Source: Pseudomonadota bacterium
GTDB lineage: Bacteria; Pseudomonadota; Gammaproteobacteria; JAKAQQ01
Direction of reading: 5' to 3'
Length of the DNA stretch: 50,232 nt
Assembly: GCA_021798115.1 (NCBI GenBank)
Contig: JAJZYM010000012.1
Span: 1-50,232 of the forward strand
In this document: piece after piece, positions 1 to 50,232 of the stretch
Layout of the letters: each line of letters opens with the position of its first letter
Numbering within the stretch: the first letter of the stretch is position 1
Made by a program: the position numbers and the translations under genes
Notes under the pieces: model-generated
Database searches by the model: none
Seen by the model: only the letters and a program-made list of their open reading frames with translations
What the model was told of the DNA's origin: nothing

Positions 1-2
1 GG

Positions 3-125
3 GACAACACGCGGATGGGGGTGACGCTGATTGTGCCGGTGGCGATGGAGGAGGGGCTGCGCTTTGCGATCCGCGAAGGCGGCCGCACCGTCGGCGCCGG
101 AGTCGTCACCAAGATCCTCAAGTGA
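3..125 (+). CDS. tuf: Elongation factor Tu, C-terminal end (partial)
   Basis: Forty codons and a TGA stop remain of a gene that begins before the window. The translation ends with the EF-Tu domain III signature [15 protein letters not shown] followed by VVTKILK, which matches the C terminus of bacterial EF-Tu. EF-Tu delivers aminoacyl-tRNA to the ribosome as a GTP complex. The gene is followed after 19 bases by tRNA-Trp and then secE, the usual tuf-trpT-secE-nusG order of many gammaproteobacteria. Only the extreme C terminus is visible, so it cannot be told which tuf copy this is. Confidence 0.95.
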
Positions 126-144
126 AGTGGTGGTTGTAATGCAC

Positions 145-220
145 AGGCCAGTAGCTCAATTGGTAGAGCAGCGGTCTCCAAAACCGCAGGTTGGGGGTTC
201 GAGTCCCTCCTGGCCTGCCA
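145..220 (+). tRNA. tRNA-Trp (anticodon CCA)
   Basis: This is a 76-base cloverleaf. The acceptor arm 145-151 (AGGCCAG) pairs perfectly with 210-216 (CTGGCCT). The anticodon stem GCGGT/ACCGC encloses the loop CTCCAAA with anticodon CCA at 178-180. The T arm contains GGTTCGAGTCC. A genomically encoded GCCA 3' end (discriminator G plus CCA) is present at 217-220. It sits between tuf and secE and is probably cotranscribed with them. Confidence 0.97.
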
Positions 221-254
221 ATTGGCGCGTGCCGACCACGCGGAGGGTGAGGTA

Positions 255-632
255 ATGGCCACCCCGACCACAGGGCAGCGCACGCGTGGAGTGGAGATGG
301 TTCTCCGAACGCTTGCCGTCTTGTTGGCGCTTGCCGGACCGCTTGCGTATTACTACGAAGACACCGCGGGCCGCCCGCTGCGTCTCGGTCTCCTGGCCGC
401 GGCGTGGGTGCTGGCCGTACTGTGCTTGACGTTCACCGACGCAGGGCATCTTTTCCTGCGCTTCTTGCGCGAGGCGCGCGTGGAGCTGCGCAAGGTGGTT
501 TGGCCCACCCGCCCCCAATATCTGCAAACGACCGGCTTTGTCATCGTGATGACCGTCATCCTTGCACTGCTCCTCTGGGTCTTTGATCTCGGCTTGGGAG
601 CCCTGATGCGCGTCCTGACGGTGGGGGGCTGA
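255..632 (+). CDS. secE: Preprotein translocase subunit SecE
   Basis: SecE is the essential small subunit that clamps SecY in the SecYEG protein-export channel of the inner membrane. The 125-residue product has three hydrophobic segments (about residues 16-32, 42-58 and 95-118), as in the three-helix SecE of enteric bacteria, and carries the conserved cytoplasmic amphipathic stretch with ELRKVVWPTR just before the last helix. The ATG at 255 is chosen because GAGGGTGAGG lies just upstream; a longer TTG-initiated frame from 222 would run straight out of the tRNA. It is followed after 3 bases by nusG, the near-universal secE-nusG pair. Confidence 0.95.
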   Translation: MATPTTGQRTRGVEMVLRTLAVLLALAGPLAYYYEDTAGRPLRLGLLAAAWVLAVLCLTFTDAGHLFLRFLREARVELRKVVWPTRPQYLQTTGFVIVMTVILALLLWVFDLGLGALMRVLTVGG

Positions 633-635
633 ACC

Positions 636-1169
636 ATGGCTCTCGAGTGGTATGTGGTTCAAGCCTATTCCGGCTTTGAGCACCAGGTTGCGCGCTCACT
701 CCAGGAACACGCCCGCCGAGGCGGGCTTGCGGATCGTTTCGGTGACGTCCTTGTGCCGACCGAAGAAGTTGTCGAAACACGCGAGGGCAAGCGCCGCCGT
801 AGCGAGCGCAAGTTTTTCCCGGGCTACGTCCTCGTCCAGATGGAGATGAGTGACGAGACTTGGCATCTGGTCAAGGCCGTGCCTAAAGTGCTGGGCTTCG
901 TGGGCGGAACACCGGAACGTCCCAAGCCAATCCGGGACCAAGAAGCCATGAACATTCTTCACCGTGTCAAAGAGGGTGCGGAAAGGCCCCGCGCGAAGAC
1001 GTTCTTCGAGGTGGGGGAAACGGTTCGCATCACCGAGGGGCCGTTCCATGATTTCTCGGGGACCGTTGAAGAAGTCAACTACGACAAGAACCGACTCAAG
1101 GTCTCGGTCTTGATTTTCGACCGATCGACACCGGTCGAGCTCGAGTTTGGACAGGTCGAAAAATCATGA
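636..1169 (+). CDS. nusG: Transcription termination/antitermination factor NusG
   Basis: NusG is a 177-residue elongation factor that binds RNA polymerase at the clamp and links it to Rho or to the ribosome through S10. The N-terminal NGN domain opens with the typical [12 protein letters not shown] and includes [10 protein letters not shown] and GFVGG. The C-terminal KOW domain (about residues 125-177) contains [20 protein letters not shown]. Length and domains match the family. Start ATG at 636 follows a G-rich tract (about 622-627) and lies 3 bases after secE. Confidence 0.97.
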
Positions 1170-1206
1170 GCGGCGTTTTCGCGTAACGGCACTGAGGTAA
1201 ACCAGC

Positions 1207-1638
1207 GTGGCCAAGAAGATCCAAGCCTATATCAAGCTCCAGGTTCCCGCCGGAAGCGCGAATCCGAGCCCGCCTATTGGGCCGGCGTTGGGCCAACACG
1301 GCGTCAACATCATGGAGTTTTGCAAAGCGTTCAACGCGGCAACGCAAAACGCCGAGAAGGGACTCCCCATTCCGGTTGTCATCACCGTGTTCAGCGACCG
1401 CAGCTTCACCTTCATCATGAAAACCCCTCCCGCCTCGGTGTTGATCCGAAAGGCGCTGGGCGTCGAGAAGGGGAGCGGGGTCCCCAACAAGCAGAAAGTC
1501 GGACGGCTCACCCGTCCGCAGCTTGAAGAAATCGCCCGTCTTAAGCAGCCGGATCTCACGGCGGCGGCGCTTGACGCTGCCGTCCGCACGATCGCCGGAA
1601 CCGCCCGCAGCATGGGCGTTGATGTCGAGGGCCTGTGA
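1207..1638 (+). CDS. rplK: 50S ribosomal protein L11
   Basis: L11 (143 residues) forms part of the GTPase-associated centre with L10-L12 and the 23S rRNA thiostrepton loop. The start region [15 protein letters not shown], the proline-rich hinge [20 protein letters not shown] and the C-terminal RNA-binding part with MGVDVEG are typical. The start is GTG at 1207, preceded by GAGGT at 1194-1198. The TGA stop is separated from the rplA ATG by one base, which suggests translational coupling, as in the known rplKA operons. Confidence 0.97.
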
Positions 1639-1639
1639 T

Positions 1640-2332
1640 ATGCGTGTCAGCAAACGTGCCAAAAAAATTGCCGAACGGGTCGCTCCCGGAAAGCTTTATG
1701 CACTTGACGAGGCGCTCGCACTCCTGAAAGAGCTTTCGTCCGTACGGTTTACGGAAACCGTCGAAGCCGCTGTGAATCTCGGGATCGACACCCGTGTCGG
1801 CGAACAAGTCGTGCGTGGGGCAACCGTTCTTCCGCACGGCACCGGTAAAAGTGTTCGGGTTGCCGTCTTCGCGCAAGGGGCCGCGGCCGAAGCCGCTCGT
1901 GCCGCGGGTGCGGACGTGGTCGGTTTTGAGGATTTGGCGGAGCGTATTCGTGGCGGGCAACTCGACTTCGACGTCGTCGTCGCGTCTCCCGACGCGATGA
2001 GAATCGTCGGGCAACTGGGGCAGATCCTTGGTCCGCGCGGGCTCATGCCGAATCCCAAGGTCGGAACCGTCACGGCCGATGTCGCCGGGGCGGTTCGCAA
2101 CGCCAAAGCCGGACAGGTTCGCTACCGGGCCGACAAGGGTGGAATCGTGCACGCCCCCATCGGGCGACTCGATTTCCCGCCCGAGGCTCTCGGCGAGAAT
2201 TTGCGCGCCCTGGTTGCCGATCTGGCTCGTGCAAAACCCGCGACGTCCAAGGGTGTGTACTTCCGCAAACTGACGCTGTCTTCGACGATGGGCCCCGGGC
2301 TCTCCGTCGACTTCGCTCCGCTTCTGCCGTGA
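1640..2332 (+). CDS. rplA: 50S ribosomal protein L1
   Basis: L1 (230 residues) binds helix 76-78 of 23S rRNA, forms the mobile L1 stalk that handles E-site tRNA, and in many bacteria represses its own rplKA mRNA. The product shows the N-terminal basic start MRVSKRAKK, the domain signature [16 protein letters not shown] and the C-terminal GKGIYL-like segment [18 protein letters not shown]. An in-frame upstream extension to 1523 exists but lies inside rplK and is not part of the family. ATG at 1640 directly follows the rplK stop. Confidence 0.97.
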
Positions 2333-2558
2333 GCATGGAGAGATCGGTGTCGTTTTTGCATTTCGGGGAAGGGACGGGCGCCCGTGCGCGCGTTCCGCAT
2401 CGAAGACCGCAGGGGCCCTGTGCTGGGGGGGCTCAAACAGCCTGCGCAGATGTTTCACGGCCGTCGCGCCGCTCGTTCCGTCGCCGTTGGCTTCTTTCGG
2501 GAGCCGGTGGTCCGGTCGACGCGGTTGCGGTGGCTTCAGCGAGGAGTGATGTCAGACC
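2333..2558 (+). promoter_or_regulatory. rplJL leader region, probable L10-binding/attenuation site
   Basis: This 226-base gap between rplA and rplJ contains no supportable gene and is much longer than the other gaps of the cluster. In Escherichia coli and relatives this interval holds the rplJ promoter and an mRNA structure to which the L10-(L12)4 complex binds to repress translation. The sequence is rich in self-complementary GC blocks, for example CGGGCGCCCG near 2377, and ends with GAGGAG shortly before rplJ. The assignment rests on position and length; the L10 fold itself was not modelled. Confidence 0.42.
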
Positions 2559-3092
2559 ATGCCCATGAAACGTGAACAAAAAGCGGACCTCGTGGCGGAA
2601 GTCCGCACCGTGGCCGAGAAAGCCCGTGCGGCCTTTGCCGCCGAATACCGGGGGATCGACGCCGCCACGCTGACCCGCATGCGACAGCAGGCGCGGCAGC
2701 AGGGCCTTTACGTCAGGGTGGTCAAGAACACCCTGGCACGGAGGGCGGTGAACGGAACGTCGTTTGCTTGCCTGACGGAAGCCTTGAACGGTCCACTGTT
2801 GTTGGCGTTTGCGCCGGGCGACCCGACACCTGCCGCCCGTTTCGTGCGGACGTTTGCCCGTGAGAACGAGAAATTTATCGTCCGGGCCGTGTCTCTCGAG
2901 GGGCGACTTTTTGCTCCTGCCGATCTCGCGCGTCTCGCCGAGCTGCCGACACGCGAGCAGGCTCTGGCTCAACTCCTTGGCACTCTCAAGGCACCGGTGG
3001 CTCGCTTCGTTTCGACCTGCGCCGCGCCCCTCACCGCTCTTGCGCGAGGGCTCGACGCGGTTCAGCGGAGCCGGGCCGCAAGCGCGTCCTGA
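2559..3092 (+). CDS. rplJ: 50S ribosomal protein L10
   Basis: L10 anchors the L7/L12 dimers to the large subunit at the base of the ribosomal stalk. The 177-residue product has the typical N-terminal RNA-binding domain (KREQKADLVAEV, then AAEYRGIDAATLTRMR and LYVRVVKNTLARRAV) and the extended C-terminal helix that binds L12 (LAQLLGTLKAPVARFV). Start ATG at 2559 follows GAGGAG; a second in-frame ATG lies two codons on. It is paired with rplL, which begins 52 bases downstream. Confidence 0.96.
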   Translation: MPMKREQKADLVAEVRTVAEKARAAFAAEYRGIDAATLTRMRQQARQQGLYVRVVKNTLARRAVNGTSFACLTEALNGPLLLAFAPGDPTPAARFVRTFARENEKFIVRAVSLEGRLFAPADLARLAELPTREQALAQLLGTLKAPVARFVSTCAAPLTALARGLDAVQRSRAASAS

Positions 3093-3144
3093 GAGTCTCA
3101 AGTCCTGACCTTTCCCCCACTATCTGTTAACGAGGTATCGCATC

Positions 3145-3531
3145 GTGGCTGTCAAGAAAGAGGAAATTCTGGAAACCATCTCCAACATGACTGTTCTTGA
3201 GATCGTCGATCTTGTGAAGGCCATGGAGGAGCGCTTTGGCGTGACTGCAGCGGCGCCCGTCGCCATGGCTGCATCGGCTGGGCCTGGCGGCGCGGCAAGC
3301 GCCCCCGCCGAGGCTGAAAAAACTGAATTCAACGTCGTGATGACGTCGTTCGGTGCCAACAAGGTCAACGTCATCAAGGTCGTTCGGGCGATCACTGGTC
3401 TCGGCCTGAAGGAGGCCAAGGACATGGTCGAAGCCGTGCCGGCCGTGATCAAGGACGGGGTGCCGAAAGCCGACGCCGAGAAGATCCAGAAAGAACTGAG
3501 CGAAGCAGGCGCCACCGTCGAGATCAAGTGA
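3145..3531 (+). CDS. rplL: 50S ribosomal protein L7/L12
   Basis: L7/L12 (128 residues) forms the flexible ribosomal stalk dimers that recruit and stimulate translational GTPases. The N-terminal dimerisation domain ([17 protein letters not shown]) is followed by an Ala/Gly/Pro hinge (about residues 36-53) and the C-terminal domain with [20 protein letters not shown] and [12 protein letters not shown]. The start is GTG at 3145, with CGAGGT upstream. A strong hairpin follows the gene (see 3579-3612). Confidence 0.97.
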
Positions 3532-3578
3532 GCACGCAACGGGGCGTGTCCACGCCGCGGATGCGGTATTCCATCACA

Positions 3579-3612
3579 CTCCGCCGCCTACGGGCGGTGG
3601 AGGTCCCCTTTT
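3579..3612 (+). terminator. rplL-rpoB intergenic hairpin (attenuator-like)
   Basis: Bases 3579-3588 (CTCCGCCGCC) pair with 3593-3602 (GGCGGTGGAG) as a 10-bp stem with one G-U pair. The loop is UACG closed by C-G, an exceptionally stable UNCG tetraloop. It is followed by GTCCCCTTTTG, a weak T tract. In E. coli a partial terminator and an RNase III site between rplL and rpoB reduce polymerase synthesis relative to L7/L12. The position here suggests the same role. The short T run argues for partial rather than full termination. Confidence 0.55.
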
Positions 3613-3628
3613 GCCGAGGTTGCTAGCC

Positions 3629-6600
3629 ATGGCCTATTCGTTGACTGTCAAGAAGCGGGTTCGCAAGGACTTCGCCAGCCGCCCTGGTGTGCTGGAGATC
3701 CCGCATCTTCTGGAGATGCAGATCCACTCTTACCGAGCGTTTCTTCAGACGGGCGTCGTCCCCGAACAGCGACAGGCGCAAGGCATTGAGGGGGCGCTAC
3801 GCACGCTTTTCCCTATCGAAGGTTTTTCTGGCACAGCGGCGATTGAATATGTCGGCTACGAAATCGGTGAGCCGGCCTTCAACGTACGCGAATGCCTGCA
3901 GCGGGGTTTGAGCTATGCGGCTCCCCTCAAGGTCCGACTGCGTCTCGTGATCTACGAGCGGGAGAGCGGAGAAGGGCAACGCAGTGTGAAAGAAGTCACG
4001 GAGCAAGAGGTCTATATGGGGGATATCCCCATGATCACGGAGACCGGGACGTTCGTGATCAACGGCACCGAGCGGGTGGTGGTTAGCCAACTGCATCGTT
4101 CGCCGGGCGTGTTCTTCGAGAGTGACCGAGGCAAGGCTTACAACACGGGCAAGATCCTTTACACAGCCCGCATCATCCCCTACCGGGGATCGTGGCTCGA
4201 CTTCGAGTTCGACGCCAAAGATTGCCTGTTCGTCCGCATCGATCGTCGGCGTAAGCTTCCGGTCACCGTGTTGCTTCGGGCGCTCGGTCTGAGCGACACC
4301 GACATGCTTGCCCGCTACTTCGAGCACAACGTTTTCCATATCAAGGCCGAAGGACTCGAACTCGAACTCGTTCCGGAACGGCTTCAGGGCGAAATCGCCG
4401 CGTTTCCCATCACCCTCCGCGACCGCGTGCTGGTCGAGGAGGGCCGGCGCATCACCGCACGGCATATCCGTGAACTGCGTGAGGCACAGGTTCGGTCGTT
4501 CGCGGTGCCGGACGCTTACCTCGTCAACTCGGTGCTCGCGCACGACCTCGTGGATTCGCGAACCGGGGAAATCATCGCTCGTGCGAACGAGGAGATCACG
4601 CTTGCGCATGTGGCGCGGGCGCGCGAGGCAGGCGTGGAAACGCTGCGTACCCTTTACATCAACGACGTCGACCACGGCCCGTACCTTTCCCATACGCTTC
4701 GCCTCGACAACACACGAACACCGTTCGACGCCCTCGTCGAGATTTACCGCATGATGCGCCCCGGGGAGCCGCCCACCAAGGACGCTGCCGAGAGTCTTTT
4801 TCACAATCTGTTTTTCAATGCCGAGCGCTACGATCTCTCCGCCGTCGGGCGAATGAAGTTCAACAAGCGCCTCAACCGCGACGGGGTGGTGGGGCCGCAT
4901 GTCCTCACACGCGAGGACATCCTGGACGTGGTTGGAATGCTGATCGCCATCCGTAACGGCGAAGGGACCGTCGACGATATCGATCATCTCGGCAATCGCC
5001 GCGTACGCTGCGTGGGCGAGATGGCGGAAAACGCCTTTCGTTCCGGGCTTGTCCGCGTCGAGCGGGCCGTGCGCGAGCGTCTGGCTCTCGCCGAGTCCGA
5101 GAATCTCAAGCCGCAGGATCTCATCAATGCCAAGCCGATCGTGGCTGCAATCCGTGAGTTTTTCGGATCCTCCGCGCTCTCTCAGTTCATGGATCAAAAC
5201 AATCCCTTGTCCGAAGTGACACACAAACGTCGTGTCTCCGCGTTGGGCCCTGGTGGTCTGACGCGCGAGCGAGCGGGGTTTGAAGTCCGCGACGTTCATG
5301 CGACGCATTACGGGCGCATGTGCCCGATTGAGACGCCGGAAGGCCCAAATATCGGACTGATCAATTCGCTCGCCGTCTACGCCCGCACCAACGAGTACGG
5401 TTTTCTGGAGACACCGTACCGCAAGGTCGTTGGGGGACGTGTCACGCGTGACATCGAGTACTTGTCGGCGATCGACGAGTCGCGTTTTGTGATCGCGCAG
5501 GCAAACGCAAGGCTCGATGCCCAGGGTCGGTTCACCGAGGAACTGGTTTCCTGCCGTTCCGGGAACGAGTTCACGATGGCTGAGCCGGACCGCATCCATT
5601 ACATGGATGTGGCGCCCAACCAGGTGGTGTCGATCGCCGCCGCGCTCATTCCGTTCCTGGAACACAACGACGCCAACCGTGCTCTGATGGGCTCCAACAT
5701 GCAGCGTCAGGCTGTGCCGACTGTCCGCGCCGAAACCCCGCTCGTCGGCACGGGTCTCGAGCGGCGCCTGGCTGTTGATTCCGGAGCGGCCGTCGTCGCC
5801 CGACGCGCGGGTGTGGTTGAAGAGGTGGACGCCGGCCGTGTGGTGATCCGGGTGGACGAGGCCGAAACAAATCACGACGAATCGGGAGTCGACATCTACA
5901 CGCTGACAAAATATCAGCGCTCGAACCAAGACACATGCATCAATCAGAGACCCATCGTCCGTGCCGGTGAGCGCGTGTCCCGTGGCGATGTGCTGGCCGA
6001 CGGGGGGTCGACCGATCTCGGGGAACTCGCTCTTGGGCAGAACGTGCGGGTGGCTTTTATGTCCTGGAATGGGTACAACTTCGAGGACGCCATTCTGATC
6101 TCGGAACGCCTGGTGGCCGAAGATCGCTTTACGTCGATCCACATCGAAGAGTTGACCTGCGAAGCCCGGGAGACCAAGCTCGGAACCGAGGAGATCACGG
6201 CGGATATCCCCAACGTTGGTGAGGCGGCTCTTTCCAAGCTCGACGAGTCCGGTATTGCCTATATTGGGGCGCGTGTGAAATCGGGCGATATTCTGGTCGG
6301 GAAGGTCACCCCTAAGGGGGAAACGCAACTGACCCCCGAGGAAAAGCTCTTGCGCGCCATTTTTGGCGAGAAATCCTCGGATGTGAAGGACACGTCATTG
6401 CGGGTACCGCCCGGGAAGGAAGGCACCGTCATCGATGTGCGGGTGTTTGTGCGCGACAGCGTGGCCCGTGACAAGCGTGCCGCTGAGATTGCGCAGGCCG
6501 AGCTTGCCCGCTACCGAAAGGATCTGGACGATCAGAAGCGGATTCTCGAGGATGATCTTTTTCAGAGGGCCGAGCGCCTCCTCCTCGGCAAGGTGGCCGA

Positions 6601-7708
6601 GGCGGGTCCGCACCGGTTGGCACGTGGCTCCAAGATCACCAAGGACTATCTGGCGTCTCTTCCACGGGACGAATGGTTTGCCATTCACCTGCACAACGAG
6701 GAGGCGATGACGCTTCTCGAGAAGCTCGGCGAGCGTGTTCGCGCCCTCCGAGCCGAGATTGAGAAGCGTTACGAGGACCAGAAGAAGAAGCTGTCGCAAG
6801 GTGACGAACTGCAACCGGGGACCGTGAAGACTGTCAAGGTTTACCTCGCCGTGAAGCGACGCATCCAGCCCGGTGACAAGATGGCAGGTCGACACGGTAA
6901 CAAGGGGGTCGTGGCGACGATCGTCCCGGTGGAAGACATGCCGTTTACGGACGACGGTGACCCGATCGATATCGTGCTCAACCCTCTCGGCGTGCCGTCG
7001 CGCATGAACATCGGCCAGATCCTTGAGACGCATCTCGGCTGGGCCGCGAAAGAACTGGGCGGCAAAATCGCGGCTCTCCTTGACTCTTCCGCCAAGGCCT
7101 CCGAACTGAGACTGCTCCTGGAGCACATCTACAACGAATCCGGGGGTCAGAGCGTAGATTTCAGAGACTTCAGCGACGATGAGATCGTCGCTCTTTCTGC
7201 GCGCCTCCGCCGAGGCGTGCCGGTCGCCTCGCCCGTCTTCGACGGAGCCAAAGAGGAGCATATCCGCTATCTCCTCAGGCTTGCCGGGCTCCCGGAAACC
7301 GGGCAGTGCGTCCTTTACGACGGTCGGACCGGGGATGCTTTCGACCGACCGGTCACCGTCGGCTACATGTACATGCTCAAGCTTAACCACCTCGTCGACG
7401 ACAAGATGCACGCCCGTTCCACCGGACCCTACAGCCTGGTGACCCAGCAACCTCTGGGAGGCAAGGCGCAGGGCGGCGGACAGCGGTTCGGCGAAATGGA
7501 AGTCTGGGCGCTTGAGGCCTACGGAGCCTCTTACACGCTGCAGGAAATGCTGACCGTCAAGTCCGACGATGTCGTGGGACGAACACGTATGTATAAGAAC
7601 ATCGTCGATAACGATCTCAGGATGGAGGCCGGGATGCCGGAATCCTTCAACGTCCTGGTGCGCGAAATCCGCTCGCTCGGGATCAACCTCGACATGCTGC
7701 AAGAGTAA
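3629..7708 (+). CDS. rpoB: DNA-directed RNA polymerase subunit beta
   Basis: The 1359-residue beta subunit forms one pincer of RNA polymerase. The start [15 protein letters not shown] aligns with the enterobacterial N terminus, so ATG 3629 (GAGG at 3616-3619) is preferred over an in-frame TTG at 3611. The rifampicin-pocket segment ([20 protein letters not shown], then [15 protein letters not shown]) retains the residues whose change gives resistance in E. coli (Q513, D516, H526, S531 equivalents). Catalytic-centre segments [20 protein letters not shown] and the C-terminal [21 protein letters not shown] are intact. No intein or frameshift is seen. The gene is followed after 39 bases by rpoC. 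Confidence 0.98.
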
Positions 7709-7747
7709 GACCTCTACGGCGGGCCTTGCGTGCCCGCAGGAGTCACG

Positions 7748-10700
7748 ATGAAAGACCTACTGCATACGTTTCACGCCCCTTCTCCTCCCGTCGAGTTCGA
7801 TGCGTTGCGCATCGGTCTTGCGTCGCCCGAACTCATTCGTTCGTGGTCGCACGGCGAAGTCCGCAAACCCGAGACGATCAACTACCGAACCTTCAAGCCC
7901 GAACGCGACGGACTGTTCTGCGCCAAGATCTTCGGGCCGATCAAAGACTACGAGTGTCTCTGCGGGAAGTACAAGCGGGCGAAATTCCGTGAGAAGACCT
8001 GTGAGAAATGCGGGGTCGAGGTCACGTTGTCCAAAGTCCGTCGCGAGCGGATGGGGCACATTGAACTGGCCACCCCGGTGGCGCACATCTGGTTCCTGCG
8101 CTCGCTCCCGTCGCGGATCTCCCTGGCCCTGGACATGACGGTCCGAGACATCGAGAAGGTGCTCTACTTCGAATCGTTCGTTGTGATCGACCCCGGGATG
8201 ACCAAACTCGAACGTGGGCAACTCCTCGACGAAGAGGCTTATCTCGAGGCACTCGAAGAGTACGGTGACGATTTCGACGCGCGCATGGGTGCGGAAGCCG
8301 TCCGCGAACTGCTGCGGACACTGGATCTCAAGGTGCTGATCGAACGTTTGCGCGAAGAGCTTGCGACCACGACGTCCGAGGGGAAATCCAAAAAGCTGGC
8401 CAAACGCTTAAAACTTCTGGAATCGTTTGTTTCATCGGGCAACCGTCCGGAATGGATGGTGCTTACCGTACTTCCTGTGTTGCCTCCCGATCTGCGTCCG
8501 CTGGTCCCTCTCGAGGGCGGACGGTTCGCCACGTCCGACCTCAACGATCTGTACCGACGGGTCATCAACCGCAACAACCGTCTGCGTCGGCTTCTGGAAC
8601 TCAACGCCCCGGACATCATTATCCGCAACGAGAAGCGAATGCTCCAGGAGGCTGTCGATGCTCTGCTCGACAACGGGCGCCGCGGACGAGCGATGGTGGG
8701 AACAAATAAGAGAGCCCTGAAATCCCTGGCCGATATGATCAAGGGCAAGCAGGGGCGTTTCCGTCAGAATCTTCTGGGCAAGCGTGTCGACTACTCGGGC
8801 CGTTCGGTCATCGTGGTGGGGCCGACCCTGAAACTGCATCAGTGTGGGCTCCCCAAGCGGATGGCGCTCGAGCTCTTCAAGCCGTTCATTTTCAGCAAAC
8901 TCCAGGCGCGCGGTATTGCCACCACGATCAAGGCGGCCAAGCGGCTCGTGGAAGCGGAAGGACCGGAGGTTTGGGACATTCTCGACGAAGTGATCCGCGA
9001 GCACCCCGTGTTGCTTAACCGTGCCCCCACCCTCCACCGCCTGGGCATCCAGGCGTTCGAGCCGGTGCTGATCGAGGGCAAGGCGATCCAGCTGCACCCC
9101 TTGGTGTGCACGGCGTTCAATGCCGACTTCGACGGTGACCAGATGGCGGTTCACGTGCCGCTTTCGCTCGAAGCCCAGCTCGAGGCACGGGCGCTCATGA
9201 TGTCCAGCAACAATATCCTCTCGCCGGCGACGGGTGATCCCATCATCGTGCCCACCCAGGATGTGGTGCTCGGTCTCTACTACATGACGCGTGAGCGGAT
9301 CGCGTGCCGTGGAGAGGGGATGACGTTCGTCGATCTCGACGAAGTGCGGCGGGCCTACGAGGCCGGCGCGGTTGAATTGCACGCCCGAATCCGGGTGCGT
9401 CTGCCCGCGTCGCGCTTCCCCGACCACGACCCGGAGGGACCGCCCGTGCTCGTCGAGACGACGCCGGGACGTGCGTTTCTCTCCGCCATCCTGCCTGAGG
9501 GGCTGCCGTTCGCGCTCGCAAACAAAAACATGACCAAGCGCGAGATTTCCAATCTCGTCAATATCAGTTACCGGCGCCGGGGGCTCAAGGACACGGTCGT
9601 TTTCGCCGATCAGCTCATGTATCTTGGCTTTTCCATGGCGACTCGCTCCGGCATCTCGATCGGGCTCGACGACATGATGATCTCGCCCGAGAAGAAAACC
9701 ATTCTCGAGGAGGCTTTCACCGAAGTCCGTGCGGTCGAGGAACAATCTCGCTCGGGCGTGATCAGTGACGGCGAGCGCTACAACAAGATTGTGGATAAGT
9801 GGAATTCGGCCAGCTCCAAGATCAGCAAGGCCACCATGGAGCACCTCGGTCACACGTGGATCGTCCCTCGCGAGGGAGGTGAACCGGTCCGTGAAGCCTC
9901 GATGAACAGCATCTTCATGATGTCCGATTCAGGCGCCCGAGGATCCGAGACCCAAATCAACCAGCTCGTCGGAATGCGTGGTCTCATGTCGAAACCGGAC
10001 GGATCGATCATCGAGACGCCGATCCTTGCCAATTTCCGCGAAGGGCTCAACGTTCTCCAATACTTCATCTCGACGCACGGAGCGCGAAAGGGTCTGACCG
10101 ACACTGCGCTCAAGACCGCAAATTCCGGCTATCTCACCCGCCGTCTCGTGGACGTGGCCCAAGATCTTGTGGTGACGGAGGAAGATTGTGGAACCACCCG
10201 TGGGATTTACCTCACGCCGGTGGTCGAAGGCGGCGAAGTGACGGAGACACTCCGTGAACGAGTGCTTGGTCGTGCCCTGGCCGAGTCCGTTCATGACCCG
10301 CGTGACAGTTCCTTGCTCTTCGAGCGGGGGACGCTTCTCGACGAGCGTGCGGTCGAACGTCTCGAAGAGGTTGGTATCGACCGTCTCCTCGTCCGTTCCG
10401 TGATCAGCTGCGAAACCCGATACGGGGTCTGTGCCCAATGCTACGGACGTGATCTTGCCCGCGGGCATCGCGTCAATCTCGGTGAAGCCATCGGGATCAT
10501 TGCCGCGCAATCGATTGGCGAACCGGGAACGCAGCTCACGATGCGCACCTTCCACGTGGGAGGAGCCGCGTCGCGAGAGGTCGAGGCAAGCAGCATTGAA
10601 GTGCGCGTCGACGGTACGGTACGCTTCCAGAACATCAAGGCGGTCAAGAGCCCTCGAGGTCATTACGTCGTCGTTTCCCGCTCGGGCGAAATCCGCGTCA

Positions 10701-11977
10701 TCGATGCTTTCGGTCGCGAGCGTGAGCGCTACCGGGTTCCGTACGGCACGAACGTGTTCGTCAAGGACGGGGCCAAGGTCGCTGCCGGAGACCACGTGGC
10801 CAGTTGGGACCCGCATGTCCACCCGATCATCTCGGAAGTTGAGGGTGTCGTGCGCTTCAAGGATTTCGTTGAAGGTGTGACCGTCATCCGTCAAGTAGAC
10901 GAAACGACTGGGTTGACAAGTGTCGCGGTTGTGGACGCCAAACAGCGTGCAGGAACCGCGCGCGAGCTCCGACCCACGATTCAGTTCCTCGACAGCCGTG
11001 GGCGTGAGGTTTGCATGCCGGGGACCAACATCCCGGTGCAGTACGTCTTGACCCCCCGTGCGCTCGTCGCGGTTCAGGAAGGGGCCAAGGTGAGTATCGG
11101 CGATGTTCTCGCGCGAATCCCGCGCGCGTCGAGCAAGACACGTGACATCACGGGTGGGCTTCCCCGTGTGGCCAACTTCTTCGAGGCCCGCCGCCCCGAG
11201 GACGCGGCCATCCTGGCCGAGCACTCCGGACTGGTCAGTTTTGGTAAGGAAACCAAAGGGAAGCAAAGGGTGATCGTGACCGACGACCAAGGGCACGCGC
11301 ACGAGGTCTTGATCCCCAAATGGCGCCAGCTCTCCGTGTTCGAAGGTGAGCGGGTGGAGCGTGGGGACGTCATTTGCGACGGCGATCGAGACCCGCACGA
11401 CATTCTGCGTCTGCAAGGCGTTGAAGCCCTGGCCGATCACCTTGTCCGCGGGATTCAAGGGGTGTACCGCCTGCAGGGCGTGCGCATCAACGACAAGCAT
11501 ATCGAGGCGATCATTCGTCAGATGCTGCGCAAGGTCGAAATCGTGAGCACGGGGGACAGCCGCTTTCTCCCCGGCGAACAGGTCGATCGCACCCGCTTTC
11601 TCGAGGAGTGTGACGCCTTGGCTCGGGAGGAAAAGACGCTTCCAAGCGCACGACCGTTCCTACTCGGGATCACGAAGGCATCGCTTGCGACCGAGTCGTT
11701 CGTATCCGCCGCTTCGTTCCAGGAGACGACACGGGTGCTGACCGAAGCCGCAGTTCGCGGGCAGCGGGACGAGCTGCGTGGACTCAAGGAAAACGTGATT
11801 GTCGGGCGCTTGATTCCGGCCGGCACGGGGTTTGTCTACAATCGCTACCGTAAGCAGCGCGCTCTGGCTCGTGAGAACGACGCCCTGCGCGCTGCCGAGG
11901 CCGCGTTCGCCACCAACGAGACGAGTGCGGAGTCCTCGATGAGCACTGTCTCCAACCCACCGTCTGCCGAGGCCTGA
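7748..11977 (+). CDS. rpoC: DNA-directed RNA polymerase subunit beta'
   Basis: The 1409-residue beta' subunit carries the active site. It starts [10 protein letters not shown] at ATG 7748 with AGGAG at 7738-7742; an upstream frame from 7730 is not conserved. The N-terminal zinc finger ([11 protein letters not shown] then CEKCGVEV), the Mg2+-binding NADFDGD at residues 458-464 (the same numbering as E. coli), and the second zinc site ([17 protein letters not shown]) are present. The trigger-loop region includes [20 protein letters not shown]. Residues of ppGpp site 1 are largely kept: R417 and the K-D-Y set in [14 protein letters not shown]. The position of E. coli R362 is Lys in [10 protein letters not shown]. 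Confidence 0.98.
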
Positions 11978-12058
11978 CGTCGTGCGCCGCGACCTAGGCT
12001 ACACTGAAAGCCGTACGGGGGGAATGACCCCGACACATCTGTTTGGAGGAATCACCCC

Positions 12059-12343
12059 ATGGCTCGAGTAACGGTCGAGGACTGCACTGATCGTATTCCC
12101 AACCTCTTCGAGCTTGTGCTCGTCGCGTCCCGTCGTGCACGCTCTCTCGCGAACGGGGCGGAATCGCGGGTGCCTTGGGCGCACGACAAGCCCACGGTCG
12201 TCGCCTTGCGTGAAATTGCCGAAGGACGCGTCGGCCCTGAGATCCTCGACGAGCCCGAGCCGCCGCGGATCGTCGCCCGGCCGGCGGTCACGCTCTTCGG
12301 AGAAAGCACGACCGTCCCGAGCGAGGTGGACGAGTCCTTCTGA
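12059..12343 (+). CDS. rpoZ: DNA-directed RNA polymerase subunit omega
   Basis: Omega (94 residues) supports beta' folding and, with beta', forms ppGpp-binding site 1 of RNA polymerase. The N terminus [19 protein letters not shown] and the helix [15 protein letters not shown] are family hallmarks, and the MARVT stretch that contacts ppGpp in E. coli is unchanged. Start ATG 12059 has a strong GGAGGA at 12045-12050. It lies 81 bases after rpoC and 34 bases before spoT. In most related genomes the gene after rpoC is rpsL, so this placement is notable. Confidence 0.93.
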
Positions 12344-12377
12344 GTCGAAGGACCGCTCTCCGACCAGGAGGGCGCCC

Positions 12378-14552
12378 ATGATGACGACGACTAGTGCCAG
12401 TTCTCCGCTTCGCCGCTGGCCGCTTTCGAGCCTCCGCGAACGGCGCGCACAGCAGCTTCTGGTTGAGGCGGGGCGCTACCTTGCCGACGAGCAGCTCGCC
12501 GTCGTGCGGCGGGCCTACCGATTGGCCAGCCTTGCTCACCGTGGTCAGCGCCGATTGTCCGGTGAACCCTACATTGAGCATCCGGTCGCCGTGGCGCGCA
12601 TCCTCGTGGGGTACCGCCTTGACGTCGAGACGGTGGTCGCGGCGCTTCTTCACGATGTTCTCGAAGACACCCCGCTTACACGCGACGTGCTCACCGAGTA
12701 TTTTGGGCCGACCGTTGCGGAGCTCGTCGACGGGGTAAGCAAACTCTCCCAGCTGAACGCGCGCTCGCGTGACGAGGCGCAGGCGGAGAACTTTCGCAAG
12801 ATGGTCCTCGCCATGATCGAGGACATCAGGGTCATCCTGATCAAGCTGGCCGATCGGCTGCACAACATGCGGACCCTTGAGGCCATGCCCGCCCTCAAGC
12901 AGCATCGGATCGCCCGAGAGACCCTTGAGATCTATGCGCCCATCGCGCTGCGCCTCGGCATGAATCAAATGCGCATGGAGCTTGAGGACACCGCGTTCCG
13001 CTTTCTGCATCCGCGCCGCCACGAGGTTCTTGCCCACCGACTGTGGGAAAGCCGGCACCAACGGGAGGCGACGTTCCGGCATCTTGTCGACCGCCTCGAG
13101 GCGGCGCTTGCGGAGCGGGGGGTCGCGGCCAAAATCGAGAGCCGCGAAAAGCACCTCTACGGCGTCTACCTCAAGATGCGGCACAAGCGGGTTCCCTTGC
13201 ACGAAGTGCTTGATCGCTACGGTGTGCGCATCATCGTCGACGACATCGATACCTGCTATCGTGTTCTCGGCGTCGTTCACGGTCTCTACACGCCGCAACT
13301 GGCCCGTTTCAAGGATCACATCGCCATTCCCAAAGCCAACGGGTACCAGTCGCTTCATACCGTTCTGGTGGGCCCCGAGAGCCTCCCTCTTGAGATCCAG
13401 ATTCGGACACGAGCCATGCATCGGGTGGCGGAAGACGGCATCGCGGCCCACTGGCGTTACAAAAGCGGGAGTGACGACGTCCATGCGCAGGAAGTCCGTG
13501 CCCGTGAGTGGTTGAGGACACTTCGTGAAATGCACGAGGGGACGGCAAACTCCGACGAATTTCTGGATAACGTCAAAGTGGACCTTTACCCCGATGAGGT
13601 CTACGTCTTCACCCCGCGCGGACGGATCCACCGACTTCCCCGCGGAGCCACACCGGTCGATTTCGCGTACGCGGTCCACACTGATCTCGGCAACGGCTGT
13701 GTCGCGGCGAAGGTCGATCGACGTCTTGTGCCTTTACGTACCCCTCTCGTGAGCGGACAAACCGTGGAGATCATCACCGCCCGAGGGGCTCACCCCAACC
13801 CCAGCTGGCTCAATTTCGTGGTGACGGCCAAGGCTCGGGCGTCGATCCGCCACTATCTCAAAAATCTCGAACGTGCTGAAGCGGTGGCTCTGGGGCGGCG
13901 CCTGCTCGACGAAACTCTGGCGACCCGCGGCCTGCATCTCGACGGTCTTGGCGAAACGGCGCTCCAGGATTACGCCCGTCGTCTCGGTCTTGCAGACGCT
14001 ACTGCCCTCCTGACCGCAGTCGGTCTCGGCGAGCGGCCGGCGCCCCTTGTGGCTCATTACCTTGTCGATCCCGACGGAGGTGAGGACGCGCCCGTCGCGG
14101 GGTCCGTAGCGGCCATCGCGATTCAGGGGACAGAAGGGATGGTGGTCCATTACGCCCGCTGCTGCTACCCGGTTCCTGGAGATCCGATCGTGGGGCACCT
14201 CTCCGCCGGTCGTGGCGTCGTCGTCCACCGCAGCGATTGCCCGAATGTGTCCGAGCATCGCCCTGAGCCCGGCAAGTGGGTTGACGTGGCGTGGGATCCT
14301 TCCGTCACGGGCGAGTACGCCGTGGCGATTCGGATCGACGTGGAGAACGCCCGTGGCATCCTGGCCCAGGTCGCGGCCGCTATCGCGGAAGCGGGCTCGA
14401 ACATCCAGCAGGTGGCCGTGAGCGAGCACGAGGAACGTCTGGCAACGCTCGATTTCGTGTGTACCGTTCGCCACCGAGGCGACATCGCCGCTCTCTTTCG
14501 CCGTTTGCGCCACGTCCCGGGGCTCGTTCGCCTGGCTCGCGCCCCTGCCTAA
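12378..14552 (+). CDS. spoT: Bifunctional (p)ppGpp synthetase/hydrolase SpoT
   Basis: This 724-residue RelA/SpoT homologue makes and degrades the alarmone (p)ppGpp. The hydrolase domain has the intact HD pair in HDVLEDT (H92, D93), so hydrolysis is expected. The synthetase domain contains EKHLYGVYLKMRHKR, the bifunctional-type RFKD (R310-D313, rather than the RelA EXDD motif) and IAIPKANGYQSLHT. A TGS domain (about 405-467, YVFTPRGRIHRLPRGATPVD) and a C-terminal ACT domain (about 650-722) follow. Start ATG 12378 (or the adjacent 12381) has AGGAGG at 12366-12371. rpoZ-spoT-ridA is a common gammaproteobacterial unit. Confidence 0.96.
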   Translation: MMTTTSASSPLRRWPLSSLRERRAQQLLVEAGRYLADEQLAVVRRAYRLASLAHRGQRRLSGEPYIEHPVAVARILVGYRLDVETVVAALLHDVLEDTPLTRDVLTEYFGPTVAELVDGVSKLSQLNARSRDEAQAENFRKMVLAMIEDIRVILIKLADRLHNMRTLEAMPALKQHRIARETLEIYAPIALRLGMNQMRMELEDTAFRFLHPRRHEVLAHRLWESRHQREATFRHLVDRLEAALAERGVAAKIESREKHLYGVYLKMRHKRVPLHEVLDRYGVRIIVDDIDTCYRVLGVVHGLYTPQLARFKDHIAIPKANGYQSLHTVLVGPESLPLEIQIRTRAMHRVAEDGIAAHWRYKSGSDDVHAQEVRAREWLRTLREMHEGTANSDEFLDNVKVDLYPDEVYVFTPRGRIHRLPRGATPVDFAYAVHTDLGNGCVAAKVDRRLVPLRTPLVSGQTVEIITARGAHPNPSWLNFVVTAKARASIRHYLKNLERAEAVALGRRLLDETLATRGLHLDGLGETALQDYARRLGLADATALLTAVGLGERPAPLVAHYLVDPDGGEDAPVAGSVAAIAIQGTEGMVVHYARCCYPVPGDPIVGHLSAGRGVVVHRSDCPNVSEHRPEPGKWVDVAWDPSVTGEYAVAIRIDVENARGILAQVAAAIAEAGSNIQQVAVSEHEERLATLDFVCTVRHRGDIAALFRRLRHVPGLVRLARAPA

Positions 14553-14576
14553 ATTGTTCTCCCCCGAGGTTTACGC

Positions 14577-14978
14577 ATGAGCTCTTTCGATCGTCGTCCT
14601 GTCTTCAGCCCCGAGGCTCCCGCCCCGCTCGGCGTCTACAGTCCTGGGCTTCGGCTTGGTTCTTGGTTATTTCTTTCGGGTCAGATCGGTCTGGAGCCGG
14701 GCAGCGGCACGCTGCCGGAGGGGTCCTTTGAGGAGGAGGTTCGGCGCGTTTTCGCGCATCTTGAGGCGCTCTGTCGCGCCGAGGGAGCGGGGCGCAGCGA
14801 CATCGTCAGGCTGGGTGTCTTTCTCACCGATCTTGCGCATTACGGGACGTTCAACGCGGTTATGGAGGAGCTCTTTGTCCCTCCCTATCCGGCTCGGACG
14901 GTGGTCGCCGTCGCCGCTCTTCCGCGCGGTGCCCGTCTCGAGGTCGACGCGATCGTGAGCGTGCGCGGCGACGCCTAG
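14577..14978 (+). CDS. ridA: RidA family reactive enamine/imine deaminase
   Basis: RidA (YjgF/YER057c/UK114 family) hydrolyses reactive 2-aminoacrylate-type enamines formed by PLP enzymes, releasing ammonia. The 133-residue product has the expected FLSGQIGLEPGSG near the start and the C-terminal signature PPYPARTVVAVAALPRGARLEVDA, in which the conserved Arg of PAR binds the substrate carboxylate. Start ATG 14577 follows GAGG at 14566-14569, 24 bases after spoT, with which it is usually associated. Its TAG stop shares the CTAG at 14975-14978 with the stop of the convergent pyrK-like gene. Confidence 0.93.
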   Translation: MSSFDRRPVFSPEAPAPLGVYSPGLRLGSWLFLSGQIGLEPGSGTLPEGSFEEEVRRVFAHLEALCRAEGAGRSDIVRLGVFLTDLAHYGTFNAVMEELFVPPYPARTVVAVAALPRGARLEVDAIVSVRGDA

Positions 14979-14984
14979 GCGTCG
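14969..14984. terminator. 16-bp perfect palindrome at convergent ridA/pyrK stops
   Basis: CGACGCCTAGGCGTCG reads the same on both strands and can fold as a 6-bp stem with a CTAG loop in either transcript. The central CTAG contains both stop codons: TAG of ridA at 14976-14978 on the + strand and TAG of the pyrK-like gene at 14977-14975 on the - strand. There is no T tract, so intrinsic termination would be weak. A role as a bidirectional boundary is inferred only from structure and position. Confidence 0.35.
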
Positions 14985-15853
14985 AAGACCACCGTCTCGG
15001 TATCGAACACCGGTCCGTCGACGCAAACGCGTTTCATGGCGATCCCTTGCGGATCACGGACCGCAACGGTGCATCCCCCGCACCCGCCCACGGCGCACGC
15101 CATGAGTTCCTCGAGGCAGAGCTCACCGCGGATGCTGTAGTGACGGCACAGCCTTTGAACTTCCGCCAGCATGGGGCCCGGACCACACGCCGCCACTTCG
15201 GTGGTCCCCCGTTCCGAGGCGGAGAGGGATTCCAGCCGTGTCTTGAGGAGATCCGTCACATAACCGGCATGGATTCCGCGGCGGGCATGGGTGCGGCTTG
15301 CGAGGCGGCTCGTGACGGCAAGTGTGTGTGCACGTGCGAGTTCCACCGAGGCCGTGCCCTCATCGTGGAATTCCAGGGGGAAGGGCAGTTCAGAGCCGTA
15401 GAGGAGAGTGATGGTGCTCGGGTCGTGGCCGCCGTGGACGAGACGCTCGGCCAGAAAGAGAACGGGCGGGAGACCGACACCGCCGCCGACCAAGATTTTT
15501 CGCGGACGCCCGGGATCAGGACGGAACGCGCGGCCAATGGGGCCGAGGAGGTTGAGGTGTGTTCCCTCGCCGACAGCGGAAAGAAGACGCGTTCCCAGAC
15601 CCGTGATCTTGTAAAGAATTTCGATGCCGTCATCGTGTGCGCTCATGATGGACATGGGCCTGCGCATGGGGAGCAAGGGGTTGCAGCGCAGGTGGACGAA
15701 AGAGCCGGGCTGGGCACGGGCTGCGATGCCCGGCGCATGGAGCATCAAGATCCCTTGGTCCCCGGGACGACGGTCGTGGCGGACCACCCGGGCCTCCTCA
15801 ATGAGGATCTGGGGCATCGGGATGCCGTTTGTGGAGGATGCGGAAGTCTTCAT
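14975..15853 (-). CDS. pyrK: PyrK-like dihydroorotate dehydrogenase electron-transfer subunit
   Basis: PyrK is the FAD and 2Fe-2S subunit that passes electrons from class 1B dihydroorotate dehydrogenase PyrD to NAD+. The 292-residue product has the ferredoxin-reductase FAD motif RRPMSI, a nucleotide-binding GGGVGLPP, and the C-terminal cluster cysteines C253, C258, C261 and C277 in CAVGGCGGC and RVCVDGPVF, the spacing and ending typical of PyrK. Start ATG 15853 overlaps the pyrB stop as ATGA, so the two are translationally coupled. Many gammaproteobacteria use a quinone-linked PyrD and need no PyrK; no pyrD is in this window. It could instead serve another oxidoreductase. Confidence 0.82.
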   Translation of the reverse strand: MKTSASSTNGIPMPQILIEEARVVRHDRRPGDQGILMLHAPGIAARAQPGSFVHLRCNPLLPMRRPMSIMSAHDDGIEILYKITGLGTRLLSAVGEGTHLNLLGPIGRAFRPDPGRPRKILVGGGVGLPPVLFLAERLVHGGHDPSTITLLYGSELPFPLEFHDEGTASVELARAHTLAVTSRLASRTHARRGIHAGYVTDLLKTRLESLSASERGTTEVAACGPGPMLAEVQRLCRHYSIRGELCLEELMACAVGGCGGCTVAVRDPQGIAMKRVCVDGPVFDTETVVFDA

Positions 15854-16764
15854 GACAGAAAAAGTTCGAAGAGGGCAAGACGAATCCACACGCCGTTGGC
15901 GACCTGTTGCAGGACGAGGGAACGGGCACTGTCGGCCACCGCGTCGCTGATCTCGACGCCCCGGTTGAGCGGGCCCGGGTGAAGGACGATGGCGTCGGGG
16001 CGGGCGAGGGCGAGGCGTCGTTCGTTGAGCCCGTGGTCTTCCAGGTAGCGGTCAAGATTGTGTGGGGGCGTCGACCAGCGCTCCTGCTGCAGGCGCAGGG
16101 CGATGAGGATGTCGGCGTCGCGCGCGGCCTCATCGCTTCCGAGCCGCCGGGCCCCTGGGTAATCCTGCGGCCCCAGTCGGTCAAGGAACGGACCGGGTGC
16201 GAGGCGAATATCCCGAACGCCGAAGAGGGAGAAGAGCGTCAGGGTGGAACGGGCCACCCGCGAATGGGCGAGGTCTCCAAAGACGGCGACGCTGACATCG
16301 GGGAAACGCGGGCAGTGGTCGAGGACGGTGAGAAGGTCGAGGAGTCCTTGCGTCGGGTGTGTTCGGTCGGCTTCCCCGGCGCTGACGACGTGCAGGCGCC
16401 CGCGGGTGCCCGCCAGAAGGGCACGGGCGGCACCCGCTACGCTGTGGCGGAGCACGGCAAGGCGGTAGCCGATCGCTTCGAGTGTGGCACCGGTATCGGT
16501 GAGCGATTCGCGTTTGACCAGCGAAGACGAGGCGGCGTCAAGGTGGGAGGGACACACGCCCATCAGCCCGGCGGCCCTCTCGAATGAAAGCCGGGTTCGC
16601 GTGCTGGGCTCGGCAAAGACGTGAACGAGTCCCGCGGGGGTGTGAGGTGGGCGGGGGGAGGCCCCGGAACGGAGAGCACGGGCGCGGGAGAGGACTGCCT
16701 CCAGGCGGGGTGGGGGCCAGTCCTCGACGGTGATGAGATGATCGACGGGTGCGGTCGGATTCAC
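15850..16764 (-). CDS. pyrB: Aspartate carbamoyltransferase catalytic subunit
   Basis: PyrB condenses carbamoyl phosphate with aspartate, the committed step of pyrimidine synthesis. The 304-residue product contains the carbamoyl-phosphate loop EPSTRTRLSFERA, the second phosphate-site motif HPTQGLLDLLTV, RLQQERW, and the aspartate-binding HPGPLNRGVEI. The start is taken as GTG 16764, whose GTGA overlaps the ruvX stop; the open frame upstream of this lies inside ruvX. No pyrI-like regulatory gene or pyrR is adjacent; in Pseudomonas the same position holds pyrR-pyrB and a pyrC-like gene. Confidence 0.94.
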   Translation of the reverse strand: MNPTAPVDHLITVEDWPPPRLEAVLSRARALRSGASPRPPHTPAGLVHVFAEPSTRTRLSFERAAGLMGVCPSHLDAASSSLVKRESLTDTGATLEAIGYRLAVLRHSVAGAARALLAGTRGRLHVVSAGEADRTHPTQGLLDLLTVLDHCPRFPDVSVAVFGDLAHSRVARSTLTLFSLFGVRDIRLAPGPFLDRLGPQDYPGARRLGSDEAARDADILIALRLQQERWSTPPHNLDRYLEDHGLNERRLALARPDAIVLHPGPLNRGVEISDAVADSARSLVLQQVANGVWIRLALFELFLS

Positions 16765-17183
16765 GTTGGGCACTGAGCAAGCCAGGAAGCGAGGATGATG
16801 CAGGCGGCCGTGGCGTCCTTGTCGCGCCAGGAACCCCGACGCCCGGGATCCGAACCTCCAAGCCGACGCCCCTCTTCGGTACTGTAGGCTTCGTCGACGA
16901 AGTGTACCGCGACGGCATAGCGCATCCGGATCTCCTCGGCCAGAAGACGGGTCACGGCAGACGTCCGTCCCGGATGTCCGTCCGCCGCCGTCGCCAGGCC
17001 GAAGACGAAAAATGAGGGGGCGTAGCGGCCGACCAGACGGTCGAACTCGTTCCAAGGGGGCTGCCCCGCCCGGAGCAAGAGCGAACCCAAGGGTCGCGGG
17101 GCAATCCACGCCGTGCCGCCTCCAACGGCGACGCCCATCCGTTTTGTCCCCACGTCGCAGCCGAAACCAAGCCCCTCAAGCAT
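16761..17183 (-). CDS. ruvX: Putative Holliday junction resolvase RuvX/YqgF
   Basis: This is a 140-residue RNase H-fold protein of the YqgF family, involved in pre-16S rRNA 5' maturation and proposed to resolve Holliday junctions. The first strand GFGCDVGTKRMGVAVG carries the catalytic Asp, and the C-terminal part has VHFVDEAYSTEEG and the acidic DKDATAACIIL with the final conserved Asp. The ATG at 17183 overlaps the end of yqgE by 8 bases and the stop overlaps the pyrB start. yqgE-ruvX-pyrB is a conserved order in gammaproteobacteria. Confidence 0.93.
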   Translation of the reverse strand: MLEGLGFGCDVGTKRMGVAVGGGTAWIAPRPLGSLLLRAGQPPWNEFDRLVGRYAPSFFVFGLATAADGHPGRTSAVTRLLAEEIRMRYAVAVHFVDEAYSTEEGRRLGGSDPGRRGSWRDKDATAACIILASWLAQCPT

Positions 17184-17739
17184 GGCCGGTGTAGGCGCTC
17201 AGTTGCCCCGGCTCGATTCCCAGGACCGAGGCGGCCGTGGCCCAGCGGTCCTCGATTGGTGTCTGGAAGACGAGTTCGGGTTGTGAAGGAGCCAGGAGCC
17301 AGGCGTTCTCGGTGAGTTCGTGCTCGATCTGATGGGGGCCCCAACCGGCATGACCGAGAGCGATGAGATAGCGGTCCGGCCCCTCGGCGCGAGCGATGGC
17401 CTCGAGGATCTCACGGGAGGAGCAGACGCAGAGATCGGGCGTGAGCTGAATGGTCGACCCCCAGCGGACCGGAGGAGGGTGGAGCACAAGCCCTCCTTCA
17501 GGCTGGACGGGACCGCCGAAGAAAACCGTCTCCTGTCCGCGCGTGGACGGAACCGGGCCAAGGTTGAGGAAACTCAATAACTTGTCGACAGTGAGATTGA
17601 GGGGCTTGTTGACAATCACGCCGAAGGCCCCCTCGTCGGCGTGTTCGCAGAGCAGAATGACGCTGCGTTGAAAAGCCCGCTCGGCGAGTGTCGGCATGGC
17701 GATGAGGAAAGACCCACGGAGGTCGGTACGGATGTCCAT
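17176..17739 (-). CDS. yqgE: YqgE/AlgH family protein
   Basis: YqgE/AlgH proteins are widespread, compact alpha/beta proteins of unclear biochemical role. The 187-residue product begins MDIRTDLRGSFLIAMPTL and contains the family signatures VILLCEHADEGAFGVIVNKP, FFGGPVQPEGG and ALGHAGWGPHQIEHEL, close to the usual length of 187 residues. The start at 17739 is chosen because the family always begins shortly before FLIAMP; the open frame continues upstream through unrelated residues. It overlaps ruvX by 8 bases. Confidence 0.93.
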   Translation of the reverse strand: MDIRTDLRGSFLIAMPTLAERAFQRSVILLCEHADEGAFGVIVNKPLNLTVDKLLSFLNLGPVPSTRGQETVFFGGPVQPEGGLVLHPPPVRWGSTIQLTPDLCVCSSREILEAIARAEGPDRYLIALGHAGWGPHQIEHELTENAWLLAPSQPELVFQTPIEDRWATAASVLGIEPGQLSAYTGHA

Positions 17740-17779
17740 GGAGCCTAGTATGAGGCTCGGAGGCTGCGGTGGCAAGGGT

Positions 17780-18676
17780 CTATCCCCCGAGGCGATTGTG
17801 GCCCCCCGCGAAGCGCCAGAGATAAACGAAGCGCAGATACCGGTGTTTTCCAAGAACCCCGGGAGGGATGGGCGGAAAGGGTTCGGCACGGTGCAGGATG
17901 CGCAGAGCAAGGGTGTTGAGTGATGCCCGGCGTGACGGTTGGATGAGCGCCACCCCGACGACACTGCCGTTGCTTGCCAGTTTGACTTCGAGACGGAGTT
18001 GCCCCCGAGGGTTCCGGCCATCTTTGGCCGCGATCAGCTCGTCCCCGGTTCTTTCGACTCGTAACTTCCAGAGCGCGAGGTAGCGTGCGTAGCGCGCTGC
18101 CCGCGCGCTCACCGAGGGCCAGCCCCGGCTGCGCCCCGCTCCTGCCGGCCGTTCCGGGCGGCCGAGCGAGCGAACCGGTGGCAGTGCGTCGGCGTCGGGG
18201 ACGACGAGATGGGCGACCGTGAGTCGCAGCCCTTCGCCGCTCCGCCCACGGACGCGGGCGGTCTTCCGTTCAAGCGCATGACGGGTGGTGACGTAAGCAG
18301 TCTTCCCACCCCGGCGGGCGTGTCCGTGCCTTGGCCCCGTTCCCTCCCGTGGAAGACGGTTCTGCATGGCGTTCATGCGGTGTTTCCCACGGGAGGGAAC
18401 CCCCCCACTCGGAAGAGGCTCTTCGGCGGCCAGGGCTCGGGGAATACGCCCTGCCCCACGCGCGTTGGCTTGTGCGAGCACAATCGCCCGGTGGGGAGGG
18501 ATGCGGGCGGCGATCGAGACCACGGTGACGTGCACGGCCCGTTTGGAGGTTTGGGCTCGAAAGGCGGGAGGGACGAAGCGGACGCCCAGAATGAGCACCC
18601 CGTAACTTACGGCCACGAGAACGATGAGATGGAAGAGCCTCTCGTGGGGGGAATGTGCAGGCGGTTTGGCACGCAT
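17780..18676 (-). CDS. tonB: TonB-like energy transducer
   Basis: TonB proteins couple the proton-motive force of the inner membrane to outer-membrane transporters. The 298-residue product has an N-terminal membrane anchor (about residues 13-32, LFHLIVLVAVSYGVLILGV), a long basic linker, and a C-terminal TonB domain (about 195-290) with ARYLALWKLRVERTG, LEVKLASNGSVVGVALIQPS and LRILHRAEPFPPIPP. The linker is rich in Arg and lacks the Pro-Glu/Pro-Lys repeats of classical TonB. The ATG lies 4 bases after gshB. In Pseudomonas aeruginosa the TonB homologue at the same place (tonB3) affects twitching motility; its partner here is unknown. Confidence 0.82.
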   Translation of the reverse strand: MRAKPPAHSPHERLFHLIVLVAVSYGVLILGVRFVPPAFRAQTSKRAVHVTVVSIAARIPPHRAIVLAQANARGAGRIPRALAAEEPLPSGGVPSRGKHRMNAMQNRLPREGTGPRHGHARRGGKTAYVTTRHALERKTARVRGRSGEGLRLTVAHLVVPDADALPPVRSLGRPERPAGAGRSRGWPSVSARAARYARYLALWKLRVERTGDELIAAKDGRNPRGQLRLEVKLASNGSVVGVALIQPSRRASLNTLALRILHRAEPFPPIPPGVLGKHRYLRFVYLWRFAGGHNRLGG

Positions 18677-18680
18677 GGCG

Positions 18681-19658
18681 TCAGCCCATTGTTTCGTTGC
18701 TCCGCGCGGCCTCGAGTCGCTGTTGCAGAGCCTCGATGAGGCGTGCACCAACCGGGGTTGATGTGGCCCGCTCAAGTTCCCGCGCACCGGTCGGGCTGGT
18801 CACGTTGATTTCGGTCAGGAACCCCCCAATCAGATCGAGCCCCACGAAGAGCAGCCCCGCTTCGCGCAGGGCGGGGCCGATCGCCTCCGCGACCCTGTGC
18901 TCGGCCGCGTTGAGCGGGCGGACGTGGGGGCGGCCTCCCCGCGCCAGATTTCCTCGGGTTTCACCGGGGGCGGGGACGCGAACCAACGCGTGCTCAAAGG
19001 GGTGGCCATCGATGACAAGGACGCGTGCGTCGCCGTCTCGGATCTCGGGGAGGTAACGCTGCATCATGACGCTCGTTTTCCCTCCCCGGGTCATGGTCTC
19101 GAGGGCGACACGGCGATTGGGGTCGTCTTGGGCGAGCACAAAAATGCCCTCCCCCCCCATGGCGTCAAGGGGTTTCAGCACGACCCGGCCCTCCTCGGCG
19201 AGAAAGCGCTCGAGATGGCCGAGGTCACGGCTGACAATGGTGGGCGGGATGAAGTCGGGGAAACGCAGGATGGCGAGCTTTTCGTTGTGATCGCGGACGC
19301 CTCGGGGGTCGTTGACCACGAGCGTGCCGTCCCGACGAGCGGCCTCGAGAATGTGTGTCAGATGGAGATACTCGAGATCGAAAGGGGGATCGGTCCGGAG
19401 GAGTACGGCCGCAGCCGCCCGGAGCGGGAGGGAGTATTCCTCGCCCAGGTGGTACCAGTCCGCGCTCGACGTCGGCCGTACCACGAGGGGGAAACCACGG
19501 CCCACGACGCCTTCCGCACTCAGGCGGAGGCCTGAAGACGGGAGGTAGCAGAGCCGCCACCCCCGCTCCTGGGCGGCCTCGAGGAGGACCCGTGTCGTGT
19601 CTTTTTCTGGGTGAAGCCGCTCGGGAGGGTCCATGACGACGGCCAGCAGGGGGGGCAT
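18681..19658 (-). CDS. gshB: Glutathione synthetase
   Basis: GshB is the ATP-grasp ligase that joins glycine to gamma-glutamylcysteine. The 325-residue product begins PPLLAVVMDPPERLHPEKDTT, matching the family start, and has the ATP-grasp segments RVVLKPLDAMGGEGIF, MMQRYLPEIRDGDARVLVIDG, RGNLARGG and the metal-binding GLDLIGGFLTEINVTSPTG. ATG 19658 is preferred; an upstream in-frame TTG at 19700 adds 14 non-conserved residues. It is the first gene of a - strand operon and diverges from pilG. Confidence 0.95.
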   Translation of the reverse strand: MPPLLAVVMDPPERLHPEKDTTRVLLEAAQERGWRLCYLPSSGLRLSAEGVVGRGFPLVVRPTSSADWYHLGEEYSLPLRAAAAVLLRTDPPFDLEYLHLTHILEAARRDGTLVVNDPRGVRDHNEKLAILRFPDFIPPTIVSRDLGHLERFLAEEGRVVLKPLDAMGGEGIFVLAQDDPNRRVALETMTRGGKTSVMMQRYLPEIRDGDARVLVIDGHPFEHALVRVPAPGETRGNLARGGRPHVRPLNAAEHRVAEAIGPALREAGLLFVGLDLIGGFLTEINVTSPTGARELERATSTPVGARLIEALQQRLEAARSNETMG

Positions 19659-19752
19659 GACGGTACGGGGTTGGTGGCCGACCAATGGATTATCGGTCAA
19701 ACTTATGGTAAAAGGTTAGGGGTGAGAGGGCGGTGACCCTCCGGAGGTGGGT
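19659..19752. promoter_or_regulatory. Divergent gshB/pilG promoter region
   Basis: This 94-base gap separates two outward-facing operons and has an AT-rich core at about 19686-19715 in an otherwise GC-rich region. On the - strand GATAAT (19694-19689) resembles a -10 box and would put the gshB start about 24 bases downstream of transcription initiation, but no good -35 is present at 17 bp. On the + strand TATGGT near 19704 is a weak candidate for pilG. GGAGG at 19743-19747 is the pilG ribosome binding site. The promoter calls are tentative. Confidence 0.3.
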
Positions 19753-20190
19753 GTGGCCACGGAACAAAATTCGTCGGGGGACAAGGCGGGGCTGCGTGTT
19801 CTCGTGGTCGACGACAGCGCGACCGTGCGGGCCAATGCCGAGAAGATTCTCAAACGTGCCGGTTATGAAGTGCGCAGCGCCAACGATGGCTTCGAGGCCC
19901 TGGCGTTTGTTGCCGAGTATCGTCCCGACCTCATTTTTCTTGATGTCATGATGCCGCGCCTGACCGGGTATGAGGCCTGCCAACTCATCAAACGCAACGC
20001 CGCTATGAAGCAAACACCCATTGTCATGTTTTCGAGCAAAGACGGGATTTTCGACATCGCCCGCGGCCGTATCTGCGGGGCGGAAGACTACATTACCAAG
20101 CCGTTCTCCGAGGATGATCTTCTCGGAGCCGTGCGCAAGTATTACCCCGAAACCGCCGAGAGTTCGCTCGGCCGGGAGGGAGCGCCGTGA
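19753..20190 (+). CDS. pilG: Twitching motility response regulator PilG
   Basis: PilG is a single-domain CheY-like regulator of the type IV pilus chemosensory (Pil-Chp) system and promotes pilus extension. The 145-residue product is one receiver domain with the acidic pair D20-D21 in VLVVDDSATVR, the phospho-acceptor D64 in LIFLDVMMP, and the conserved Lys in DYITKPFSEDDL. An N-terminal extension of about 13 residues and a short C-terminal tail are typical. GTG 19753 is chosen because GGAGG (19743-19747) sits 5 bases upstream; GTG 19747 would overlap it. It leads the pilGHIJ-chpA operon. Confidence 0.92.
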   Translation: MATEQNSSGDKAGLRVLVVDDSATVRANAEKILKRAGYEVRSANDGFEALAFVAEYRPDLIFLDVMMPRLTGYEACQLIKRNAAMKQTPIVMFSSKDGIFDIARGRICGAEDYITKPFSEDDLLGAVRKYYPETAESSLGREGAP

Positions 20191-20215
20191 TCTCTGAGGA
20201 GTGTTTCTGACTGCC

Positions 20216-20593
20216 ATGGCCAAGATCCTGATCGTTGATGATTCGCCGACGGAAGTTCATATCCTGCGTTCCGCGCTGGTCAAGTACGGCCACAATATCG
20301 TGACCGCGACTTCGGGCGAGGAAGCCCTCGAGGTGGCCCGCATCGAGCGTCCTGATCTCATCCTCATGGATGTGGTCATGCCAGGAATGAACGGGTTCCA
20401 GGCCACCCGCAAGCTGTCCCTCGACCCCGAGATGAAATCGATTCCGGTGATCGTCGTGAGCAACAAAAGCCAGGAGACCGATCGCATCTGGGGGATCCGT
20501 CAGGGAGCCAAGGACTATCTGACCAAGCCGGTTTCTGAGGCCACGCTGATCGAAAGCGTACGCAAGGTTCTTGGTGGAAGCGGTGGACACTGA
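20216..20593 (+). CDS. pilH: Twitching motility response regulator PilH
   Basis: PilH is the second CheY-like regulator of the Pil-Chp system; in Pseudomonas it acts as a phosphate sink or retraction regulator. The 125-residue receiver begins MAKILIVDDSPTE, with D8-D9, the phospho-acceptor D52 in LILMDVVMPG and Lys in DYLTKPVSE. The family's usual start matches ATG 20216, although the best GAGGAG (20196-20201) lies 14 bases away. The end overlaps the start of pilI. Confidence 0.93.
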   Translation: MAKILIVDDSPTEVHILRSALVKYGHNIVTATSGEEALEVARIERPDLILMDVVMPGMNGFQATRKLSLDPEMKSIPVIVVSNKSQETDRIWGIRQGAKDYLTKPVSEATLIESVRKVLGGSGGH

Positions 20594-21122
20594 TCTGGCC
20601 ACACTCCACGACCGTCCTTTTGCGCTTCTTGTGGCGCTGGCCGAACGCGCACGCGAGGCTCTTCGCGCGCGCGGCGAAGAGGCCCGGGAAGGGGAGGCCG
20701 GCATGGCCTTGGCGTTCCGGGCCGCAAGCACCTGGTGTGTCGTTCCACGGGGCGATGTACGCGAAATTCTCTTTCCCCTTCCTCTGACACGGTTGCCCCG
20801 GGCGCGCTCTTGGCTGCTTGGGCTGGCGAACGTGCGTGGATCCCTCGTCGCTGTGACCGATCTTGGCCACTTCCTTGGTGGACCTCTGACCGAGCCGGGA
20901 TCCCGGAGCCGCCTCCTCTGGATCAATCACCCCCGTCTGCCCTGTGCGCTTCTCGTCGATGAAGTGGCCGGGTTCCGCCGACTGCAAGCGGGAACGCCAC
21001 CTCCGCGGACGGGCGAACAACCGTTCCTTGGGGCGATCCACAACGTGGGGGGGCAGATCTATCGGCACCTTGATATCCCGCGCCTGGCCGACGACCGGGC
21101 TTTCCTCGAGGCGTCCCTCTGA
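20574..21122 (+). CDS. pilI: CheW-like coupling protein PilI
   Basis: PilI couples the pilus chemoreceptor PilJ to the histidine kinase ChpA. The 182-residue product is mostly a CheW domain with the characteristic LPRARSWLLGLANVRGSLVAVTDL and LLVDEVAG segments. The start is ambiguous: GTG 20574 (AAGG 7 bases upstream) is used, while TTG 20571 and GTG 20583 are alternatives. It overlaps the 3' end of pilH by about 20 bases, indicating coupled translation, and precedes pilJ by 79 bases. Confidence 0.88.
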   Translation: MEAVDTDLATLHDRPFALLVALAERAREALRARGEEAREGEAGMALAFRAASTWCVVPRGDVREILFPLPLTRLPRARSWLLGLANVRGSLVAVTDLGHFLGGPLTEPGSRSRLLWINHPRLPCALLVDEVAGFRRLQAGTPPPRTGEQPFLGAIHNVGGQIYRHLDIPRLADDRAFLEASL

Positions 21123-21201
21123 TGAGCCTCCATCGTTCTTCCCCGTCCCGTACGGCGCCGGTCGTCGGGGCCGGATTGTTTTCCGCGTAAGGAGTTAGAT
21201 C

Positions 21202-23328
21202 ATGGCAGAACAAGGCATTCGCTCCCGTCGCTCGCTGTTGCTCGGGTTTCTTCTCGGTGTGGTTTTTGTCGCCGCCGGTGTGCTCGAGCTTCGGCAGCTC
21301 AACGCTTGGCGCCTAAGGACGGCGGCGGTGCGGCGGACGGCCCTCCGCGAGGCCTATCGTCTGAGCCGTTTCCCGGCCGATTACCGTGCGGCCTTCGAAG
21401 CCAACCACCCCCACGCTCTCGGACGCCTTCTGACGCGCGCCCAGTCGCTGATGGCGGGGGCAAACGCCCTGCAGTCCCGTGAGGCCAGTGCCGACCCCGC
21501 TTTGAAAGCCCTCATCAGTCAGCTTGGGCAAGTCCGACCGCTGCTCGCCGAAGCCGTCGCCAGAACCGCGGCCGCGAGGGGACCCCTCGAGAAGACGTTC
21601 CAGTCCGTCCACGCCGCCCGCATCGCCCTTCCTCTCTATCGACTCTCAGCCCGCCGGTTGGCCGATCGGCTGGAGTCCGTGGGCGCCTCGGTGTCGCAGG
21701 TGCTGCCCGCGTCACGTCTGGCCGATGAGGCGTCGCGGCTCAACCGCCGACTGGCGGCCTTCGGGCGTCCTCACACTCTCTTTCGCAGGTATGCGGATGG
21801 ACTGCGCCGAAGAGCCCGGAAGATGGAGGAAGTGACTCGCGGACTGGCGGTCGGATCCCGGCGCCTTGGGCTCCCGCCCGTGCGTGATCCGGCTTTTTCC
21901 CCCGCCCTGCGCTCGTTGTCCGCTCTTTTTGCGCCGGTGGCCCGCGGGGTAGGGTTGATCGTCGGTCAGGCCAAGGTGCTCGACCCGATCGAGTCCTCAT
22001 GGTCGGGCTTTACGGCGCGGTTGCCCGCCCTCCGGGTGGCGAGTGCCCGCGTTCTTGCGAGTTCTCATCCGATCCTCCGTCCATTTTGGGTCCGACCCCT
22101 CTTGGCCTACGCGTTTCTCGGCATTGGTCTTGCTGTCCTCGTGATGCTTCTCGTGGGCTGGCGACTCGTGGGCGAGATTCAAATGGCTCAGCGCGCACGG
22201 CTCCAGGAAGCGCGCCGCAACCAGAACGCCATTCTCCAGCTCCTCGACGAACTGGCGGGGCTCGCCGACGGCGATCTGACCGTCCAGGCGTCCGTGACGG
22301 AAGACATCACGGGGGCAATCGCCGATTCCGTCAACTTCGCGGTCGAGCAGCTGCGCGGTCTTGTGCGCACCATCAACCAGACGGCGGTGAGGATCGACGA
22401 TGCCGCCCGCAGTACAAACACGACCGCCCAGGAGCTGGTGCAGGCCGCCACGCTGCAGAGTCGGCAGATTCGTCAAGCGTCGGTCCAGGTGACGACGATG
22501 GCTCGCTCGATTGAGCAGGTCTCGACCAATGCCCAGCAGGCCGCCCAGGTCGCGCAGCGTTCCGTGTCTATTGCGCACCGCGGTGCCGACGCCGTGCGCG
22601 CCACGATCGAGGGCATGAACACCATCCGTGAGTCGATTCAGGAAACCGCCAAACGAATCAAACGTCTGGGCGAGAGCTCTCAGGAAATCGGCGATATCGT
22701 CGAACTCATTAACGACATCGCGGAGCAGACGAACATTCTTGCGCTCAACGCTTCGATCCAGGCTTCGGCGGCCGGTGAAGCCGGCCGCGGGTTTGCGGTT
22801 GTGGCCGACGAGGTGCAGCGGCTCGCCGAACGGGCGGGCAATGCGACGCGACAAATCGAAACCCTGGTCAAAGCCATTCAGAACGATACAGGCGAGGCGG
22901 TGGACTCGATGGAGAAGAGCACCTCCGGGGTGGTCAACGGAGCGCAGTTGGCCGAGAACGCAGGTCGCGCGTTGAGCGAGATCGAGACCGTGTCGGGACA
23001 CATCGCCACGATCGTCAAGACCATTTCGGAGGCCGCCCGTCAGCAGGCCGTGGCTTCGGGAGAGGTGACCACGGCGATGGATCTCATCCAGAAGATCACC
23101 ACACAGACGACCGAAGGCACGCAAACGACGGTGCAGGACATTGCGACACTGACCCAGCTGGCGAGCGATCTGCGACGCACGGTGTCTGGGTTCAAGCTCC
23201 CGGAGGAGCTCGGGCCGTCCGAGGAGAGCCTTCCGGAAACGCCCACGGCCCCGCCGTCGGGTGCGACGCCTCCGGAACTGCATGAAGAGGTCGATCTCAT
23301 TCCTGAGTTGGCCTTGGCCGGTCGCTGA
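21202..23328 (+). CDS. pilJ: Type IV pilus methyl-accepting chemotaxis protein PilJ
   Basis: PilJ is the chemoreceptor of the Pil-Chp array. The 708-residue protein has an N-terminal transmembrane helix (about residues 12-28), a helical periplasmic region of about 265 residues rich in charged repeats, a second transmembrane helix (about 298-320), a HAMP-like region, and a cytoplasmic coiled coil. The signalling hairpin tip at about 510-545 contains QTNILALNASIQASAAGEAG and VVADEVQRLAERAG; the family's LNASIQAS is diagnostic for PilJ. The start ATG has AAGGAG at 21188-21193. No CheB/CheR pair is present in the window. Confidence 0.93.
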   Translation: MAEQGIRSRRSLLLGFLLGVVFVAAGVLELRQLNAWRLRTAAVRRTALREAYRLSRFPADYRAAFEANHPHALGRLLTRAQSLMAGANALQSREASADPALKALISQLGQVRPLLAEAVARTAAARGPLEKTFQSVHAARIALPLYRLSARRLADRLESVGASVSQVLPASRLADEASRLNRRLAAFGRPHTLFRRYADGLRRRARKMEEVTRGLAVGSRRLGLPPVRDPAFSPALRSLSALFAPVARGVGLIVGQAKVLDPIESSWSGFTARLPALRVASARVLASSHPILRPFWVRPLLAYAFLGIGLAVLVMLLVGWRLVGEIQMAQRARLQEARRNQNAILQLLDELAGLADGDLTVQASVTEDITGAIADSVNFAVEQLRGLVRTINQTAVRIDDAARSTNTTAQELVQAATLQSRQIRQASVQVTTMARSIEQVSTNAQQAAQVAQRSVSIAHRGADAVRATIEGMNTIRESIQETAKRIKRLGESSQEIGDIVELINDIAEQTNILALNASIQASAAGEAGRGFAVVADEVQRLAERAGNATRQIETLVKAIQNDTGEAVDSMEKSTSGVVNGAQLAENAGRALSEIETVSGHIATIVKTISEAARQQAVASGEVTTAMDLIQKITTQTTEGTQTTVQDIATLTQLASDLRRTVSGFKLPEELGPSEESLPETPTAPPSGATPPELHEEVDLIPELALAGR

Positions 23329-23345
23329 GCGGGGCGTGCGTCGTC

Positions 23346-26300
23346 GTGTCTACCCACCCTGCGGCACAGTCCCTCCTCTGGGTCAAGGCCGAGCTCGAAA
23401 AGAATCTCGACAAGGCTGAAAAAGCCTGGCACGGATACGTCGAGGGAGACCGCGGCGAAGCGGCTTTGAGCGAAACCCTCGCCTTGATGCGCGAGGTCCG
23501 CGGGGTCCTGCAAACGATCGAACTCGACGGGGGAGCGTTTCTGGCCCATGAGGTGGAACGATCCCTGGTGGCGCTCTCGAGCGGCCAGCGTCAAGCGCAA
23601 TCCGACACAATCGCTGTTCTTACCCGGGCGATCTTGCAGCTTCCCCTCTATCTCGAAAGAGTCGTGGGAACGATGCACGATAACCCGCATGTGCTGCTCC
23701 CCCTCCTCAACGAGCTGAGAACCAGTGCCGGGGAGCCGATCCTGGACGAACTGGGTCTCAAGACGGCGCTGCACATGCTGCGTCACACGCACGCCACCCG
23801 CGCCCCGCGCAGCGATCCCACGGGCCTCGCCCGCAGCCTGCGTCCCCGTTACCAATCCCTTCTTCTTGGGATCTATGAACGTTCTGGAGATGCTTCTGCG
23901 CTGGCTGCCATGATGGAGATCTGTACCCAGGTCGAGGGGGTGGTGACGGAGACCACGTCCTTTGAACTCTGGTGGGCAGCAAGCGCGTTTCTCGAGGCCC
24001 TGCACGACGGGGGGTTGCCCCTGAACACCGAGCGCAAGCAGCTTCTGGGTCGGCTCGACGCGGTCCTGAGACGCCTCGCCGGGGGAGGTGATCAAGCCGG
24101 GCCCGAAGAGAGCCGCCTACGCGATGCACTCCTCGCCCAGGTTCGTGTGGCGACGAGCGGCGGGGCGCGCGTGCGCGCCGTCCAGGACACCTATCGGGAT
24201 CGGGATCGTGAAGAAGGCTGGTCGGCGAGCACGGCCGATCTCTCCTCCCCTTCCTACGCCGCGTTGCGTACGGTCGGTGGGGCTGTGCACGACGATTTGC
24301 GCTACGTCAAGACACAGCTCGACATCTATCAGCGGCAAAGATCCGACGAACGCCGCGCGGAGGATCTTGCCCCCCTTGTCACGGTCCTGCGCAAGTCCGC
24401 CTCAACGCTCCTTGTGCTTGGCCTGTCTGCCCTCCACGACGATCTCAAACGGCAGGCCGATGCTCTCGAGGAAGGGACGCGTTCGTCGCTCCCGAACGCC
24501 GCGTTGTTCGAGATCGCCGCCGTTCTGCTCAAGGTCGAGGACGGGCTTGACGAGGAGATCGAGAGATTGACCCACGCGCGCGCGCTGCGCGAAGCGGGTG
24601 TGGCGGAACCCGAGGTCCTCCTTTCGCAAGCGCGGACCTCGGCGGTGCGTGAGGTCCTGGTGAATCTGGCGCGTGTCCGCAACGAACTCGCTTCTGTTCC
24701 CCCCCAAAGTGGCGAACTGCCGGCCTCACTCGGAGCGCATCTCGTCTCCTCGTCTTCCGTCCTGAATCTCCTGGGTTACGCGCAGGCCGCCTCGGTGATT
24801 GAGAGACTGCGCCGCATCGTCGATCCCGGTGTTTGGCGACAACTTTCCGCTCTCCCGCAGCGGTCCCAGCTCTTTGCCCGGCTTGCCGATGCCTTCGTGA
24901 GTGTGGAGTACTGGCTCGAGACCGTCCGTCAGCAGCGTCCCGGAACCGAAGCCCTTCTTGAAAACGCCGAGGCCTGTCTCATTCCCCTCGAGTCGGCGTA
25001 CGCCAAGAGCCAGGCTGAGGGCGCGCCCGAGTCCCGAACCGAAAACACCCGGGGAACTCCTGAGAATGTTCCGCCGTCCGAAACGGTCCGCGAAGAGATC
25101 CCTCGGCCGTCGAGGACCGAAGAGACGCAGACCGCGCCGACACCGCCGGCGAGCGTGGATCGTCCCGCCGTCGCCCCGCCCGGAGTCCGGCCTCCGCCCA
25201 AAGCTGTACTGACGCCCGAATCGTCTGCGGTTCTGGTTGTCCTTCGGGGGGGGCACGACCCCGAGCTTCTCGATATCTTCCGTGAGGAAGTCGGTGAAGT
25301 TGCTGCCCAAGCGGCGCAGGGCATCGGGGCTTGGCGCACCTCCCCTGCGGATTTGGCTGCGGCTACCCAGGTGCGCCGTGCCTTCCACACGCTCAAGGGA
25401 AGCGGACGGCTTCTCGGCGCCGAGCGACTCTCAGAATTTTCCTGGGCGATCGAAAATCTCCTCAATCGGGTCCTCGATGGAACGCGGGCCGCGGATGGGG
25501 ATCTCATTGACTTTGTGGCTTCGGCCGTGACCCTGCTTGCGGATCTCAACCGTGAGCTCGACAATGGTCAGCCCGTGGTGGCCGATCTTGCGTCGTGGTT
25601 TGGGCGTACGGAAGCACTGCTCAATCCCGTGACGGCGGCATCGGCCACGCCCCCGGTGATTTCTCTCCCCGAAACCGGCCTTTCCGGGCCTCGCCTGCCC
25701 CAGGACCTCTATCGGATCTTCCAGGAAGAGGTTGGCGGGCATCTCGCCACGCTGCGTGACTGGACGGCACGGGCGACCGAATCACCTCCTCCCCAGGACG
25801 TTCTGCGCGCCAGCCACACCATCAGCGGATCGGCGTCTATGGCCGAAGTGCACGAGCTTGCGGCACTCGGGGAGGCCTTTGATCATGTGCTCTGGAATTT
25901 TGCTCAGCGTCGCTTCCCTCTGCCCGCCTCGCACGTTCCCCTTCTTGAGGAAACCCTTGATCTTGCAGATCGCATCGTGGCGGCTTACGGAGATCAACGC
26001 CTCACGGTTCCAGATCCCACGGCCTGCGTAACACGGTGGATCGAGGTCGGGGCGGGATTGGCTCCCGCCGAGCGAGAGCCGTCGGCGGGGCAGGACACCG
26101 CCGCCGACGCGACGGAGCCACCTCTTCCGAGCGCTCCCCCCGAGGCTCCTGTCGGCAGCGGTGCCACGGGTGTCACGGCGATCGACGAGGAACTCGCGGC
26201 CATCTTCTTCGAAGAAGGGCAGTCGCTCCTCGACCACGCGCAGCAGGCCTGGAACGATTACACGGACCGTCCGGAACGGGGCGATGAGCGTCTCCGTGAA

Positions 26301-28586
26301 CTTCGGCGTGATCTTCACACACTCAAGGGTTCCGCACGCATTGCGGGTTTCCTGTCCTTTGGCGACCTTGCTCACGAACTCGAGACGCTGCTCGAACGGG
26401 TTGAGCCGGGGTCGCTTTCCGACACGCGGCGCGAAAACTTCCATCGTCTCGTCCGAGACACGATCGGCGGACTTGCACGCCTGCTTCTCGTGAGCCGTGC
26501 GGGCCGGATTCCGGCGTACCCCCATGGAGAGATCGCGGCGCTGTCGTCTTTCCTGGCTGGTGCCTCCACCGCTCCCACGACGCGCGACGAGACGCCGCTG
26601 CGTACGCCACGGGACGAGGAAACTCCTTCGCCGCTTGCGGAGGAAAGCCCCGGTGCCGCCGGGGTGGAGATCCAATCCGGGCTGGAACCGAAAACCCCCT
26701 CCGCCGCCGATGTGTTCCGTGCCGGAGCGGACACCGCTGCGCGGCGTACAGAATCGGTGCAGGTCCGTATTTCGGCGGAAACGCTCGACTTGGCGCTCAA
26801 CCACGCAGGCGAGATCAGCATCTACCGTTCCCGGCTCGACGAGCAGATGAGCACGATCGGCTTCAACCTCCTTGAGCTTCGCCGGACGGTCGACCGCTTT
26901 CGCGATCAGCTCCGTCGCCTCGAACTCGAAACCGAGGCCCAGATGCTCAGCCGCTTGCCTCAAGAAGTCTCGAGCAGCCAGACCGGCTTTGATCCCCTGG
27001 AGCTGGATCGTTACACCCGTGTTCAGGAAATCACTCGTGCGCTCGCCGAATCGGTCAACGACGTCGCCAGCCTTGAACAGCTTCTTTACAACCTGGCTCA
27101 GCAATCCGAGACGCTTCTCCTCCAACAAGGGCGGGTGACTACCCTGGTGCAGGACGGGCTCATGCGCTCGCGACTCGTGCCGATCTTTTCCCTGGAAGCC
27201 CGCCTGCGCCGAGCGGTGGAACAGACCGCCGCCGAGCAGGGCAAAAAGGCCGAACTTGTGCTGAGCGGGACAGAGGCCGAAATCGATCGCCGCCTGCTTG
27301 ACCGGATCACGGCGCCTCTCGAGCACATCGTACGTAACGCCGTGGCCCACGGTATCGAACCCCCGGAGACGCGCCGTTTGTCCGGGAAGCCCGAAGCAGG
27401 TGTCGTGCGCTGCGAATTCCACCGAGAAGGCTCGGAGGTGCTCATCGAGATCCGCGACGACGGCCGGGGTCTCGATTACGACGCCATTCGCCGCCGTGCC
27501 GAGGCCCTTGGTCTCATGGCGCCCGGGCAGCGCGCCGCCGAAGTGGATCTCCTGGCCTTCATTTTCCGGCCCGGATTCAGCACGTCGACCTCGGTCACCC
27601 AGAGCGCCGGGCGCGGCATCGGCATGGACATCGTGGCGAGCGAAATCCGTGATCTCGCCGGCACACTCGATATCGAGTCCCACGCCGGTGCCGGCACGAC
27701 GATCCGTATCCGTCTGCCCTTCACGCTGGCCATTACCCAGGCGCTGCTCGTTAACGTTCGGAGCCACACGTTTGCCGTTCCCTTGACATCGATCGAAGGC
27801 GTCGCGCGCCTGCCGCGCCGGGAATACGAACTCGTCCGCGGGAAGACCCAGCCCTCCGTCCGGTATGGCGAGCACGATTATCGTCTCGAGGCGCTCGCCG
27901 ACCTCATGTTCGGGGAAAGTCACTGGCAACCTCCCGATGTGACGAGCGTTCCGCTTCTTCTTGTGCGCGCCGGACAGGACCTTGCGGCGTTGGCCGTCGA
28001 CGCGATTCAGGGCAACCGTGAGGTCGTGGTCAAGCCTGTGGGCGCTCAGGTCGCGAGCATCGCGGGCATCTCCGGAGCCACGATTTTGGGTGACGGGAGC
28101 ATCGTCCTCATCCTCGATGGAGCGGGGCTGGTCCGGGCGGCCCGCCGCGTGGTCGGGGGTGGGGTGGCGCTTGAAGAGCCCGTGGTGCAGCGTCCCCTGG
28201 CGCTCGTCGTCGACGACTCCATTACGATGCGCCGGGTTTCCCAGCGTCTTCTTGAACGTCACGGCGTCGAAGTGGTGACCGCAAAGGACGGTGTCGATGC
28301 GCTTGCTCTTTTGGGCGAACGGCTGCCCGACGTGGCTCTTGTCGATATCGAAATGCCCCGCATGGACGGGTTTGAGCTCACCGGACACATGCGGCGCGAC
28401 GAGCGGTTACAGGTGATCCCGGTCGTGATGATCACGTCGCGCAGTGGAGAGAAGCACCGCGAACACGCACGTTCCGTGGGGGTCAACGCCTATCTCCCCA
28501 AACCCTACCGGGAAGAAGAACTCCTCGATACACTGGCACGCCTCGTGCCCCGGTTGGCCCACCTCCGCACGGGTCGTGCGTCGTGA
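23346..28586 (+). CDS. chpA: Pilus chemosensory hybrid histidine kinase ChpA/PilL
   Basis: ChpA is the CheA-like kinase that phosphorylates PilG and PilH. The 1746-residue protein has an N-terminal helical region without phospho-histidine, then three Hpt domains with H681 (HTLKGSGR), H824 (HTISGSAS) and H991 (HTLKGSAR). It continues with a dimerisation region, a HATPase domain (IVRNAVAHGIEPPE near 1326, DDGRGLDYDAI, GRGIGMDIV), a CheW-like domain, and a C-terminal receiver with D1667 in VALVDIEMPRMDG. It is shorter than the 2472-residue P. aeruginosa ChpA and has fewer Hpt domains. A Pro-rich linker lies at about 555-620. The start is GTG 23346, 17 bases after pilJ. Confidence 0.93.
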   Translation: MSTHPAAQSLLWVKAELEKNLDKAEKAWHGYVEGDRGEAALSETLALMREVRGVLQTIELDGGAFLAHEVERSLVALSSGQRQAQSDTIAVLTRAILQLPLYLERVVGTMHDNPHVLLPLLNELRTSAGEPILDELGLKTALHMLRHTHATRAPRSDPTGLARSLRPRYQSLLLGIYERSGDASALAAMMEICTQVEGVVTETTSFELWWAASAFLEALHDGGLPLNTERKQLLGRLDAVLRRLAGGGDQAGPEESRLRDALLAQVRVATSGGARVRAVQDTYRDRDREEGWSASTADLSSPSYAALRTVGGAVHDDLRYVKTQLDIYQRQRSDERRAEDLAPLVTVLRKSASTLLVLGLSALHDDLKRQADALEEGTRSSLPNAALFEIAAVLLKVEDGLDEEIERLTHARALREAGVAEPEVLLSQARTSAVREVLVNLARVRNELASVPPQSGELPASLGAHLVSSSSVLNLLGYAQAASVIERLRRIVDPGVWRQLSALPQRSQLFARLADAFVSVEYWLETVRQQRPGTEALLENAEACLIPLESAYAKSQAEGAPESRTENTRGTPENVPPSETVREEIPRPSRTEETQTAPTPPASVDRPAVAPPGVRPPPKAVLTPESSAVLVVLRGGHDPELLDIFREEVGEVAAQAAQGIGAWRTSPADLAAATQVRRAFHTLKGSGRLLGAERLSEFSWAIENLLNRVLDGTRAADGDLIDFVASAVTLLADLNRELDNGQPVVADLASWFGRTEALLNPVTAASATPPVISLPETGLSGPRLPQDLYRIFQEEVGGHLATLRDWTARATESPPPQDVLRASHTISGSASMAEVHELAALGEAFDHVLWNFAQRRFPLPASHVPLLEETLDLADRIVAAYGDQRLTVPDPTACVTRWIEVGAGLAPAEREPSAGQDTAADATEPPLPSAPPEAPVGSGATGVTAIDEELAAIFFEEGQSLLDHAQQAWNDYTDRPERGDERLRELRRDLHTLKGSARIAGFLSFGDLAHELETLLERVEPGSLSDTRRENFHRLVRDTIGGLARLLLVSRAGRIPAYPHGEIAALSSFLAGASTAPTTRDETPLRTPRDEETPSPLAEESPGAAGVEIQSGLEPKTPSAADVFRAGADTAARRTESVQVRISAETLDLALNHAGEISIYRSRLDEQMSTIGFNLLELRRTVDRFRDQLRRLELETEAQMLSRLPQEVSSSQTGFDPLELDRYTRVQEITRALAESVNDVASLEQLLYNLAQQSETLLLQQGRVTTLVQDGLMRSRLVPIFSLEARLRRAVEQTAAEQGKKAELVLSGTEAEIDRRLLDRITAPLEHIVRNAVAHGIEPPETRRLSGKPEAGVVRCEFHREGSEVLIEIRDDGRGLDYDAIRRRAEALGLMAPGQRAAEVDLLAFIFRPGFSTSTSVTQSAGRGIGMDIVASEIRDLAGTLDIESHAGAGTTIRIRLPFTLAITQALLVNVRSHTFAVPLTSIEGVARLPRREYELVRGKTQPSVRYGEHDYRLEALADLMFGESHWQPPDVTSVPLLLVRAGQDLAALAVDAIQGNREVVVKPVGAQVASIAGISGATILGDGSIVLILDGAGLVRAARRVVGGGVALEEPVVQRPLALVVDDSITMRRVSQRLLERHGVEVVTAKDGVDALALLGERLPDVALVDIEMPRMDGFELTGHMRRDERLQVIPVVMITSRSGEKHREHARSVGVNAYLPKPYREEELLDTLARLVPRLAHLRTGRAS

Positions 28587-29056
28587 GCGTGACGTCCGCT
28601 ACCGGTGCGAGCGAACTCTACTGCCTCCTCGTGCCTCTCGTCCGCCGCAAGATTCTTCTTCCGCGTGACATGATCGTCGAGGTGACGGGGACAGCGGGGC
28701 TCCGGCCGCCGCCTTCGGGGTCTCCGTCCTGGCACCTCGGCTGGCGTCCGTGGCAGGATCGGCTTCTGCCCGTTTTGTCGCTCGAGAACTACCTCGGTGA
28801 TCCCGTACCGCCCTCCACGTCACGTTCCCGTCTCGTCTGCACTCTTGTTCTTGGAGGAGGGACGCACACCCATTACATGTTCGTGACCCGGGGCTACCCT
28901 TACCTCGTCCGGGTGACCGAAACGGTGCTGCGCCCCGACGCGCAAGCCAAGCCGACACCGCGGCTCTGGGCCCAGTTCCGCTTTGGAAACGATCGTCCGG
29001 TTGTTCCGGATATCGTGCGACTTGAGCGAGATCTCGCGACCTTGACCGCTTCCTGA
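28583..29056 (+). CDS. chpC: CheW-like protein, ChpC-type
   Basis: This 157-residue protein resembles the second CheW-type adaptor (ChpC) found after chpA in Pil-Chp clusters. Segments LVPLVRRKILLPRDMIVEV and WQDRLLPVLSLENYLGDPV fit the divergent CheW fold. GTG 28583 overlaps the chpA TGA as GTGA, so it is translationally coupled to the kinase. It is less conserved than PilI and the ChpC name rests largely on position. It ends 12 bases from the convergent rsmE. Confidence 0.75.
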   Translation: MSVTSATGASELYCLLVPLVRRKILLPRDMIVEVTGTAGLRPPPSGSPSWHLGWRPWQDRLLPVLSLENYLGDPVPPSTSRSRLVCTLVLGGGTHTHYMFVTRGYPYLVRVTETVLRPDAQAKPTPRLWAQFRFGNDRPVVPDIVRLERDLATLTAS

Positions 29057-29068
29057 GAGGCGGTGTCC

Positions 29069-29821
29069 TCAGTCACCGAGATCACCCCAGAGGACGCCCG
29101 CCGCCGCAAGCACCGCGAGCCCGGCAGTGCCGGTGCGAAGAATCCGTGGGCCGAAGCGGCGCGGCTCGAAGCCGTACCGTGCGGCCAGCTCTCTCTCTTC
29201 TTGCGTCCAGCCCCCTTCCGGCCCGATCATGAAAACGAGCCGACTCGGTGTCTCGCGGGCGTCGGCCGCAAAGGGGCGGGGCGCTTCGGGGCTGAGCAGG
29301 ATGCGGTGCTCGTCGTGGACGGCGGCGGGAAGGGCCGTGAGGGCGTGTGCTAGCGGCAAGGGTTCGGTGCAGTTGGGAACACGTGTGCGCCCGCACTGAC
29401 GGGCGGCGCTTGTGGCGACGGCACACCAGCGCGAACGACGGCGCCCCGCGTGCTCGGCGGCGAGCCGGATACGACCGCGGGCCGAGAAGACGGGGATGAT
29501 GGTCTCGACGCCTATCTCCGTGGCCCGTGCCACGACCTCATCGATGCTCCGGGTATGGGTGAGTGCCTGGACGAGCACGATCGGCAGGGCGGGATCGGCG
29601 CCGGGATCGGGGAGTCTTTCGCCGATCGTGAGGGCGTGCGTTCCCGATTGATCGCGCCCGAGACAGGCCGTCCACGCGCCTGCCGTACCGTCGAAGACGA
29701 CGAGCTCCGCACCGTCGTCGAGACGGAGGACATCGCGCAGGTAATGCCGCGACGGTTCATCGAGCGGACGGACCGAGCCCGGGACGATCGGAGCGGGAAG
29801 GAAGAGTCTCCGCCTTCGCAC
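29069..29821 (-). CDS. rsmE: 16S rRNA (uracil(1498)-N3)-methyltransferase RsmE
   Basis: RsmE methylates N3 of U1498 in helix 44 of 16S rRNA using S-adenosylmethionine. The 250-residue SPOUT-fold protein starts RRRRLFLPAPIVPGS and has the PUA-like N-terminal domain with HYLRDVLRLDDGAEL, the central KATEIGV-like segment ARATEIGVETIIPVFSARG, and the trefoil-knot motifs MIGPEGGWTQEE (residues 198-209) and FGPRILRTGTAGLAVLAA. The start is GTG 29821, 3 bases after the bioA stop. bioA-rsmE-gshB linkage is common in gammaproteobacteria, although here gshB lies on the far side of the pil cluster. Confidence 0.94.
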   Translation of the reverse strand: MRRRRLFLPAPIVPGSVRPLDEPSRHYLRDVLRLDDGAELVVFDGTAGAWTACLGRDQSGTHALTIGERLPDPGADPALPIVLVQALTHTRSIDEVVARATEIGVETIIPVFSARGRIRLAAEHAGRRRSRWCAVATSAARQCGRTRVPNCTEPLPLAHALTALPAAVHDEHRILLSPEAPRPFAADARETPSRLVFMIGPEGGWTQEERELAARYGFEPRRFGPRILRTGTAGLAVLAAAGVLWGDLGD

Positions 29822-29824
29822 GGG

Positions 29825-31228
29825 TCAGTCCCGCGTGGCCACGTCGATGCCTTCCTCAAGAACCGCCATGAGACGGCGGAGCTCCTCCTCGCGCGTCACG
29901 TACGGCGGGATCACGTAAACCACGTTCCCCAGGGGACGCAGCCAGGCTTCGTGCGCCAGTCCGTAGCGAAAGACGCGGAGTCCACGCCGTTCCTCGGCCG
30001 GATAAGGCCGCACGGTTCGTTTTTGGCACACGAGATTGGCGGCAAAAATGAGGCCGGTCCGACGTACGTGAGCCACATGCGGGTGTTGACGAAGCGGTGC
30101 CGCGGCTTCGTCCATCACCTGTTCGAGTCGTCCTTTGTGCGCCTCGAGACGCGGGTCGTCCATCAGCTCGAGGGTGGCCAGTGCCGCCGCGCAGGCGAGA
30201 GGGTTCCCTGTGTAACTGTGCGAGTGCAGAAAGGCACGCGACCACGGGTCGTCGTCGTAGAAAGTTTCGTAGACCGCCTCCGTCATGAGGATGGCGGCCA
30301 GAGGCAGATAGCCGCCGGTGAGGCCCTTCGAGAGGACGATGATGTCGGGTCGAGCCGACGAGTGACGGTGTGCGAAGAACGGTCCTGTGCGTCCCATCCC
30401 GACAGCACACTCGTCGGCGATCAAAAGGACCCCGTATTCGCGGCAAAGAGCGGCAAGCCCGTCGAGAAACGAGGGAGGGAACATACGCATCCCGCCCGCG
30501 CACTGGACCAGGGGTTCGACGATCAACGCCGCAAGCTCCTTCCCCGAGCGGGCAAACACCGCCCGAGCCTCTTCGAGCCTCTGCGCGACCCGTGCTCCAA
30601 GATCAGCCCCCTCCGCAGACTCCTCCACCGTCGGAGGGTCAAGCAGAACGGGGTCAAGAAGGAGCGGCGCGTAAACCCCGCGGTAGAGTTCGACATCGCC
30701 GACCCCGAGGGCGCCCAGGGTCTCGCCGTGGTAGGCGCCACGCAAGGCGGCGAAACGCACGCGGTGTCTCGCGCCGCGGTTGCGGTGCGCGTGGAAGGCC
30801 ATCTTGAGGGCGACCTCGATGCCTGTCGAACCGTCGTCGGCGTAGAAGCAGCGGGCGTAGTCCGGCCCCGCCCGGGCCAGGAGGCGCTCGGCGAGCTCAA
30901 TGGCAGGAGCGTGACCCACCCCCGCGAGGAGAACGTGTGGCAGTGTTTCAAGCTGCGCGGCCACCCGGGCGTTGATGGCCGGGTGCGCGTGGCCGAAGAG
31001 ATTGACCCACCAGGAACTGATGGCGTCGAAGTAGCGGCGCCCCTCGTAATCGTAAAGCCACGGGCCGCTCGCCCGGGCGATCGGGACGAGCGGGATCGTG
31101 CGTTCGTGATCCTTCATCTGGGTACAGGGGTGCCAAAGCACCGCAAGATCCCGTTCGATCCAACGACGGTTGGCGCTGGCGAAAGGAGGATCAAGAGGGG
31201 CTGATTCGGAGTAAGATGAACCGTGCAT
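29825..31228 (-). CDS. bioA: Adenosylmethionine-8-amino-7-oxononanoate aminotransferase
   Basis: BioA makes 7,8-diaminopelargonate for biotin synthesis, using S-adenosylmethionine as amino donor and PLP as cofactor. The 467-residue class III aminotransferase has the BioA-specific SSWWVNLFGHAHP (from residue 71), RGAYHGET, the cofactor-binding D272 in IADECAVGMGRTG, and the Schiff-base lysine K301 in LSKGLTGGYLPLA. The start ATG 31228 lies directly against ampD on the other strand and has no clear Shine-Dalgarno sequence. No other biotin genes are in the window. Confidence 0.94.
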   Translation of the reverse strand: MHGSSYSESAPLDPPFASANRRWIERDLAVLWHPCTQMKDHERTIPLVPIARASGPWLYDYEGRRYFDAISSWWVNLFGHAHPAINARVAAQLETLPHVLLAGVGHAPAIELAERLLARAGPDYARCFYADDGSTGIEVALKMAFHAHRNRGARHRVRFAALRGAYHGETLGALGVGDVELYRGVYAPLLLDPVLLDPPTVEESAEGADLGARVAQRLEEARAVFARSGKELAALIVEPLVQCAGGMRMFPPSFLDGLAALCREYGVLLIADECAVGMGRTGPFFAHRHSSARPDIIVLSKGLTGGYLPLAAILMTEAVYETFYDDDPWSRAFLHSHSYTGNPLACAAALATLELMDDPRLEAHKGRLEQVMDEAAAPLRQHPHVAHVRRTGLIFAANLVCQKRTVRPYPAEERRGLRVFRYGLAHEAWLRPLGNVVYVIPPYVTREEELRRLMAVLEEGIDVATRD

Positions 31229-31876
31229 GTGATTGCGCTACGTGGTGTGAACCTCCAACGATCCCCCGCGGCGATTCCCGTCCCCGATCCTCTCGCCGAA
31301 GTCCATTATAGAATCGACGTTGCGGAGGGCAGGATCGTCGACGTCCGCTGGCGCCCCTCGCCGCACCGCGACGCACGTCCTGACGGCAGCGACCTCGAAC
31401 TGATCATCATCCACGGCATCAGCCTCCCGCCGGGGGTCTTCGGAACGCCTTGGCCGGAAGCGCTGCTCGCCGGAGCAGCGCTTCCCGAGGAAGCCTGGGT
31501 CGGGGAGGATCTGCGCACGCTGCAGGTCTCGGCTCATCTCCTCATCAACCGGAAGGGCGAAACGGTCCAATTCGTTCCCTTCCACGAGCGGGCGTGGCAT
31601 GCCGGCCGCTCACTCTGGCGCGGGCGGACCGCGTGCAACGATTTCGCCGTTGGCATCGAACTCGAGGGCGCCGACGACGTTCCTTACACCGACGCCCAGT
31701 ACATCAGCCTGGCCTCTGTCGTCCGCTCACTGCGCACCGCCTATCCCAGCCTCGCCCACGCGCCCCTCGTCGCTCACAGCGACGTGGCTCCCGGGCGGAA
31801 GACGGACCCCGGACCCGCGTTTCTCTGGACGCGTCTTGCCGAGGTCCTGGTGCGGGCCGCGAGGGTTCGGGCGTGA
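31223..31876 (+). CDS. ampD: 1,6-anhydro-N-acetylmuramyl-L-alanine amidase AmpD
   Basis: AmpD cleaves the stem peptide from anhydro-muropeptides in the cytoplasm during cell-wall recycling and so tunes AmpR-dependent beta-lactamase induction. The 217-residue product has the zinc ligands H64 (IIIHGISLPPG), H185 (AHSDVAP) and D195 (GRKTDPGPAF) and the catalytic E146 in GIELEG. GTG 31223 is supported by GGAGT at 31208-31212. It gives about 30 more N-terminal residues than E. coli AmpD, but no later good start exists before the conserved part. The first codons overlap the bioA start on the opposite strand. Confidence 0.92.
   Translation: MHVIALRGVNLQRSPAAIPVPDPLAEVHYRIDVAEGRIVDVRWRPSPHRDARPDGSDLELIIIHGISLPPGVFGTPWPEALLAGAALPEEAWVGEDLRTLQVSAHLLINRKGETVQFVPFHERAWHAGRSLWRGRTACNDFAVGIELEGADDVPYTDAQYISLASVVRSLRTAYPSLAHAPLVAHSDVAPGRKTDPGPAFLWTRLAEVLVRAARVRA
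31305..31310 (-). promoter_or_regulatory. Possible -10 box of bioA inside ampD
   Basis: The - strand reads TATAAT at 31310-31305, a perfect sigma70 -10 hexamer about 77 bases upstream of the bioA ATG and within the ampD 5' codons. No matching -35 was found at 16-18 bp, and no BirA-type operator is apparent. It is listed because bioA has no intergenic space of its own. Confidence 0.25.
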
Positions 31877-32748
31877 ATCTCCTGGCTCTCCTTGTGGGGC
31901 TGCTTCTCGACCAAGGGCTTCGCCATCTCGAAAAGTACCGGGAACGGGCCATCGGCATCCACATTCTCCGCCGCTTCCGCCGTTATGTGGCGGCACGGCA
32001 GGAGCACGCCGTAGCGCTCCTTCTTCTTCTCGTCCTTTTGCCGGCCGTCCTGGCCGATCTTCTCGTCCGTGGACTGACTCTGCTCTCGCCGGTTCTGGCC
32101 TTTCTTTTCGCCGTCGCCGTGCTTGTTCTGACGTTCGGGCCACGCGATGCATCGCATCTCGTGCGCCGTTACATCGACGCGCTCGAGCACCACGACGACG
32201 TCGAGGCCCACCGGGCCGCCCGCCTTCTGATTGAGGAGGCGCCGCCCTCGGCCACTCAGGGCTGCTGCGACGCTGTGGCCGAGCACCTTCTCGCGCGTGT
32301 GAACGAGCGCCTCTTTGCCCCGATCTTCTGGTTCACTCTTCTTGGCCCGGCGGGAGCCATTCTTTTCTGGGCATCCCGCAGCGCCCGTTCAGCCTACCGG
32401 CCCGGAACGGCGGATGCGACGGATGCCTTGACTCTTGCGGCCCGCCGGATCTACGGTGTTCTGGCCTGGGCGCCGGCGTTCCTTCTCGGCTTGAGCTACG
32501 CGTTCGTCGGGGGCTTCGACACCGGCTGGAGCACGTTGCGGGCGCACGGTTTTGCGCGCGTGCTCTTGGCGGAGGACGGAACCGAGCGCATGCTTCGGAC
32601 GGTGGGTTGTGCGGCCCTTGCGCCGACGCTTCCTGCAGGGGTCCCGGGGCCCGAGCGGGTCCTGGCGGCCCGCCGCCTGATGCACCGCGCCCTCTTCCTC
32701 TGGCTCGCCGTCCTGGCCGTTTTGACCCTTGCGGGTTGGCTCTTTTGA
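31873..32748 (+). CDS. ampE: AmpE-like inner-membrane signalling protein
   Basis: AmpE is an inner-membrane protein that accompanies AmpD; its molecular role is still unsettled. The 291-residue product starts at GTG 31873, overlapping the ampD stop as GTGA. It has an N-terminal hydrophobic segment, membrane helices at about residues 42-80, a pair near 155-205, and a C-terminal helix (about 273-290). Segments LLLDQGLRHLEKYRERA, NERLFAPIFWFTLLGPAGAILF and GFDTGWSTLR fit the AmpE/CobD-like pattern, and the length is near the family's 284. Confidence 0.82.
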   Translation: MNLLALLVGLLLDQGLRHLEKYRERAIGIHILRRFRRYVAARQEHAVALLLLLVLLPAVLADLLVRGLTLLSPVLAFLFAVAVLVLTFGPRDASHLVRRYIDALEHHDDVEAHRAARLLIEEAPPSATQGCCDAVAEHLLARVNERLFAPIFWFTLLGPAGAILFWASRSARSAYRPGTADATDALTLAARRIYGVLAWAPAFLLGLSYAFVGGFDTGWSTLRAHGFARVLLAEDGTERMLRTVGCAALAPTLPAGVPGPERVLAARRLMHRALFLWLAVLAVLTLAGWLF

Positions 32749-33662
32749 GTGCGAGGGGAGTCGTCGCCTGCACACTGGGCGCGGTGTTGATTTCCTGGCC
32801 CGCCCACGCGGCCGGCCGGATCCGGCCCCGAGTGGTCAGCCTCGCTCCGAGCTTTACCGAGCTTGCCTACGAACTCGGCGCCGGTGATCGGCTGGTGGGC
32901 ACGGTGGCCTTCAGTCGTCGTCCGCCCGCCGCCCGTCGTCTCCCGCGTGTCGGCAGCGCCTTCGGCTACGACATCTCGAGAATCGTGGCGCTTCGCCCCA
33001 CTGTCGTCCTGGCCTGGCGGGGTGGGACGCCGGGCGAAGTGGTCGATGAGCTCCGCCGTTTGGGTGTGCGCGTGGTTTGGTTCGGGACGGCGAACGTGGG
33101 GCGTCTTCCGCGCGAGATTCGCCGGTTTGCACGCACGATCGGTCGACCACGTGAGGGCCGCCTTGTGGCGCGACGGGTTCGGGAGACTCTGCGCAGGCTC
33201 CGTCGGCAGACGCCCCGAGTGCACCCCCCCCGCGTCTTTTATGAAATTTCCGCCCACCCCCTCTACACGATCGGTTCGGGCAGTGCCCTTGGTCGTGCGA
33301 TCGCCTTCTGCGGGGGGAGCAACGTGTTCGGATCCGTGGCCTGGCCGCCGGCCTTCGCGGTGGGGCACGCCGCGGTTCTTGCGCGCAACCCCGCTGTGAT
33401 CTTCGCGAGTGGCACCCATGCCAAGAGGCGTCTCGCCGCCTGGCGTCGTTATCCCGAGTTGGCCGCCGTCCGCGGTGGTCGCCTTGAGGGTTTGCCCGCA
33501 GGCTTCGCGTCGGCTCCGAGTCTGCGCTTTGTCGCGGCTCTGTCGGTGTTGTGCCGGGACCTCAGGCGGGTGGCGGCCGAGGATGCCACAGGGTTTCGGC
33601 ATCGCCCGCCGCACGAGCGAGAAAACGGGCGATCACGAAAAGAAGATCGGAGAGCCGGTTGA
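32745..33662 (+). CDS. btuF: Periplasmic corrinoid-binding protein, BtuF-like
   Basis: BtuF-type proteins carry vitamin B12 from the outer-membrane receptor to the BtuCD transporter. The 305-residue product starts at TTG 32745, overlapping the ampE TGA, and has a signal peptide that would be cut after AHA (residue 22). The mature part begins PRVVSLAPSFTELAYELGAGDRLVG and includes VGSAFGYDISRIVALRPTVVLAW, features of helical-backbone metal-receptor proteins. The last 30-odd codons run antisense into pduO. Iron-siderophore binding is an alternative, but the nearby btuB and riboswitch favour corrinoids. Confidence 0.78.
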   Translation: MSARGVVACTLGAVLISWPAHAAGRIRPRVVSLAPSFTELAYELGAGDRLVGTVAFSRRPPAARRLPRVGSAFGYDISRIVALRPTVVLAWRGGTPGEVVDELRRLGVRVVWFGTANVGRLPREIRRFARTIGRPREGRLVARRVRETLRRLRRQTPRVHPPRVFYEISAHPLYTIGSGSALGRAIAFCGGSNVFGSVAWPPAFAVGHAAVLARNPAVIFASGTHAKRRLAAWRRYPELAAVRGGRLEGLPAGFASAPSLRFVAALSVLCRDLRRVAAEDATGFRHRPPHERENGRSRKEDRRAG

Positions 33663-34113
33663 GGTAGCGCAGCGCTTCAGGACGCACCTCGTCCTCGGCG
33701 GCGAGTGTCCAGGCATGACGTTCGGCCCGGCGGCAGACCGCCCGTGCGAGGTGGCAATAGGCCGCCCCACCCCCGCCCCCGGGCAAAAGGAACTCGCGCA
33801 GCGGCCGAAGCGTGTCGTTGAAGCGGTCGAGATCCTGTTCGAGACGCGTCGTCCATGCCGGCTCGAGACGGGGTGGGGCTGCGGCCAGCTCGGCCCCGAG
33901 CTCGAAGAGCTCGTGCTGCAGGCGAGCCAGAACCGCCGCCACCTCGGGGGGAGGGGCGTGGACCAGAACGATCCCGAGCAGGGAGTTGAGTTCGTCCACG
34001 TCGCCCGTCACCGCCACACGCGGGTGATCCTTACGCACGCGGCGGCCGTCGGCGAGACCCGTGGTTCCGCCGTCGCCCGTGCGTGTGTAGATCCGACTCA
34101 ACCGGTGTCCCAC
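33562..34113 (-). CDS. pduO: PduO-type ATP:cob(I)alamin adenosyltransferase
   Basis: This enzyme converts cob(I)alamin and ATP to adenosylcobalamin. The 183-residue protein shows the family fingerprints YTRTGDGGTTGL (residues 9-20, ATP loop), GDVDELNSLLG (37-47), RAVCRRAER (124-132) and YLNRLSDLLF (150-159) with the conserved N152, R153 and D156. The start is GTG 34113, with GGGAG at 34125-34121 on the - strand, 15 bases after btuB, so it shares the riboswitch-controlled transcript. The 3' end overlaps the convergent btuF gene by 101 bases. Confidence 0.93.
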   Translation of the reverse strand: MGHRLSRIYTRTGDGGTTGLADGRRVRKDHPRVAVTGDVDELNSLLGIVLVHAPPPEVAAVLARLQHELFELGAELAAAPPRLEPAWTTRLEQDLDRFNDTLRPLREFLLPGGGGGAAYCHLARAVCRRAERHAWTLAAEDEVRPEALRYLNRLSDLLFVIARFLARAAGDAETLWHPRPPPA

Positions 34114-34128
34114 GATCGCTCTCCCGGA

Positions 34129-35964
34129 TCAAAGATCCCAGCGCAGACTCAGAAGGAGGGAGCGTCCCGCCGTCTGGTAGCCGTTTACCACAGTGTAGTC
34201 CACGTTGAACAGGTTGCCGATCCGGATGCCGAGTGCAAGGTGCGTCCCGATCGGCCAGCGTCCGTCGAGGTCCGTGAGGGCGTAGCCGGGATCGATCACC
34301 GAGGTGTAGGGCGAGTCGGGCCGTGGGCCAACGGCGAGAAAGTCGAGTCCGACCGTTCCTCCGGCCAGACGTCGGCCGAGAAGCAGCGAGGCGCTTCGTT
34401 CGGAACGCCGAGCGAGCACCGTCCCCGTTTCGAGATCGAGGGGCTGCTGGACGTCGATGCGGGCGAGGACGTTCCAGGCCCGATGGGCCCAGGCGAGACT
34501 CAAGCTCGCGCCTCGCGTCTGGGTGCGTCCGATGTTTTCGTTGATGCCTTCCGGGTGTGCAGCGCTTGGCCCGAGGTAAACGATGAGGTTGTCGATGCGG
34601 CTCAGGTAGAGATCGAGCCCGAGGCGTACCGTCGCGTCCAATCGTTGATGGGCGACGATCTCGAGGGTGTGCGAACTCTCGGGGGTGAGATTCGGGTTCC
34701 CGCCGTAGCCGTAGAGATCCTCGGCCGGAGGCGCGCGGAATCCGCTTCCCCATTCGACACCGAGACTTGTGCCGTCCGTCCAGAGGTAGCTGTCGGCGAG
34801 ACTCCAGGTCGGATGGCTGCCGAAGGTGCTGTAGTCGCTCAGTCTCCCGGTGACGATGAAGCGGTTCTGTCCGGTGGTCACGATGTCTTCCGCGTAGGGC
34901 GCGAGGACGCGGTACCCCTCGGCGTAACCGGTTCCGTAGACGAGTGAAGAGTCGTCCGTATGGTGAACGGCGAGACCGACGAGAAGCCTCTGCGCGGGCA
35001 GCCGGGTGAATCTGAGGCGGGCGTCCAGCCCCTCGCGACGGGTACGCGAGAAGTCGGGACGCTGGTTTTGGAGCAGGCGGTCCTCGTAGTCGCTCAACGT
35101 CACACGGGCGTGGAGCCCTGTGGCGACCGCAAGGCGCCCGCGCAGAAGGACCAGGCGATCGCGGTAGTTCTCGCTGCGTGGGGCACCGTCGTAATTGAGG
35201 TACCCGGTGGTGCCCCGCGATTGCCAGAGCCGGGCGACGAGGTTGCCGTGCGAGGAGGGCCGCCAGCGGGCGAAGGCGTCGAGGAGACTCGTCGTCGTGC
35301 CTTCCGCGAGCCCGCTTCCGACGAGGGGGGGGAAGCCACGAACGAGGATGCGTGAGAAATCGGCTCCGGCCGCGAAGCGTCGTCCCCCATCGGCGATTCC
35401 GAGACCGAGGGCGCGCGTGCCGTAGCTTCCGTCTGCCACCGAGACATGCGCGTGCCGACGATGGGCGTTGCCCCGCGTCACGATGTCGATGACCCCTCCG
35501 ATCCCGTCTGAGCCGTAGAGGCTCGAGGAGGGCCCTTCGACGATCTCGACGCGCGCGACGTCGGTGAGCGGGATGTCGGCGAGCGGCGCGAGGCCGAGGT
35601 TGCCGCCGTTCACCTCGACGCCGTCGATGAGCACGAGCGTCTGGCCGCTCGAGGCCCCCTGGAGAAAGACCGAGGCGGGCTGCCCGGGTCCACCCGTCTG
35701 TGCGACGTCGATCCCAGCGTAGAAGCGCAGGAGCTGGGTGAGATCGAGGGCACCGCTTTGGAGGATCTCGCGGCGGGTGATCACAATCACCGGGGCGGGG
35801 GTGTCGATGATGGCGAGTGGTGTCGCCGTCGGTGTCACAACGATCGGATCGAGCGTCGTGGTGGTGCCGCCGGCGCGGACGCGCGGGAACACTGTGAACG
35901 CGGTCAGGGCAAGGGCGAGGACAAGAATCCGGCAGATGCCGGCACGAGGGTCGGGTCGGGTCAT
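34129..35964 (-). CDS. btuB: TonB-dependent vitamin B12 receptor BtuB
   Basis: BtuB imports corrinoids across the outer membrane with energy from TonB. The 611-residue product has a signal peptide (hydrophobic core about residues 13-26), a TonB box DPIVVT (39-44), the plug domain with VLIDGVEVNGGNLG and VEIVEGPSSSLYGSDGIGG, and a beta-barrel ending in LLLSLRWDL. ATG 35964 is preceded by GAGG (35976-35973). An upstream in-frame extension runs through the riboswitch and is not coding. The cobalamin riboswitch upstream makes the B12 assignment firm. Confidence 0.93.
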   Translation of the reverse strand: MTRPDPRAGICRILVLALALTAFTVFPRVRAGGTTTTLDPIVVTPTATPLAIIDTPAPVIVITRREILQSGALDLTQLLRFYAGIDVAQTGGPGQPASVFLQGASSGQTLVLIDGVEVNGGNLGLAPLADIPLTDVARVEIVEGPSSSLYGSDGIGGVIDIVTRGNAHRRHAHVSVADGSYGTRALGLGIADGGRRFAAGADFSRILVRGFPPLVGSGLAEGTTTSLLDAFARWRPSSHGNLVARLWQSRGTTGYLNYDGAPRSENYRDRLVLLRGRLAVATGLHARVTLSDYEDRLLQNQRPDFSRTRREGLDARLRFTRLPAQRLLVGLAVHHTDDSSLVYGTGYAEGYRVLAPYAEDIVTTGQNRFIVTGRLSDYSTFGSHPTWSLADSYLWTDGTSLGVEWGSGFRAPPAEDLYGYGGNPNLTPESSHTLEIVAHQRLDATVRLGLDLYLSRIDNLIVYLGPSAAHPEGINENIGRTQTRGASLSLAWAHRAWNVLARIDVQQPLDLETGTVLARRSERSASLLLGRRLAGGTVGLDFLAVGPRPDSPYTSVIDPGYALTDLDGRWPIGTHLALGIRIGNLFNVDYTVVNGYQTAGRSLLLSLRWDL

Positions 35965-36094
35965 GGTTTGGGCCTCAAGCGTGTCCGCATCACCCGCGGA
36001 CGATGGTCGGTGGGACACGAAGAGGCGCACACGGGGAGGACGCCGCGAGGCGACCGCCCGCGGGCACCGCCCTCCGCGGCACCGCTTGGGTGAC

Positions 36095-36303
36095 GCCCAC
36101 GGCCGGTCTCCGGGCTCACGAGCCGGACCGGAGATTTCTCCGGTCCGTCCCGCCCGCCTTCCCACACGCATGCGTGCAGTGGCTTTGGGACGGGACGACA
36201 ACTCGCCTACCGTTGCGGGGGCAGCGCCGGACTTGCGTCTCCCCATCGGGGGAGGCGCGCACCGGACTTCCCGTGCCCGGGAACTCTCCCGGGCGCCGTG
36301 GGC
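36095..36303 (-). promoter_or_regulatory. Cobalamin (AdoCbl-type) riboswitch
   Basis: Read on the - strand, the leader contains the class landmarks in order: GGGAAGTCCGGTG (about 36276-36260), the core GCTGCCCCCGCAACGGTA, and the 3' B12-box GAGCCCGGAGACCGGCC ending near 36101. A closing P1 stem is visible: 36303-36295 (GCCCACGGC) pairs with 36103-36095 (GCCGTGGGC). The btuB start lies about 130 bases further on. No U-tract terminator was seen in that gap, so control may act on translation or through Rho. Confidence 0.92.
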
Positions 36304-36311
36304 ACGCCGCC

Positions 36312-36340
36312 ACTCTAAGCGACAAGCCTCCTGTGGTCAA
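36312..36340 (-). promoter_or_regulatory. Sigma70 promoter of the btuB leader
   Basis: On the - strand TTGACC (36340-36335) and TAGAGT (36317-36312) are separated by exactly 17 bp. Transcription would begin near 36305, immediately before the P1 stem of the riboswitch. Spacing and position make this a good prediction. Confidence 0.65.
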
Positions 36341-36362
36341 GTCCGGCGGAATCGACTAGACT
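36334..36362 (+). promoter_or_regulatory. Possible promoter of the penicillin-acylase-like gene
   Basis: TGGTCA (36334-36339) and TAGACT (36357-36362) on the + strand are 17 bp apart. The -35 box coincides with the -35 of the divergent btuB promoter, so the two could compete for polymerase. The -35 match is modest. Confidence 0.32.
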
Positions 36363-36406
36363 GGCCCTTGATCCGCAACATCCCTTGACGTTTCGCGTCG
36401 TTGCCC

Positions 36407-38824
36407 GTGCGCGTCTTCCGAATTCTTGCCGCCGTCTTTCTCATCCTCCTCGTTTTTGCGGGGGTGGGAGTTTTTTTTGTCGTCTCGACCCGGCCCCCTC
36501 TGAACGGCCGCCTCCGCGTCGTAGGGCTTCGCCGCCCGGTGCGCGTTGTCTTCCACCGCGGGGGGATCCCGACGGTGCACGCGGCCTCACTGCGGGACGC
36601 TTACTTCGCTGAGGGGTACCTCGAAGGGGCGGAGCGTTACTTCCAGATGGATCTCCTGCGGCGAAGCGCCGAGGGACGACTCGCGTCGCTTTTCGGGGCC
36701 GTGGCCCTCCCGGCGGACAGAGAGGCGGTTCGTTACGGATTTCGCCGCCTCGCGGAGCGCGTCTGGCGTCGGGATTCGCCGCGCACCCGTCGCCTCCTCG
36801 CCGCCTACGCGGCGGGCGTGAACGCGGCACTCCGCCACACCCCCACCCGTCCTCTCGCCTACGGGATCCTCGGACGGTCCCCTCGACCATGGAAGCCCTG
36901 GCAGAGCTATCTGGTCGTCGCCTACATGTACCGCTATCTTGAGGGCCCCTCCGACCGTCTCGCCCGTGCGTTGGGCGCGCTGCGCGCGGCTTTTCCGCAC
37001 CCTCTTTATCGCTTTCTTGCCGCCCCCGGAAACCGTTGGGACGCCCCCGACCAGGGCGCTCCGCTCAGGCTTCCCCCGATCCCGGGTCCGCAGGTCTTCT
37101 CCTTCCACGCGGCCGTGCCGCCGCCTCCACCGGGGGCCGTTCGTTACCTCCCTCCCGCGCGCGCGGCGAGCAACTCCTTTGCGGTGGCCGGGCGACTCAC
37201 TCGCTCCGGGCATGCTCTTCTGGCCAACGATCCGCATCTTCCTCTCGATCTTCCGCCGATCTGGTACCGCCTCGCGCTTGTCTACCGCACGCGGCGGGGA
37301 CGAAGAGTGCGTGCGGTGGGGGTCTCTCTTCCGGGTGTGCCCGGCGTCACCATCGGCACGAACGGATCTGTCGCCTGGAGCATGACCGATGCCATGGTGG
37401 CCGACGAGATGCTTCTTCGCGTGCCTCTCGTGCCGGCTCACCCCGGGGAGTATCGAACGAGGAGCGGAGTCCGACGTTTTCGGGTGGTCGTGCACCGCAT
37501 CCCCGTGCGCGGTGGCCAGACAGTGCTCGTACGTGTGCGGACGACACTTTGGGGGCCGGTCATCGCCAGAGCCGGCGCGGGTCATGTCCTTGTGGCCGTC
37601 TGGGTCGGTGAGAATCCTGCGGCGTACCACGACGTGCGGACGCTCGCCGCTCTCCTTCGCGCCCGGCATCTCGCATCGGCCCTCGCCGCCGGAACCCGTC
37701 TTGGCGTGCCGGCGGAGAATTTTGTCGTCGCAACCCGAGGGGGGCACATCGGCTGGACGGTCGCCGGTCCCGTGCTCGCCCGTCGCGGACGCTGCGGCCT
37801 TCTCCCACGCCCCTACCGGGCGGTGGGAGGAAGCTGCCGGCCGGCCGGGATCCTTGCCGCCGACCGCCATCCGCGCATCGTCGATCCGTCCACGGGATTC
37901 CTGTGGACGGCCAACCAGAGGGTGGTCGGGGGTCGCGCTCTCGCGCTTCTCGGCGAAGGGGGAGCCGGTTACGACCTCGGTGCGCGGGCGCGGCAGATCC
38001 GTGCCGATCTCGAGGCTCTTCGTCCTCCGCTGAGCGTGGGCGATCTCCTTGCGATCGAGCGCGACGACCGGGCGCTCTATCTCGCGCACTGGCGCCGTCT
38101 CTTTTTGCGCGTTCTCAAGCGCCCCCTCGCTCCGGCGCCCGAACAGGTGGCCGTCGTCCGTGCGCTCCGCACATGGGGCGGGCGGGCTGAGCGTGGATCG
38201 GTGGGGTTTCGTCTCGTCCGCGATTTCCGGCGCCGCGTCTTTCGCCTCGTGCTGGCCCCCTTCACGGCGATCGTTCGCCGCCGCGATCCCCACTTCCGTT
38301 GGCCCGATCCCCCGATGCTCGAGGGACCGGTCTGGGCGCTCGTGACCCAACGACCATCCTGGCTCCTTGCCCCTGGTGTGTCGGGTTGGGGGGCACTTCT
38401 CCGCGCGGCCGCACGCGACGTCGTCCTCCGGGCTTGGCGTGGGGGGGCGCGGGGATTCCGCCGTTTCACCTGGGGGGGCTGGAATGTTCTTCGTCTCGGA
38501 GGTCCCCTCGGGCGGGCGGGAGGAGTCCTCGCCTGGCTCTATGATCTTCCCCCGAGGGGAGTCTCCGGGGACGAGAACATGCCGCGGGTGGTGCTGCGCA
38601 ACTTCGGTGCCAGCATGCGCTTCGGCCTCGCGGTGGGTGAGGACGACTCGGGGTACCTTGAGCTCCCCGGGGGGGAAAGTGAAGACCCCCTGAGCCGATA
38701 CTACGCCGACGAGTTGCCGGCCTGGCTCGACGGCCTGCGCGCACCGCTCCTCCCTCCGCCCGACGGCCGCCGTCTTCTTCTGCTGCCTTCCCGCCGTGGG
38801 CAGGACGTGCGGCGAGAACGATGA
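36407..38824 (+). CDS. Penicillin acylase family N-terminal nucleophile hydrolase
   Basis: This family matures by self-cleavage and hydrolyses amides such as beta-lactam side chains or acyl-homoserine lactones. The 805-residue precursor has an N-terminal membrane anchor or signal segment (about residues 4-26), an alpha-chain region with FAEGYLEGAERYFQMDLLRR and EGRLASLFG, and the beta-chain nucleophile Ser at about 255 in ASNSFAVAGRLT, followed by LLANDPHLPL and a conserved oxyanion Asn region FLWTANQRVVGG. No Shine-Dalgarno sequence distinguishes GTG 36407 from TTG 36401. The substrate cannot be told from sequence. It is coupled to the downstream MFS gene. Confidence 0.88.
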   Translation: MRVFRILAAVFLILLVFAGVGVFFVVSTRPPLNGRLRVVGLRRPVRVVFHRGGIPTVHAASLRDAYFAEGYLEGAERYFQMDLLRRSAEGRLASLFGAVALPADREAVRYGFRRLAERVWRRDSPRTRRLLAAYAAGVNAALRHTPTRPLAYGILGRSPRPWKPWQSYLVVAYMYRYLEGPSDRLARALGALRAAFPHPLYRFLAAPGNRWDAPDQGAPLRLPPIPGPQVFSFHAAVPPPPPGAVRYLPPARAASNSFAVAGRLTRSGHALLANDPHLPLDLPPIWYRLALVYRTRRGRRVRAVGVSLPGVPGVTIGTNGSVAWSMTDAMVADEMLLRVPLVPAHPGEYRTRSGVRRFRVVVHRIPVRGGQTVLVRVRTTLWGPVIARAGAGHVLVAVWVGENPAAYHDVRTLAALLRARHLASALAAGTRLGVPAENFVVATRGGHIGWTVAGPVLARRGRCGLLPRPYRAVGGSCRPAGILAADRHPRIVDPSTGFLWTANQRVVGGRALALLGEGGAGYDLGARARQIRADLEALRPPLSVGDLLAIERDDRALYLAHWRRLFLRVLKRPLAPAPEQVAVVRALRTWGGRAERGSVGFRLVRDFRRRVFRLVLAPFTAIVRRRDPHFRWPDPPMLEGPVWALVTQRPSWLLAPGVSGWGALLRAAARDVVLRAWRGGARGFRRFTWGGWNVLRLGGPLGRAGGVLAWLYDLPPRGVSGDENMPRVVLRNFGASMRFGLAVGEDDSGYLELPGGESEDPLSRYYADELPAWLDGLRAPLLPPPDGRRLLLLPSRRGQDVRRER

Positions 38825-39996
38825 GACGCGCAGAGCTCTCGGCCGCGCTCGGGGCGGGCGCCATCATGGCCACCCGCATGCTCGGGCTCTTCATGGTCTA
38901 TCCCCTTCTCGTGCCGTACGCCCGCTCCCTTCCCGGGTCGGATGCCTTTCTGGCCGGTGCGAGTCTTGGGGTCTACGGGCTCACCCAGGGCCTTCTGCAG
39001 ATCCCCTTTGGGGCCCTTTCCGATCGCTGGGGGCGGCGCCGGGTTCTCGCCCTCGGTCTCGTTCTCCTCCTCGTCGGGAGCCTGATCGCCGCCCTTGCGC
39101 ACGGCATCGTGGGGCTTCTCGTCGGCCGCGCGCTCCAGGGCGCGGGGGCCATCGGTTCGGTGGCGCTCGCCTCGATCAGCGACCGGGTTCATGAGGATCA
39201 GAGGGTCAAGGCCATGGCGGTCGTCGGTGCCGCGATCGGTGGCGCCTTTGTTCTGGCGCTCCTTCTCGGCCCGCTCGTCGCCGACGGGTTCGGGGTGTCC
39301 GCCGTCTTTGCGCTGACGGCGGTCCTCGCCCTCGTCGCTCTTGTCGCTTTTGTCCCCGGCATGCCCGCGCAACCGCTTCCGGGCAGGGTCGTGCCGTTGA
39401 TCCCGACCCTGCGCGGACTTCTGGCCCGACCCGCTGTCCGCCGCGCGGATTACGGGATCTTCGCCCAACACGCCGCCTTTACGCTTGTCTTCGTTTTTCT
39501 TCCGGCCCTCCTCGTCCATCGCTGGGGGCTTGCGCCCGCGGCCTCCTGGCGTTTCTATGTCCCTGTCCTTCTCGTGGCCATCCTTGTCGTGGGACCGCTC
39601 ATCCCCCGACTCGAGCGGGGGCGGTTGGCCGAGGGCGCCCTGCGCCCGGCGTTTCTCGTTTCCGCTGTGGCCCTTCTCGTGCTGGTCTTCCTTCCGGGTC
39701 GGATCGCTCTTGCGGCTGCGGCCGTCGCTTATTTTGCCGCCTTCACCCTTCTTGAGGCCATCCTTCCGGCCGTCCTCTCGCGTCGTCTGCCGCCCGAGAC
39801 ACGCGGCAGCGGCATGGGGCTCTATTCGAGCGCCCAGTTTCTGGGGATCTTCGTGGGTGGCCTCGCCGGGGGGCTTCTTCTGGCCTGGGGAGATCGGTCC
39901 GGCCTGGTCGTGGCCGTCCTCCTTCTCGTCTCCTCGGGCGTCGTGACGGGCCGTCTCGTCGAGCCGCCCTCGGCGTCGTCCCGGGCTTCCGGCTAG
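38821..39996 (+). CDS. MFS transporter (YajR-like drug/proton antiporter type)
   Basis: This 391-residue major facilitator protein has twelve predicted hydrophobic helices, the loop 2-3 motif A GALSDRWGRRRVL (about residues 63-75) and a motif C-like stretch in GAAIGGAFVLALLLGPLV. The ATG overlaps the stop of the acylase-family gene as ATGA. In many gammaproteobacteria an MFS gene of this type lies between uvrA and ssb; here the acylase-like gene takes the place of uvrA. Substrates are not predictable; export of a small molecule is the usual role. The TAG stop overlaps a TAGAAT that might serve as a -10 for ssb. Confidence 0.88.
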   Translation: MRRAELSAALGAGAIMATRMLGLFMVYPLLVPYARSLPGSDAFLAGASLGVYGLTQGLLQIPFGALSDRWGRRRVLALGLVLLLVGSLIAALAHGIVGLLVGRALQGAGAIGSVALASISDRVHEDQRVKAMAVVGAAIGGAFVLALLLGPLVADGFGVSAVFALTAVLALVALVAFVPGMPAQPLPGRVVPLIPTLRGLLARPAVRRADYGIFAQHAAFTLVFVFLPALLVHRWGLAPAASWRFYVPVLLVAILVVGPLIPRLERGRLAEGALRPAFLVSAVALLVLVFLPGRIALAAAAVAYFAAFTLLEAILPAVLSRRLPPETRGSGMGLYSSAQFLGIFVGGLAGGLLLAWGDRSGLVVAVLLLVSSGVVTGRLVEPPSASSRASG

Positions 39997-40130
39997 AATA
40001 AACGGGCACGGAAGGATGGTATCCACAACCGGGGGCGTCCCTTTCACGACGGCTGCGGTCGCGATCACTCCGTGTTGTCGGGACTCTTTGTCTCGCCATG
40101 CTTTCTTATCGTCGTTTGGAGTGAGCCGTC

Positions 40131-40577
40131 ATGGCCAGTCGCGGAGTCAACAAGGTCATTCTCGTCGGGCACGTTGGTGCCGATCCCGAAGTCAAATACA
40201 CACAGTCGCACGTCGCCATCGCCAACGTGCGCATCGCCACGAGCTCGTCCTGGAAGGACAAACAGAGCGGAGAGCGTGAAGAGCGTACTGAGTGGCACCG
40301 GGTCGTGTTCTTCAACCGTCTCGCCGAGATCGCCGGCGAGTACCTGAAGAAGGGGGTACAGGTCTACATTGAGGGAAGCCTGCGCACCCGCAGTTACGAT
40401 AAGAACGGCCAGACCCACTACTCGACCGAAATCGTGGCGAGCGAAATGCAGATGCTCGGTGGGCGTGGAGGCCGCGAGGGGGGTGGGGGGCCGCCGGGCC
40501 GTGAGCACGGTGCCTCTCCGCGTGCGGGCTCTGCCTCCGAGGAGACGGCACCCGAAGAGGACGACATCCCCTTCTGA
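40131..40577 (+). CDS. ssb: Single-stranded DNA-binding protein
   Basis: SSB coats single-stranded DNA in replication and repair and recruits partner proteins by its acidic tail. The 148-residue product starts [20 protein letters not shown], has the OB-fold segments [22 protein letters not shown] and [12 protein letters not shown], a Gly-rich linker (about 108-125), and ends with the classic acidic tip EEDDIPF. ATG 40131 has GGAG at 40118-40121. The 134-base upstream gap holds weak -10-like hexamers; no LexA box was recognised. Confidence 0.96.
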
Positions 40578-41059
40578 GGTACCCGTCGGTCCGCGTCGGG
40601 GAGCGAACCCGCCTCCTGACGCGCAAAGGCTGGTGCTGCTTCTCGAGCTGTTTGGGGCCAGGGAAAAGGGGACCCGGTTTTCGCATGCGCCATCGAAACC
40701 CTGAACGTGCGCGGGATGCTGAAGCCTCCGTCACCGGATCCGTTCCGTTGCCGACAGGAGCTTTTCGAATTCCGGCGTCGACAGGACAAGGCCGAAAGGC
40801 GCGGTGATCTGTTGATGGTGGTCGACGGCCATGCGGCCTCGAGAATCTCTGGGCGTCAGGGTTTGGCTGTCCTCAACGGTCCGACGGCGAGTTCCGCTGG
40901 ATGTGATTCCTCTGGAAGAGGAAGGCGCTGGCCGACATGGCAGAACGGGGGTGGAGCCGGCCGCGGTGAAGCGGGCATCAGCCCTGAACCGGCTTGGGCA
41001 GATTCGGGGGTTGGCCTGATAGAACGGCTGCCAACCGCTCGGAGCTCGTCGGGATCCGC
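40578..41059. other. 482-base region without a supportable gene
   Basis: This is the longest gene-free stretch of the window. It lies between ssb (+) and the ArsS-like gene (-), so both neighbours point into it. Short open frames exist on both strands but lack start signals and family resemblance. Two fragments recall parts of known regulators (see the rejected list), which may mean a decayed gene. No tRNA, clear intrinsic terminator or repeat was recognised. Many bases are GC-rich like the neighbours. Confidence 0.6.
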
Positions 41060-42046
41060 TCAGGCCAGCGTGCCCCCGCAGGAGCTTCCGCGCCCGGCGG
41101 TGCATCCGAAGCAATGGCGCCGCAACGCGATCGGGCGGGGACCGATCATGCCGAAATCGTCGATGCTCCAGAGGTCCTCACCCCCAGGGAGAGGGGTTTC
41201 GGTCATCTGATGGAAATCGCAGTCGTAGAGTTTCCCGTCCCACGAGACGGAGAGGGTTGTTCGGCACATGAGGTGGGCGACCGTCGCCGGGTTGAAATGG
41301 CTTTCGAGAAGGGCCTCGTAGGTCTCGAGACGCCCTTCGCGGACGAGTGCGTGACGGAAGCGATGGATCGGCAGATTCGTCATGACGAGCAGATGATCGA
41401 AGCGCACGCCCAGGCGGCCGAGTTCCTCGCGGTAGCGCGGCTCGAGTGTCTCGGGAGCCGGCGGCAGTGAGGGACCAAGAGGGTTGTAGACGAGATCGAG
41501 GACAAGTCCGTCGCCCGCTCCGTAGCCGAGGCGGTTGAGCCGGCGCAGAGCCTCGAGGCTGCGGGCGAAGACCCCCTGCCCGCGCTGCCGCTCGACGTTT
41601 TCGGCTGTGTAGCAGGGGAGGGAGGCGACGACGCGAACACCGTGGCGGGCGAGGAACTCGGCGGTGTCCTCCTGGCCGGGTTCGCAGAGCACCGTCAGGT
41701 TCGAGCGGTCGATGACCTCGCGTCCGAGGGCGCGGGCGGTCTTTGTGAGAAGGCGGAAAGAGGTGTTGAGCTCGGGTGCGCCGCCGGTGATGTCCACCGT
41801 GTGGATGAACGGCGAGCGTTCGAGGAGGGCGAGGATCCTTTCCGCCGTGGCGGGCGCCATCCGTTCTGGCCTCTTCGGTCCCGCGTCCACATGACAGTGC
41901 TGGCAGGCCTGATTGCAGTACTTGCCGAGGTTGATCTGGAGAATCTCGGGAGGAGCGGTGCGCTCCAGCCGCAACTCGTGGCGTGTCAGGGCGTCGTGGA
42001 AACGACAGCCGTCGGGTTCGGGGACCAGGGCGGGCAGTGCGTTCAT
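41060..42046 (-). CDS. arsS: Radical SAM protein, ArsS-like
   Basis: The 328-residue protein belongs to the radical SAM/Cys-rich family that includes ArsS, which attaches the deoxyadenosyl group of SAM to dimethylarsenite on the way to arsenosugars. The 4Fe-4S ligands are C44, C48 and C51 in YCNQACQHCHVDAGP. ITGGAPELN and the C-terminal cysteines in MCRTTLSVSWDGKLYDCDF and HCFGCTAGRGSSCGG match the family's auxiliary-cluster region. ATG 42046 overlaps the stop of the preceding flavoprotein gene. No arsM or arsenic regulator is adjacent, so a different substrate is possible. Confidence 0.82.
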   Translation of the reverse strand: MNALPALVPEPDGCRFHDALTRHELRLERTAPPEILQINLGKYCNQACQHCHVDAGPKRPERMAPATAERILALLERSPFIHTVDITGGAPELNTSFRLLTKTARALGREVIDRSNLTVLCEPGQEDTAEFLARHGVRVVASLPCYTAENVERQRGQGVFARSLEALRRLNRLGYGAGDGLVLDLVYNPLGPSLPPAPETLEPRYREELGRLGVRFDHLLVMTNLPIHRFRHALVREGRLETYEALLESHFNPATVAHLMCRTTLSVSWDGKLYDCDFHQMTETPLPGGEDLWSIDDFGMIGPRPIALRRHCFGCTAGRGSSCGGTLA

Positions 42047-43521
42047 GGGGGGTCTCGCGGTCGGAGTGTGGGGCATCTGGGAAGAGGGAGCCGGCCGAGG
42101 ACGACGAGGCTCTGGGCCACCCGTGCGGGGAAGCTCCCGTCCCAGCGCTCGTCGAAGAGACGGGTGGCCCCGCGGGTGAGGATCTCCCCGTAGGTCGGGT
42201 AGGCGCGGAAGGTGGTGAGGAGGCGTTTGGCTTCGCCCCCATCGTCGATCGTGCGGACGAGTTCGGCGGCGAGTTCGCCCGCGTGCGGGCAGGCGAGGAC
42301 CGCCCCGCAAATCCGCCCGCGGCGGTCGAGGTCGAGGCGGAGAAATCCCCGCGTCCGCTCCTCGACGAGCGCCCGGTCCACCTCGCCGAGATCGATCTTC
42401 AGGGAACGGAACGCCTCTACGGGAGTGGGGGCGCCGACCAGGGCAATCTCAGGATCTGTGTAAACGACGCGCGACTGAGTCCCCTTCGCCCAGCGGAACC
42501 GAAGCCACGGACCGAGAAGGGCGTTCGCCGCGGCACACCACCCCTGACGTCCGGCCACGGCGGTGGAGAAAGGGGGACCCGTCGCGTCCCCGCAGGCGTA
42601 GAGAGCCCGTCGGTTCGTGCGCAAATAAGGATCGACCCGCAGGTAGCCGCGGGCGTCACGAGCGACGCCGAGTGCGTCGAGGCCCGCCGGTCCAGGGGCG
42701 GGGCGGCGACCCAGGGCGAGGATGAGGAAGTCCGTCGTCCAGCTCCTTGGTCCCCCGTCCGCCGAAGTGGCCACGACGCGCACCTCTGTGCCGCTCCTTT
42801 CGAGCCGTTCTACACGCACGCCGGTTTCCACCGCGACGCCTTCCTCCGAAAGGATCTCCGCAAGCAGGTGGCCGGCTTCCGCATCCTCGTCCGGGAGGAG
42901 CCCCTCCCGCGCCTCAAGAAGTCGAACCTCGTGACCGAGGCGGACGAAGGCCTGCGCGAGCTCGCACCCACTCGGTCCACCGCCCACGACCGTGAGGCGA
43001 TGGGGCAGAACTTCCCGGGACCAGAGCGTGTCGGTGTCCGCCCACGGAACGTCGGCGAGACCCGGCCACTCGGGATGATGGGGCCGGGAGCCTGTGGCGA
43101 GGATGAGCCGGCGGGCACGGAGGACATCGCCGCCGACTTCGACCGTGTCCGGGGCCCCAAAGCGGGCCTCACCGAAACGGACATCCACGCCGAGTGCGCG
43201 GTAGCGGGCGGGATCGTCGTGGGGGGCGACGGCACGGACGGCGCGGCGCGCCGCATCGAGACCACGGGTCGATCCGGGGTCAGTGGTCCGCAGCGTTCGC
43301 GCTTTTTCGCGTTCTGCGGCATGCAGAAGGGCCTTGCTGGGAACGCAACCGGTATGCAGGCACTCGCCGCCGAGTGCCTGGTCCTCGACGAGGACGACGC
43401 GGGCTCCGAGGCGTCGTGCGGTTTGGGCGGCGACGAGCCCCGCCGCCCCGCCGCCGACGACGAGGAGATCACAGACGGTGCGGGCGCGGGCCAACGAGCG
43501 GGCTGGGGCAGGAACTTCCAC
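42043..43521 (-). CDS. Mercuric-reductase-like FAD disulfide oxidoreductase
   Basis: This 492-residue flavoprotein belongs to the dihydrolipoamide dehydrogenase/mercuric reductase group. It has the FAD motif VVGGGAAGLVAAQ, the redox pair C54-C59 in GGECLHTGCVPSK, the NAD(P)H motif VVGGGPSGCELAQ, the second FAD motif ALYACGDATG, and a dimerisation domain. The usual C-terminal HPTxxE is AYPTYGE, and there is no C-terminal vicinal Cys pair or heavy-metal N-domain, so it is unlikely to be a true mercuric reductase. The start is GTG 43521, chosen just before the FAD fold. It is coupled to the ArsS-like gene. Confidence 0.85.
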   Translation of the reverse strand: MEVPAPARSLARARTVCDLLVVGGGAAGLVAAQTARRLGARVVLVEDQALGGECLHTGCVPSKALLHAAEREKARTLRTTDPGSTRGLDAARRAVRAVAPHDDPARYRALGVDVRFGEARFGAPDTVEVGGDVLRARRLILATGSRPHHPEWPGLADVPWADTDTLWSREVLPHRLTVVGGGPSGCELAQAFVRLGHEVRLLEAREGLLPDEDAEAGHLLAEILSEEGVAVETGVRVERLERSGTEVRVVATSADGGPRSWTTDFLILALGRRPAPGPAGLDALGVARDARGYLRVDPYLRTNRRALYACGDATGPPFSTAVAGRQGWCAAANALLGPWLRFRWAKGTQSRVVYTDPEIALVGAPTPVEAFRSLKIDLGEVDRALVEERTRGFLRLDLDRRGRICGAVLACPHAGELAAELVRTIDDGGEAKRLLTTFRAYPTYGEILTRGATRLFDERWDGSFPARVAQSLVVLGRLPLPRCPTLRPRDPP

Positions 43522-43583
43522 GACCCTACAATAACAGCGCTGCTGTCTTGCCGGCACCGCGTGAGGAACGTCCCCAAGATCCC

Positions 43584-45365
43584 ATGAGAACTTCCTCTTC
43601 CGCCGGGGTTCCCGCCGCGTCGCCACCGCTCAGACTTCTCGCCTGGGCGTTCCTCGCTGCAGCGCTGGCGTTGTCTCTCTCCGTCGATTACGCCGACAGC
43701 GTCGGTCTTTTTGGTCTCACACTGCTCGGGATTTTCTGGGGCTTTCGCGATGGCTTTGTGCGCGGCTGCGGACGGGGTGAGCGTCTTCTTCTCGCCGTCT
43801 TTGCCCTCGTCCCTGCCGCCGCGCTCCTGAGCGACGAGCTCGGACGCTTCACGCGCCAGGAGTTCCGTTTCGCCGGCCGCGATTTGCGTTTCCTTCTGGC
43901 TGTCGCCGCCTACGGGGCGCTCCGCCGCCTGCGCCCGAGAGCCCGCGGGCTGGGTCTCGTTCTGGCCGGTGGGGCTGTCCTCGCACTCGTGGTGGGTCTC
44001 TTCGAGCACTTCGGGATGGGGGCGGCGCGCGCGTCGGGGGCGACGGGCGTGGCCATTGTGTTTGGCGATCTCGCGGTTCTTTCCGGCGTGGCTGGGGCCA
44101 CGGGCCTACTCCTCGGTGGGCGTCGGCCCGGGAAAGGGATCCAGGCGTTGGCCGTTTTGGCTCTCGCCGCCGGCCTCGGGGCGGCGGTGCTCTCCGATTC
44201 GCGTGGTTCGTGGCTCGGCTTCATAGTCCTCGCGGCGGTTTTCTACGTCGCCCTGGGTGCGCGTGGTCGCTACGGCCGTCGTTTCCTCCTGGTTGTCGTC
44301 GCTTTCGTCTGTGTGAGTGGGGCTTTCCTCGCCGCAACGGGGTTCTCCCGATCTCTCTCACCCCTGAGAAGGTTTGAGCACGTTGGGCGGGATCTCTCTC
44401 TCGAGGCCACTTACCTCCGTGTGCCCCCGTCGCTCCGGCGACGCTGGGCCTTCACCCGCTGTCTGGCCTCGCCGAGAGCACTGGCGTTCTACCAAAAGGC
44501 CGTCCGCATCCTCCCCCCCCAGAAGGGGGACCGCGGCTGGATCCTCGTTGTGCCTCCCCGCGGGCTTCCGGCGACCTGCCGGCGCGCGGGCGGAGCGACT
44601 TTCGTGCTTGCGGTCCCGTGGAGCCGTGACGTGACGACCTTTGTCTTTCCGACCGCGCTCCTCGATGCCGGTCCGATGACATTGGCCTTCTGGGCGAGGG
44701 GTCGCTTTCGCGTGCGCACGTGCAACACCTGTCGGTGGCACGATCTCGCCTCGACCCGGTTTCGCCGCTTCCTCGTCCGTGGCCGTGTGCTCCGCTCGAG
44801 CGTGCTTTTCGTGACACTTCGCCCGGGCCGGCAGGTGTGGTTCGTGCCGGCACAGCTCCGTTCCGGTGAGTACAGCGCGGCCCCGCTTCGCAATTCCGTG
44901 GACGAGCGCTTCGAAATGTGGCACGCGGCACTCCTCATGGCCCGCCGTCACCCCTGGTGGGGGGTGGGTTTTGGGGGGTTCGATGACGCCGCCCACCGCC
45001 TCGTCCGCGCCGGTTTCACCCCGCCCTTCGTCGCCGCCTACGAACACCCCCACAACGACCTTCTGGATGCCCTTGCGAGCGGGGGGGTGGTCGGGCTTGC
45101 GGTCCAGCTCCTTCTTTACCTCATCCCGCTCTTGATCTTCGTGCCCGCCGTCCGTGATCCCGACCCCGAGCGCCGCGCCCTCGGCTGGATCGGGGTCCTC
45201 GGAGTGACGGGTTTTGTCGTCTTCGGGACGACGGAGGCGATGTTCGTCCACTCGCTCGTCATCGGTTGGTACGCGCTCTACGTCGGGGCGGTGGCGGCCG
45301 CGCTGTCTCCTTCGGTGGTTCACCGCCCACCGGGGCGCGAGTTGCTACAATCGCGCAGTGACTGA
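43584..45365 (+). CDS. O-antigen ligase/polymerase family protein with periplasmic insertion
   Basis: This 593-residue polytopic protein has about eight hydrophobic helices before residue 252 and several after 485. The Wzy_C/WaaL loop signature is at about 437-505: FEMWHAALLMARRHPWWGVG, then YEHPHNDLLDALASGGVVGL. Such proteins polymerise or ligate lipid-linked glycans on the periplasmic side. Between the preceding helix and this signature lies a soluble segment of about 180 residues (260-435) that is rich in alternating hydrophobic residues and aromatics and has cysteines in RTCNTCRW, an unusual insertion. ATG 43584 starts the glycan operon. Whether it is a ligase or polymerase cannot be told. 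Confidence 0.8.
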   Translation: MRTSSSAGVPAASPPLRLLAWAFLAAALALSLSVDYADSVGLFGLTLLGIFWGFRDGFVRGCGRGERLLLAVFALVPAAALLSDELGRFTRQEFRFAGRDLRFLLAVAAYGALRRLRPRARGLGLVLAGGAVLALVVGLFEHFGMGAARASGATGVAIVFGDLAVLSGVAGATGLLLGGRRPGKGIQALAVLALAAGLGAAVLSDSRGSWLGFIVLAAVFYVALGARGRYGRRFLLVVVAFVCVSGAFLAATGFSRSLSPLRRFEHVGRDLSLEATYLRVPPSLRRRWAFTRCLASPRALAFYQKAVRILPPQKGDRGWILVVPPRGLPATCRRAGGATFVLAVPWSRDVTTFVFPTALLDAGPMTLAFWARGRFRVRTCNTCRWHDLASTRFRRFLVRGRVLRSSVLFVTLRPGRQVWFVPAQLRSGEYSAAPLRNSVDERFEMWHAALLMARRHPWWGVGFGGFDDAAHRLVRAGFTPPFVAAYEHPHNDLLDALASGGVVGLAVQLLLYLIPLLIFVPAVRDPDPERRALGWIGVLGVTGFVVFGTTEAMFVHSLVIGWYALYVGAVAAALSPSVVHRPPGRELLQSRSD

Positions 45366-46416
45366 GGACGACTTCCCCCGAACCTACTGTGTGACCGGCG
45401 CCTGCGGGAGTGTGGGCGCGGCTCTGGTACGCGCGCTTCTCGCCCGGAGCGACGATCCGCACCGGCGGGTGATCGGCCTCGACCACGATGAAAATGGGGT
45501 CTTCCGCCTGGAGGAAGAGTGGAGCGGCGATCCACGGGCCTCGTTTTTCGTCGCCGACGTGCGCGACCGGGATACGCTGCGCGCACGGTTCCGCGGCGTC
45601 CACACCGTCTTTCACACCGCCGCGCTCAAGCATGTCTACCAGTGTGAAAAGGCGCCGTTCGAAGCCGTGCAGACCAACATCCTCGGAACCGTCCACGTGC
45701 TCGAAGCCGCCCGCGCCGCCGGGGTCGGGAGGCTGGTGGCGACCAGCACCGACAAGGCGGTGAATCCCTCGAGCGTCATGGGCACGAGCAAGCTGATGGC
45801 CGAACGGCTCGTCACCGCCGCCAGCGCTCATGCGGGGCTGGACGTGGGGGGGCCGATCTTTGTCTCGACCCGCTTCGGCAACGTGCTCGGGTCGAACGGT
45901 TCGGTGCTCGAGATCTTCCGTCGCCAAATTTTCGCGGGGGGGGATCTCACGCTCACCGACGAGCGCATGACGCGCTTCGTCATGCGTCCCTCGGAGGCGA
46001 TCCGTCTTCTGGTCGAGACGGCGGATCTCGCCCGCGGCGGCGAAGTGTTCATCACCAAGATGGCCGCCGTGCGTGTCGTCGATCTCGCCCGCGCCGCTGT
46101 CCGTCGTTGGGCTCCCCGTGCCGGACGCCGCGCGGAGGACGTCCCCATCCGTATCGTCGGTGCCCGCCCGGGGGAGAAATTCCACGAGGAACTCGTGAGC
46201 GAGGAAGAAGGTCGGCGGGTCGTCGAGCTCGATCGCTACTACGTGGTTCTTCCGGCGTTCCGGCCCGTCTACCGCGGGATCGACTACCGTTACCCGGGGG
46301 CGCGCCCCGGGGCGCTCGAGCGCGGCTACAGTTCCGCGCGGGTCGACCATCTTGGGGACGAGGCCATCGACGCTCTTCTCGAGGACCTGGCCCAGGAGGG
46401 GATCCTATGCGCGTGA
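45358..46416 (+). CDS. CapD/WbpM-type sugar-nucleotide 4,6-dehydratase/epimerase
   Basis: This 352-residue short-chain dehydrogenase of the polysaccharide-biosynthesis (Polysacc_synt_2) group probably acts on a UDP-N-acetylhexosamine. The nucleotide-binding motif TGACGSVG has G14, G17 and G20. STDKAVNPSSVMGTSK carries the active-site Thr-Asp-Lys and an MxxxK (M141, K145) in place of the usual YxxxK, as in WbpM/CapD-type enzymes. STRFGNVLGSNGSV and ITKMAAVRVVDLA are further signatures. It is soluble, lacking the membrane half of WbpM. GTG 45358 overlaps the previous stop, and its end overlaps sqdB. Confidence 0.86.
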   Translation: MTEDDFPRTYCVTGACGSVGAALVRALLARSDDPHRRVIGLDHDENGVFRLEEEWSGDPRASFFVADVRDRDTLRARFRGVHTVFHTAALKHVYQCEKAPFEAVQTNILGTVHVLEAARAAGVGRLVATSTDKAVNPSSVMGTSKLMAERLVTAASAHAGLDVGGPIFVSTRFGNVLGSNGSVLEIFRRQIFAGGDLTLTDERMTRFVMRPSEAIRLLVETADLARGGEVFITKMAAVRVVDLARAAVRRWAPRAGRRAEDVPIRIVGARPGEKFHEELVSEEEGRRVVELDRYYVVLPAFRPVYRGIDYRYPGARPGALERGYSSARVDHLGDEAIDALLEDLAQEGILCA

Positions 46417-47564
46417 TGATCTGGGGGGGGGACGGTTATCTCGGTTGGCCGACGGCGATGTACCTGGCCCGCGCCGGCCACGAGGTGGTGGCCGTTGACA
46501 GCTACCTCAAACGCGATCTCGTGTGCGCCACGGGCGCCGAACCCCTTGTCCCTGTCCCCCCACTCGCGGAACGCGCGCGGCTTTTCCGCGCCGCGGGTGA
46601 TGCGGAGATCCGCGTCGAGATCACCGATCTTCGCGAACCCGAGGCGGCCCATCGGCTTCTCCGTGAGTATCAGCCGGAGGCGGTCGTGCATTATGCCGAG
46701 CAGCCCTCGGCCCCGTACTCGATGCGCGGCGAGGACGAGGCGCGTCTCACGCTTCTCAACAATCTCGGCGTGACCTTCAATCTCATCCAGGCCGTGCTCC
46801 ACCACGCGCCCGACTGCGCCATCGTCAAGCTCGGGACGATGGGCGAGTACGGAACCCCGAACATCGCGATCGAGGAGGGGTGGCTCACCGTGACCCACGA
46901 GGGCCGGAGCGAGACCTTCCTCTATCCCCGCCAGGCTTCGAGTCTCTACCACACGACGAAAATCCTCGACACGGATCTCCTTTGGTTCTACGTGCGCAGC
47001 GCCGGACTGCGCGTGACCGATCTCATGCAGGGTCCCGTCTACGGGTTCGACGCGGGGGTGTCTGACGATGCGCGGCTCCTGACGGCTTTTCACTACGACG
47101 AGCTCTTCGGGACGGTTCTCAACCGCTTCCTCGTTCAAGCCCTGGCGGGACATCCCCTCACGGTCTACGGCCGCGGTGAGCAGCGGCGTGGGTATCTTGA
47201 TCTGCGCGACACGTTGGCTTGTGTGAGTCTGGCTCTCGCACATCCCCCGCCGCGTGGCGAGATGCGGATCTACAACCAATTCACCGAGATTTTTTCCGTC
47301 AATGAACTGGCCGCGCGCGTCATCTCGGCCGCGCGCACTCTCCGGATGGAGGCCACGGTGGCCCACGAACCCAACCCGCGCTTCGAGGCCGAAGAGCATT
47401 TTTACGAAGTGCGCCACCGGGCTCTTCTCGAACTTGGGCTCCAACCCCATCTCTTGACGGAGGAAGTGTTGGTGGGCATGCTCGAACGCCTGCGCCCCCA
47501 CGCCGCCCGCGTCCGCCCGGAGCTCTTCCGCCCGCGGGTGCGTTGGGGGAGACCACGGTCATGA
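46407..47564 (+). CDS. sqdB: UDP-sulfoquinovose synthase homologue (SQD1/SqdB)
   Basis: SQD1/SqdB converts UDP-glucose and sulfite to UDP-sulfoquinovose. The 385-residue product matches plant SQD1 along its length: GGDGYLGWPTA at the start, EQPSAPYSM, KLGTMGEYGTPNIAIEEGW with catalytic T144, YPRQASSLYHTTK with Y181 and K185 and the neighbouring His, LTVYGRGEQRRGYLDLRDT, YNQFTEIFSVNELA and NPRFEAEEHFYEV. Start ATG 46407 has AGGAGG at 46393-46398. The context is a polysaccharide operon, and no sulfolipid synthase was recognised, so the product may enter a glycan. A related sugar epimerase activity is the alternative. Confidence 0.87.
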   Translation: MRVMIWGGDGYLGWPTAMYLARAGHEVVAVDSYLKRDLVCATGAEPLVPVPPLAERARLFRAAGDAEIRVEITDLREPEAAHRLLREYQPEAVVHYAEQPSAPYSMRGEDEARLTLLNNLGVTFNLIQAVLHHAPDCAIVKLGTMGEYGTPNIAIEEGWLTVTHEGRSETFLYPRQASSLYHTTKILDTDLLWFYVRSAGLRVTDLMQGPVYGFDAGVSDDARLLTAFHYDELFGTVLNRFLVQALAGHPLTVYGRGEQRRGYLDLRDTLACVSLALAHPPPRGEMRIYNQFTEIFSVNELAARVISAARTLRMEATVAHEPNPRFEAEEHFYEVRHRALLELGLQPHLLTEEVLVGMLERLRPHAARVRPELFRPRVRWGRPRS

Positions 47565-48877
47565 CGGGAAGGGTGATCGACCGGATTCGTCCACGGATCT
47601 ACGCGGGGCTTTGGACCCTCGTTTTGGTGGCCCTGTGTCTTCCGAGCAATCTCCCCGCCCTCGATCTCTGGCACGGCCACACATTCTTCCTGCCGCTCGC
47701 GGTGGGCGTGCTCGTCCTCGCCCTCCTCGTGCTCGAAGGCCGGCGCCTGGGGATTCTCCCCCGCACTTTGTTGATCACGTACGTGGCGGTGGGGGTGGCC
47801 CTCGTGTGGGTCGTCCTCGGCGTTCTGATCCACAAGGGGCTCACCCCTCCTCCCTCGTGGTCGCTCGCGGCGGCCGACGCCGTACGGGCGGTCTTCGTCG
47901 TTGCCGGGATCGAGGTTCTGCGTCGTCTCGACAAGCCGCTTCAACGCACCTTCGCTGTCCTCGTCCCGCTTCTGACGCTGATTGCCTTCGCGGTGGTGTT
48001 CCGGGTCGCGGCCCTGGGGATCAGCGTGCATGCGTACGATAGCTACGCGAGCGGTCGACGCGTCGTGCTTCAGCGTGTCTTCAGCGGTATCGGGGATCCC
48101 AATTTCACCTCGTTGGCCCTCGTCCTCGGGGTGGGCGGAGCCCTGGGGCTCGCTCTCACCCTGCGTCGCAGGAGCCTGCGTATACTCGCGTTTCTGGCCG
48201 CCGTTCTTCTCGCGGTGGGCGTCGTCCGGACCGTCTCGCTCGGCGGGGCGATCGGTCTTCTGGCTCTCCTCGCGCTCCTCGTGTTGGGCGCACGCGGTCT
48301 CGCTCGGCGGGTGCCCAAGCAGCTCGTCCCCATCGTCACCGGGTTGTGTCTCGTGCTCGCGATCTTGGGCGGCGGAACGTATTGGGTCCGTCTTCGTTCC
48401 GAGATCCACCGCGGCCTTGCGGACCCTATCGCACTTGGGGACTACCGTCTCGCGCTTCTCATCGGCGGCGCGCGCATGGTGGCTGCCCATCCGCTCTTCG
48501 GTGTGGGTCCGGGACGGGTGTCGAGCCAGATGACACGCTACGAACCGGCCCGGGGGAGCCCCACTGTCCCGCAGGGCTGCCACAACCTCCTCTTCGAACT
48601 GGGCGACGAGTCGGGGCTCGTTCCGGCGGTGGTCGTGACCGTGCTTCTGGGTGTATTGATCACGGGGCTTCTGCGCCGGTGGCGCGCGCGGTTGCGCGCC
48701 GGCACACCGGAGCCGTGGGGCGTGGTGATCACCGCAACACTCCTTGCGACACTCCTTCAGGCGATGGCGTTGCCGGCGCAACGCAGTACCATCCTGTGGC
48801 TTGTGGTGGTTCTTGCCGCAGCGCATCTCGTCTCGGACCCGAAGCCTGAGGAGGCCGCGGCTTTGCCGGCCGCTTGA
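47561..48877 (+). CDS. O-antigen ligase/polymerase family membrane protein
   Basis: This 438-residue protein has about ten to twelve hydrophobic helices and a conventional Wzy_C/WaaL periplasmic loop: RLALLIGGARMVAAHPLFGVG, then PTVPQGCHNLLFELGDESGL. It starts at ATG 47561, overlapping the sqdB stop as ATGA, with GGGGGAG at 47545-47551. Unlike the 43584 protein it has no large insertion. With two such proteins in one operon, one may be the polymerase and the other the ligase. Assignment between the two roles is open. Confidence 0.82.
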   Translation: MTGRVIDRIRPRIYAGLWTLVLVALCLPSNLPALDLWHGHTFFLPLAVGVLVLALLVLEGRRLGILPRTLLITYVAVGVALVWVVLGVLIHKGLTPPPSWSLAAADAVRAVFVVAGIEVLRRLDKPLQRTFAVLVPLLTLIAFAVVFRVAALGISVHAYDSYASGRRVVLQRVFSGIGDPNFTSLALVLGVGGALGLALTLRRRSLRILAFLAAVLLAVGVVRTVSLGGAIGLLALLALLVLGARGLARRVPKQLVPIVTGLCLVLAILGGGTYWVRLRSEIHRGLADPIALGDYRLALLIGGARMVAAHPLFGVGPGRVSSQMTRYEPARGSPTVPQGCHNLLFELGDESGLVPAVVVTVLLGVLITGLLRRWRARLRAGTPEPWGVVITATLLATLLQAMALPAQRSTILWLVVVLAAAHLVSDPKPEEAAALPAA

Positions 48878-48881
48878 GCGT

Positions 48882-50093
48882 TTGCGGGTCCTCGTCCTCA
48901 GCGAGTCTTATCCGACGCCGGAGCACCCGGGGCGGGCGGTGTTCCTCGAGGAGCAGTTCCGGGCCCTCGCTGCGGCAGGGGTCTCCCCGGTGGTGCTCTT
49001 CCCCCGCCCCTTCTGGCCCGGGGTCGATTCCCGACGCCTCGAACCCCGGGCGCGCCGCTTCGAGGGTCGAGCCTGGACTCCGCGGGCGGACGATCCCCCG
49101 GTTCAGCGTCCAGACTACTTCTACGTGCCCCGCCTGCGTTCTGTGCGTGCCTGGAGTCTCGGGCGTCTCTGCGAACGTGAGATCGAGCGCATCGGGCCCG
49201 ATCTCCTGCACGTCCATTGGTTTGGTCCCGCCGCCACCGCCGGCGCCGCCGTGGCAAGGCGGACCGGCCTCCCCTTGGTGATTACGGCCCACGCGGGAGA
49301 TGTCTACCGCGAGCTCGACGTCCCTCGGCTGCGCCGATCGGCACTCCGGGCGGGGGCGACCGCGTCACGGATCATTGCTGTGGCTCCGCACCTTGCGGCC
49401 CGGCTAGGGTCGCTCCCGGGGCTCGCTTCCAAGATCCGCGTCGTCCCGAACGGCGTCGAGGAGAGCCGTTTTCGGCCTGTTCCGCGTGAGGAGGCCCGCA
49501 GGCGGTTGGGGTGGCCGACGGTCGGGCGCGTCGTTCTCTACGCCGGGCAGCTCGTGGCCGCCAAGGGTGTCCTCGATCTCATCGAGGCGTTTTTGGCGCT
49601 GACAGCCAACGGAATGGACCGGGGCAGTCTGCGCCTCGTGATCGCCGGGACGGGGCCGCTTACGGAACGGATCGGCGCGCGGCTTCGGGACGCTCTCGCT
49701 TGCGGAACCGCGCAGTTCTGCGGATGGCAGGACCACGAACGGATGGCCGACCTTCTGAACGCTGCGGACGTCTTTGTGCTACCGAGCTACGGTGAAGGCA
49801 ATCCGGTCACCGTCCTCGAGAGCCTTTGCTGCGGGACGCCGGTCGTCGGGACGGCGATTCCCGCGCTTGCCGAAATCTTGAATCCCCCGCGCGACGGCGC
49901 GCTCGTCCCGCCGGGGCGGCCACAGGAGTTGATGGAGGCCCTGCGTGGGCTCCTCACGGACCCGCCCGATCGGAACCGTATCGCCGCCGCCGCCCACGCC
50001 CGCTACGGTTGGACGAGTGTGGCGCGCCGGATCGTGGACGTTTACGCCGAGGCTTGCGAGTCCCCCCCTGGAGCCGCTCGGGACGGGAGATGA
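48882..50093 (+). CDS. GT4 family glycosyltransferase
   Basis: This 403-residue retaining GT-B glycosyltransferase probably transfers a sugar from a nucleotide donor during surface-glycan assembly. The N-terminal domain opens LRVLVLSESYPTPEHPGRAV. The C-terminal domain has VVPNGVEESRF, LYAGQLVAAKGVLDLIEAF, FCGWQDHERMADLLNAADVFVLPS and the donor-binding EGNPVTVLESLCCGTPVV (about 303-320). TTG 48882 is used, 4 bases after the previous stop; no good Shine-Dalgarno sequence or ATG is present. A sulfoquinovosyltransferase (SqdX/SQD2, also GT4) role is conceivable because of sqdB but is not shown by sequence. Confidence 0.87.
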   Translation: MRVLVLSESYPTPEHPGRAVFLEEQFRALAAAGVSPVVLFPRPFWPGVDSRRLEPRARRFEGRAWTPRADDPPVQRPDYFYVPRLRSVRAWSLGRLCEREIERIGPDLLHVHWFGPAATAGAAVARRTGLPLVITAHAGDVYRELDVPRLRRSALRAGATASRIIAVAPHLAARLGSLPGLASKIRVVPNGVEESRFRPVPREEARRRLGWPTVGRVVLYAGQLVAAKGVLDLIEAFLALTANGMDRGSLRLVIAGTGPLTERIGARLRDALACGTAQFCGWQDHERMADLLNAADVFVLPSYGEGNPVTVLESLCCGTPVVGTAIPALAEILNPPRDGALVPPGRPQELMEALRGLLTDPPDRNRIAAAAHARYGWTSVARRIVDVYAEACESPPGAARDGR

Positions 50094-50125
50094 GGTTTCC
50101 GGATGTGCATAAGTTCAGAAACCTT

Positions 50126-50155
50126 TGGCACTCTTTTGGCGAAGGGGGAGTGCCA
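50126..50155 (+). promoter_or_regulatory. Inverted repeat over a ribosome binding site
   Basis: TGGCACTC (50126-50133) is perfectly complementary to GAGTGCCA (50148-50155), with a 14-base loop. The right arm covers the end of the GGGGGAG and the A of the ATG at 50155, so the hairpin could mask initiation. A second weaker inverted repeat, GGTTTC/GAAACC (50094-50099/50118-50123), lies just upstream, after the glycosyltransferase stop. Confidence 0.35.
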
Positions 50156-50232
50156 TGCCGATTCACCGTGTCGGGTACCGGATCCGGGGGTTTGACCGGG
50201 TAGCGGCTCTGGGCCATCGTTGGGAGAACACC
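50155..50232 (+). CDS. Partial reading frame at window end, unknown
   Basis: An open frame starts at ATG 50155, 4 bases after GGGGGAG, and continues through the last base of the window (26 codons, beginning MPIHRVGYRIRGFDRV). It resembles nothing I recognise. It follows the glycan operon by 61 bases, which are locally more AT-rich. It could be the next glycan gene or the start of a mobile element. Confidence 0.35.
   Translation, partial: MPIHRVGYRIRGFDRVAALGHRWENT

Follow-up and report, generated by a model that had tools for sequence, protein, structure and literature searches.

A probable translationally coupled surface-polysaccharide operon with a CapD/SQD1-like enzyme pair and a putative role in the synthesis of C6-sulfonated sugars

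Organization of the operon

The window, which is the whole stretch of DNA analysed, is a complete contig of 50232 bases from a metagenome-assembled genome of 1.88 Mb. Direct reading of the open reading frames located five tightly packed genes on the + strand at positions 43584-50093, coding for a Wzy_C protein, a short CapD-type SDR, an SQD1-like enzyme, a second Wzy_C protein and a GT4 glycosyltransferase (Table 1). The first four genes overlap successively by 8 bases (first Wzy_C/CapD), 10 bases (CapD/SQD1-like) and 4 bases (SQD1-like/second Wzy_C, ATGA), and the GT4 gene starts after a gap of 4 bases. The sequence-only reading had described the SQD1-like gene as overlapped on both sides by CapD-type and ligase/polymerase-type genes and followed by a GT4 gene, and this arrangement was confirmed. 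The five genes look like a complete operon, judging by a sister contig from within the genus, which continues past the GT4 gene into an FG-GAP gene and then into rpsL-rpsG-fusA.

Table 1. Genes of the operon and other features of the window.
Feature	Position	Strand	Remarks
Wzy_C protein 1, O-antigen ligase/polymerase-type membrane protein	43584-45365	+	593 aa; PF04932, 9.5e-18
Short CapD-type SDR, UDP-GlcNAc 4,6- or 5,6-dehydratase-like	45358 (GTG)-46416	+	352 aa, without membrane domain; PF02719 (Polysacc_synt_2), 4e-83
SQD1/SqdB-like enzyme, core-P subfamily	46407-47564	+	385 aa; phmmer to Arabidopsis SQD1 and residue alignment
Wzy_C protein 2	47561-48877	+	438 aa; PF04932, 4e-12
GT4 glycosyltransferase	48882 (TTG)-50093	+	403 aa; PF00534, 5.8e-33
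MerA/dihydrolipoyl dehydrogenase-like flavoenzyme	42043-43626	-	in head-to-head orientation to Wzy_C gene 1; the GTG start as listed overlaps 43584, true start probably nearer 43480
Arsenosugar biosynthesis radical SAM protein ArsS	41060-42118	-	NCBIfam, 395.7 bits (cut-off 300)
Penicillin amidase family protein	36401-38824	+	very weak match to acylase PvdQ
Cobalamin riboswitch	36084-36315	-	75 bits; at the 5' end of the TonB-dependent receptor gene
TonB-dependent receptor	34129-36246	-	

Pfam searches confirmed each family of the operon, the SQD1-like protein being assigned only to the general epimerase family, and detected no sulfur-specific gene among the five. With two Wzy_C genes and one GT4 gene, the cluster combines the polymerase/ligase and glycosyltransferase functions of a Wzx/Wzy-type locus. 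The genome also codes for three flippase-family proteins (PF01943), none of them within the window. The top NCBIfam match of the GT4 protein is TuaC (NF047684; 144 bits against a cut-off of 550); the proteins of solved structure related to it are GT4 enzymes as well. A separate rml/WbpM locus is present elsewhere in the genome, which contains a single SQD1-like gene and a PAPS_reduct-family protein that is a possible source of sulfite. In the sister metagenome-assembled genome YF3.bin4 the SQD1-like locus occurs twice, in different versions on different contigs (L027 and L028), whose SQD1-like proteins are 100% and 95% identical to that of the window; perhaps two strains were binned together.

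The proline-type SQD1 subfamily and its CapD partner

The SQD1-like protein is homologous to Arabidopsis SQD1 over its full length, far beyond chance (phmmer 2.6e-107 over residues 2-381), with 45% identity to this protein and 40% to Sinorhizobium SqdB. The residues at the positions of interest are H95, Y96, P100, T144, M145, E147, Y148, Y181, H182, K185 and P210, so that the Thr/Tyr/Lys triad, Met145, Tyr148 and His95, by which a UDP-sulfoquinovose synthase was recognized, are all present. The sequence-only reading had credited the protein with all catalytic motifs (T144, Y181, K185) and had named it a UDP-sulfoquinovose synthase. The three residues are indeed where they had been placed; however, the Arg of the motif EQRSAP is replaced by Pro100, and the name itself stands only as far as homology to SQD1 goes, since the protein belongs to a subfamily that lacks an Arg essential in Agl3 and is tied to a dedicated CapD. 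In the alignment, Arg occupies position 100 in Arabidopsis SQD1, in Agl3 and in 23 Arg-type bacterial SqdB loci. In Agl3, where this Arg is R101 (the mutagenesis primers read AEQ-R-SAP), the R101A variant is inactive while T144A, altered in the supposed catalytic Thr, is still active (PMC4388408). Residue lists therefore need care. The NF041015 model was dropped as a membership test because Sinorhizobium SqdB (332 bits) falls, like the SQD1-like protein (399.7 bits), below its cut-off of 575 bits; of 14 control genomes, 1 scored above this cut-off.

Pro100 occurs together with Tyr96 and Pro210 in all 41 sequences of a group, called core-P, that was defined by Pro100 plus Pro210. As aligned, these three residues mark a distinct bacterial subfamily present in at least two phyla, further members coming from the phylum of L024, labelled Thermodesulfobacteriota. 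In a maximum-likelihood tree of 46 rows, the bacterial Pro100 proteins form one clade (support 99/94) that adjoins plant SQD1 and lies apart from Sinorhizobium-type SqdB. Pro100 alone was abandoned as a marker, since it is also present, without a CapD gene, in five basal bacterial proteins that lack Pro210 (L056, L120, L121, L124 and L125) and in one from a haloarchaeon (L045). Two Rhizobium/Agrobacterium plasmid proteins (L044 and L046; 32-35% identity) retain the Arg; their genes sit among glycosyltransferase and methyltransferase genes, and they form another group, possibly with a role outside sulfolipid synthesis.

A short CapD gene lies within 1.5 kb of the core-P gene in 35 of 40 loci, and beside or near it in 37 when L052 (two genes away) and L122 (about 1.8 kb) are added. 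None of the 28 other SQD1/SqdB loci (23 Arg-type and five basal) has a CapD neighbour (Fisher 2e-14, a value to be read with the caveat that related loci are not phylogenetically independent). The linkage also holds in the reverse direction: among 395 genomes, 17 of the 18 close CapD relatives (matches at E 1e-85 or better) have a core-P gene next to them or no more than 2 kb away, and scores drop sharply from the linked CapDs to the next unlinked ones (295 to 243 bits). The remaining one (L131, contig C155) has no SQD1-like gene in the stretch examined; G681, the genome that carries it, has another copy near a core-P gene.

The linked CapDs, which share a conserved DK..NP..VMG motif, form their own clade (support 92/98), separate from the PseB, FnlA, Pen and WbpM types. 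The CapD of the window has the PF02719 fold and the [ST]DK active-site motif, its version reading STDK...VMGTSK. The catalytic Tyr of YxxxK is Met in this clade, as in the FnlA and PglF types. Among solved structures, the best match to the CapD of the window is 6bwc, which is Pen, a UDP-GlcNAc 5,6-dehydratase (PMC8987622). Since the linkage holds both ways and the linked CapDs form a separate clade, the core of the operon is a conserved two-enzyme cassette, CapD plus SQD1-like, located within surface-glycan loci and not a sulfolipid operon. The link could nevertheless reflect no more than the side-by-side synthesis of two sugars that belong to one repeat.

The predicted product and competing explanations

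The genes neighbouring the SQD1-like relatives code for GT2, GT4, Bac_transf (sugar-phosphate transferase), DegT, NeuB, Epimerase_2 (UDP-GlcNAc 2-epimerase) and FkbM proteins. Loci from several distant genomes (L080, L081, L083 and L084) have NeuB near their Pro-type SQD1-like gene, two of them (L081 and L084) together with UDP-GlcNAc 2-epimerase. We are confident that the operon of the window serves a surface glycan. Judged from sequence, the synthesis of a C6-sulfonated sugar would be the likeliest role of its SQD1-like enzyme. Our confidence is about even for the full reading, in which the CapD and Pro-type SQD1-like pair is the core of a translationally coupled surface-polysaccharide operon and a C6-sulfonated UDP-sugar the most likely product, and slightly better than even for the SQD1-like protein being a sulfite-using enzyme of some kind. 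It would oxidize a UDP-hexose at C4 with its bound NAD, then remove water across C5-C6 and add sulfite at C6, yielding a UDP-sugar sulfonated at C6. CapD would provide either the substrate of this enzyme or a second sugar of the same repeat, and the GT4 would add a sugar to the unit under assembly. Of the two Wzy_C proteins, one would act as polymerase and the other as ligase.

The replacement of Arg by Pro at the position where R101A inactivates Agl3 (PMC4388408) is a difficulty, since UDP-sulfoquinovose synthesis or the use of sulfite could thereby be lost. The foremost alternative, though unlikely, is that the protein is an ordinary UDP-sulfoquinovose synthase feeding the surface glycan, CapD separately making another sugar of the repeat such as a 6-deoxy-HexNAc. 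The change could be compensated, for instance by the coupled replacement of Phe by Tyr at position 96 (Tyr96 accompanies Pro100 in 41 of 41 core-P sequences), and the other active-site positions probed in Agl3, an enzyme which itself already feeds glycans, are kept. The 45% identity to SQD1 and the position of the clade next to plant SQD1 also argue for such an enzyme. However, besides the R101A result, the nearly obligate link with a single CapD clade, which holds in both directions, exceeds what the supply of two unrelated sugars would need.

It is somewhat less probable that the enzyme makes no use of sulfite and that, with the SQD1 fold kept, it is a C4-oxidizing dehydratase or epimerase producing a non-sulfonated rare sugar together with CapD. 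Related SDRs have switched reaction, and both the loss of the Arg and the lack of a sulfur gene in the operon are consistent with such a switch, but the SQD1-specific positions TMG(E/V)Y and YH..K are kept across the 41 core-P sequences.

Of much the same or slightly lower standing is a sequential route, in which CapD would turn UDP-GlcNAc into either the 5,6-ene or the 4-keto-6-deoxy derivative, to which the Pro-type enzyme, its sugar pocket opened, would add sulfite at C6 to give UDP-6-deoxy-6-sulfo-HexNAc. A shared route is chemically sensible because Pen is a UDP-GlcNAc 5,6-dehydratase (PMC8987622) and SQD1/Agl3 chemistry passes through a 5,6-ene (PMC4388408). Moreover, position 100 appears to match the first wall of the nucleotide-sugar pocket of SDRs (Gly102 in WbpP, ESHVD in RmlB, Lys in CapD), and the wall residues of WbpP and RmlB count among those that set specificity for acetylated sugars. 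The near-obligate pairing of the two genes would also be accounted for. On the other hand, the Tyr of Pen is replaced by Met in CapD, the tree groups Pen with other CapDs and not with the linked clade, and searches of open-licence papers did not turn up UDP-6-deoxy-6-sulfo-HexNAc.

Although cyanobacterial SqdX is also a GT4 enzyme, synthesis of the sulfolipid SQDG, with GT4 as the SQDG synthase, is very improbable and was rejected as the main reading, in line with the preference of the sequence-only reading for a surface-glycan context: the operon has two Wzy_C genes, its GT4 scores best against TuaC, Sinorhizobium SqdD has no match in the genome (in a search run without a positive control) and the relatives lie in polysaccharide loci.

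Relation to known systems

SqdB genes found in bacteria that are not photosynthetic are generally taken for sulfolipid genes. The present analysis describes a large bacterial SQD1-like subfamily that is associated with polysaccharide loci and with a single partner enzyme, and that lacks a residue essential in an archaeal relative. If its product is sulfonated, bacteria would possess a surface sugar that is permanently acidic, and organosulfonate would have a source that has gone unrecorded; if it is not, the UDP-sulfoquinovose synthase annotations of the core-P subfamily are wrong. Should the joint route with CapD be true, a dedicated two-enzyme pathway from UDP-GlcNAc and sulfite to a sulfonated amino-sugar nucleotide would exist in at least two bacterial phyla. 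In searches of open-licence papers we found no description of the CapD-linked Pro subfamily and nothing to the point on sqdB in surface-polysaccharide contexts or on CapD together with UDP-sulfoquinovose synthase.

Sulfoquinovose in cell-surface glycans is not new as an idea, being known in archaea through Agl3. It is established in the surface N-glycans of Sulfolobus (PMC4388408; PMC12890257), and UDP-sulfoquinovose synthase homologues have already been listed in non-photosynthetic bacteria (PMC4388408). The sulfofucose glycan of Thermoplasma acidophilum, whose biosynthesis is reported as unknown, offers a parallel in that the surface of this acidophile carries a sugar sulfonated at C6, although it is an N-glycan and the sugar has the galacto configuration (PMC12421959). 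Agl3 of Sulfolobus acidocaldarius is an SQD1-family enzyme feeding a surface glycan, the role predicted for the protein of the window, and shares E147 and Y148 with that protein, whereas it has the essential Arg and acts in an archaeal N-glycan pathway for which the accessible parts of the report describe no CapD partner (PMC4388408).

The UDP-GlcNAc dehydratases Pen, FnlA, PseB and PglF belong to the same superfamily as the window's CapD and share its [ST]DK motif, but the linked clade is separate from each of them and reads VMGTSK where the Pen and PseB types have Tyr. Finally, Arabidopsis SQD1 and SqdB resemble the SQD1-like protein in fold, length, the Thr/Tyr/Lys triad, Met145, Tyr148 and His182. 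They differ from it at three positions, where the SQD1-like protein has Pro100 in place of Arg, Tyr96 and Pro210, and in their genetic surroundings: SqdB is accompanied by SqdD or found in a lipid context, whereas the SQD1-like gene is linked to CapD within glycan loci.
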